Shown in pieces: positions 1 to 36,599 of a stretch of 36,599 nt of DNA (positions are counted from its first letter, which is position 1; the number at the start of each line of letters is the position of its first letter). Origin of the DNA: Phycisphaerae bacterium (GTDB taxonomy: Bacteria > Planctomycetota > Phycisphaerae > UBA1845); assembly GCA_029260215.1 (NCBI GenBank), contig JAJDDQ010000081.1, positions 1-36,599 on the forward strand, given 5' to 3'. A program made the translations under genes and the position numbers. The notes under the pieces are model-generated. The model ran no database searches and was not told the origin of the DNA. It worked only from the letters and a program-made list of their open reading frames with translations.

Positions 1-1
1 T

Positions 2-115
2 ACGGGCATGAAGTGGGATCACGCCAACGCCGCCGGCATGATGAACCTCGTCGCCCTCCAGGAAAGCGGCCAATGGGATCAGTATTGGACCACCCGGAAA
101 CGACAAGCGGCGTAG
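2..115 (+). CDS. C-terminal end of a possible transposase (partial, 5' end outside window)
   Basis: The frame is open from the window edge to a TAG at 113-115, giving 37 residues that begin TGMKWDHANAAGMM and end WTTRKRQAA. The pattern G-M-K/R-W, then A-x-x-M-x-L, then W-D-x-Y-W resembles the tail of ISKra4-like transposases as I remember them. Only the tail is visible, so no catalytic residues can be checked. It could instead belong to another DNA-binding protein. Confidence 0.35.
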   Translation, partial: TGMKWDHANAAGMMNLVALQESGQWDQYWTTRKRQAA

Positions 116-285
116 TGCCAAAAAAACTAGCCAGACCCGCCCAGTGTCTCTGATTTTGACGGGATGTGAATGCCCTGGGCCGGGGTTATTTTTCTATGGG
201 CGAAGGGAGTTACCCGGTATGATGGCCGGTTCGGGAGTTCGGGAACAGACTCGACAAGAAATGACTGCTTCGAAAGGAAATCAAA

Positions 286-1059
286 ATGACGACACGGCGA
301 ACAATCACAGTAATTACGATCCTCATCGCGGGCGCGACAACATTCAACATGGCCGGATGCACCGGGGAAGAGGTCGTCGGCGGTATTCTTGGCATAGCCG
401 CTGCCACCTGTGAGACCGATTCGCGATGCAACGACGGGCTGTTCTGCAACGGGGAAGAATTCTGTGACACTGATGGACTCTGTTCGGACGGTATCAGGCC
501 ATGCGACGCCAGTGCTTGCGACGAGGAGGCCAACACCTGCTCCACCGCGTGCACCGACGAAGGCTGCGACGATGGAGCGTTCTGCAATGGAGAGGAGAGG
601 TGCGTGACGTCCGATGACGGCTCGACCAGCTCTTGCGCAGGCGGCGAATCGCCTTGTTTTAGCGACGAGGTTTGCCTTGAAGATGAAGATCGCTGCGCCG
701 TGTGTACGACGGACAGTCACTGCCCCGACGGCCAAGTGTGCGTGGACGAATTCTGCATCGAAGGCACAGCCGAGCCGGAGGCGTTTACCGTCTTTTTTTT
801 CAACGAGGACAGTCAAACGACGCACATTCTGACCGCTTCGGAGAGCTTCGGTTCAACCAACCGGCTCACTGCCGGCGCCAGCCGTACCGTCGAAGCGCCG
901 CCGTCAGTCGTCGGCGATGTATTCACCTATCGTGCAGGCAGGAGCGGCTCTGTCTTCGCGACGGTCGATTGCGAGTACTTCCCGGATCCTCTGAATGACG
1001 CGGTGGTGACGTGGACAGGTTTCGCACTCGAGTGTAGCGGCAACCTGACCGCGCGGTAG
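286..1059 (+). CDS. Cysteine-rich lipoprotein with repeated C-x-DG-x-FCNG motifs
   Basis: A 257-aa protein with a lipoprotein signal: charged MTTRR, hydrophobic stretch, lipobox MAGC with Cys25 as the lipidation site. Residues about 40-160 carry repeated cysteine motifs (CNDGLFCNGEEFC, then CDDGAFCNGEERC, then a third unit HCPDGQVCVDEFC), typical of disulfide-rich modules in exported proteins of planctomycetes and myxobacteria. The C-terminal ~90 residues form a different, cysteine-poor beta-like domain. An AAGGAAA ribosome site lies just before the ATG. It is probably anchored on the cell surface or in the periplasm. No enzymatic motif is visible and the function is unknown. The gene reads toward 1100-2917, about 40 bases away, so the two may be co-transcribed. 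Confidence 0.8.
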   Translation: MTTRRTITVITILIAGATTFNMAGCTGEEVVGGILGIAAATCETDSRCNDGLFCNGEEFCDTDGLCSDGIRPCDASACDEEANTCSTACTDEGCDDGAFCNGEERCVTSDDGSTSSCAGGESPCFSDEVCLEDEDRCAVCTTDSHCPDGQVCVDEFCIEGTAEPEAFTVFFFNEDSQTTHILTASESFGSTNRLTAGASRTVEAPPSVVGDVFTYRAGRSGSVFATVDCEYFPDPLNDAVVTWTGFALECSGNLTAR

Positions 1060-1099
1060 CGCTCGGCAGCTTGCTCGGCTCGAGAAAGGAGCAACTCTA

Positions 1100-2917
1100 A
1101 TGATGAGAAGGCACTTCCAGGCGATAGCACTCGTGGCGAGTCTTGCGTACGCCGCACTCCCGGCACGCGCTCAATCGCAACAGCCCGAATTTCCCGGAGC
1201 GGACGTGGCATTTGGCAACATCGTCAACACGTATCAATGGACGGCAGGCACGGGACCGATTGACGGCCTCCGAGCGTACAGCTTGTCCGATGTCGCCTGC
1301 AACCTCGGCACTGAACCGCTGGATTGGTTGGTAGGTCCGAATCCACGCCATCCCGTGATGGCCCAGAACATGTACCGGCTGCATGACGGCCGGTTCGAGC
1401 AGATTGGGCAAAGCTGGCTGAAACACATGTTTTGCGCGTTACAGCAGGGTTTCTGTGCAACATGCGAACCACTTTGCGGAGGGTGCTGCTCGCGCCTCGG
1501 TGTGGGTTGCTCAACGCCCTATGGTGCCACGCGCAATGGAAATTTCGGCAACCTCGGCCCGAGGCACGAAATCAACGCCCATCTGGGGACCAACTTGGGC
1601 TACCACGCATTCCCCGAAGGCAATACCGGTCTCCGAGGCCGCATACAGGTACGCGACGAAGTCCTCAACGTCCCCGGTGCCAGGTACTACGCTGAAGGCC
1701 AATACGTTGCCGCCGACGACGCTCAGGGCGGCGACATGACCCGCGACAACAACAACGCTTCGTGGCGCGAAATCTTATTCAGTGCGACGAATCTGAACGC
1801 CACCGTAACGGGGGCGATGCATCGCGGTGACATCGCGATGTACGCATGGCGCGAAGACGACCCGCAAGTCACCATCGTACACATCGACTTACCGGATGAA
1901 GGCCGCCTAACGCTGGGCTACCGTGTGACCGACAACGGTGACAACACGTGGCACTACGAATACGCTTTGCACAACCTCAGCTCGGATCGTTCCGCCGGAT
2001 CATTCTCCGTGCCGATGGATCTCAGCCAGATCCCGCAAAGCGTTGGCTTCCACGATGTGGACTACCACAGCGGCGAACCCTATCCACCCACCGACTGGGC
2101 CGTCACCCAAGACGACAATTCCCTGACGTGGACCACTGAAACGTGGGACGAAAACGAATTCGCCAACGCACTGCGCTGGGGCACGATGTACAACTTCCGC
2201 TTTGACGCTGACACCGAACCGCAGACCGGCAGCATCGAGATAGGCCTGTTCAAACCGGGAACCCCCGGCGCGGTAACAGTCGAAGCCCTCGTCCCCACAC
2301 CCGGCTGCGCTGCCCCGGCACTCTTGTCCGGCCAAGCCGCCTATTCGTTCGCCGAACGTGCCTTCGATGGATTCATCGACGCCCGCGCAGAGAGCAGCAA
2401 CGGCCTCGACGTCGATCTGGGACTGCGCGAAATTATCATCAGGTTCAACAGGCCGCTGGAGAATCTGGACGGTACGCCGCTCAGCGGGGAGGCCTTCTCG
2501 ATCTCCGACACCGGCGGCTCATCGCCGACAATCACCGCAATCTCAACGCCCGACGACCGCATCGTCACGCTCACGCTCGATGACCACATCAGCCTGCAAG
2601 AGTGGACCACGATCGCAGTCAGCGCACGGGCACAATGCGACGCCGATCTGACCATCACCGACACGCTCGACATCGGCTACCTGCCGGGCGACGTCAACAA
2701 TGACGGAACCGTGTCACCTTTCGACCTTTTGACTTTCCGTCAATACGTCGGCATGGTCGCAACACCGGACGCCGGCCTCATCAGCGACTACGTTGATACG
2801 AACCGCGACGGTGAAGTCGGCCCATTCGACCTGCTCGTTTTCCGTCAACTAATCAATGGCGTCTCACCGCCCGCAACACGCGCATGGGACAGGCAGTCGC
2901 TGCCCCCCAAGCCGTAG
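1100..2917 (+). CDS. Large secreted protein with C-terminal dockerin-like calcium repeats
   Basis: 605 aa. The start is supported by AAAGGAG seven bases upstream; a second ATG follows immediately at 1103. Residues 1-25 are a signal peptide ending near ARA-QSQ. The body has no motif I can name, but holds a cluster of cysteines at about 110-135. It appears beta-rich and reads like planctomycete exported proteins. The C-terminus (about 528-590) carries two calcium-binding dockerin-type units, GDVNNDGTVSPFDL and DTNRDGEVGPFDL, each followed by an FRQ helix. Dockerin-like tails in planctomycetes are common on exported proteins and do not imply a cellulosome. Role unknown. Confidence 0.85.
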   Translation: MMRRHFQAIALVASLAYAALPARAQSQQPEFPGADVAFGNIVNTYQWTAGTGPIDGLRAYSLSDVACNLGTEPLDWLVGPNPRHPVMAQNMYRLHDGRFEQIGQSWLKHMFCALQQGFCATCEPLCGGCCSRLGVGCSTPYGATRNGNFGNLGPRHEINAHLGTNLGYHAFPEGNTGLRGRIQVRDEVLNVPGARYYAEGQYVAADDAQGGDMTRDNNNASWREILFSATNLNATVTGAMHRGDIAMYAWREDDPQVTIVHIDLPDEGRLTLGYRVTDNGDNTWHYEYALHNLSSDRSAGSFSVPMDLSQIPQSVGFHDVDYHSGEPYPPTDWAVTQDDNSLTWTTETWDENEFANALRWGTMYNFRFDADTEPQTGSIEIGLFKPGTPGAVTVEALVPTPGCAAPALLSGQAAYSFAERAFDGFIDARAESSNGLDVDLGLREIIIRFNRPLENLDGTPLSGEAFSISDTGGSSPTITAISTPDDRIVTLTLDDHISLQEWTTIAVSARAQCDADLTITDTLDIGYLPGDVNNDGTVSPFDLLTFRQYVGMVATPDAGLISDYVDTNRDGEVGPFDLLVFRQLINGVSPPATRAWDRQSLPPKP

Positions 2918-3158
2918 CCACGATTTGCCGCATTTATTCATTCAGCCAACATCACACGTAAAAGGTCAGCCGCGTGCAATACCAATCCGTTTGAGGACTG
3001 CGTTCGTCCTGTTTCTACCCGGTATTCGAACGCAACCCACGAGCCGCGGACTTCAGTCTGCGCGGACGCCCCCGGACCCATCCAGCTTGATTCTCAACCA
3101 ACAGGTCTCCACACCGAAACATCGCCATTGCAGATCGCTGACCAGCTACCATTCACAC
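2918..3158. other. Non-coding stretch with inverted repeats
   Basis: No convincing gene. It holds an 8-bp perfect inverted repeat, TGCGTTCG at 2999-3006 and CGAACGCA at 3027-3034, and then one copy of a dispersed hairpin repeat (3041-3067). It separates a plus-strand gene from the terminator of a minus-strand gene, so no promoter is needed here. Confidence 0.6.
3041..3067. repeat. Dispersed hairpin repeat, copy 1 (GAGCCGCGGACTTCAGTC family)
   Basis: 27 bases matching 34950-34976 at 26 positions. The core folds on itself: CGCGGACT and AGTCCGCG around a TC loop, with one mismatch in this copy (T at 3059). Both copies are preceded, 40-70 bases upstream, by a short shared segment reading GCAATA then ATCCGTTT. 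Both lie between genes. Confidence 0.75.
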
Positions 3159-3200
3159 AAAAAAACTCGCCCCGACCGTCGCAAGACAGTTCGGGGCGAG
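3159..3200 (-). terminator. Rho-independent terminator of the di-haem peroxidase gene
   Basis: CTCGCCCCGA (3166-3175) pairs perfectly with TCGGGGCGAG (3191-3200). Read on the minus strand the 10-bp stem is followed by seven T residues (complement of the A run at 3160-3166). It lies 33 bases beyond the stop codon of 3233-4549. Confidence 0.9.
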
Positions 3201-3232
3201 CTTGGAATGCGTGAGAGTTTCCCGGCGAAAAC

Positions 3233-4549
3233 CTAGATCGAATCAAGGAATTCGATAATCGCGTCCTGCTCCTGCTCGCTCAGCTTCGACCAGAAGTCAC
3301 GGCTGTCTGCCGCCTCACCCGCGTGACCGGGCACGAAGGGGCCGACCGGAGGCGTATACCCCGCGATCGCCTGCCGAATCCGCTCCGGGAAGTTGTCCGC
3401 GTTGGCCCGACCGTCGTGCAGCAGGATCGGCCGAACGCGCACGCCCCACAAAGGCGCGGTACGCATCTCGGTTCCGTCGGCGTCGCCATCGACCATCTCA
3501 TCGCCCAACGCGCCCATGTCATGCAGCAAAAGATCGCTGAACAGGAACGCGGGTTTGAGCGACAGTGCATCGACTTCATGCTCGCCGGTGAACATCACAG
3601 GAATGTGGCAGTCCGCACACCCGATTTCACGAAACAGCGAAAAACCCAGCCCGTTCAACAGCGGGCGACGCGGCGGCGCCGCAAGGAATCGCTGAAAGGT
3701 AGCCATGCGGTTGAAGGCGGAGATGCCGCCCTTGTCGGGCATGTCTTCAAGCTCCGGAACCTGGTCGCAATCAGCCAACTCCGGCGGGAACATGCCGTTC
3801 GGATCGTTCTCCTCGGGGAAGAGCATGTTCGTAATGCCCATCTCATTCAGCGAAGCGTCCGCCGTGAACGTATCCAGCGTCACGACACCGCACTTCCAGC
3901 CGAAGCGCCCGACGCGCATTTCTTCCAGCCACGGGTCAAAGGACATGCGTGCTTTACCGCTGATGCCGTCGTTGTCCAGATCATCGGGATCGGCGTTGGC
4001 CAGAATCGTCGCATCCGGAATTGCCTCAATCAGACCGGCCCCGAACATCGGCGTGGTCACTCGGTTGATCGTGAAAACGCCCGGCAGATCCGGCACGACT
4101 TCGTTGCATTCCCCTTCTTCGCCGATAGCGGACAACTGCTGCAACGGACCGCCGTACTCGACCATCGGGTCGAATTCACCCTTGCCGATGAATCGGGCGA
4201 AGCGCGTCACAAGCTGGTCGCCCGCACCGCCGACACCTTCTTCCGGGTCGCCAGGGTCCGCACCTGCATTATGGCAGACGCCGCAGCCCTCTTTGTTGAA
4301 AACAGGACCAAGCCCGCTTTCCACGGTGTGCTGAACCTGAAACAACTCCCGACCCTCGGCGAACTCAGCCAGTTGACCCTCCGTCAACCCAGGGATGGGA
4401 TCGCCATACCCCGGCTGCCCGCCGAACTGTGCGGACGTTTGTTCCGGCGCAACCGAAATCCGATCCGCGGGCGGTTCAGCCGCCCAAACCACGCCGCACA
4501 TCGCCAGCGAAGTCGCCACAATCGCACAAATGTTAGATTTTCCAAGCAT
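3233..4549 (-). CDS. Di-haem cytochrome c peroxidase / thiol-oxidoreductase-like protein
   Basis: 438 aa. GGAGGAG just upstream fixes the start at ATG 4549, rather than a TTG 15 bases earlier. A signal peptide covers residues 1-24 (ending VVWAA). Two c-type haem sites are visible: CGVCH at 89-93 and CADCH at 311-315. The C-terminal part has the TAPLWGVR and LLHDGRA motifs typical of the di-haem oxidoreductase family (COG3488-like). Such proteins are periplasmic and transfer electrons, often to peroxide or an unknown substrate. The gene is monocistronic with its own terminator (3159-3200). No electron-transfer partner lies nearby, so the physiological substrate cannot be told. Confidence 0.88.
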   Translation of the reverse strand: MLGKSNICAIVATSLAMCGVVWAAEPPADRISVAPEQTSAQFGGQPGYGDPIPGLTEGQLAEFAEGRELFQVQHTVESGLGPVFNKEGCGVCHNAGADPGDPEEGVGGAGDQLVTRFARFIGKGEFDPMVEYGGPLQQLSAIGEEGECNEVVPDLPGVFTINRVTTPMFGAGLIEAIPDATILANADPDDLDNDGISGKARMSFDPWLEEMRVGRFGWKCGVVTLDTFTADASLNEMGITNMLFPEENDPNGMFPPELADCDQVPELEDMPDKGGISAFNRMATFQRFLAAPPRRPLLNGLGFSLFREIGCADCHIPVMFTGEHEVDALSLKPAFLFSDLLLHDMGALGDEMVDGDADGTEMRTAPLWGVRVRPILLHDGRANADNFPERIRQAIAGYTPPVGPFVPGHAGEAADSRDFWSKLSEQEQDAIIEFLDSI

Positions 4550-4590
4550 GCTTTGCTCCTCCAAGACGCTCTAAAATGCGTTCGATTGTC

Positions 4591-4602
4591 GAACGATCGT
4601 TC
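4591..4602. promoter_or_regulatory. Perfect 12-bp palindrome, candidate operator
   Basis: GAACGATCGTTC reads the same on both strands and lies 42 bases upstream of the start of the di-haem peroxidase gene, in its likely promoter region. No clear -35/-10 pair was found around it. A regulatory role is inference from position and symmetry. Confidence 0.35.
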
Positions 4603-4772
4603 TGTGTCCGAGTAGACTGTTCACAAGCAAAAAGGCCCAACGGACCAAGGAAGCATCCTAGCACATCGCCCGTCAACGCTACAACCCGGTTTTTCACATC
4701 TCTTGTGGTGAACAGTGTTTAGGTAAACTTGGAGTGTAATCTTTCGCGTCCGGTGAACACACGCGCAAGAAT

Positions 4773-4802
4773 AAACGCCGAGCGCATTGTGCCCGGCGTT
4801 TT
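4773..4802 (-). terminator. Likely terminator of the small coiled-coil gene
   Basis: AACGCCG (4774-4780) pairs with CGGCGTT (4794-4800). On the minus strand the stem is followed by a short T-rich stretch (TTTATTCTT). It lies about 40 bases past the stop of 4843-5103. The loop is long and the T run is broken, so efficiency is uncertain. Confidence 0.6.
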
Positions 4803-4842
4803 GGGGATCACGGTTTGTGCGAATGCAAAATCGTCCGGCGTG

Positions 4843-5103
4843 CTACTCCGGATCCTCTTCGAGCATCTTGCGAAGCTGCGAATTCTCGCGCCGCGTCGCT
4901 TCGAGGTCGAAAAGCATGTATTTGATCGACAGCCGCAGGAAATCAATGCTCTCCTGAAGCTGGCCAACCGTCTGGCGAAGCTGTTTGTGGCGTTCTCTGG
5001 TCTGATCCGCCAACAGCGTCAATCGCTCACGATCCGCCTCGGGCAGCGTGCCGATCTCCGCGACCAGCTCCGCAAGTTTTCTCTGGAAAGTTTCCTCGTT
5101 CAT
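4843..5103 (-). CDS. Small coiled-coil protein of unknown function
   Basis: 86 aa from ATG 5103, chosen because GGAAGGAA lies six bases upstream; an in-frame extension to 5166 has no such site. The protein is highly charged and almost entirely helical, with heptad-like spacing of Leu/Ile (for example LRQTVGQLQESIDFLRLSI), ending in LRKMLEEDPE. There is no membrane segment and no recognisable catalytic motif. It is probably a cytoplasmic coiled-coil protein. The gene stands alone with its own terminator (4773-4802). Confidence 0.7.
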   Translation of the reverse strand: MNEETFQRKLAELVAEIGTLPEADRERLTLLADQTRERHKQLRQTVGQLQESIDFLRLSIKYMLFDLEATRRENSQLRKMLEEDPE

Positions 5104-5784
5104 TGTTTCCTTCCTTCCCGATACGGATTCAGATTCTTTCCCGCCTCGCATCATATCACCTCCCAATTCTAGCCCCTCTCCCGTCCAATCAAACGGTGCC
5201 GGGGATTTTCTGAAAATCCTCCAAACCTGTGCCGCTCTTCAAGCAATCACGGTGCCAAAAACGCCGATTCACGTTATTCTTTGAGAAAACGTCATAACCC
5301 GTTTTGTGGAAATAAGTTACAGGTCGCGCAGCCGCGTGAGGAGAACGCCTGTCGCACTGACCGATTGTCCGAGATGTTTTTTTTTTGAAACATCGCAAAA
5401 TGGCCTCCGAGCAGGATCGTGTCGTAAATATTTTATTGATAGATAGTTACAGGATTTGATGCCGTGTTGCCACGGAAAACCAGCCCCGAGATCGCTCCGC
5501 GCTGCAAATTGCATCGTGATTCGGGCCCGAAATCGCGGTCATTTCCGCCAACGCCGCGAAATCGAGGAAATCGTGCCCGATAACATCATGTATCGAGTCC
5601 GCAACGCTGCAACGCACGAAGGTGCGATAGGCAGCCGCAGCATCCCGGTCAGGTATGTCTGAATAACGGTACCGGCGACAGATCATGGCCGAGCAGATGA
5701 CGGCTCGCAGGTGCAATTCGTCGAGCGTGTCCAGCGAGATTATGATTCCCAACGCCGCAGGCCATAGCGGTGGGGCCATGAATC
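5104..5784. other. 681-base stretch without a convincing gene
   Basis: Short frames exist on both strands but lack ribosome sites and recognisable composition. Two structures stand out. One is a perfect 7-bp inverted repeat GGATTTT-CTG-AAAATCC (5203-5219), about 100 bases upstream of the minus-strand small gene. The other is GATGTTT/AAACATC (5373-5394) enclosing a run of ten T residues. The promoters of 4843-5103 (minus) and 5785-6537 (plus) presumably lie here, but I cannot place them. Confidence 0.5.
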
Positions 5785-6537
5785 ATGCCGACACGTTTTC
5801 GACTCATTACGTACAACATCCACAAAGCCATCGGTGTGGATCGCCGCTTCGCCCCCGAGCGGATCATCGCCATCCTCGAGCATCACAACCCGGACATCGT
5901 GCTCTTGCAGGAAGTGGACCGCGGCGCGCCACGTTCTAAGCACGTCGATCTTGCATCGATGATCGGCAAGACTATGGGTTACGACCACCGCGCGGTCAGT
6001 ATGAACCACCACATGAAGCGAGGCCGATACGGCAACGCGACGCTCTCTCGATTTCCGATCCACAAGCAACGGAATATCGATCTGACGATCTCCTGGCGAA
6101 AGCGGCGGGGGGCGCAACACACCGCAATTGAACTACCCACCGATCGCCGTCAGGTCGTGATAGACGTGTTCAACATGCACCTCGGCCTGTCCGCGATGGA
6201 GCGTCGCAAGCAAATCGGGCATCTGCTCGATACGCCGGACATGCGGCGACTCGACGCAAGCCACCCCTGCATCGTGGCTGGTGACATGAACGACTGGCGA
6301 GGCTTGTTGCGGAAGCAAAATTTCGCCGTCGCGGGTTTCGCATGCGCCACGAACCGCCGCCCCGGCTCACACCGGTCGATCAAGACATTCCCCAGCTACG
6401 CCCCAACCGGCGGGCTGGACAAGATTTTCTACCGAGGTTGCCTGAAGGCTACGCACGTATTCCGCAGTCGTCTGAAGCTGGCTGAGGTGGCCAGCGACCA
6501 TCTGCCCGTGATCGCTGATTTCGAGATCGGCGACTGA
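5785..6537 (+). CDS. Endonuclease/exonuclease/phosphatase (EEP) family protein
   Basis: 250 aa with all the main EEP (DNase I-like) motifs in order: TYNIHK at 9-14, LQEVD at 41-45 (metal-binding Glu), GNATLSR at 83-89, HLGL at 132-135, GDMNDW at 166-171 and SDHLPVIADF at 237-246 (catalytic Asp-His). Enzymes of this fold cut phosphodiester or phosphate-ester bonds in DNA, RNA, lipids or inositol phosphates using Mg2+. No signal peptide is visible, so it is probably cytoplasmic. This compact form is often annotated simply as an EEP-family hydrolase; the substrate cannot be deduced. The ribosome site is weak (GGTGGGG about 12 bases before the ATG). Confidence 0.9.
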   Translation: MPTRFRLITYNIHKAIGVDRRFAPERIIAILEHHNPDIVLLQEVDRGAPRSKHVDLASMIGKTMGYDHRAVSMNHHMKRGRYGNATLSRFPIHKQRNIDLTISWRKRRGAQHTAIELPTDRRQVVIDVFNMHLGLSAMERRKQIGHLLDTPDMRRLDASHPCIVAGDMNDWRGLLRKQNFAVAGFACATNRRPGSHRSIKTFPSYAPTGGLDKIFYRGCLKATHVFRSRLKLAEVASDHLPVIADFEIGD

Positions 6538-6737
6538 GTTTTCCGTCGGTATCGTTGCACAAACCTTGACTCTTATCGCGCCGAAACCGACACTATGCTG
6601 GAGGTTCGGCCCAGGGGCTGCTAGCGGGTGGCCCCGACAGCGTTACCTCCTTTTTTATGCGCTGCACAGCCGAATCAGCGTTTCAACGGCGTGGCTGATG
6701 TGTGACAGGCAGCCACACAACGAAGAGTTTCAATCCC

Positions 6738-7247
6738 ATGCTCGACTATAGAATCGGTCCGGAGACGAAACGACTCGAACACCGTGCTCTTACGGTTGAC
6801 GATAAGGAGGCGTTCTTCGCGCTGAATAGCGACCCCGACGTGATGCGGTTTACCGGCGAGCCTCGGCTGCGGTCGCTGGAGGAAGCTGGGGAGGCGATCG
6901 CGCACTATCCCGATTTCGATACGGTCGGCTACGGTCGCTGGGGCTGCGTGTTGAAGGAGAGCCGCTCGATCATCGGTTTCTGCGGGCTGAAGTATCTCAA
7001 CGAGTTTGATGACGTCGACGTCGGTTTTCGATTTCTGCCGCGATACTGGGGCCGTGGTCTGGCGACTGAGGCGTGTACAGCGAGCATCGCTTTCGGATTC
7101 GATGTCCTAAGACTCGGACGCATCATCGGTCTGGTGCTGGAGGAAAATCTCGCATCGATCCGTGTGCTTGAGAAAGTCGGAATGCGTAGAGACGGATCCA
7201 TCACGTACGAGGGGGAAACCGTGTTGCGGTACGAAATCAGCCGGTGA
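6738..7247 (+). CDS. GNAT-family acetyltransferase (RimJ/RimL type)
   Basis: 169 aa from ATG 6738; an upstream GTG at 6702 would add 12 residues without a better ribosome site. The fold follows the RimJ/RimL GNAT pattern: a substrate strand with RLEHRALTVDD, IIGFCGLKYL, DVDVGFRFLPRYWGRGLATEA (acetyl-CoA pyrophosphate loop), and near the end NLASIRVLEKVGM. This family transfers an acetyl group from acetyl-CoA to the N-terminus of ribosomal or other proteins, or to small amines. The acceptor is unknown. It is a single gene, 200 bases after the EEP gene. Confidence 0.88.
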   Translation: MLDYRIGPETKRLEHRALTVDDKEAFFALNSDPDVMRFTGEPRLRSLEEAGEAIAHYPDFDTVGYGRWGCVLKESRSIIGFCGLKYLNEFDDVDVGFRFLPRYWGRGLATEACTASIAFGFDVLRLGRIIGLVLEENLASIRVLEKVGMRRDGSITYEGETVLRYEISR

Positions 7248-7461
7248 ATTGGCGGTCATCGTGCGCCGAGGGACCATACACTCGCATTCCGACTCGTCGA
7301 TGCACGAGGCGGTTTCCGTTCCAACGCTGTGTGGGTAATGCAGCAGACTCTAATGAATTGGACCACTAAGGAATTTCGGCGTGCCGACGACGCAAGCAAC
7401 GGCAGATGATTGCGAATGGGTCCAGGGACTTGACCTTTTCACGGCGGACCACCGTTTCCAC

Positions 7462-7483
7462 GCCTTCGACATGCCTTCGACAT
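7462..7483. repeat. Perfect 11-bp tandem duplication
   Basis: GCCTTCGACAT occurs twice with no spacer, at 7462-7472 and 7473-7483, about 20 bases upstream of the candidate -35 box of the riboswitch transcript. It could be chance slippage or a pair of regulator sites. Confidence 0.6.
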
Positions 7484-7502
7484 GTGCCGTGGTTTTCTTG
7501 TA

Positions 7503-7530
7503 TTGACACACCAAGCCCCGCTGTTAGCCT
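7503..7530 (+). promoter_or_regulatory. Candidate sigma-70 promoter of the riboswitch operon
   Basis: A perfect -35 hexamer TTGACA (7503-7508) is followed after 16 bases by TAGCCT (7525-7530), a poor -10 match. It lies just ahead of the cobalamin aptamer, where a promoter is expected. Confidence 0.45.
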
Positions 7531-7534
7531 TAAT

Positions 7535-7735
7535 CGTAGCTGGTGACCCGCACGGTGCGGGTCAAACAGGGAATCCGGTGTAATTCCGGAGCGGCCCCGC
7601 CGCTGTAACCGAGAACGACCGCTGCACGAAGTCATTGATCCGGTGTTTCACGGATCGAGAAGGCGCAGCCAGTAGGTCGGCTGATGCGAATCGATGATTC
7701 GCCAGCCACGCTCGGGAGCCAGAAGACCTACCAGT
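7535..7735 (+). ncRNA. Cobalamin (vitamin B12) riboswitch
   Basis: The conserved landmarks of the AdoCbl aptamer occur in order. A hairpin GACCCGC/GCGGGTC (7545-7563) is followed by the core AAACAGGGAA, then CCGGTGTAATTCCGG, then GCGGCCCCGCCGCTGTAACC. A variable hairpin GCGAATC/GATTCGC follows. Last comes the B12 box GAGCCAGAAGACCTACC (7716-7732). GTAGGTC at 7672-7678 is perfectly complementary to GACCTAC at 7725-7731 inside the box and may contribute a conserved or alternative stem. It lies 165 bases upstream of the start at 7900. In known cases B12 binding lowers expression of downstream uptake or B12-replacing genes. I saw no T-rich terminator, so control may act on translation. Confidence 0.93.
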
Positions 7736-7899
7736 TTGAACCTTTGGCCGTGGCACTCTCGTGGGAGGAGTGGCGCCGTGTCTTCGATCCATCTGCGTAT
7801 CGCCGTTTCGGCAAGATTTCACGCAATCGACTGGTATCGATCCTGCGACGTGACCGTTCCGCGCGCGGTGTTCCGGCTGAATCTCGGAAGGAGATGGTC

Positions 7900-9006
7900 A
7901 TGCTGTGCAATGGAATGAGTGGATTCAATGTTGGATTAGTTGGGCTTTGCTTGTTGGCTGCGTTCGCGTCGCGTGCGGACGAGGCTTGCGCGGGCGGAAT
8001 TGACGACTACGAGTTGATGGGCACGGTTTCGCTTCCGGGTGGGGGAGGCCCGTTCGATGTTCTGTCCGACGGGCGCATCGTGTCGCTGGGCGGAAGCGAT
8101 TTGTATGTCGAGAGCGCGGTGGGTACGGGGACGTTCGACTTTTTCGGTGCGGTCCCCGGGGCGGATTTTTCGTCCTTCGGAGCCGGGTTTCTTGAAGTCT
8201 CGCCCGGTGGAGATCGAATCGCCATCGGCAACGGCGGCGGTGAGAGTTTTTCCAATTTCGAGGTCGGCGTCTTCGATGCGAACAACCTCTCCGGTTCGTG
8301 GTTCGGCGTTGGTCATTTCGCCGCGACCTGGTACGACGATACGCAGCTCGCGTTGACGGCTGCTACGTTCGGCAATCCGGGCGTGGTGACGATGCTGGAC
8401 ACGACGAGTGACCCGCTCAATCCGACGAACCCCGTCGTGGTCGACGGCGTTGGTGGTGCTTCGGGCGGCATTGCGTTTGACGACGCCGGCGGACTGTACA
8501 CGGGCAACGGGTTTTCGATCACAGGCCCGAGCGGGACCGGGGCTGTCATGCAGTTTCCGCAGGCATCGTGGCTGCCGGCGCTTTCCGGGGGGGAAGCGGT
8601 TGACTTCGAATCGGACGGAAATTTCATCATCGACATCCTGTCTGCCTCATCACTGGGGTTCGACGGATCGGGGAATCTTCACGTTGGCGGTGGGGATTTT
8701 GGCGTCGATGGCGACTACGCGGCGATCATCGATGCCCTCGCGGTTGCGGCTGCGCGAGAGGGGCAGGGGCCGGTGAGCGCGCGCGACGGCAGCGTCGTAC
8801 GCCGGTTCGATCCTGATCCTTCGGCCAATACATTTTATTCCGTGAATTTCAACGATGTGACCGGCGATTTGTATCTGCAAAGCGGTTCGACGGTTTATCG
8901 ATACGCTGTGCCGGAACCGATGACGGCTGCGCTGTTGCTGGTCGGCGCTGCGGTGTTGCTGCGGAAGCGTCGCTCCTCCCGAAAGGGCGGTTATGTTGTG
9001 GGTTAG
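7900..9006 (+). CDS. Exported PEP-CTERM protein under cobalamin riboswitch control
   Basis: 368 aa. GGAAGGAG (7886-7893) lies six bases before ATG 7900; the longer frame back to 7684 would run through the riboswitch and is rejected. The N-terminus is a signal peptide (GLVGLCLLAAFASRADEACA). The body is rich in Gly/Ser/Asp with repeated short beta-like segments (GRIVSLGGSDLYV, GGDRIAIGNGGG, DDAGGLYTGNG), suggesting a beta-propeller. The tail has the sorting signal: VPEP, a hydrophobic helix (MTAALLLVGAAVLL) and RKRR. PEP-CTERM proteins are exported and processed by an exosortase. It overlaps the next gene by 14 bases. By analogy with the propeller protein BtuG of Bacteroides it could capture B12 at the surface; that is inference. 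Confidence 0.85.
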   Translation: MLCNGMSGFNVGLVGLCLLAAFASRADEACAGGIDDYELMGTVSLPGGGGPFDVLSDGRIVSLGGSDLYVESAVGTGTFDFFGAVPGADFSSFGAGFLEVSPGGDRIAIGNGGGESFSNFEVGVFDANNLSGSWFGVGHFAATWYDDTQLALTAATFGNPGVVTMLDTTSDPLNPTNPVVVDGVGGASGGIAFDDAGGLYTGNGFSITGPSGTGAVMQFPQASWLPALSGGEAVDFESDGNFIIDILSASSLGFDGSGNLHVGGGDFGVDGDYAAIIDALAVAAAREGQGPVSARDGSVVRRFDPDPSANTFYSVNFNDVTGDLYLQSGSTVYRYAVPEPMTAALLLVGAAVLLRKRRSSRKGGYVVG

Positions 9007-10168
9007 CCTCGCACGCAAACGTAATTGCATCACTCTGGCGGTGTTGGCGATGTTGTGTGCGTACGGTCTTGCGTCGGCTGAGACTCCGTTCGCCGCGACG
9101 GTGGTCGAGTTTGCACCCGCGCCGGGGCAGCTCGTCAACAACCCTGCCTTCAACGATCCGGCGCGTGCGCTGGGTGCTCCGTCGGGCGGGGGTACGTTGT
9201 CGCCGGACAATTCGTCCGTTGTTTCGCTTGGCGGATTCGGCGGATCGATCACCTTGGCATTCGATCACACTGTGCTGGACGACCCAGCCAACCCGTTCGG
9301 CATGGACGCTGTCGTGTTCGGCAACGCGTTTTGGGTGGGCGTGGCTGGCGACGCGAATCGTCACTGGGCTGAGTGCGGCGTGATCGAAATCGCCCGCGAT
9401 ACCGACAATAACGGTATGGTCGATGAAGACGAAACCTGGTACGTCATCTCCGGTTCGCACATTGTCGATCTCGACGCTCAGTTCATTGAGCAAACCTGGG
9501 ACGACGACTGGCAGGATTCGGCTTTTCCACCAGCCAACCCCGGCTGGATTCCGCCCGGTGAGATCGGAGTCTGGCAGACCGCAGGTTTTAAATTGCCGCC
9601 GGAGATTTTTGGTGTGCAGGTTGTGGTCAATCCCGCAGGCCCCAATGCCGTCGTAGAAGGCGCGTTCGGGTATGCGGACTATTCGCCGACGCTCGTTCTC
9701 GGCGATACAAACGGCGACAACATCGTGGACGCGCCGCAGCAAACCGCCGAAGAATTCTATACGTTTCCCGACGACCCGTTCGCAGTCGGGATGACATTGG
9801 GATCGGGCGGCGGTGATGCGCTCGACATAGCCTGGGCAGTCGATCCCCTGACCGGCATGCCAGCCGATCTGGATGGATTCGACTTTGTTCGGATTTCCAC
9901 CGGATCGAATGTGCTGTTGGGCGCGTTTGGTGAGTTATCGACCGAAATTGACGCCGTGTCTGATGTCTCGCCCGGTCTGATGGGCGACGCCGATGCGGAC
10001 GGTGATATTGACCTGTGGGATTTGGCTTTTCTGATCGATTGTACGACAGGGCCGGAGGTCGCCATCGGCGATCCGGTGTGTCGCATTTTTGATTTCGATT
10101 TTGATAACGATGTCGATCTAATCGACTTCAGTGTCATGCAGATCGTGTTTACGGGTGAGGGCGGATGA
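8993..10168 (+). CDS. Surface protein of the LGGFGG type with dockerin-like tail, in B12-riboswitch operon
   Basis: 391 aa. Signal peptide to about residue 29 (GLASA-ET). The N-terminal domain carries VVEFAPAPGQ (38-46), VSLGGFGGSITLAFDH (77-92), VVFGNAF (107-113) and a NNGMVDEDETWYVISGS segment. From memory this arrangement (APGQ, LGGxGG, FDH, GNxF, NG-x-x-DDxWYEL) marks cell-surface proteins encoded beside cobalamin riboswitches and TonB transporters in Bacteroidota. The C-terminal 65 residues are a dockerin-like pair: GDADADGDIDLWDL and DFDFDNDVDLIDF. The start at 8993 overlaps the preceding gene, and the stop overlaps the next start as ATGA, so translation is probably coupled. It likely binds or handles B12 outside the cell; this needs testing. 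Confidence 0.85.
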   Translation: MLWVSLARKRNCITLAVLAMLCAYGLASAETPFAATVVEFAPAPGQLVNNPAFNDPARALGAPSGGGTLSPDNSSVVSLGGFGGSITLAFDHTVLDDPANPFGMDAVVFGNAFWVGVAGDANRHWAECGVIEIARDTDNNGMVDEDETWYVISGSHIVDLDAQFIEQTWDDDWQDSAFPPANPGWIPPGEIGVWQTAGFKLPPEIFGVQVVVNPAGPNAVVEGAFGYADYSPTLVLGDTNGDNIVDAPQQTAEEFYTFPDDPFAVGMTLGSGGGDALDIAWAVDPLTGMPADLDGFDFVRISTGSNVLLGAFGELSTEIDAVSDVSPGLMGDADADGDIDLWDLAFLIDCTTGPEVAIGDPVCRIFDFDFDNDVDLIDFSVMQIVFTGEGG

Positions 10169-11001
10169 TGGCACGGTTGCTTGTCAGCAGACGACTCAAT
10201 GCAAGCCGGCGCAATACAGAGACATTGCGCCCCCGGCCCGCCTTCACATTGATCGAACTGCTGGTGACAATCGCGATTGTGTCTTTACTGTTGTCGATTC
10301 TGGTTCCGAATTTGTCGGCCGCCCGTGCTCAGGCGCGGGCGGCTGTCTGCGCTTCAAACGTGCGTCAACTGGCGTTGGCCAATCAGATGTACGCCCATGA
10401 AAATCAGGACCGTGCGTGCCCCGGGGCAGTCAACTTTGTTGAGAATCGACATCGATGGCACGGCGTGCGGTCATCGTCGTCCGGGGCATTTGATTCGGCG
10501 CTCGGCCCGCTCGTCCCGTACCTGGGGGCTGACGGTGCGATCCGTCAATGCCCGCAGTTTCGCAACTATGATTCTGGTGGAAACGGCTTCGAGCTTGGAA
10601 ACGGTGGATACGGATACAATAATGCGTTCGTCGGTACGGTCGTGCGTCCCCTCGGCGGCGTGTTTCACATTGTCGAGACAGACTTGACCGGCACACTGAT
10701 GAGCCGCGTGCGCAATCCGGCGGGCACCGTGTTTTTCACCGATGCCGCATTCGCCGCGGTTGACTTAATCGAATACAGCTTCGTCGAGCCGCGTTTTTTT
10801 CCGACCAACGGATTCAGACCCGATCCGTCTGTTCATTTCCGGCATAGCGGCGGTGCCAATGTCGCCTGGGGAGACGGGCACGTTGACCGTCGGAAGCGCA
10901 CATTCACATGGTCCAGCGGCCTCTATGACGCTCAGGCGGATCGTTTCAACATAGGCTGGTTCGGCCGGCGCGACGACAACAGTCTGTTCGATCTTCGCTG
11001 A
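10165..11001 (+). CDS. Type II secretion-like pseudopilin with H-X9-DG motif
   Basis: 278 aa. A basic leader is followed by the prepilin processing site and hydrophobic helix: PRPA, then FTLIELLVTIAIVSLLLS (27-44), with Glu31 at the conserved +5 position. Near the C-terminus HSGGANVAWGDGHV fits the H-X9-DG pattern of the large planctomycete pseudopilin family (DUF1559 and relatives). Such proteins are inserted in the inner membrane and processed by a prepilin peptidase. Their role is poorly known and many copies usually occur per genome. It begins inside the stop of the preceding gene (ATGA overlap), placing it in the same B12-controlled operon. Confidence 0.9.
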   Translation: MMARLLVSRRLNASRRNTETLRPRPAFTLIELLVTIAIVSLLLSILVPNLSAARAQARAAVCASNVRQLALANQMYAHENQDRACPGAVNFVENRHRWHGVRSSSSGAFDSALGPLVPYLGADGAIRQCPQFRNYDSGGNGFELGNGGYGYNNAFVGTVVRPLGGVFHIVETDLTGTLMSRVRNPAGTVFFTDAAFAAVDLIEYSFVEPRFFPTNGFRPDPSVHFRHSGGANVAWGDGHVDRRKRTFTWSSGLYDAQADRFNIGWFGRRDDNSLFDLR

Positions 11002-11028
11002 ACTGCGACCATTCGTTCCCAACCCGAG

Positions 11029-11772
11029 TTACATGTACATGCCGCCGTTTACGTTTATCACTTGCCCGGTGATGAACGACGCCTGTGGCGCTGCCAGGAA
11101 ACGCACGGCGCGGGCGACTTCGTCGGGTTGGCCGAGTCGGCCCATCGGAGTCAGTTTCTTGATGATCTCAAGTGCCGAGTCGGGGACTTTGGCAGTCATG
11201 TCCGTTTCGATGAAACCGGGTGCGACCGCGTTGACGGTGACGCCTTTGGCTGCGACTTCGCGTGCGAGCGTCTTGGTGAATGCAATGAGACCGCCCTTGG
11301 CGACGGCGTAGTTGGATTGGCCGAAATTGCCCATCTGCGCCACGATCGAGCTGATATTGATAATGCGACCCCACTTGCGCTCGCACAGTTGCGGCAGGAT
11401 CGCACTGATGACATTGAACGGCCCGTCAAGATTAACCAGGAGCACTTTGTGCCATTGATCCTTGGTCATCTTGAGGAAAGAGCGGTCGTTGGTGATACCC
11501 GCGTTGTTGACGATGACGTCCACGCGGCTGAAGTCGTTCATGATCTGCTCGATCATGACGTTCGTTTGCTCTTCGTCGGATACGTCGGCCCGGTATGCGT
11601 TGGCCTGCACACCGTGGCTGCGCAGTTCTTCCGCCACTTTCTCCGCCGCATCTTTACGCGAGAGGTAGTTGACGGCGACGGTGCTCCCCGCCGCTGCAAG
11701 CGCGTGACAGCACGCCCGTCCGATTCCTCGCGAGCCACCGGTGACAATTGACACTTTTTCGTGCAGATCCAT
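11029..11772 (-). CDS. phaB: Acetoacetyl-CoA reductase (PhaB)
   Basis: 247 aa, the usual PhaB/FabG length. NADPH-binding TGGSRGIG at 11-18, NNAG at 89-92, catalytic Ser141/142, Tyr155 and Lys159 (GNFGQSNYAVAK), and the end VNGGMYM. PhaB reduces acetoacetyl-CoA to (R)-3-hydroxybutyryl-CoA, the monomer for PHA synthase. FabG-type 3-oxoacyl-ACP reductases are very similar, but the PHA gene neighbourhood and the GxFGQxNY sequence favour PhaB. It is the last gene of the locus and also has its own candidate promoter (11857-11885). Ribosome site GAGAGGAAAAA precedes the ATG. It converges with the pseudopilin gene. Confidence 0.88.
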   Translation of the reverse strand: MDLHEKVSIVTGGSRGIGRACCHALAAAGSTVAVNYLSRKDAAEKVAEELRSHGVQANAYRADVSDEEQTNVMIEQIMNDFSRVDVIVNNAGITNDRSFLKMTKDQWHKVLLVNLDGPFNVISAILPQLCERKWGRIINISSIVAQMGNFGQSNYAVAKGGLIAFTKTLAREVAAKGVTVNAVAPGFIETDMTAKVPDSALEIIKKLTPMGRLGQPDEVARAVRFLAAPQASFITGQVINVNGGMYM

Positions 11773-11856
11773 TGCGTTTTTCCTCTCTCAGCGCGTCGAA
11801 GCGGAAGTGTGGATGCGACCGTGAGCACGCCCGATGCGCGACCCTCGGACCCGGAT

Positions 11857-11885
11857 ATTATAACAACACCCTCAAGGTGTCCCAA
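11857..11885 (-). promoter_or_regulatory. Candidate promoter of phaB with overlapping inverted repeat
   Basis: On the minus strand TTGGGA (complement of 11880-11885), a 17-base spacer and a perfect TATAAT (complement of 11857-11862). A perfect 7-bp inverted repeat, CACCCTC (11867-11873) and GAGGGTG (11886-11892), brackets the -35 box. It could be an operator, or a weak terminator hairpin for the upstream SDR gene. Confidence 0.6.
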
Positions 11886-11934
11886 GAGGGTGCTGGTCGC
11901 TTTGGTCGTGGAATATCGTTTCGTTACCCGGAGA

Positions 11935-12828
11935 TTACGGAACCGGTCGCCAGCCCGCGTCGGCCCACAACTCGCCGCTGACCGTTGAATTGCGAATCAT
12001 GAAGCAGATGGCGTCGGCGATTTCTTCGGGCTTGATCAACCGGCGAAGCTGTGTGTGCGGCAAAACATGCTCAGCGATGAACTCCTGGCCCAGCGAGCGC
12101 ACCATAGCCGTGTCCGTGAAACCGGGGTGAATGATGGCGCAACGCATTCCGTGAAATATCGCCTCCGCCGCGAGCGTCGCCTGCGCACCTTCAAGGCCCG
12201 CTTTTGCAGTTGCATAACTGATCTGCCCACGGTTGCCGGCGGACGAGACGGATCCGATGAATAAAACACACCCCTGCACGCGTTCGGACGGATCCCACCG
12301 CTTGAGTCCCAGTGCATGACGTTCTTTCGCGACGCTGGCCACGGTTTCCATAGCCCAATAGATCGGGGCGACGAGATCGACGTCGAGGACGCGGTAAAAA
12401 GATTCTTCGGAGTAAATCGACGCCTGGCCTGTGGCTTTGTCGATGCGGACCGCGAGTCGATCGGCGGTAAACCCAGCCGCAGGGACGCAAATTGACACCG
12501 CACCATGCAGATTTTGCATTTCGGTGAAAACGTGTTCGCGGAAGTCAGACTTGGTGACGTCGCCGATGAACGGGATGAGCACTTTGCGCCCGAGATGTTC
12601 GTTGGCGTCGTTGCAGTAACCAGCTACATCTTCAAGCTGGTCCACAACCGCGACGGCTTTGACGCCTTCACGTGCCAGGGCGAACGAAGTCGCCTGCCCG
12701 ATACCCCGCGCACCGCCTGTAACCACCGCTGTTTTCTGCGAGAGATCGAGTCGGGATTCTCCCCAGGATTCGAAATAATGGTGGCTGTTGCCGTTTGTGC
12801 CGCCGTTGCTGCCGTTTTCGTGATTCAT
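11935..12828 (-). CDS. Short-chain dehydrogenase/reductase in the PHA operon
   Basis: 297 aa. A 25-residue Asn/Gly/His-rich N-terminal extension precedes a classical SDR domain: TGGARGIG cofactor site, GDVTKSDF, and the catalytic Ser plus Tyr-x-x-x-Lys in SVSSAGNRGQISYATAKAG. It differs from PhaB by this extension, by VPAAG in place of NNAG, and by an insertion around residues 125-140. It follows phaC by 36 bases and is surely co-transcribed. It may be a second hydroxyacyl-CoA reductase with another chain-length preference, or a reductase for a different substrate. The assignment of reaction is not possible from sequence alone. Confidence 0.85.
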   Translation of the reverse strand: MNHENGSNGGTNGNSHHYFESWGESRLDLSQKTAVVTGGARGIGQATSFALAREGVKAVAVVDQLEDVAGYCNDANEHLGRKVLIPFIGDVTKSDFREHVFTEMQNLHGAVSICVPAAGFTADRLAVRIDKATGQASIYSEESFYRVLDVDLVAPIYWAMETVASVAKERHALGLKRWDPSERVQGCVLFIGSVSSAGNRGQISYATAKAGLEGAQATLAAEAIFHGMRCAIIHPGFTDTAMVRSLGQEFIAEHVLPHTQLRRLIKPEEIADAICFMIRNSTVSGELWADAGWRPVP

Positions 12829-12864
12829 TGTTGCACCCTCATGCGGCTGCGGCGACTTGTGCCG

Positions 12865-13959
12865 CTAGCCTGTGACTCTATCGGTTCGTTCGGCGAGCCA
12901 GTCGCACACCTGAGGCCAAAGATCTCGATGAGCTTTTGATCCGACGGCCATCCCGATGTGGCCGGCGGGGAAATTGATGGACTTACGGTCTTTTGATCCG
13001 ACCGCGTCGTTGAACGGAAGACTTTGGCCGCAGGGCACGAGGTGGTCGTGCTGTGCGGTCAGATTCAGAATCGGGCATTCGATGTTGCGCATTTCCACGC
13101 GCTCGTTGCCCAGTTCAAGCTCGCCTCTGATCAACAGGTTTTTCTGAAAACAGTCTTTAACGAATTGGCGAAATGTCTCACCGGCGACCGGGATATTGTC
13201 GTTCAGCCACGTTTCCATCGCGAAAAAGTCTTCGAGGAATTTTTCATTTTCCATGTTCTCGTAGAACGTGAAGTATTTCTCGATCATGTTCTGCACCGGT
13301 TTGAGCATCATGAACGAGCTTTGCAACCATTCCGCCGGCGCGTTGCCGTGGACCTCGAGAACCTTGTCGATGTCGAAGTACTTGGGATCGGTCCACAAGG
13401 AGAGCAGGCTTTCTTTGCAGGACCAGTCCACCGGGGCTGCGAGCAATATGAGGTTTTTGACCTTTTCGGGTCGAAGCGACGCGTACATCGCACTCATGGA
13501 TCCGCCCATGCAGTAGCCGAGGATGTTGACCTGATCGCATCCGGTACGCTCACGCATGTGGTCGACGACGTTGTCCATGTAGCCGAGAACGTAGTCCTTG
13601 ATGGTAAGGAATCGATCGCTGTCCGCAGGAACACCCCAATCGATGTTGTAGACATCGTGTCCCGCACCGATGAAGTGTTGGACCACACTTTTTCCCGGGC
13701 GAAGATCGAGGATGTAAGGTCGGTTAACCAGCGCGAACGCGACAACCAGCGGAGTTTCAAACTGTCTGGGCGTGTCGGATTCGTAGCGCAGGAGGTTGAG
13801 TTTGTCCTCGCTGTAGACGGTGCGCGTGGGCGTGGTGCCGACGCGAACCTCCTTCGCGATTTGTGCGGCGCGCGGCAGCGCCCCCATCTTGTTCGCGAAT
13901 TTCATCCACTGCTGTGTGGCTGCTTCAGGCGTCGTCGGCCAACTGAGTCCGGGCATCAT
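12865..13959 (-). CDS. phaC: Class III poly(3-hydroxyalkanoate) synthase, catalytic subunit PhaC
   Basis: 364 aa from ATG 13959 (a second ATG at 13956), the usual class III length; the frame continues upstream into phaE but GGATGG lies about ten bases before this start. The lipase-like box GYCMGG places the catalytic Cys at about 150, as in Allochromatium PhaC. The partner Asp is in TAQHDHLVP and the His in FPAGHIGMAVG. NIDWG (105-109) is also typical. The enzyme polymerises (R)-3-hydroxyacyl-CoA into PHA on the granule surface and needs PhaE, encoded immediately upstream (28-base gap). Confidence 0.95.
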   Translation of the reverse strand: MMPGLSWPTTPEAATQQWMKFANKMGALPRAAQIAKEVRVGTTPTRTVYSEDKLNLLRYESDTPRQFETPLVVAFALVNRPYILDLRPGKSVVQHFIGAGHDVYNIDWGVPADSDRFLTIKDYVLGYMDNVVDHMRERTGCDQVNILGYCMGGSMSAMYASLRPEKVKNLILLAAPVDWSCKESLLSLWTDPKYFDIDKVLEVHGNAPAEWLQSSFMMLKPVQNMIEKYFTFYENMENEKFLEDFFAMETWLNDNIPVAGETFRQFVKDCFQKNLLIRGELELGNERVEMRNIECPILNLTAQHDHLVPCGQSLPFNDAVGSKDRKSINFPAGHIGMAVGSKAHRDLWPQVCDWLAERTDRVTG

Positions 13960-13987
13960 GGTTGTGGTCCATCCTGTTCTCTTTTCT

Positions 13988-14446
13988 TCAGCGCTTGCGC
14001 TTGGCTGTCGCTTTTGCCTTGGTTGAAGAGGCGGAGCTGTTCGAGCCGTTCCGGTCCGCTTCGAGTTCATCGATACGTGCGGTCAGCTTGTCCATCTTCG
14101 TCAGCAGGCGATCCTCCATGCCGCGCAGGAGCAGGACAATGTGGTCCGTGTCGGCCCGCGAAGGCATCTGGGCGTTTTGCAAACCGGATTGAAGAAACTC
14201 GTTCACCTGCTTTTTCAAGGTGAGCGAGTTGTCCATCGCCTGCTTCATGCCGTTGAGGAACTGCTCGCTGCGCATGTATTCTTCGGCGTATTCCGACATG
14301 GACCCGAAAAACGTCTTGCGCATCTGAGCCATCATGTCCGGGGCGGGCGTTGGAGCAGCCATCCCCGCGGCGCCCATTTTTGCGCTCATGTCCGTCCAGA
14401 ATTTCATAAAAGGGTCGAAACCCGGCAGGCCGCCAGAATCAGGCAT
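13988..14446 (-). CDS. phaE: PHA synthase subunit PhaE-like (short form)
   Basis: 152 aa. GGAGG five bases upstream fixes the start at ATG 14446 (MPDSGGLPGF). An N-terminal DPFMKFWTDM segment and a Met-rich helical middle lead to MPSRADTDHIVLLLRGMEDRL and a coiled coil KLTARIDELEADR, which match the C-terminal region of class III PhaE. The tail is Lys/Ala-rich (TKAKATAKRKR). Classical PhaE is about twice as long, so this is a reduced version. PhaE binds and activates PhaC. Position between phaA and phaC supports the call. Confidence 0.8.
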   Translation of the reverse strand: MPDSGGLPGFDPFMKFWTDMSAKMGAAGMAAPTPAPDMMAQMRKTFFGSMSEYAEEYMRSEQFLNGMKQAMDNSLTLKKQVNEFLQSGLQNAQMPSRADTDHIVLLLRGMEDRLLTKMDKLTARIDELEADRNGSNSSASSTKAKATAKRKR

Positions 14447-14518
14447 ATTTGCCTCCAGCAAATGTGCAAACACGGCGCAGCCCCGCAGGGTCGCCGCCGC
14501 GCGTTCGTTTAATGATTG

Positions 14519-15700
14519 TTATTCGCATCGTTCAATCGCAATCGCACTGGCTTCGCCACCGCCGATGCAGAGGCAGGCGATGCCGATCTTCTTTTTGTTG
14601 AGTCGCAGTCCGTTCATGAGCGTTACGACGATGCGTGCTCCGGTCGCGCCGATCGGGTGACCCATCGCGACCGCGCCGCCAGCGATGTTTACCTTCTCAT
14701 GCGGAATTCGAAGCTCCTTCATCGCGACCATCGTGACGACCGAAAAGGCTTCGTTGATCTCGAACAGATCGACGTCATCCATTTTCAGCGCCAAGCGATC
14801 GCACAATTTGCGAATCGCGTGGATCGGTGCGACGGTGAACTGAGTCGGTTCCATCGCGACGTTGGTGTGACCGAGTATCCGCGCCTGACATTTGATTCCC
14901 AGCGACTTCGCCCTTTCCTCTCCTACAACCACCGCTGCGGCAGCCCCGTCGCTGAGTCCCGATGCGTTTCCAGCCGTCACCGAACCTTCGCGCCCAAAGG
15001 CCGGCTTCAGCGTGCGAATTTTCTCTTCCTTGAAGCGCGTCGGCTCCTCGTCACACTTGACTGTGATCGTGCCTTTTCTGGTCTTGACCTCGACCGGAAC
15101 AATCACCCCGTCGAAATTGCCCGCCTCTTGAGCGGCCAGGACACGCTTGTAGCTTTCGATCGCAAAAGCGTCTTGATCTTCACGCGTGAAGTTGAACTCC
15201 GCAGCACACGTGTCGCCGCACGTGCCCATGTGGACGTTGTTGTAAACATCCCACAGGCCGTCGTGAATCATCGCGTCGAGCAATTCGCCATGCCCCATCC
15301 GATAGCCGCTCCGCGCCTTGGGCAGCAGGTAGGGGGTTCGCGTCATGCTCTCCGTGCCGCCGCTGAGGATCAGGTCGGCGTCGCCGCACTGAATCGCCTG
15401 GGCAGCCAGGATGATCGCCCGCATGGACGATCCGCACACCTTGTTGACCGTCGTCGCACCGCACGACACCGGCAGCCCCGCGCCCAGCGCCACCTGTCTT
15501 GCGATGTTCTGTCCCAAACCGGCACCGATAACGTTGCCGAAAATGGTTTCGTCCACGTCCTCGGGGCGTATGCCCGCACGTTCTATCGCCGCCTTGGCTG
15601 CGATGCTGCCCAACTCGGCTGCCGGAACATCCGCAAAAGCGCCACTAAAGAGTCCGAGCGGCGTGCGTGACCCGCCGGCGAGGTAAACATTCTTGAGCAC
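14519..15700 (-). CDS. phaA: Acetyl-CoA acetyltransferase (beta-ketothiolase) PhaA
   Basis: 393 aa from GTG 15700, preceded by GGAG seven bases upstream (a TTG three bases earlier is possible). Thiolase hallmarks: nucleophilic Cys89 in VNKVCGSSM, GGTESMTRTPYLL, NEAF, the His of GGAVAMGHPIGATGA, and the second catalytic Cys near the end in CIGGGEA. It condenses two acetyl-CoA to acetoacetyl-CoA, the first step of PHA synthesis. Operon context with phaC and phaB favours the biosynthetic role over fatty-acid breakdown. Confidence 0.95.
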   Translation of the reverse strand: MLKNVYLAGGSRTPLGLFSGAFADVPAAELGSIAAKAAIERAGIRPEDVDETIFGNVIGAGLGQNIARQVALGAGLPVSCGATTVNKVCGSSMRAIILAAQAIQCGDADLILSGGTESMTRTPYLLPKARSGYRMGHGELLDAMIHDGLWDVYNNVHMGTCGDTCAAEFNFTREDQDAFAIESYKRVLAAQEAGNFDGVIVPVEVKTRKGTITVKCDEEPTRFKEEKIRTLKPAFGREGSVTAGNASGLSDGAAAAVVVGEERAKSLGIKCQARILGHTNVAMEPTQFTVAPIHAIRKLCDRLALKMDDVDLFEINEAFSVVTMVAMKELRIPHEKVNIAGGAVAMGHPIGATGARIVVTLMNGLRLNKKKIGIACLCIGGGEASAIAIERCE

Positions 15701-15812
15701 CAATCTGCTCCTTCATCTAAGGCGATTTTCGGTCAACCCAATCGTCTCCTGCAAACGATCCGCCGGTCCGCCCGTTTGGTGCGACGAACCGAGTTCTTCC
15801 CAAATCCGGGAA

Positions 15813-16301
15813 TTACTTGGCGGACGACTTGCCTTGCTGGGTCTTCTGGCCGTTGGTGGCACAGTTCTTCTGGGTCATCGAGCACATGCCGTCAAGCATC
15901 TCGACGTTGGCCTTGGCCATCGCATCGACGTTGGACCGCATCGTGTCGAACGAATTCTGCCACATTTTCATGGTCTGATCGAGCATGGTGTTCGTGTCAA
16001 AATTCGTGCCCACCTCGAACGTGCGACGAAGCGAGTCGAGGGTTTGCTTGCTCTGCTCGTCGAACATGTGGTGGAACTGTTCGAGGTTCTTGCGGGCGGT
16101 GGGGGCAGCTTCCTTGCCCATTTTTTCGAACTGCGTGCGGAAGTCGTCGAAACCCTGGCCGAACGAACCGCCGAAGGCGTCGCCCCAGAATTTCCCGACC
16201 TGCTGCTGGAATTCGATTCCCGTGCTCATCGTCTTGTTGAATCCGTCGGTCGCTTGCGTGAACATGTCCGTCATCATTTTCGTGGTCTCCGTGGCCGTCA
16301 T
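15813..16301 (-). CDS. Phasin-like granule protein
   Basis: 162 aa, Met/Gln/Phe-rich and helical throughout, with no signal peptide. The N-terminal half (FNKTMSTGIEFQQQVGKFWGD) and the amphipathic middle (NTMLDQTMKMWQNSFDTM) resemble phasins, which coat PHA granules and limit coalescence. It starts with ATG 16301 behind AAGGAAC. It is the first gene after the regulated promoter at 16378-16405 and is divergent from phaR, the usual arrangement for a PhaR-repressed phasin. The family is poorly conserved, so context carries much of the weight. Confidence 0.82.
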   Translation of the reverse strand: MTATETTKMMTDMFTQATDGFNKTMSTGIEFQQQVGKFWGDAFGGSFGQGFDDFRTQFEKMGKEAAPTARKNLEQFHHMFDEQSKQTLDSLRRTFEVGTNFDTNTMLDQTMKMWQNSFDTMRSNVDAMAKANVEMLDGMCSMTQKNCATNGQKTQQGKSSAK

Positions 16302-16377
16302 GGCTTAGTTCCTTTTTCTGCATTACCCCGGAAGGGGCGATCGTGATTACTGGCCCTCTCCGCTTTCCAATACTCTC

Positions 16378-16405
16378 AATATAACGCGCAAAAGGGGAGA
16401 GTCAA
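16378..16405 (-). promoter_or_regulatory. Candidate promoter of the phasin-pha operon
   Basis: On the minus strand TTGACT (complement of 16400-16405) and TATATT (complement of 16378-16383), separated by 16 bases; each matches the sigma-70 consensus at five of six positions. The palindrome at 16413-16428 lies directly upstream. Confidence 0.65.
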
Positions 16406-16412
16406 GGATAAA

Positions 16413-16428
16413 TTGTGCAACGGCACAA
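16413..16428. promoter_or_regulatory. Candidate PhaR operator upstream of the phasin promoter
   Basis: TTGTGC-AACG-GCACAA is a perfect 6+4+6 inverted repeat. It contains TGC-N4-GCA, the kind of dyad reported for PhaR repressors. It sits seven bases upstream of the phasin -35 box. The same half-sites reappear at the phaR promoter (16481-16507). Confidence 0.55.
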
Positions 16429-16446
16429 AAATATGAATGTTCTGTA

Positions 16447-16470
16447 ACAATATGTATTGTAACGAGTTAC
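16447..16470. promoter_or_regulatory. Two overlapping palindromes in the pha control region
   Basis: ACAATA-TG-TATTGT (16447-16460) and GTAAC-GA-GTTAC (16459-16470) are both perfect and share two bases. They lie midway between the two divergent promoters. They differ from the TTGTGC dyads, so a second regulator is possible. Confidence 0.45.
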
Positions 16471-16491
16471 GAACGATGTCGCACAATTATC

Positions 16492-16520
16492 TTGACATTC
16501 TTGTGTGATCGCATTAGTTT
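16492..16520 (+). promoter_or_regulatory. Candidate phaR promoter flanked by operator half-sites
   Basis: Perfect -35 TTGACA (16492-16497), 17-base spacer, -10 TAGTTT (16515-16520). CGCACAA (16480-16486) and TTGTGTG (16501-16507) bracket the -35 box as an inverted pair with one mismatch, which suggests autorepression by PhaR. Confidence 0.6.
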
Positions 16521-16548
16521 GGGCGGACCAAGAAACGGAGGCCAGTCC

Positions 16549-17112
16549 ATGTCCGATAACGAACAGCCCCGGTTGCTTTCCATCAAGAAGTACAGCAATC
16601 GCCGGTTTTACGACACAACGCGAAGCCGCCACGTCACGATGGGGGAGATGCACGATTTGATCGCCGCAGGCTACGATCTCACGATCGTCGACGGAACCAG
16701 CGGGGATGAGATCACCAACGTCGTTCTGACCCAGATCATCCTGGAACGCGACACGCCCAAGCTGTCCATGTTTCCTTCCAATGTGCTGCACGAGATGATC
16801 CGCACGCAGCAGGAGTTCCTGGGCAACGTTGTGGAGCGATTTTTCGCGCAGGTTCTCGATTCCCACAAATCATCTCAGGACCGGTGGCGGAAGTTTGTTG
16901 AGAATACGATCGGCTTCAACCCTGCGTCAGTCATGAATCCGATGGACTGGACACGGTCGATGATGTCGACGTTCACCGGCCAACCCAAAGCGCCCGACCC
17001 GGTGGGGGGGGGCGGTGACCGCGAGGGTGAAGGCGAAATGGACGTTCTTCGCAGGCAGGTGGAAGAATTGACGCGTCAAGTCGGCGAGATGAACCGCAAG
17101 GGCGACGGGTAG
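16549..17112 (+). CDS. phaR: PHA accumulation regulator PhaR
   Basis: 187 aa from ATG 16549, with CGGAGG seven bases upstream. Residues about 10-70 are the PHB/PHA accumulation DNA-binding domain: IKKYSNRRFYDTTRSRHVTMGEM and IVDGTSGDEITNVVLTQIILE. The second half (FPSNVLHEMIRTQQEFLGN) is helical, and the tail has a Gly run and a coiled coil (RRQVEELTRQVGEMNRK). In Cupriavidus and Paracoccus, PhaR represses the phasin gene and its own gene and is titrated away by PHA granules. Divergence from the phasin gene and the shared palindromes fit that circuit. Confidence 0.93.
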   Translation: MSDNEQPRLLSIKKYSNRRFYDTTRSRHVTMGEMHDLIAAGYDLTIVDGTSGDEITNVVLTQIILERDTPKLSMFPSNVLHEMIRTQQEFLGNVVERFFAQVLDSHKSSQDRWRKFVENTIGFNPASVMNPMDWTRSMMSTFTGQPKAPDPVGGGGDREGEGEMDVLRRQVEELTRQVGEMNRKGDG

Positions 17113-17423
17113 GTTTTTTCGCAGGTTTTCGGTGGCTTGCGATGTTCGTCTCGGACGCTGGCGTTCGGCAAGAGTGCTTTGCGTCTCCGTTACACGAATT
17201 GCAATGCGCAGGGTTTTTCTCCCCAAGACACGCAAAACTGGTCTTGTTTTGCCAGAGCAACACTTTTCCTCCGAGTTTGAGAAATATGCAGGCCTTTGGT
17301 GTATAATGCGTCTGGAGAGTGCGTGCGGGACCATATTGTGGTTCCGTGGACCCAGTGGGTAGCCTTCTGATGGTGACGGGCACAAGATTAATCTTGATAG
17401 TCCTAACTGGGAAGGAGGCCGCT
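17113..17423 (+). other. Intergenic stretch and leader of the small peptide gene
   Basis: No gene. The first 190 bases contain nothing recognisable, including no T-tailed terminator for phaR. A perfect -10 box TATAAT lies at 17302-17307, with only a weak -35 (TTGAGA, 17277-17282, 19-base spacing). The predicted transcript would begin near 17314, just before the first arm of the long inverted repeat (17318-17334). The leader ends with the strong ribosome site GGAAGGAGG at 17410-17418. Confidence 0.6.
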
Positions 17424-17545
17424 ATGGCAAAATTTGAGTATTCGATGACGAGTGCGTTGGTCAAATTGAGGGAATTCTTTTTGAATACTCTTGTTGTGTT
17501 CGGCGTAGTCACCGTTTTGAAGGCTGCCATGGTCCCGCACGCACT
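17318..17545 (+). repeat. Perfect 17-bp long-distance inverted repeat enclosing a small gene's leader and start
   Basis: AGTGCGTGCGGGACCAT (17318-17334) is the exact reverse complement of ATGGTCCCGCACGCACT (17529-17545). In the predicted RNA the 5' end would pair with codons 36-41 of the small open frame, looping out the ribosome site and start codon. A competing local hairpin, GGGACCA (17327-17333) with TGGTTCC (17339-17345, one G-U pair), uses part of the same arm. Confidence 0.85.
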
Positions 17546-17588
17546 TTCCCAAGCCGCTACAGTTTCTTATGACCGGCTCAAGAGCTAA
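17424..17588 (+). CDS. 54-aa hydrophobic peptide with strong ribosome site
   Basis: ATG 17424 follows GGAAGGAGG by five bases, the strongest ribosome site in this part of the window. The product begins MAKFEYSMTSALVKLREFF; residues about 19-42 (NTLVVFGVVTVLKAAMVPHA) could span a membrane, followed by a polar tail ending YDRLKS. It has its own -10 box and an RNA-level 17-bp inverted repeat whose 3' arm is coding sequence. No family is recognised. The size, hydrophobicity and 5'-to-coding pairing recall type I toxin mRNAs, but no antisense RNA promoter was identified, so this is a hypothesis only. A small membrane protein linked to PHA or envelope functions is equally possible. Confidence 0.72.
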   Translation: MAKFEYSMTSALVKLREFFLNTLVVFGVVTVLKAAMVPHALSQAATVSYDRLKS

Positions 17589-17637
17589 TTTGGCGTTCGC
17601 CAACACCTTGAATGTTACGGCTCTTCTTTGCGAACGA

Positions 17638-18207
17638 TCACTGATCGCCTTTAATCAATTCGAGCATTTTCTTGAAGCGTTCGGTTCCGCACGCGTTGCA
17701 TAACTCGAAGAGTACGCTTTCGGCTGTGGTTACGTGTGCTCCGGCGTGGCGCATGCGTTCCATTGCGACGTCATAATCCAATTGCGTACGCGACCCGGCA
17801 GCGTCGGCGCAGATATTGACTTGGTAATCCATCATGAGCAGGTCGAGCGCGGTCTGCTGCACGCAGACGTGGGCTTCGATTCCGCAGATGATAATCTGAT
17901 CGCGGTCGATGCGGCGGAGGGCTGAGCGTATGGCGTCGTCGCCGCAGCAACTGAACGTTGTTTTTTCGAGCCGTTCGGCTGAGGTGGTCGCGAGCACGTT
18001 GGCTAGCTCAGGAACCGTCTGGCCGATGCCCTTGGGGTATTGCTCGGTGACGAGAATGGGCAGGTCGAACAGCTTCGCGCCTTGCAGCAGGGTTCGTGAC
18101 CGGTTGACGATGCGTTCGCGGCCGTCGATCAGCGGCAGCAGTTTTTCCTGGATGTCGATGACCAGGAGCATGGCTCTGTCTGGATCGAGTCGGATGGGGT
18201 TTATCAT
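17638..18207 (-). CDS. Isochorismatase-family (cysteine) hydrolase
   Basis: 189 aa, the normal size. The catalytic triad of the family is visible: Asp18 in LVIDIQEKL, Lys in LEKTTFSCCG, and the nucleophilic Cys in GIEAHVCVQQTALDL, with the cis-peptide signature GIEAHVC. Members hydrolyse nicotinamide, isochorismate, N-carbamoyl compounds and others. This short form, with QEKLLP near the start and AHVCVQQTA, resembles the widespread uncharacterised group often annotated as YcaC-like or nicotinamidase-related. The substrate cannot be assigned. It is a single gene, convergent with the small peptide unit. Confidence 0.9.
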   Translation of the reverse strand: MINPIRLDPDRAMLLVIDIQEKLLPLIDGRERIVNRSRTLLQGAKLFDLPILVTEQYPKGIGQTVPELANVLATTSAERLEKTTFSCCGDDAIRSALRRIDRDQIIICGIEAHVCVQQTALDLLMMDYQVNICADAAGSRTQLDYDVAMERMRHAGAHVTTAESVLFELCNACGTERFKKMLELIKGDQ

Positions 18208-18608
18208 TGTTGGTTGCTCTTTGTGGTGCTTGTTTTGGCGTCGTTCACGCTCTTGCGTTGGTTGTGTTCGGTGACGTGGGTATTCACTCCGGCCGCTCCA
18301 TTACTGTCGCGGTTCCGATGGGGCCGCTCTCTTCACGCTTCCTCCTTGGGCGCGTTCAGTGTCGCGGTTCTGATGGAGCCGTTCCTTTGCATGCTTCCGC
18401 TTCCTCCTCTCCTTCTGAAGGAGGCTGGACGTGACCAAGTCGGGAGCGTCCAGAATCAGGTTCTTCGTGCGAAGCGAGACGTTGCTCTGGTCCAGACCCC
18501 CCTGTATCCCCCCTTCGCAAGGAGGGAAAATACTGTTTCCCTTCGCGATGTGGGGCAGATCATAGCTTCACATTGCACATGGCTGAAGAGTCACCCATTT
18601 CGAATAAT
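18208..18608. other. 401-base non-coding stretch with hairpins and an imperfect direct repeat
   Basis: It holds the promoter side of the isochorismatase-like gene and the end of the TPR/Exb operon. An imperfect direct repeat begins GTCGCGGTTC(C/T)GATGG at 18306 and again at 18361, about 40 bases long and 55 apart. Two hairpins follow: CTCCTT-CTG-AAGGAG (18409-18423) and a near-perfect stem closing CGC with AAGG/CCTT and GGGA/TCCC arms (18507-18527). Frames crossing the region have no ribosome site and unconvincing composition. Confidence 0.6.
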
Positions 18609-21407
18609 CTAATTTTGCAGGCGGCGGCGGTTTTCGTCCAGCAGGGATTCGAATTCGCGGCGCAGGTCGTGTCCGCCGAGATCGCGATTGAGGTAGCGAC
18701 GTTGTTCGATGGCTTTGATGATGGCGGCTGCGTCGCCTTCGAGTCTTGTGCGACATTGCAAGTCACGCAGCAGGGATTTCCACCACGTTTCACTACCCGA
18801 TTCGCTGCCCTTGAACACGCGGTTGAACAGCGGCAGCGCCTCGTTGAATGCTCCGGATTGATAGTATGCCTCAGCCAATCCGATGACCGCTCGGCTGTCA
18901 CGGGCGAGTCCGTCGTCGTAACGGGCTTCGTCGATTGCGACGCATTCGGTGAATAACTTTTTGGCCTGCTCGATGTTGTTGGCCAGCAGTTCGGCTTCAG
19001 CGAGTTGGATTCGAATCGCGTAGACCGCATTGTGGGAGAAGATGTCCGATTGTTCCCGCGCGACGTCGTACAGGCCTCGGGCGATTGCGACGAGCGAACC
19101 TGTCTGACTGCGTACCTCTTCCTCGCGGCCGGCGCGGACGTTGCGCTCGATGTCTTCCTTGAGTGCATCAAACAGGCCTTGGAGCGTCTGCACGGCTCCG
19201 CGCGGATCGCTGCGGACGTATTCGGGGATGAGTTGTGAGGCTTGCTCTGCTTTGCCCTGTGCTTCGAGGGCGATCATGCGTACGCGGAGCACTCTGCCGA
19301 TCAATGCCAGTTGATCGGGAAATTCTTTTTCGAAATTGTCGAGCGTTTCGGTTGCGCGATCCCAGCGGCTGACGCGCGGCATGACGCAGAGTTCCGCAAT
19401 TAGAATGCGTGTGCGGGCAGCCAGGTTGCGCAGGTCAGCCTGGCGTCCGATTTTCCCGGATTCGATGAGTTGGTTGATCGTCGTGCCGGCGGATTGGGCT
19501 GTGTGGATGGCCGCTGTCGCGATGGAGCTGATCTTGCGGAATTCGTTCGGGTGTTCGAGGCCGAAGCGGATCGCCGCCGACGTTTGCGCTTCGGCTGCGA
19601 GGTAGACGGCTTCGGGATAGTGCTTGTGCTCTGGGCCGACGGCGGCGAACGTTTCGGCTGCCCGTTCGTATTGCTCCTGTTCCAGCAGGAATTGTCCTCT
19701 GAAGAATCGCCAGTATTTAGCGCTGTCGGTATCGGGGAAATTTTCGTCGAGCGTCGCGAGCGCTTCCGCGCACAGCGTGCGCAGGTCGTCACGGTCTTGC
19801 AGCGTTGGGTCTTCGCGCCACGCCCAGGTCAATTGAACGGCGAAAACGGCTGCCCCAGCCGCTCGGGTGTGCTCACGAAAGTCGCGGGCGACGGCGAGAA
19901 AGGCTTTGGCTGCTTCGAATGTGCGACCGCGCCGGTAATGGGCGACGCCGAGATTGAATCCCGCCTCCGCCCGCAGTGCGGCTGGTGCGTTTGGCAGGTC
20001 GATTACGGTTTGTGCGATGTCGGCTGCTGCGTCGATGAGTGCGGCCCGTCGGGTTTCGAGATCGGCGACGGCTGCGCTTGAGGCTGTTTCGCCTTTTGCG
20101 ATTAGTTTTTCGATGTCATCCGCGACGGATTCGGCTTGCCCCTGTTTGCCCGCGACGAAAGCGCAGCGTTCGAAGGGCGTCATGGTGTCGATGTTTTCTT
20201 CGTCTTCGAGCAGGCCGAAGAGCGTTGCGTAGACATCGTCACGGTAGGCAGGGTCGCGTTCTGCCAGCTCTTCGAGCATTTCAATGCCGATGCTCCGCGC
20301 CCGGCCGGCTGCTATGGGTTGTCCGTTGCGTTGGAGTGCGTCGGCTTGGGCGGCATGCACGGATCGTGAGAGCAGTCCGATGATGAGGAGTTTTCGGAAT
20401 GCGCCTTGTTCGTCGCGTTCGACGAGGCCTTTGAATACGTCTATCGCACCGGCGGCTGCTTCGAAGTCGGCTGAGTCGCTCAGGCTGCGTACGATTTCGA
20501 TGCGGGCCAGTGTGACGACCCAGCCCGCACCGCGTCGCTGTTCTTCGTCGGAGAATGCGGACACGGTATCGATCGCACTTCCCAGCCGGGTGCGGACGTT
20601 GGCGGTTTGCCCGAGGCGGCGCTCGCTCATGGCGGCCAACAGGAGCGATTGAGCCTTGTAGCTTGAGTCGGGAGATTCTGCGTCGAGGAGATTGGATCGC
20701 CCTTCGAGGTATTCGAGTACCAGACGCAGTTCGAGCTTGCGGTCTTTGTCGTTGGGTTCAAGTGTGACGGCGTGATAGAAGCGTGCCCACGCGAGCCGGT
20801 AATCGCTCTGTGCAAGGTCTTGTTCGAGCTTGTCGATGTCCCCGGCTGCTTCCATCGATTCGTATCGTGCGGCGGAGACGCGGTCCAGTGCTTCGTATTC
20901 GTCTCGAAGGTCGCGGCGTAAAGCGTCGAGCACATCGACCGCACGCTGCATGAGCGGGCGTAGCCGTTCGCGATCGACTTTAACGCCACCGCGATAGAGG
21001 ATGCTCGACGTCAGCCGCTCGCCTTCCTCGTGTACAAGAGATTTGCCGAGCGTGAGTCGCCATTGGTTGATGCGTTTGTCGTTGTCGAAGCGCGTGATGA
21101 GTTTGGCGAGAATGTCGTTGGCTTCGGCGATGGCGATGTTGCGGTCCGCCTGCGATTTCGACGGGTCCGCATATTCTGCCAGTTTGATGTCGCGGGCGAG
21201 CAGGAGCCTGTCCAGTGTGCTCGCGGGGGGGTGCTCGCGCAAGTGCAATGCGAGCAGGTCGGTCAGGCCTCGGTTTTTCAGTCCGTCGTAGAATTGACTT
21301 GTGCTGAGGCGTTTCGCTTCGGGGTAGTCCGGCGGCGGATCGAGCGCACTCGCGGTCGGCAGAGGGAGCGACAGTGCGATGAAAGCGTAAATACACCTAA
21401 CGGGCAT
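18609..21407 (-). CDS. Large exported TPR-like repeat protein
   Basis: 932 aa with a signal peptide (residues 1-21, ending TASALDPPP). The rest is almost wholly helical with degenerate tetratricopeptide-type pairs, for example AGFNLGVAHYRRGRTFEAAKAFLAVARDF, YWRFFRGQFLLEQEQYERAAETFAAV and AVIGLAEAYYQSGAFNEALPLFNRVF (positions spaced along the second half). Such proteins act as periplasmic scaffolds. It is the last gene of the operon with VWA, ExbB and two ExbD genes, 49 bases after the second exbD, suggesting it is the periplasmic partner that the ExbB/ExbD motor acts on. No catalytic domain is visible. Confidence 0.85.
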   Translation of the reverse strand: MPVRCIYAFIALSLPLPTASALDPPPDYPEAKRLSTSQFYDGLKNRGLTDLLALHLREHPPASTLDRLLLARDIKLAEYADPSKSQADRNIAIAEANDILAKLITRFDNDKRINQWRLTLGKSLVHEEGERLTSSILYRGGVKVDRERLRPLMQRAVDVLDALRRDLRDEYEALDRVSAARYESMEAAGDIDKLEQDLAQSDYRLAWARFYHAVTLEPNDKDRKLELRLVLEYLEGRSNLLDAESPDSSYKAQSLLLAAMSERRLGQTANVRTRLGSAIDTVSAFSDEEQRRGAGWVVTLARIEIVRSLSDSADFEAAAGAIDVFKGLVERDEQGAFRKLLIIGLLSRSVHAAQADALQRNGQPIAAGRARSIGIEMLEELAERDPAYRDDVYATLFGLLEDEENIDTMTPFERCAFVAGKQGQAESVADDIEKLIAKGETASSAAVADLETRRAALIDAAADIAQTVIDLPNAPAALRAEAGFNLGVAHYRRGRTFEAAKAFLAVARDFREHTRAAGAAVFAVQLTWAWREDPTLQDRDDLRTLCAEALATLDENFPDTDSAKYWRFFRGQFLLEQEQYERAAETFAAVGPEHKHYPEAVYLAAEAQTSAAIRFGLEHPNEFRKISSIATAAIHTAQSAGTTINQLIESGKIGRQADLRNLAARTRILIAELCVMPRVSRWDRATETLDNFEKEFPDQLALIGRVLRVRMIALEAQGKAEQASQLIPEYVRSDPRGAVQTLQGLFDALKEDIERNVRAGREEEVRSQTGSLVAIARGLYDVAREQSDIFSHNAVYAIRIQLAEAELLANNIEQAKKLFTECVAIDEARYDDGLARDSRAVIGLAEAYYQSGAFNEALPLFNRVFKGSESGSETWWKSLLRDLQCRTRLEGDAAAIIKAIEQRRYLNRDLGGHDLRREFESLLDENRRRLQN

Positions 21408-21456
21408 GTCTCACCGTAGTGGCAGGACTGTGATCGGGTGCGTTGTGCATGTGCTT

Positions 21457-21951
21457 CTATTCTCCGCCGAACGAAACATGTTTGCACCCCGCAGCCACAG
21501 CCGCGTTCCAACTTCCGACCACGTGGTCCCAGGCGACGTTGTCCCCAGCTTTGAGCACGACGGGCGTTTGGTTGTCGAACCCGGGGAGTGTTTGAATATC
21601 GGCTAGCTGGTCGCGCAACTCGTTGAAAGTCGTCGGTTGATTCACGAAGCTCTCCAGACGCAGCGCGTAGTCATTCGGACCTGCTCCGGTTTGCGTCAGG
21701 TGGACGATAATCGGCGTGATGGGCATCGCGATTTCGTCGGCCAGGTTGCCTTGTTTGGGAAGTTGAGCCTTGAGCACGCCCTCCGCCCGCTTGAGCGTTG
21801 TGGTGGAAACGAAAAAGATGAGCAGCAGGAACACCACGTCGACCATCGGGGCGAGGTTGAGCGTTATGGAGGTCAGCTCCCGGCTCCTTGTCTTGCGTCG
21901 AGGCCTGAAGTGGACGGATTCGGTCGGCGAGTTGTGCCCGGTCGCGCTCAA
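21457..21951 (-). CDS. exbD: ExbD/TolR-family biopolymer transport protein (second copy)
   Basis: 164 aa. A cytoplasmic N-terminus of about 30 residues precedes a single membrane helix with the family signature NLAPMVDVVFLLLIFFV, including the conserved Asp that carries protons, then a periplasmic domain. The start is most likely TTG 21951, which overlaps the stop of the preceding exbD as TTGA; no Met occurs before the membrane helix. With ExbB it uses the proton gradient to drive work in the periplasm. Confidence 0.9.
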   Translation of the reverse strand: MSATGHNSPTESVHFRPRRKTRSRELTSITLNLAPMVDVVFLLLIFFVSTTTLKRAEGVLKAQLPKQGNLADEIAMPITPIIVHLTQTGAGPNDYALRLESFVNQPTTFNELRDQLADIQTLPGFDNQTPVVLKAGDNVAWDHVVGSWNAAVAAGCKHVSFGGE

Positions 21952-22409
21952 TGTTGGCCCCCGTGTCCGCCGGCGATGGCAGCCAGATTCATCATTTGGA
22001 TATCGTTCTCAGCCACGACTTCCATAACCTCTCGCACTTTGGCGTAACGAACGCGTTTGTCCGCGCGGATGATGACTTTCAACTCCGGCAGCATGCGTTT
22101 GCGCGCTGCCAATCGTTGCGACACAGCCTCAAGCGATTCGGCGCGACTGGGGCCTACGTAGTAATCGACCGGGCTTGTCGCGGGGGCGTCCGGGTCGGCC
22201 AACTGCACGTTGATGATGACGCGGTCCTCGACGATTTCGTTGAAGGCCTGGCTGTCGTCCGGGTCGGGTAAATCCAGCGGCATGTGTTCCGCCGTGGCGA
22301 ACGTGCTGACCAGAACGAAGAAAATGATCAACAGAAAAACCACATCGACCATAGGGGCCATGTTGAACGTCAGCGGCGGTCGCGGATGGTATTTGAACTT
22401 ATGCGCCAT
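21948..22409 (-). CDS. exbD: ExbD/TolR-family biopolymer transport protein (first copy)
   Basis: 153 aa. The membrane helix NMAPMVDVVFLLIIFFVLV has the conserved Asp. The periplasmic part contains RVIINVQL and LKVIIRADKRVRYAKVREVMEVVAENDI, the usual ExbD C-terminal pattern. It starts three bases after the exbB stop and overlaps the next exbD by four bases, so the three genes are translated as a unit. Two different ExbD copies in tandem suggest a mixed dimer inside one ExbB pentamer. Confidence 0.92.
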   Translation of the reverse strand: MAHKFKYHPRPPLTFNMAPMVDVVFLLIIFFVLVSTFATAEHMPLDLPDPDDSQAFNEIVEDRVIINVQLADPDAPATSPVDYYVGPSRAESLEAVSQRLAARKRMLPELKVIIRADKRVRYAKVREVMEVVAENDIQMMNLAAIAGGHGGQH

Positions 22410-22412
22410 AGG

Positions 22413-23174
22413 TCAAGGCTGCTGCGTTTTCGCCGGTTGCGCGGCTGGCGGGTTCGTTTTGAACGGCGTCAACAGGCGATCAGCCGCAAGGGCGCACTCA
22501 GCCGTCAACACGTCGATGCGGTTGCGGAACAGCGCGAAAACACTGAGTGCGGGGATCGCGACCAGCAGGCCCCAGAATGTGGTGACGAGCGCGATGGAAA
22601 TATCGTCCGCGATGGTAGCCGGCTCGGGCATGCCGCCTTCCTGCTTGATGGTCGCGAACAACCCGATCATGCCATACACCGTGCCGAACAAGCCGACCAT
22701 CGGGCTGATGTTGCCGATCACGTTCAGGTATTCGATTTTGCGCATCAGACGGGCGGAGCGTTCTTCGAGCGTTTCCTCGACAGCTCGCTCCATCGCTGCG
22801 TACCCGTTGTGGGATTCGAGCAAACCCGTGTTGACCACGGTGGCGAGCAGGCTTGGCTCGTTCGCGGTGAAGTTGATGGCTTCGGTGTATTCGCGTTTTT
22901 TCAGATGGTCGCTGACGCGGTCGTAAGTCTCAACGGGGACGAACGTCTGTCGGCGAATCGACATGCAATACTCGACCGTCAACGCGACCGTCGCAACGGA
23001 CAGCGGGACGAGCACGAACCACGTGATCGCGCCGCCGCGTACGAGGAAGTGGTCGAACACCTTCATGGCTGCTCCGCCACCGTCCTGAGCGAACGCGGAA
23101 GCGCTCAACGCCAGCAACGTCAGCGTCGCAATCAGCCACGATCGAAACAACGAAACATTTTCGGAACTTTTCAT
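22413..23174 (-). CDS. exbB: ExbB/TolQ/MotA-family proton channel protein
   Basis: 253 aa from ATG 23174. A signal-like segment (residues 1-30, ending SASAFAQ) precedes the three-helix TolQ/ExbB core: ITWFVLVPLSVATVALTVEY, then NVIGNISPMVGLFGTVYGMIG and IALVTTFWGLLVAIPALSVFALF. The LxxIGxxxPxxGLLGTVxGM signature is clear. It forms the inner-membrane channel driven by protons with ExbD. The periplasmic N-terminal extension with a cleavable signal is common in planctomycete versions. It precedes exbD by three bases. Confidence 0.93.
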   Translation of the reverse strand: MKSSENVSLFRSWLIATLTLLALSASAFAQDGGGAAMKVFDHFLVRGGAITWFVLVPLSVATVALTVEYCMSIRRQTFVPVETYDRVSDHLKKREYTEAINFTANEPSLLATVVNTGLLESHNGYAAMERAVEETLEERSARLMRKIEYLNVIGNISPMVGLFGTVYGMIGLFATIKQEGGMPEPATIADDISIALVTTFWGLLVAIPALSVFALFRNRIDVLTAECALAADRLLTPFKTNPPAAQPAKTQQP

Positions 23175-23197
23175 GGGTATCTGTCCATATGTCGCGG

Positions 23198-24316
23198 TCA
23201 GCCCGAGGCACGCAGGCGGCTCATCATTTCCTGAGCACGTTGCTTTGTTTTGGAATCCACACCCGCGTGCCGAACACATTCGCGGAGCAGTTTGATCGCG
23301 GTCGGATTGCGGTCGATACGCTCGTGAACGCGCGCGGCGATCAACAACGCTTCGGGCGTTCGTGCGTCTGCCGGAAAGTGAATCGCCACGCGCATCGCGG
23401 ACCATCCGGCGCGCATGGCCTCCTCGTCGTTGGTTGCTTTGGCCAGTTGCGCTTCAGCCTTGATCAGAAGAAGCTCGGGGAGGACTTCGTCGGCCACGTT
23501 GGCCAACTCGGCGTTGACTGTGGAAACGACGTCGAAATCGGCGTCGCGTTCGAGCAGTTCCCGCAAAGCCGCCGTCTTCAGCCGGTACACCGAACGCGTC
23601 GCAATTTCGAGCGGAAACGGTGCGCGGGCGATCGTACGTGCGGCGGCCAGCGACTTGGCATCCCTCTCGCCCGAGCGCAGGGCGTATTCGAGCAATTCCA
23701 TGAGCAGGTGGCCGCTTTGCGAAGACGGCCCCCGCGCTTTCTCCAGAGATTTCAACGCGCGGGCGACCTCGCGCGAATCGGGCGGAACAGGAGTGGCTGG
23801 CAGCAACTGAGCAGCCAGCCTGACGCCGTGCTCCTCGTCGCGCAGCAGCGTCGAAAACTGCGTCGCCAGAATGTCGAATCGACCGGCTCGCTCGCACGAC
23901 CGAATCCAACGCGCCCGGGTCAGCCGAACCCAGAAATCAGTCGCGACGCGGATCGCTCGTTCGTAGTGTACGTTGGCCCGAACGAAATCACCTTCGAGCT
24001 GCCGATCCTCTGCCTCATTGAAATCCCGCAGAGAGCCGACGGTATCGACCCTGATGTGCTTGATATCGCCGATCGTGACGAACTTGTAATCTCCCGCCGG
24101 CGTGCGGTAGGCCAGGCTCGCACCTTCCATGTCCACGATGCGAATGCGCTCCACCCTGGTCGAGCCGTATTCAATTTCGTCCGCGACCGTACGAGGAGAC
24201 AAGCATGCGCCGAGTACCAATGCACATACACACGTCCGCCGGAATGCAATCCGTGTCTTGAAAAACCAGGCGACGCGACCCTTGGATTGTGTTGGCGACT
24301 TGCTGTTTCGACCCAT
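23198..24316 (-). CDS. Exported TPR-like protein of the Exb operon
   Basis: 372 aa from ATG 24316 (MGRNSKSPTQ); the frame extends upstream into the inverted repeat element but no better start is seen. A basic N-terminus and hydrophobic segment (CVCALVLGACLS) form a signal peptide. Residues about 45-95 include a beta-like segment (RTPAGDYKFVTIGDIKHIRV), then helical repeats, among them FVRANVHYERAIRVAT and AIKLLRECVRHAG, consistent with degenerate TPRs. It is 23 bases upstream of exbB and is probably a periplasmic scaffold for the same machine. Confidence 0.82.
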   Translation of the reverse strand: MGRNSKSPTQSKGRVAWFFKTRIAFRRTCVCALVLGACLSPRTVADEIEYGSTRVERIRIVDMEGASLAYRTPAGDYKFVTIGDIKHIRVDTVGSLRDFNEAEDRQLEGDFVRANVHYERAIRVATDFWVRLTRARWIRSCERAGRFDILATQFSTLLRDEEHGVRLAAQLLPATPVPPDSREVARALKSLEKARGPSSQSGHLLMELLEYALRSGERDAKSLAAARTIARAPFPLEIATRSVYRLKTAALRELLERDADFDVVSTVNAELANVADEVLPELLLIKAEAQLAKATNDEEAMRAGWSAMRVAIHFPADARTPEALLIAARVHERIDRNPTAIKLLRECVRHAGVDSKTKQRAQEMMSRLRASG

Positions 24317-24331
24317 CTCAATTGATGAGTC

Positions 24332-24414
24332 GGGTGGCACGGTCTGGCGTAGCCAGGCCGTGGGAGTGCTCAGCAGCCACGGCCTCCCGGCTGCGCCGGC
24401 AGACCGTGCCACCC
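24332..24414. repeat. 83-bp inverted-repeat element (REP/MITE-like)
   Basis: Ends are perfect 15-bp inverted repeats, GGGTGGCACGGTCTG (24332-24346) and CAGACCGTGCCACCC (24400-24414). The interior carries further complementary arms (CCGTGG and CCACGG) around GAGTGCTCAGCAG. It lies inside the operon, between the VWA stop and the next start, so the transcript would form a long hairpin there. The terminal GTGGCAC/GTGCCAC resembles the elements at 25598 and 30623. Confidence 0.85.
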
Positions 24415-24437
24415 ATCGAATGACGTGTATTGACGGG

Positions 24438-25418
24438 CTAGTCAAAAATCTCATCCTCGGTCACGAATCGGTATTGGCCGTTGTGCTCGCGTGCGATGCG
24501 TTCGAGGACAGCCCCGCCGTGCTGATTGACGTACGCAATGGTGAAAATACGCACAAGTCGCCCGCGGTTGAGCTTGTCGATCATGCTCATCAGGCTTTCG
24601 GCGTGTTCGTCGAACTCTCCATCGGAAAGAAAGTAAATCAAATCCGGTTCGACGGCAAACGCACGGCGCATCGCGGGCCTTGGGTCCGTGCCGCCCATCG
24701 GGGATATCTCGTCGAGAAAGCGGAACAGGTTGCGCTTCTGCGATCGGATCGCGCTGACCAGCTTCCGAGGCGGGTTTTCGAGCGGGGGGCCTGAGTTGTA
24801 AAAAATCACATGGAAACGCTGTGAACGACGCAAGCCGTTGACCGATTCCTTGATTTCCTTGACCAAGCCCTGAAACGTGTTGAGCATTGATCCGGAACGG
24901 TCCACCACGTAGACGATGTTGCGCGCCCCACGGGCACCCTCGCCCAGACCGAAAAAGTTGGGGCCGCTGCCGCCGATGGGCATTGAAAATCCGCCGTCGA
25001 TCTGATCCGACCCGCCCGTACCGACGCCGAGAATGTTCAGGTCATTCGGTTTTACCGTGCCGATGGAATCCAGCCGTTCAAACTTGTCCGGCTTGAATGT
25101 CATGCTCGACATTGGGTCCGGCAGTATCTGCTCCGCTTTTGGGGCGGTGCTTGGCTGGTTCATGGTGACTTTCGTCTCGACGGGCGACAGGAGATCCGCC
25201 GTCGGAATCGGCGCGTCGGAAACGGGTTTGGCCATTCCCGCCAGCCACGGTAGAAGGTACATCACCACGAAGAGCACCGCGTGGTAGAGAATCGAGAGAA
25301 TCCAGGCAGCCAGAATCGCCTTGCCAGCCATCCCGCCCCGGATCAGCGTGGGCTTCGCGGTAGGCTTCGCACCGGTTTGTGCGGCGATGTCTGGGATGGT
25401 TGGGGCCTGCTGCGTCAT
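24438..25418 (-). CDS. Membrane-anchored von Willebrand factor A domain protein
   Basis: 326 aa. One membrane helix at about 33-59 (ILAAWILSILYHAVLFVVMYL) is followed by a Pro/Thr-rich linker and a Gly-rich stretch. Then comes a VWA domain starting NIVYVVDRSGSM (168-178), the metal-binding DxSxS motif, with the later MGGTDPRPAM (conserved Thr) and LSDGEFD. The N-terminus is probably cytoplasmic and the VWA periplasmic. VWA domains bind protein partners through a metal ion. It is the first gene of the ExbB/ExbD operon and probably the regulatory or adaptor partner of the complex. Confidence 0.88.
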   Translation of the reverse strand: MTQQAPTIPDIAAQTGAKPTAKPTLIRGGMAGKAILAAWILSILYHAVLFVVMYLLPWLAGMAKPVSDAPIPTADLLSPVETKVTMNQPSTAPKAEQILPDPMSSMTFKPDKFERLDSIGTVKPNDLNILGVGTGGSDQIDGGFSMPIGGSGPNFFGLGEGARGARNIVYVVDRSGSMLNTFQGLVKEIKESVNGLRRSQRFHVIFYNSGPPLENPPRKLVSAIRSQKRNLFRFLDEISPMGGTDPRPAMRRAFAVEPDLIYFLSDGEFDEHAESLMSMIDKLNRGRLVRIFTIAYVNQHGGAVLERIAREHNGQYRFVTEDEIFD

Positions 25419-25725
25419 TCGGTCGATATTCTTTGGGTATGCACGGTCGCCGGAATAAGTCTAGGTCTCGTGATCGGCCCGGTCAATCCGATTCGTTACG
25501 CGAGCGGGATACGCGACGTTGCGGCGGGGGATGACCGCGTCTATTCTCGCGGGTCGTTTTTGGTCCACACGACAGCTTGAAGAATACAAGCTTTCTGGTG
25601 TGGCACCGGTTCTTAACCGGTGCAAGCGATGGTGTGCCGTCTGGTACCTGTATCCTGGCCGGTGAATGCACAGTTTACAAACCTGTGCCACACTTTTTCG
25701 ACAGCCACCTGAACAGGAGGAATCA
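25419..25725. other. Divergent intergenic region with a repeat element
   Basis: 307 bases between the divergent VWA gene and 25726-26829. It contains the dispersed repeat at 25598-25703 and otherwise nothing I recognise. Promoters for both genes must lie here, but no clear -35/-10 pairs were found. Confidence 0.5.
25598..25703. repeat. Dispersed GTGTGGCAC...GTGCCACAC element, copy A
   Basis: Terminal inverted repeats GTGTGGCAC (25598-25606) and GTGCCACAC (25685-25693), followed by TTTTTCGACA. An internal perfect hairpin, GCACCGGTT-CTT-AACCGGTGC (25603-25623), overlaps the left end. The same left and right sequences recur at 30623-30687 with a different, shorter interior. It sits in front of the gene at 25726. 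Confidence 0.8.
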
Positions 25726-26829
25726 ATGTCTTTGCGGGTTTTCGTTCTGATTTGCTTCAGTCTCCCCACGGTCGCGTCGGCGGCGATTACAAGGCCGACT
25801 GTCCAATTGAGCGGCGATGTTTACGCCGAATCCGTCTCCGACGAGCAAGCCCACCTCGAATCCATCGTCGCCCGCACGCAGCAGTTGATCGATGCTGCCG
25901 ACGACACGGAGAGCGCGCGCGAGCGAATCGAGTACCGTCTAGCCGCCGCGAATCTGATGCTGGCCCGTGAATGCGAAGCCGACGTGACGCGCCTTCTTTA
26001 CGGCATTGGCGATTCCGCCTGCTCGAAGCGCGTGCTGGATACGACACGCCGCGCATTGGAACAGGTGTTCGGTGCCCGGGCTGCCTGGGAGCGTTACCTC
26101 GAAGTCCCGGACTACGACGGTGAAGTCGCGTTCTCGTTCGACTTGAACATCGAGACGCTGGAAAGTTTTGCGGTGGCGATGCAGGCCTGTGTGGACCCGA
26201 GTGCGGACGAGTCAGCCGTTGAATCGTACGCCGCCGCCGCTCGGAAACTCTCGATGTATCTGGAGGATGAGCGTGCCGATGTCGCGTCGGCGTCGAGACT
26301 GTGGCAGGGTTGGGTCTTGGGCAAGATAGGCCGAACCGAGTGGGCGATTCGTATTCTCCCCCGTGCCAGCGATCCGCCGCATGCGAACGGTGTGCGTTAC
26401 GATTTTTTCGCCAAATTACTGCGTTGCAGATATCTCGCCAAGCGCGGTGCCCATGCAATCGCGTGGCGGTTTCTGCTGACCCTTGAAGAGCGCTCGCGAG
26501 ACTGGTTCGATTCCATGCGCAAAGGTGCGGAGGCGGGCCGAGGCGCTATGCTGATCAAGTTTGAAATCTGCGATGCGTGGAGCGCTGAAGCCGGTGACGC
26601 AACTCGCGCTTGGTGCGACGAAACGCTTCAGAACGCGATCGATCTTCACTTCCCCGACGACATGGAGCCGCGCGTCGCACGAATCGAGTCAGCCATCCCG
26701 TTGATCGTGCCGATTCCGGACACAGATCCGGAGCAAACCGCTCAAACCACCGAAGAGCCGACTCCGCCCGACGAAGTTGTTGCACCCGACGGCGGGGAAG
26801 ATTCGAAAAAACTGCCCGAGAACGAGTAA
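25726..26829 (+). CDS. Exported helical protein of unknown function
   Basis: 367 aa from ATG 25726, five bases after AGGAGG; a longer frame from 25666 would begin inside the repeat element. Signal peptide 1-20 (FVLICFSLPTVASAA). The mature part is helical and rich in Ala, Arg and Glu (for example RERIEYRLAAANLMLARECEADVTRLLY), reminiscent of TPR-like proteins but without clear repeats. The tail is acidic and proline-rich (EEPTPPDEVVAPDGG). It is divergent from the VWA/Exb operon and resembles its TPR partners in style, so it may be functionally related. Confidence 0.8.
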   Translation: MSLRVFVLICFSLPTVASAAITRPTVQLSGDVYAESVSDEQAHLESIVARTQQLIDAADDTESARERIEYRLAAANLMLARECEADVTRLLYGIGDSACSKRVLDTTRRALEQVFGARAAWERYLEVPDYDGEVAFSFDLNIETLESFAVAMQACVDPSADESAVESYAAAARKLSMYLEDERADVASASRLWQGWVLGKIGRTEWAIRILPRASDPPHANGVRYDFFAKLLRCRYLAKRGAHAIAWRFLLTLEERSRDWFDSMRKGAEAGRGAMLIKFEICDAWSAEAGDATRAWCDETLQNAIDLHFPDDMEPRVARIESAIPLIVPIPDTDPEQTAQTTEEPTPPDEVVAPDGGEDSKKLPENE

Positions 26830-26908
26830 CGCTTCATCCGGCATCGCCGACCGTTGACTCGTTCCGCCGTATCGTCACCCGAAAAAGTGCGGGTTTCGTT
26901 CGCCCCTT

Positions 26909-26934
26909 CAGAGCCGCGACCGTGAGGGAGCGGT
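26909..26934. repeat. Dispersed CAGAGCCGCGACCGTGAGGG repeat, copy 1
   Basis: This 26-base segment between genes shares CAGAG(C/A)CGCGACC(G/C)TGAG with 34874-34907 and 36362-36411. All three copies lie in intergenic DNA. Confidence 0.65.
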
Positions 26935-27017
26935 TGGCGCGTACCCGCACGATCGGGAGTTGCCCTATACCAGCGATTGATCGACGATGGCGCGCACCGG
27001 CGTCGCCGACGAATCGG

Positions 27018-28157
27018 TCACGATGTGGACGCGACGCGCGCTCGCCGCGCCAGTTCACTCAGAATTTTACAGCCAGCCTCAAGCCGCTCGTTGGGCACGG
27101 CATAGCTGATGCGGAAATGCGTGTCTCGGTCGGAGAAGGCGCTGCCGGGAACGACGAGGACGTTGTTCTTGATGGCTTCCTCGACAAACGCGGTGCCGCT
27201 CGGGTAGCCGTGCGGCGCTTCGCAATAAACGTAGAACCCGCCCGACGGCTTCGAAAACTGAAACGCACCTTCCAATGCGCCGACTGCCAGATCACGTTTG
27301 GCGCGGTAGTCCCCCACAAGGTGCGAAATGTCCGTATCCATCGCTGTGATGCACGCGATCTGGGCCGGTTGGGGGGCACACACAAACGTAAACTGCTGCA
27401 CCTTGGCCATCTCGCGTATGACCGCTTCAGGACCGGCAGCGTAACCCATCCGCCAGCCGGTAACCGCGTAGCTCTTGCCGTAACCCGCAAGCAGCAGCGT
27501 CCGCTCCGGGGCGAAGCGAATCGGCGTCGCCGGTGGCCCGTCGTAGCTCAACGATTCGTAAATCTCGTCGCTGATAATCAGCAGGTCGTGCTCGCGTGCC
27601 AGCTCCGAAATCCCCTCGATCTCGTCCGCACCATACACCATGCCGGTCGGGTTGGACGGCGAGTTGATCAGAATCGCCTTCGTCTTCGACGTGATCGCCT
27701 TGGCAAACGCGTCGCGATTCAGCTTGAAATCCGGATGCGTGTCCACCACCACAGGCCTTCCGCCAGCCAGGTTGATCAGGTGCTTGTACGAAACAAAGTA
27801 CGGGTCAGCCACGATGACCTCGTCGCCGGGGTTCAGAATCGCGTAAAGCGCGAGAATGAGTCCGCCGGACACACCGCAGGTGACGAACACATCCGGCGAC
27901 CAGTCGTGACGCTCGCTCAGATGTCGCTTGATCCGTTCGCGTAGCGCGGGCAGACCCTGCGTCACCGTGTAACCATTCTTGTCCCGCTCGATGGCATCGA
28001 TGGCAGCCCGTTTGATCGGATCGGGAACCTTGAAATCCGGCTGGCCCATCGAAAGATCGATGGGGTTTTTCATCGTGGCAGCCAGATCGAAAATCTTGCG
28101 AATACCCGAAGCGCCGATTCCGCGAATCTTGTCGGCGACGAAGTTTTCACCCGTCAT
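27018..28157 (-). CDS. PLP-dependent aminotransferase, class I/II (aspartate-aminotransferase-like)
   Basis: 379 aa, full length for fold-type I. PLP contacts: Asn169 in SPSNPTG, Asp197 and Tyr200 in SDEIYE, the Schiff-base Lys228 in AGYGKSYAVTGWRMGY and Arg236. The C-terminal Arg that binds the substrate carboxylate is in HFRISYA. The usual S-x-S-K before the lysine is G-Y-G-K here. Enzymes of this subgroup transfer amino groups between amino acids and 2-oxoacids; which pair cannot be told (aspartate, alanine or branched/aromatic substrates are all possible). No clear ribosome site precedes the ATG, and a terminator of the upstream operon lies 45 bases away. Confidence 0.9.
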   Translation of the reverse strand: MTGENFVADKIRGIGASGIRKIFDLAATMKNPIDLSMGQPDFKVPDPIKRAAIDAIERDKNGYTVTQGLPALRERIKRHLSERHDWSPDVFVTCGVSGGLILALYAILNPGDEVIVADPYFVSYKHLINLAGGRPVVVDTHPDFKLNRDAFAKAITSKTKAILINSPSNPTGMVYGADEIEGISELAREHDLLIISDEIYESLSYDGPPATPIRFAPERTLLLAGYGKSYAVTGWRMGYAAGPEAVIREMAKVQQFTFVCAPQPAQIACITAMDTDISHLVGDYRAKRDLAVGALEGAFQFSKPSGGFYVYCEAPHGYPSGTAFVEEAIKNNVLVVPGSAFSDRDTHFRISYAVPNERLEAGCKILSELARRARVASTS

Positions 28158-28201
28158 AATCGTCTATCGCTCCAGCCGTTGTACCGGCAGCGCAAGTGTC
28201 A

Positions 28202-28242
28202 CAAAAAAAAAAGACGCCGCAGCAACATGCGTCGCGGCGGCG
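28202..28242 (-). terminator. Rho-independent terminator after the small basic protein gene
   Basis: On the minus strand a GC-rich hairpin (CGCCGC at 28215-28220 pairing with GCGGCG at 28234-28239) is followed by ten T residues (A run at 28203-28212). It ends the ruvB-side/SPOR/small basic protein transcript about 50 bases past its last stop. Confidence 0.88.
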
Positions 28243-28295
28243 ATTCTGCCTATGGCGTGCGTACAGTGCGCGCGAGCGTGGCCCGCGCGAAACCG

Positions 28296-28520
28296 CTATT
28301 TCTTCTCTTCAGTGGCCTCTTCAGCCGCTTCGCCCTTGGGCTTTTTCACCTTGCCGCCGACGGAAACCTTGCGGTGACCGACCTTGGGCAAACCGAATGG
28401 CGAACCACCATCGGTCCAGCGTTCGTCTTCTTTAAGCTTGTCGATACGCTCGATACGCGACAGAACATTCCGATGGCGACTCAACGAGGACGCGCTCTTG
28501 AGCGACTTGTCTCGAGACAT
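28296..28520 (-). CDS. PVC-group small basic protein (TIGR04137-like)
   Basis: 74 aa from ATG 28520 (MSRDKSLKSASSLSRHRNVL). The sequence KSLKSxSSLxRHRNVLxRxERIxKLKEDERW plus the GLPKV motif matches, from memory, the small basic protein family found in Chlamydiae, Verrucomicrobia and Planctomycetes. The C-terminus is an extra Lys/Glu/Ala tail (KPKGEAAEEATEEKK). Function is unproven; an RNA- or ribosome-associated role has been suggested by its basic nature. It follows the SPOR-like gene by 14 bases and is followed by a strong terminator. Confidence 0.85.
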   Translation of the reverse strand: MSRDKSLKSASSLSRHRNVLSRIERIDKLKEDERWTDGGSPFGLPKVGHRKVSVGGKVKKPKGEAAEEATEEKK

Positions 28521-28534
28521 AACCCTAAAAACTC

Positions 28535-29383
28535 CTACCAACCGTTGCCGGTGATTTTCTTCTGGTATCCCTGCAAGCCATAACGTCCGCTGGACTTGAC
28601 GAACAGATCACCCAATTTCCGAATGCGATCGTGAAAACGGTCGCAAAGCCGCCTCTGAGCGGGATCCTCCCGGTTGAACCCAGTGACAGCCACCAGAACA
28701 TAGCGGTTTCCGCCCTTGGAATCAAGAATGACCGTTTCCACACCGTGGGTCTTCAGGAAAAGCTTGGCCTCCTCCGCGTCCGCCCGGTCCTCAGCCTTGA
28801 AGACTTGAACAACAATATAGGTGTGCCCGTCAACCCAGGGCGAAGCCGCGTCTACACGCACCGCCAGGGCGTCTTCCGGTCGAACGGGCGTTGATGCGAC
28901 GTTTTCAGCCCGTGATTCGCGTTTTTTCACCGGACTCGCCCCCACGCCGTCGTAAATGTCGATATTGGGCGCGGAACGCTTAGCCGCGTCAATTTCGTCG
29001 TGAGCTACCAAACCGACCGATTTCCTACCCTCCACGAAGCCGGATTTTTTCCCGGCTTTCACGCCCAGCGATTGGCCGGCGAGAAAGCCCGCTCCAACGA
29101 GCACAATCGCCAAAAACGCGGCGATGCCAGCCGTGACGCTGGTAAAAGACAGGACGACGCGTTCGCCTCGGAAGGCGATGAACGGCGGCGATGTCCCGCC
29201 CGACTGGGGATCTTGCGTATCGACCCCGCCTCCGGCGACCGACGACGCTTCCCGGCTGGCTGACGGCGCTGCGGAACGGGTTGGGCCCTTGGACGAACGC
29301 CACCACGACGGCAATTTGACTTCCGCCGAATCACGCGCGTGGATCAGCTCGATCAATGCCGGACTTTTTCTCGATTTGCCCAT
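28535..29383 (-). CDS. Single-pass membrane protein with SPOR-like C-terminal domain
   Basis: 282 aa from ATG 29383 (AAAGGTGGG upstream; a GTG at 29392 overlaps that site). A basic cytoplasmic N-terminus of about 80 residues leads to a membrane helix (SVTAGIAAFLAIVLVGAGFL). A variable periplasmic linker follows, then a C-terminal domain with YIVVQVFKAEDRADAEEAKLFL and GNRYVLVAVTGF. This beta-alpha pattern resembles SPOR domains, which bind denuded peptidoglycan glycans at division sites. The match is by pattern only. It is co-transcribed with the small basic protein gene. Confidence 0.75.
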   Translation of the reverse strand: MGKSRKSPALIELIHARDSAEVKLPSWWRSSKGPTRSAAPSASREASSVAGGGVDTQDPQSGGTSPPFIAFRGERVVLSFTSVTAGIAAFLAIVLVGAGFLAGQSLGVKAGKKSGFVEGRKSVGLVAHDEIDAAKRSAPNIDIYDGVGASPVKKRESRAENVASTPVRPEDALAVRVDAASPWVDGHTYIVVQVFKAEDRADAEEAKLFLKTHGVETVILDSKGGNRYVLVAVTGFNREDPAQRRLCDRFHDRIRKLGDLFVKSSGRYGLQGYQKKITGNGW

Positions 29384-29561
29384 CAATCCCACCTTTCCGC
29401 CACGGTCGCACAGAGCACGCCGATGATGGCGACCACGAGAATACCCCTTGCCTGTGAGTTTGCAAGAATCCAGTCGCTGTCGAAAACTGTAAATACCCCT
29501 AATCGCTTACGCGGCGAACGGGCAGTACGCGAAATGGTGCAGGGCAAGTGGTCCCAGTCGC

Positions 29562-30608
29562 TCAAAACAGCAGATGTTCGTCACCGTCCGAGTCAACACG
29601 TGTCGGCACGCTGTCAATTCCCATGTGCTCATACGCCGCCCGCGTTGCCTGCCGACCCTGCCGTGTCCGAATCACGAACCCGATCTGCAAGAGATAAGGC
29701 TCGACAACGTCTTCGAGCGTATCCCGCTCCTGTCCCATCGTCGCAGCCAGCGCTTCGATACCCGCAGGCCCGCCGTCGTAAATGTCGATCAGAGCTTTCA
29801 GAAACGCCCGGTCGAGATCGTCAAGCCCGTAAGTGTCCACCTGTTGAATAGCCAACCCGCGCTCGACGACATCCTCCGTCAGCACGCCGTCCGCCCGCAC
29901 CTGCGCATAATCGCGCACGCGCTTGAGAAGACGGTTGGCCACGCGCGGCGTACCGCGACTTCGGGCTGCGATCCGCGCCAGCGCATCGCCCCGCGCGGGC
30001 AGTTTCAACTTGCCCGCCGAACGCTCCAAAATGGCCGTCAACTCGTCCGTCGCATAGAACTCAAGGTGGTAATGATGGCCGAACCGGTCGCGCATCGCAG
30101 CCGACAGCAGCCCCGCGCGCGTGGTCGCCCCGATCAGCGTGAACGGCTTCAACGCGAAGTTGACCATCCGCCCGCTCAGCCCGCCTTCGATCGTAAAATC
30201 GACGCGGAAGTCCTCCATCGCCGGGTACAGAAACTCCTCGACGATCTTCGGAAGCCGGTGAACCTCGTCGATGAACAGGATGTCGCCGTGCTCCATCTGC
30301 GTCAGAATCGCGAGCAGGTCCGACTGCTTCGCCAGTGAAGGCCCCGACGTGACACGAAGATTGGTCACGCCCATTTCGTGGCCGACGACGTGTGCCAGCG
30401 TTGTCTTGCCCAGCCCCGGCGGTCCGTCCAGCAGAATGTGCTCCAGCGGCTCCTTGCGAACCTGAGCAGCTTGAAGCGCGATGCTCAACTTCTCGATCAC
30501 CTTGGTCTGCCCGACCATTTCAGCCAGCCGCCCCGGTCGAAGCGCCACGTGCAGAGCATCTTCCTGCGGGTCAGCCGAGTGCGCGGAGATAATTCGTTCA
30601 AGCGCCAT
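29562..30608 (-). CDS. ruvB: Holliday junction branch migration ATPase RuvB
   Basis: 348 aa from ATG 30608, the usual RuvB length; the frame runs further upstream through the repeat element but without family similarity. Walker A GPPGLGKTT at 62-70, Walker B LFIDEVHR at 111-118, GATTRAGLLSAAMRDRFG (sensor 1 and arginine finger region), and the C-terminal winged-helix part with GLDDLDRAFLKALI and GGPAGIEALAATMGQERDT. RuvB drives branch migration of Holliday junctions with RuvA. ruvA and ruvC are not in the window. No good ribosome site is seen, and a repeat element lies directly upstream. Confidence 0.96.
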   Translation of the reverse strand: MALERIISAHSADPQEDALHVALRPGRLAEMVGQTKVIEKLSIALQAAQVRKEPLEHILLDGPPGLGKTTLAHVVGHEMGVTNLRVTSGPSLAKQSDLLAILTQMEHGDILFIDEVHRLPKIVEEFLYPAMEDFRVDFTIEGGLSGRMVNFALKPFTLIGATTRAGLLSAAMRDRFGHHYHLEFYATDELTAILERSAGKLKLPARGDALARIAARSRGTPRVANRLLKRVRDYAQVRADGVLTEDVVERGLAIQQVDTYGLDDLDRAFLKALIDIYDGGPAGIEALAATMGQERDTLEDVVEPYLLQIGFVIRTRQGRQATRAAYEHMGIDSVPTRVDSDGDEHLLF

Positions 30609-30622
30609 GCAACGGGCTTTCT

Positions 30623-30687
30623 GTGTGGTACCGGTTTCTTGACCGGCGAAAAAACGGGCTGAAATCCCGTGCCACGCTTTTTCGACA
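30623..30687. repeat. Dispersed GTGTGGYAC...GTGCCAC element, copy B
   Basis: Left end GTGTGGTACCGGTTTCTTGACCGG-like hairpin (CCGGT/ACCGG), internal hairpin ACGGG/CCCGT, and right end GTGCCACGC (30669-30677) followed by TTTTTCGACA. Left and right ends match copy A at 25598-25703. It begins 15 bases upstream of the ruvB start. Confidence 0.8.
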
Positions 30688-30888
30688 TCCTGCCGGGGAC
30701 GGAGAATCGCATTCCCAATCACGTCCCGAGCGTTACGGACCGCGTAACAAATCCCATTCTCAGCGCCCCCGACCCGATCGGCAAGAGACGCTTTGCTGAT
30801 TGAGCCGATCCTGGCCGTCATTCTCTACGCTGGACGGTCGCGGCCCAATGCGTGACGAAACGACCGTGAACGCTCAAGATGCTTCGCA

Positions 30889-31695
30889 ATGAGCGACTCG
30901 ACCCGAATCATCCCCGTTCAGGCTGGTGCAAATGCGCCCCGCACAGACGACACCGTCGTTGTCGAGCAGCCGCTGCAAATCCGCGTCGGCCCCGAACCCT
31001 TCGTCGTCACCATGCGCACCCCAGGCCACGATGAAGAACTCGCCGTAGGGCTTGTCTTTTCCGAAGGCGTCGTAACCGACCCCGACGACATCGTCTCAGC
31101 CAAGCACTGCCTCGCCACCGACGACGGACAGCGGGGCAACGTTGTCTGCGTCGAGCTTGAGGCTGGCCTCTCACTCGACACGACGCGCGACCGCCGCAAC
31201 TTGATTTCCTCTTCCAGTTGCGGCCTGTGCGGAAAAGTCGCCATCGACCAGTTGTTCGGCGATATTGAACCGCTCCCCGACGGCTGGTTTGTGGCGGAAT
31301 CCCTGCTTCAGCCCAGCGTAGAACGTTTCACCGAGAATCAGGAATTGTTTCACCAAACCGGGGGTTTGCACGCGGCGGCAGCTTTCTCCGACGCCGGCGA
31401 ACTCATCTGCCTGCGCGAGGACATCGGGCGACACAACGCCGTCGACAAGGTTATCGGATGGGCGATTCTCCAGGCGCGTTGGCCTCTCGACCGAAATTTT
31501 CTCATCGTTTCCGGGCGGGTCAGTTTCGAAATCGTGCAAAAAGCGCTCCGCGCGCGTATCCCGCTTATCGCAGCCATTTCAGCCGCCAGCTCGCTCGCGG
31601 TCGAAACCGCGACTGCTGGCAATCAGTCGCTCATCGGCTTCCTGCGGAAGGGCAGGATGACCCTCTATTGCGGCCACCGCCGGTTGCGGGGATAA
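30889..31695 (+). CDS. fdhD: Formate dehydrogenase accessory sulfurtransferase FdhD
   Basis: 268 aa with FdhD signatures: TPGHDEELAVGLVFSEG (45-60), the Cys pair of SSSSCGLCGK (Cys111, Cys114), HQTGGLHAAA, and REDIGRHNAVDKVIGWA. FdhD carries sulfur from the desulfurase IscS to the molybdenum cofactor so that formate dehydrogenase becomes active. No formate dehydrogenase or other molybdoenzyme gene is in the window, so its client lies elsewhere. The ribosome site is weak. Confidence 0.95.
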   Translation: MSDSTRIIPVQAGANAPRTDDTVVVEQPLQIRVGPEPFVVTMRTPGHDEELAVGLVFSEGVVTDPDDIVSAKHCLATDDGQRGNVVCVELEAGLSLDTTRDRRNLISSSSCGLCGKVAIDQLFGDIEPLPDGWFVAESLLQPSVERFTENQELFHQTGGLHAAAAFSDAGELICLREDIGRHNAVDKVIGWAILQARWPLDRNFLIVSGRVSFEIVQKALRARIPLIAAISAASSLAVETATAGNQSLIGFLRKGRMTLYCGHRRLRG

Positions 31696-31764
31696 ACTGT
31701 TTTCAGCGCAACAAGCGCTCGTTCGCAGCGGTGCGAAGTGGAGATGGGACGGAGGTCGTCAGGT

Positions 31765-32316
31765 TTGGTCGAATATCGAATTGAAAAATCGCAGGCTGTC
31801 TGCGTCAAGACGGGCAGCCCGCTCGAAGAGGGTGCAACCTACTACGCCGTGCTGTTCGAGGACGGCGAGAGTTTCAGACGCGAAGCTTTCAGCGAACAAG
31901 CGTGGTACGGCCCGCCGGAAGGGGCTTACTGCTTCTTCAAAACGCGCGTTCCCACCAAACAGAAAAAGAAACGCCTCCTCGTGGACGACGATATCCTGAT
32001 GACGTTCTTCCGGAGATTGGGCGGCGAAACCGAGCTTGCCCGCCTGCAATTCCGCTTCGTGCTGGCGTTGATCCTCATGCGCAAACGCCTCCTCAAATAC
32101 GAGGAGACCATCACCGAAGATGAGGCCGAAATCTGGATCATGCGTATCGGCAAGGAGGATGAACTGCACAAGGTCGTCAACCCCCGACTCAACGACCACG
32201 AAATCGAAAGCGTCAGCAAGCAGCTCACCGCCATCCTGCACGGTGACATGGGAGACTTCGACGACACCCTCGACAGCGACGACGATCGCGATCCGACCGA
32301 GGAAGACGTGGCGTGA
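31765..32316 (+). CDS. Conserved-looking acidic protein of unknown function
   Basis: 183 aa. I place the start at TTG 31765, nine bases after GGAGG (31751-31755); a GTG at 31738 would put that ribosome site inside the coding region. The N-terminal half has YRIEKSQAVCVKTGSPLEEGATYYAVLFEDG and FRREAFSEQAWYG, which resembles a small beta domain; the zinc-type cysteines expected for such folds are mostly absent. The middle is helical (QFRFVLALILMRKRLLKYEE), and the tail is strongly acidic (FDDTLDSDDDRDPTEED). No membrane segment. It overlaps the next gene by four bases (GTGA). Confidence 0.75.
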   Translation: MVEYRIEKSQAVCVKTGSPLEEGATYYAVLFEDGESFRREAFSEQAWYGPPEGAYCFFKTRVPTKQKKKRLLVDDDILMTFFRRLGGETELARLQFRFVLALILMRKRLLKYEETITEDEAEIWIMRIGKEDELHKVVNPRLNDHEIESVSKQLTAILHGDMGDFDDTLDSDDDRDPTEEDVA

Positions 32317-33134
32317 AACGCTTCGCCCCCTCGATGGCTATCCTGCTTATCGCTGCGTGCGAAGGTCCGCAACGCACGCCGATCTTCACGCCTATGCGCG
32401 AAGCCGTCGAAATCGTCGAAGCCAACCGGCGAAAAATGATCCACGGGTACAAGGCGGTCGGCACAGCGCAAGGCCGATTCCGCGACGCCGACGGAACCAC
32501 ACGCCATTTCGATTTGGGCTTGAAGCTGCAACTGTTCGCACCGCACCACATGCGCCTTGTTTTGCAGAACGCACTCGGCGGAGACGAACTCGAGGTCGGC
32601 AGCAACGGACGCAAGTGGTGGATTCTCACCCGAAGGCCGCAGGAACATTACTACGAAGGATGGGTGGCCGACGATTTTGACGTGTCCATCGGTGGAACCG
32701 TTCCGCTCAAGCCCGACCAACTGATCGAGTGCATGGGCGTCAGCCCGCTCGACATCCGCAACGCATCGCAACGCATCGACGGGGATTTTCAGCAAATCCT
32801 GTTCACCGCCCCGGCGGCTGACGGCCGAAACGTCATCGAAAAAGAATACTGGCTCGACCGATACGAGCCGCGACTCATCCGCCGGATTCTCTTCCGCGAC
32901 GCTGAAGGCCGCGTCCTGCTCTCGTCTCAGATCGACGACCACCAACCCGTCAGTGATTCCGGACTGAAACTCCCGCGGAGACTCGTATTCACCTGGCCGG
33001 CGGACGATGCGAGAATGACGATCACGCTGCGCAACTGGAAAATCCAGAAGAGTTTGAGTACCGAACACCGCGCCTTCGTCTCGCCGCGCGATCGCGGCGC
33101 GCGTTTCCAACACGAACACATCACCACCGATTGA
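32313..33134 (+). CDS. Lipoprotein with LolA/LolB-like features
   Basis: 273 aa from GTG 32313, which overlaps the preceding stop (GTGA). Lipoprotein signal with lipobox IAAC (Cys16). The mature part is beta-rich: KLQLFAPHHMRLVLQNALGGDELEVGSNGRKWWIL, and a later LDRYEPRLIRRILFRDAEGRVLLSSQI and LPRRLVFTWPADDARMTITL. This resembles the open beta-barrel of outer-membrane lipoprotein carriers (LolA/LolB fold), but the match is only by pattern. It may bind a hydrophobic ligand at the envelope. Its stop overlaps the next start by four bases (TTGA). Confidence 0.78.
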   Translation: MKRFAPSMAILLIAACEGPQRTPIFTPMREAVEIVEANRRKMIHGYKAVGTAQGRFRDADGTTRHFDLGLKLQLFAPHHMRLVLQNALGGDELEVGSNGRKWWILTRRPQEHYYEGWVADDFDVSIGGTVPLKPDQLIECMGVSPLDIRNASQRIDGDFQQILFTAPAADGRNVIEKEYWLDRYEPRLIRRILFRDAEGRVLLSSQIDDHQPVSDSGLKLPRRLVFTWPADDARMTITLRNWKIQKSLSTEHRAFVSPRDRGARFQHEHITTD

Positions 33135-34837
33135 ACACGCCTTTGTCCGGAATATCGCCCAACTGTAGATTGCTCACGCTGCTCGCCGTTGCTTGCACGA
33201 TCGTCCACGCGCCCCCAAGCTCAGCCGCCTCAATCGGCGCTGCCGGTGGCGAGGAAATCGTCTGGGCGTATCGCGAAATGACCGACCAATCCGATGTCAC
33301 ACGCCAAGTCTGGCGACTCGCATTCTGCGGTGACGATACCGATCGACGAGCCGGCTGGTTCATGCCCGCACGCGCCGGCGAAGCTGTCGGCGACATTCGC
33401 AAGGCAGCCGTCAGCGATGGCACGCTGCATCTGTGGTTCGGCGACGGTACACACCGAATCTACTCGAAGCGTCGGGCCGCCGTCGCAGCCTCTCTCCCCG
33501 ACAACGCGGTTCCCATCGCCGTCGGCGGAAGCAACAAAGGCGCTTCACTCTTCGCCATCGTACCCAGATCGGTCGCGCTCGCGCTCGTCCCCAAAATGCC
33601 CGAGCCGTCAACCGAGAACGCCAACGCCAACGCAGAAGATAACGACGAAGATACCGAAACCGAAGTCGAAGAACCCGCGCAGGACGATCAGTCGCCGCCA
33701 CCACAGCCCAGACCGCAAACCGACTTCAGCCTCGTCCGCCTCGACGGAAGCCGATGGACTTTCGACCGCGACATGCCCGAATCATTCGCACCCAGCCCCA
33801 CGACCCTGCTCACCGCCACGGGCCAACAGATCATCGTTGTATTCGCGCTTGAAAACGGCGATGCGCCCCGCTTTACAACCTCACCGATCCGGGAAACCGA
33901 ATGGACATCGACGCAGTCCATCGACGAGTTGGCCGGCGAAGAAATCGTCGCATTGCTCAATCTCGCGACTGCGCCCGTTCTCATCGCACGACCTCTGTCC
34001 GACAACATCGCAACTCCCTACATCTTCACCGAAGATAGATGGACGCGACAAACGCCGCTCGAGCAGCCCGACGCCGAAACGATCGACTGGTCCACCGCCG
34101 CCTTCGCCTACCGCGAGGATCACATCGTAGCCGTCTGGGCCACGGCCGATCACACCGTACATTCCGCCGATTGGTCGCCCAACGGCGGTGCTGCGGCGGC
34201 AGGCGCCGTGCGCGTCAGACCCTTTACCCCCGGCCCCACAACCCAAGGTTGGGAATGGCGGCGGATCATGCTTGCCTACATCGTGCTCACATTCGTAATG
34301 GCCGCTGTCTTTTTCCGCCGCCGCACCAGCGTCATCGAAAGCATCAAGCTGCCGCCCGAATACACCCTCGTCACCCACAGCCGGCGGCTGACCGCCTTCG
34401 CCATCGATGTGGCCATCTTCTCACCCGCCGCATTCTGGGTTTACTACTCCCTGTTAGCCGACTTCAACTTCAACATGGTCAGTCTCAGGCAGGCTGTCCC
34501 CGGTGACGCCGAGATCGCCCGATCACTCACATGGCGATGGACGTCCTGCCTGCTCGGTTTCATCGCGTACGCGATCCTGTTCGAGACACTGTGGTCAGCC
34601 ACGCCGGGCAAGAAGCTTATGGGTATGCGCGTACTGGACGAATCCGCAAAACCCTGCGCGTTCCGAAAAATCCTCGTACGCAACCTCCTGCGCGGCGTGG
34701 AACTCTTCCCGGGTCTCGACCTGCTCCCCACGCTGGTCCTCGTCTTCCTGACCCGCAACCGCCAACGCTTAGGCGACCTCATCGCCAACACAATCGTCGT
34801 ACGAAAAGCCGACGCACCAACATCAAGAACCAACTAG
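33131..34837 (+). CDS. RDD-family membrane protein with large exported N-terminal domain
   Basis: 568 aa, probably from TTG 33131 (TTGA overlap with the preceding stop). Signal peptide to about residue 33 (VHAPPSSAAS). Residues 34-375 form a beta-rich exported domain with an acidic, Asn/Glu-rich spacer (EDNDEDTETEVEEPAQDD). A membrane helix (IMLAYIVLTFVMAAVFF) precedes a C-terminal RDD domain: SRRLTAFAIDVAIFSPAAFW, a second helix pair, and the signature TPGKKLMGMRVLD. RDD proteins are inner-membrane and some are linked to transport, but most are uncharacterised. The fusion to a long exported region is unusual. Confidence 0.85.
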   Translation: MNTPLSGISPNCRLLTLLAVACTIVHAPPSSAASIGAAGGEEIVWAYREMTDQSDVTRQVWRLAFCGDDTDRRAGWFMPARAGEAVGDIRKAAVSDGTLHLWFGDGTHRIYSKRRAAVAASLPDNAVPIAVGGSNKGASLFAIVPRSVALALVPKMPEPSTENANANAEDNDEDTETEVEEPAQDDQSPPPQPRPQTDFSLVRLDGSRWTFDRDMPESFAPSPTTLLTATGQQIIVVFALENGDAPRFTTSPIRETEWTSTQSIDELAGEEIVALLNLATAPVLIARPLSDNIATPYIFTEDRWTRQTPLEQPDAETIDWSTAAFAYREDHIVAVWATADHTVHSADWSPNGGAAAAGAVRVRPFTPGPTTQGWEWRRIMLAYIVLTFVMAAVFFRRRTSVIESIKLPPEYTLVTHSRRLTAFAIDVAIFSPAAFWVYYSLLADFNFNMVSLRQAVPGDAEIARSLTWRWTSCLLGFIAYAILFETLWSATPGKKLMGMRVLDESAKPCAFRKILVRNLLRGVELFPGLDLLPTLVLVFLTRNRQRLGDLIANTIVVRKADAPTSRTN

Positions 34838-34873
34838 AAATCTGTCAACCATCGTTCGAGGTGATGGGGTGAA

Positions 34874-34907
34874 CAGAGACGCGACCGTGAGGGAGAGGGG
34901 AGCACGA
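34874..34907. repeat. Dispersed CAGAG-CGCGACC repeat, copy 2
   Basis: Reads CAGAGACGCGACCGTGAGGG and continues into GGGAGCACGA, a segment that also occurs in copy 3 (36362-36411). Confidence 0.65.
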
Positions 34908-34949
34908 GTTGCGCCAATTGCAATAGATCCGTTTCAATCCATACATAAC

Positions 34950-34976
34950 GAGCCGCGGACTTCAGTCCGCGCGGAC
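34950..34976. repeat. Dispersed hairpin repeat, copy 2 (GAGCCGCGGACTTCAGTC family)
   Basis: Identical to copy 1 (3041-3067) at 26 of 27 positions. Here the hairpin is perfect: CGCGGACT and AGTCCGCG around TC. Confidence 0.75.
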
Positions 34977-35041
34977 CCACTGACGGCCTCAAACGCGAGA
35001 CGCTACGCGTGCGTTTACCACTTCCTTGAGCCTCTCGGCTC

Positions 35042-36307
35042 TCACGGGCCGCTTGAGGTGACGCGGATCTGCCAGCGACCAAAATCAGCGAAATCGACGT
35101 CGCCATCACCGTCCAAATCACCATCGCCGCAATAGGGCGCGCTCAGGCGGGCATTCGGGTTGGCCACGCAACTCACGAATTCTGCGAAGTCGGACAAGTC
35201 AACATCGGCGTCACAGTCGAAATCACCAGGGTACAATGACAGCTTGAAGACGCGGTTTGTCGAAACGGTGGGAGCGGTCATTCCACCCACAACAACCCAG
35301 CACGCTCCGCTGCGAATCATTCCACGGTGATCCATAGTCGGAGGACGATTTCCAACCGACTCCAATTCCTGCCAGTCGCCGGACACCGGATTCCACGCGA
35401 GCAATTGATCAAGCGGCTGCGAGGGAACGCCGTTGTACCCGACGCCCGAGAAGTTGTAAGGATTGTCGGTCCCGCCATAGAGCAATACTTTTCCGCTTAC
35501 TGTCCCGCCTTGGGAAGCGGCGGCGCGATACGTTGGCGCTCCGGGGTGTGCCAGGAGTTCGCTCCAGGTAATGGAGTCCATCGCGCCGTCGCCGAATGGA
35601 TCAATGACGCCCGAGAACACCCGACTGGAAATCGGGAACCCACTGATCGATCTCACGCCGTCCATGTAGATGATCCGGTTGCCGACTATCGTGCCCGCAT
35701 GACCGAACAGCCCAGGCAGAGGCCCCGGAATGGGAGTGGCCTGAGACCAGCTATTCGACTGAGTGTCGTACACCTGCACGTTGGGTACATTGTTGAAGAC
35801 AGGTCCATGCCAGCCGCTCACCTGATAGATATATCGATCCTGGTAAACGCCAGTGACAGTATCGTCCACTTCGACCGGCACGAGCGTGACAAGTACGTAA
35901 TCATCCAAAGTCGGAACGTATCGGAACAGTCGCGACTCGGTGACTTCAGGCCCACCGCCAACCGTGTACCCGCCTATCAGGTACACATCTCCCCCTGCTG
36001 CAATAGCGTTGGCCCCGATTTTCGCCCGTCCGCCAAGCGTCGGGGCCGGGGCGATTGACTCCCAGGATCCACCAGGAATTGTGAGACGGAAGGATGCCGG
36101 TGTGATCGTGCCTGCATTTGTGGGCGTCCGAATGCCCATGAAGGAATAGATCGAAACGGATCCGTCGCCTTCCTCAACCGACGCAACCGCGTTGTTGGAA
36201 ATTGCAAACGGCAGGGGCGGAAGTTCAGTCCAGACAACGTCGCCGGCAAGAGCGCGCGATGTCGTTACCAGTGCGAGGGCGACCAGAATGGAAGTGGTTC
36301 GACGCAT
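35042..36307 (-). CDS. Exported Kelch-like beta-propeller protein with dockerin-like tail
   Basis: 421 aa. Signal peptide 1-21 (ALVTTSRALAG). The body has Kelch-type repeats: GGDVYLIGGYTVGGG, QVYDTQSNSWSQATPIP, GKVLLYGGTDNP and WVVVGGMTAPTVSTNRVFKL, each with the Gly-Gly and aromatic positions of propeller blades. The C-terminal 65 residues are a dockerin-like pair, DFDCDADVDLSDF and GDGDLDGDGDVDFADF. It is probably exported to the cell surface or periplasm. Kelch propellers bind carbohydrates or proteins; no catalytic residues could be identified. The start is ATG 36307. Confidence 0.88.
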   Translation of the reverse strand: MRRTTSILVALALVTTSRALAGDVVWTELPPLPFAISNNAVASVEEGDGSVSIYSFMGIRTPTNAGTITPASFRLTIPGGSWESIAPAPTLGGRAKIGANAIAAGGDVYLIGGYTVGGGPEVTESRLFRYVPTLDDYVLVTLVPVEVDDTVTGVYQDRYIYQVSGWHGPVFNNVPNVQVYDTQSNSWSQATPIPGPLPGLFGHAGTIVGNRIIYMDGVRSISGFPISSRVFSGVIDPFGDGAMDSITWSELLAHPGAPTYRAAASQGGTVSGKVLLYGGTDNPYNFSGVGYNGVPSQPLDQLLAWNPVSGDWQELESVGNRPPTMDHRGMIRSGACWVVVGGMTAPTVSTNRVFKLSLYPGDFDCDADVDLSDFAEFVSCVANPNARLSAPYCGDGDLDGDGDVDFADFGRWQIRVTSSGP

Positions 36308-36436
36308 CGATTCAGCCTAACGAATGCGCGCGTCGCATTCAACCAGGAGCAACGCCTCCCACAGAGCCGCGACCCTGAGAGCGACCAAACCGGGAGCACG
36401 AAGGGAGCGGTGGGCAAACAAGAACGCATCGGTCCA
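36308..36436. other. Intergenic stretch containing a dispersed repeat
   Basis: No gene. Copy 3 of the CAGAG-CGCGACC repeat lies at 36362-36411. The promoter of the Kelch-like gene is presumably at its left end but was not identified. Confidence 0.5.
36362..36411. repeat. Dispersed CAGAG-CGCGACC repeat, copy 3
   Basis: Begins CAGAGCCGCGACCCTGAG and ends GGGAGCACGAAGGGAGCGGT. It shares its left end with copies 1 and 2, and GGGAGCACGA with copy 2. Confidence 0.65.
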
Positions 36437-36599
36437 TTAGCAGTACGGCGCAGAGTTACTCTCCAAGCACGACCTGACTTGATCGACGTCGATTCCCGTT
36501 TTCGATAGAGTTTTTCGCTTGGTTCGCGTGTGGCTGAGCTTGGCTTCGGTGTTGTGGCGACGGTGATAAGCGATCCACGCGGCGGCGTCTTTGAGTATC
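36437..36599 (-). CDS. Partial hypothetical protein (N-terminus outside window)
   Basis: The minus-strand frame is open from the window edge to TAA at 36437-36439, giving 53 residues that start ILKDAAAWIAYHRRHNTEAK and end LESNSAPYC. It is basic and probably helical, without a recognisable motif. The open frame could be chance, as only the tail is seen. Confidence 0.4.
   Translation of the reverse strand, partial: ILKDAAAWIAYHRRHNTEAKLSHTRTKRKTLSKTGIDVDQVRSCLESNSAPYC

Follow-up and report, generated by a model that had tools for sequence, protein, structure and literature searches.

To our knowledge, nearly all that is understood of how diderm bacteria import vitamin B12 across the outer membrane concerns TonB receptors such as BtuB. 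Where surface capture has been described, as in Bacteroides, one component is BtuG, a seven-bladed β-propeller. In B. thetaiotaomicron, BtuG lies at the cell surface (PMC10404256), BtuH2 contributes a structurally characterised binder (PDB 7BIZ; PMC8941943), and in BtuG1/BtuGH a BtuH domain is fused to the propeller (PDB 8BLW; PMC10404256), such systems being encoded in cobalamin-riboswitch operons. A further family, DUF4465/BtuJ, has a β-jellyroll fold (PMC13398666, PMC12751083); B12 binding was reported for eight tested members, and one protein taken forward came from the planctomycete Mucisphaera (PMC13398666). Planctomycetes are also rich in DUF1559/H-X9-DG prepilin-like proteins; Planctopirus limnophila is reported to have 68 DUF1559-type paralogs, of which two are essential (PMC10632474).

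Here we describe a three-gene operon in a 36,599-nucleotide stretch of Phycisphaerae DNA (the window), which we read, with a probability of roughly 80%, as a B12-riboswitch-controlled system for acquiring external B12 that consists of binders plus a dedicated pseudopilin. Surface capture of B12 is well supported; for the pilin we infer a part in transport, perhaps in the place of BtuB. At low cellular B12 the riboswitch would permit expression of the operon; the gene 2 product, probably together with that of gene 1, would be exported and capture cobamides on the cell surface or beyond it; the gene 3 pseudopilin would most likely help the vitamin to reach or cross the outer membrane, and a separate BtuFCD-type ABC importer would then carry it over the inner membrane.

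The cobalamin riboswitch aptamer, placed at 7535-7735 by a first-pass annotation of this DNA, lies at 7524-7749 on the plus strand (RF00174, 100.7 bits against a gathering score of 31.5, E 2.9e-24), covers the full model (1-189) and is the only RF00174 match in the whole genome. It would be expected to bind B12 and repress the genes behind it. The same annotation had named a strong terminator after the aptamer as the feature that would disconnect it from those genes; none is listed between 7749 and 7900, the listed terminators falling within genes. The leader at 7750-7899 (plus strand) has no listed terminator-like site and may serve as an expression platform. It holds a Shine-Dalgarno-like AAGGAG at 7888-7893, which is paired in a hairpin in the fold of 7770-7905, and shuffled sequences fold equally well (z 0.28, with -1.33 in the other comparison of leader structure).

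Three co-directional genes follow on the plus strand, as the first-pass annotation had described: gene 1 (7900-9006), gene 2 (8993-10168) and gene 3 (10165-11001), with overlaps of 14 nt and 4 nt. The next open reading frame (11029-11772, minus strand) is convergent with gene 3. Neither a TonB-receptor plug nor a FecCD permease is found on the contig that carries the window (C80), which agrees with the earlier remark that receptor and ABC transporter are missing near the operon; the genome's matches lie on contigs C33 and C47.

Gene 2 carries a BtuH B12-binding domain by sequence and fold (residues 28-326, approximately 9074-9970), and would be expected to bind the vitamin. Its single sequence matches BtuH structures in the PDB (phmmer E 5e-18 for 8blw_B and 7.8e-10 for 7biz_A), and a profile of 23 family sequences reaches E 1.2e-43 to the H-domain of BtuG1 and 7.7e-35 to BtuH2. 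The predicted structure aligns with 8blw_B at Z 23.1 (rmsd 3.0, 233 aligned) and with 7biz_A at Z 22.5 (rmsd 3.4, 232 aligned), the next entry standing at Z 9.5. Two phosphate/ribose contacts of BtuH2, Asn399 and Gln333, align with Asn111 and Gln46, of which the former is invariant across the 23 sequences and the latter present in at least 90%; this mapping takes entry numbering as chain index plus 100, consistent with both residues and with the range of the structural match. The tetrapyrrole contact Trp577 aligns with Ala, the contacts being known from one characterised member and not necessarily typical of the family, and His476, Tyr510 and Trp511 fall in an unreliable region of the alignment. 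Gene 2 further differs from BtuH2 and BtuGH in having no PKD domains, no btuB in its operon and, by eye, no recognised lipobox in its signal peptide. It ends instead in a dockerin-like tail (residues ~328-390, approximately 9974-10162), an earlier assignment borne out by family profile and predicted structure; against Pfam and NCBIfam at E 1 the single sequence has no match, dockerin included. Where the BtuH domain of BtuGH is fused to a propeller, that of gene 2 merely stands beside one.

That neighbouring propeller is predicted for gene 1 (approximately 8008-8910), whose AlphaFold2 model (pLDDT 87.3) finds the designed protein Pizza6 as its best structural match (Z 23.5). The proposed C-terminal PEP-CTERM signal (approximately 8905-8976) is recognised by TIGR02595 (20.7 bits, cut-off 16), and the Pfam model stays under its cut-off (14.9 against 20.7). 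A propeller next to a BtuH domain under a B12 riboswitch recalls BtuG, but gene 1 has a PEP-CTERM signal instead of a lipid anchor, and its top structural matches are six-bladed designs, unlike the seven-bladed BtuG. Moreover, it has no partner btuB, the two plug matches of the genome lying on other contigs. No match to BtuG was found by sequence against the PDB, with the single protein or a profile, and BtuG is absent among the best 50 structures listed. Similarly, gene 1 has no match to DUF4465 (PF14717) at E ≤ 1, and no DUF4465 protein is encoded in the window; yet a DUF4465 protein occupies the slot of gene 1 in two relatives, L003 and L031, the former with a PEP-CTERM match slightly below the Pfam cut-off. 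The two would differ in fold, a jellyroll against the predicted propeller. Of the planctomycete BtuG/BtuH counterpart that had been suggested for this locus, the BtuH half stands on sequence and fold, and for the BtuG half there is a predicted propeller with no BtuG match in these searches.

The assignment of gene 3 as an H-X9-DG pseudopilin is upheld by the N-terminal methylation motif (PF07963, 27.5 bits, cut-off 21.2; TIGR02532, 26.1 bits, cut-off 16.3), by DUF1559, also above its cut-off, and by TIGR04294 (23.0 bits, cut-off 19). These features are common to the planctomycete DUF1559-type pilins, from which gene 3 is set apart as a full-length subfamily found mostly beside cobalamin riboswitches. 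In each of six genomes studied closely, holding 12-53 related pilins apiece, exactly one protein matches gene 3 over its full length and it is always riboswitch-linked (386, 349, 282, 267, 261 and 145 bits, against 95 for the best other pilin). Across 195 genomes, a gene 3 model gives 38 matches of at least 100 bits, of which 30 sit 0.1-2.9 kb 3' of an RF00174 match on the same strand (26/34 when the four genomes that supplied the profile are left out). The eight others comprise six in one genus, g55, plus one each in genomes G190 and G080; RF00174 is without a match in four of the g55 genomes. In the four g55 loci read (L120, L121, L122, L124), as in that of G190 (L123), the surroundings of the pilin contain no recognised B12 gene, and these cases count against a strict pilin-B12 link there. 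A tblastn search of plasmids at an E limit of 1e-20 returned no match to gene 3.

The comparison across planctomycetes that had been proposed with the annotation was based on short exact peptide patterns and yielded at least 23 loci with gene 2 relatives, of which 20 are preceded by RF00174 on the same strand. RF00174 matches once, and only once, in each of the 21 operon-bearing genomes (our own plus 20), in one case below the cut-off, and the match always precedes a BtuH-domain gene. Gene 1 homologues occur in 16/23 loci (tblastn E 1e-13 or better), with a marginal match in L017 and none in L003, L019, L020, L021, L022 and L024. Gene 3 homologues occur in 17/23 (E below 1e-20); tblastn found none in L007, L022, L023 and L024, nor in L003 and L006, whose contigs stop within gene 2 or right behind it. 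L007 does have the riboswitch and genes 1 and 2. Long genes neighbouring the riboswitch in L002 and L018 were considered as secretins and ruled out, being an MscS channel and a HEAT-repeat protein. As a counterpart of the Bacteroides systems, the operon as a whole is likely, given the riboswitch upstream of 20/23 gene 2 relatives; the part of the suggestion that fares less well is the pilin as a mere anchor.

Indeed, the pseudopilin seems to do more than anchor, because it is found again and again behind B12 riboswitches in the phylum, in some cases with BtuFDC or cobamide-salvage genes, and because it is also found without a recognised surface binder. We scanned the first 6 kb of 80 planctomycete riboswitch loci from 78 genomes, taken from the listed best-scoring riboswitches and hence not a random sample: 22 contain a pilin and 19 a TonB receptor, never together, and 40 contain neither. 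Such absences are weak, since the models were few (four TonB receptors, two DUF4465, one each for BtuF, BtuC and BtuD, on mechanical gene calls), and 12 of the loci are shorter than 6 kb. Among the 22 pilins, 15 match the gene 3 model at E 1e-37 or better; the other seven, at 2e-33 to 2e-19, may fall outside the subfamily, as generic pilins also reach such values. Three operons stand out: riboswitch-pilin-BtuF-D-C in L082, riboswitch-DUF4465-x-pilin-BtuF-D-C in L071, and riboswitch-pilin-lipoprotein-BluB-CobQ-CobA-CobT in L041. The first two contain btuFCD, which it had likewise been proposed to look for nearby. Like BtuB-BtuFCD uptake operons, these are preceded by a cobalamin riboswitch, but have a pilin in the position of the TonB receptor.

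The source planctomycete is apparently unable to make B12: the corrin-ring synthesis marker CbiC is found in none of the 21 operon-bearing genomes, and B12-binding domains in 20. Its own genome has a BtuF/D/C-like operon of the FecCD importer class away from the window, the BtuF-like protein having BtuF as its best match (99 bits against an equivalog cut-off of 234). That B12 controls the operon for a purpose unrelated to uptake, for instance to repress surface or biofilm proteins when the vitamin is plentiful, seems very improbable. PEP-CTERM, dockerin and pilin are generic signals of exported proteins, and binding is predicted from homology and models; the BtuH homology of gene 2, DUF4465 in the place of gene 1, and the BtuFDC and cobamide-salvage genes in pilin operons of relatives nevertheless all point to acquisition of the vitamin.

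How the captured vitamin crosses the outer membrane divides the remaining explanations, both kept alive by the eight strong pilins without a riboswitch link and by two TonB receptors, with no substrate assigned, in the source genome. Genes 1 and 2 might only capture B12, leaving transport to an unlinked TonB receptor or porin and to the pilin the export, anchoring or display of the binders, an arrangement to which we give somewhat less than even odds. One of those receptors (L030) has as cluster neighbours a pilin and, by eye, a protein ending in PEP-CTERM and one with a dockerin tail, which shows that a TonB receptor can come with an exported set of this kind, and the numerous DUF1559-type pilins could be general display parts. 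Against it, no plug is detected in 14 of the 21 operon-bearing genomes, pilin and receptor are found together in none of the 80 loci, and the pilin occurs without a recognised binder in L082 and L041. The pilin might instead act in a competence-like manner, its retraction pulling the vitamin, alone or on a loaded binder, through a secretin independently of TonB. L082, in a plug-free genome, has its pilin at the position of BtuB, directly 5' of BtuF-D-C (the L071 and L041 genomes have seven plug matches and one). Plugs are absent from 22 of 35 genomes with a riboswitch-linked pilin against 29 of 160 others (P 3.5e-7 with kinship ignored, 16 of the 22 belonging to two families; the 35 include G080, and without it there are 34 linked genomes and P is 1.6e-7). 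This reading is possible, and we hold it to be the less probable of the two: no secretin or retraction ATPase was found linked, the two long neighbours being the channel and HEAT-repeat proteins above, and we know of no pilus that imports a vitamin. Planctomycete pili-like fibres arising from crateriform structures, however, are reported to bind gold-labelled dextran, some of the gold appearing internalised (PMC5394234). An extension, about as probable, is that many planctomycetes import B12 without BtuB or TonB, the pseudopilin replacing the receptor as a pilus or pseudopilus that works by way of a secretin, surface binders (BtuH-domain, propeller or DUF4465 proteins) feeding it and BtuFCD emptying it.

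If the pilin does move the vitamin, it would represent a new outer-membrane route for a small molecule and the first pilin-based small-molecule importer, and one of the numerous planctomycete DUF1559-type pilins would gain a function; the operon would also be tied to the fibres implicated in planctomycete uptake of macromolecules (PMC5394234). Even if it only displays binders, BtuH-type capture would extend to another phylum. In the open-access journal literature searched, we found no link between a pilin and a B12 riboswitch: searches for DUF1559 with cobalamin and for BtuH with Planctomycetes returned no publication, and those for a cobalamin riboswitch with a pilin returned four, which judged by title deal with other organisms.

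Several smaller observations accompany these data. In the four g55 loci, the pilin adjoins, by eye, a small lipoprotein-like ORF, an NHL-like propeller and an FG-GAP-like ORF. G080 does have a pilin after its riboswitch, a second one with a lower score (90.8 bits), and pilin matches of 88-100 bits lie away from a riboswitch in G105, G150, G060, G076, G113 and G138. In the scanned locus L086 a TonB receptor is encoded on the other strand and was left out of the count. Some other riboswitch loci hold exported proteins of unknown kind, and L066, L075 and L100 hold, by eye, B12-independent isozymes (MetE and a ribonucleotide reductase).

We class the locus as a new variant of riboswitch-controlled vitamin B12 scavenging; BtuH, BtuG, BtuJ and cobalamin riboswitches are already known, and the combination of a dedicated pilin and no BtuB in such a B12 system was not found in the literature searched. 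A cobalamin riboswitch at 7524-7749 on the forward strand (RF00174, 100.7 bits, full model length) is followed on the same strand by gene 1 (7900-9006), gene 2 (8993-10168) and gene 3 (10165-11001), overlapping by 14 nt and then 4 nt, which bears out the cobalamin aptamer and three overlapping genes proposed in the first-pass annotation. This is the single RF00174 match in the organism's own 4.97-Mb, 97% complete genome. We regard the riboswitch and three genes as one unit because an acetyltransferase-like ORF (6702-7247) lies upstream of the riboswitch and a convergent fabG-like ORF (11029-11772) downstream of gene 3, both named by eye. No terminator-like site was listed between aptamer and gene 1, and AAGGAG stands six bases ahead of the gene 1 start.

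The product of gene 2 is a BtuH-domain protein. Against PDB sequences, gene 2 alone is clearly related to two entries, 8blw_B (E 5e-18) and 7biz_A (E 7.8e-10), and a profile of 23 sequences (own plus 22 relatives) matches them at E 1.2e-43 and 7.7e-35. 7BIZ is BtuH2 with B12 bound (PMC8941943) and 8BLW is the BtuB1-BtuG1 complex, in which gene 2 matches the C-terminal BtuH domain of BtuG1 (PMC10404256). Its AlphaFold2 model (pLDDT 86.4) gives structural Z scores of 23.1 to 8blw_B and 22.5 to 7biz_A, with the next entry at 9.5, and the final 60 residues align with dockerins (Z 7.4). Of the B12 contacts reported for BtuH2, four could be placed in the alignment: Asn399 corresponds to Asn111, invariant in the 23 sequences; Gln333 to Gln46, conserved at 90% or more; and Phe401 to Phe113, whereas an Ala occupies the site of Trp577. 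Gene 2 is a new member of the BtuH family, anchored differently.

Gene 1 encodes a predicted beta-propeller (model pLDDT 87.3; best structural Z 23.5, to the designed protein Pizza6), and kinship with BtuG was not found by single-protein or profile sequence searches. BtuG1 is described as a natural fusion of propeller and BtuH domain (PMC10404256). At two related loci, L002 and L007, a single open frame covers the counterparts of both genes, 1 and 2, recalling the BtuG1/BtuGH fusion; this may be a true fusion or a chance lack of a stop codon. At L003 and L031 a DUF4465 gene precedes the BtuH-domain gene (E 2e-50 and 3e-54). DUF4465 is the BtuJ family; B12 binding is reported for the eight members tested, and one protein taken forward came from Mucisphaera calidilacus (PMC13398666), described as a planctomycete of the class Phycisphaerae. 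A B12 role for gene 1 is therefore suggested by position, through the BtuG1 fusion, the single frame of L002 and L007, and the DUF4465 genes of L003 and L031.

A pattern scan with gene 2 over 84,980 species genomes returned 23 loci, in 20 of which RF00174 lies upstream of the gene 2 homologue on the same strand; the cross-genome comparison suggested earlier thus shows that the operon retains its riboswitch. Of the other three loci, L004 shows a match at the expected place that stays below threshold (27.1 bits); L023 starts 585 bases ahead of the gene 2 match, in a genome where RF00174 was not matched at all; and L021 is partly masked, the riboswitch of the same genome standing at L031, where it precedes the DUF4465 gene and another BtuH-domain gene with 50% identity to gene 2. 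That genome therefore has a pair of BtuH-domain genes: the one at L031 follows riboswitch and DUF4465, and the one at L021 is accompanied by the pilin, with no riboswitch found within the partly masked stretch covered. Homologues of gene 1 occur at 16 of the 23 loci and of gene 3 at 17; two of the six gene 3 misses are contig ends, but at L007 gene 3 is truly missing behind riboswitch, gene 1 and gene 2. The Bacteroides pattern, with a TonB receptor and a propeller of the YncE/DUF5074 type adjoining the BtuH-domain gene, occurs at L022 and L024, in genomes of a spirochaete and a member of the Bacteroidales. Within the phylum gene 2 is patchy, being present in 17/195 genomes (E 1e-10) against 182/195 for RF00174.

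Organisms carrying the operon seem to require B12, mostly without BtuB. The 21 genomes concerned comprise our own and 20 others, 19 titled planctomycetes and one only 'bacterium', each with exactly one RF00174 match (that of L004 below cut-off), placed before a BtuH-domain gene. CbiC, the chosen marker of corrin-ring synthesis, was absent from all 21, and B12-binding domains were matched in 20. The TonB-receptor plug was undetected in 14, sub-threshold in one and above cut-off in six of these genomes, several of which are incomplete metagenome assemblies; our own is among the six, with two plug matches. A strong match to the FecCD permease (E below 1e-60) is present in 19/21. In our own genome it belongs to an operon of BtuF-, BtuD- and BtuC-like genes that has no riboswitch and is located on a different contig; the BtuF-like protein matches BtuF best but scores 99 bits against an equivalog cut-off of 234, so that B12 is a presumed substrate.

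The gene 3 pilin is a distinct subfamily, mostly riboswitch-linked. A profile of our own and 17 related sequences was run on six genomes with 12-53 related pilins each among the matches listed; it found exactly one full-length match per genome (386, 349, 282, 267, 261 and 145 bits), 0.2-2.5 kb behind a cobalamin riboswitch in all six, while the best other pilin reached 95 bits and the others listed aligned over the N-terminal part. Across 195 planctomycete genomes, each at least 90% complete, 30 of 38 matches of at least 100 bits follow RF00174 on its own strand, at a distance of 0.1-2.9 kb (26 of 34 when four profile-contributing genomes are left out). The eight exceptions belong to six genomes of one genus (g55), four of them with no RF00174 match, and to G190 and G080; in G080 a lower-scoring pilin (90.8 bits) adjoins the riboswitch. 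Four g55 loci (L120, L121, L122, L124) carry a full-length pilin of the riboswitch type with no riboswitch adjoining, beside a small lipoprotein-like ORF, an NHL-like propeller and an FG-GAP-like ORF; the switch may have been lost, or the ligand may differ. In Planctopirus limnophila, two paralogs of the DUF1559 type are reported as essential (PMC10632474).

Among 80 riboswitch loci from 78 of these 195 genomes, 22 have a pilin matching the gene 3 model on the riboswitch strand within the first 6 kb (15 strongly, seven weakly); none has the motif on the opposite strand over that distance. TonB receptors occur in 18 loci within 6 kb and 19 within 8 kb, never together with the pilin (0/80; Fisher P 0.002 and 0.001, uncorrected for shared ancestry), and 40 loci have neither within 6 kb. 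Genome-wide, the plug is absent from 22/35 riboswitch-pilin genomes versus 29/160 others (P 3.5e-7, uncorrected for shared ancestry); the 35 span 13 families, two of which (f2, f26) account for 16 of the 22 without a plug. Three operons tie the pilin to B12: riboswitch-pilin-BtuF-BtuD-BtuC in a plug-free genome (L082), riboswitch-DUF4465-unknown-pilin-BtuF-BtuD-BtuC in a genome with seven plug matches (L071), and riboswitch-pilin-small lipoprotein-BluB-CobQ-CobA-CobT in a genome with one (L041), the last four genes all above NCBIfam cut-offs.

In the mechanism that we propose as best supported, low B12 would switch on the operon; the BtuH-domain protein and the propeller, or DUF4465 in their stead, would be exported and capture cobamides, and the pilin would take part in the same uptake. 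Competence pili pull in DNA, and a pilin-based outer-membrane step for B12 would perhaps be similar. In planctomycetes, dextran is described as bound on pili-like fibres (PMC5394234). Alternatively, the pilin may serve to export or display the binders, or an unlinked channel may import the vitamin. Because the pilin is also found with only BtuFDC behind it, we saw no better candidate for the outer-membrane step where TonB receptors are lacking, a role that we infer; should it prove to be the importer, this would be a new kind of system.

Other arrangements were also seen. At L055, L060 and L079 (genomes G123, G163 and G184) a BtuG/YncE-like propeller, matched by a propeller model, lies behind a cobalamin riboswitch, preceded in the first two by a protein of about 500 aa that by eye resembles an outer-membrane porin; G163, where no TonB-receptor plug was matched, possibly has another TonB-free B12 route. 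At L048, L061, L078, L090 and L107, where neither a pilin nor a TonB receptor was found in the vicinity, the riboswitch is followed first by a gene for an exported-looking protein of about 480-600 aa; the C-terminal ends of these proteins are similar by eye. Finally, a locus of our own genome (L030, contig C33, about 303-309 kb) encodes a pilin, PEP-CTERM-ended and dockerin-tailed proteins, then a TonB receptor and a TonB-like gene (the PEP-CTERM, dockerin and TonB-like assignments by eye), with a His-rich ORF upstream; its exported set is of the same kind as that of the B12 operon, yet accompanied by a TonB receptor.
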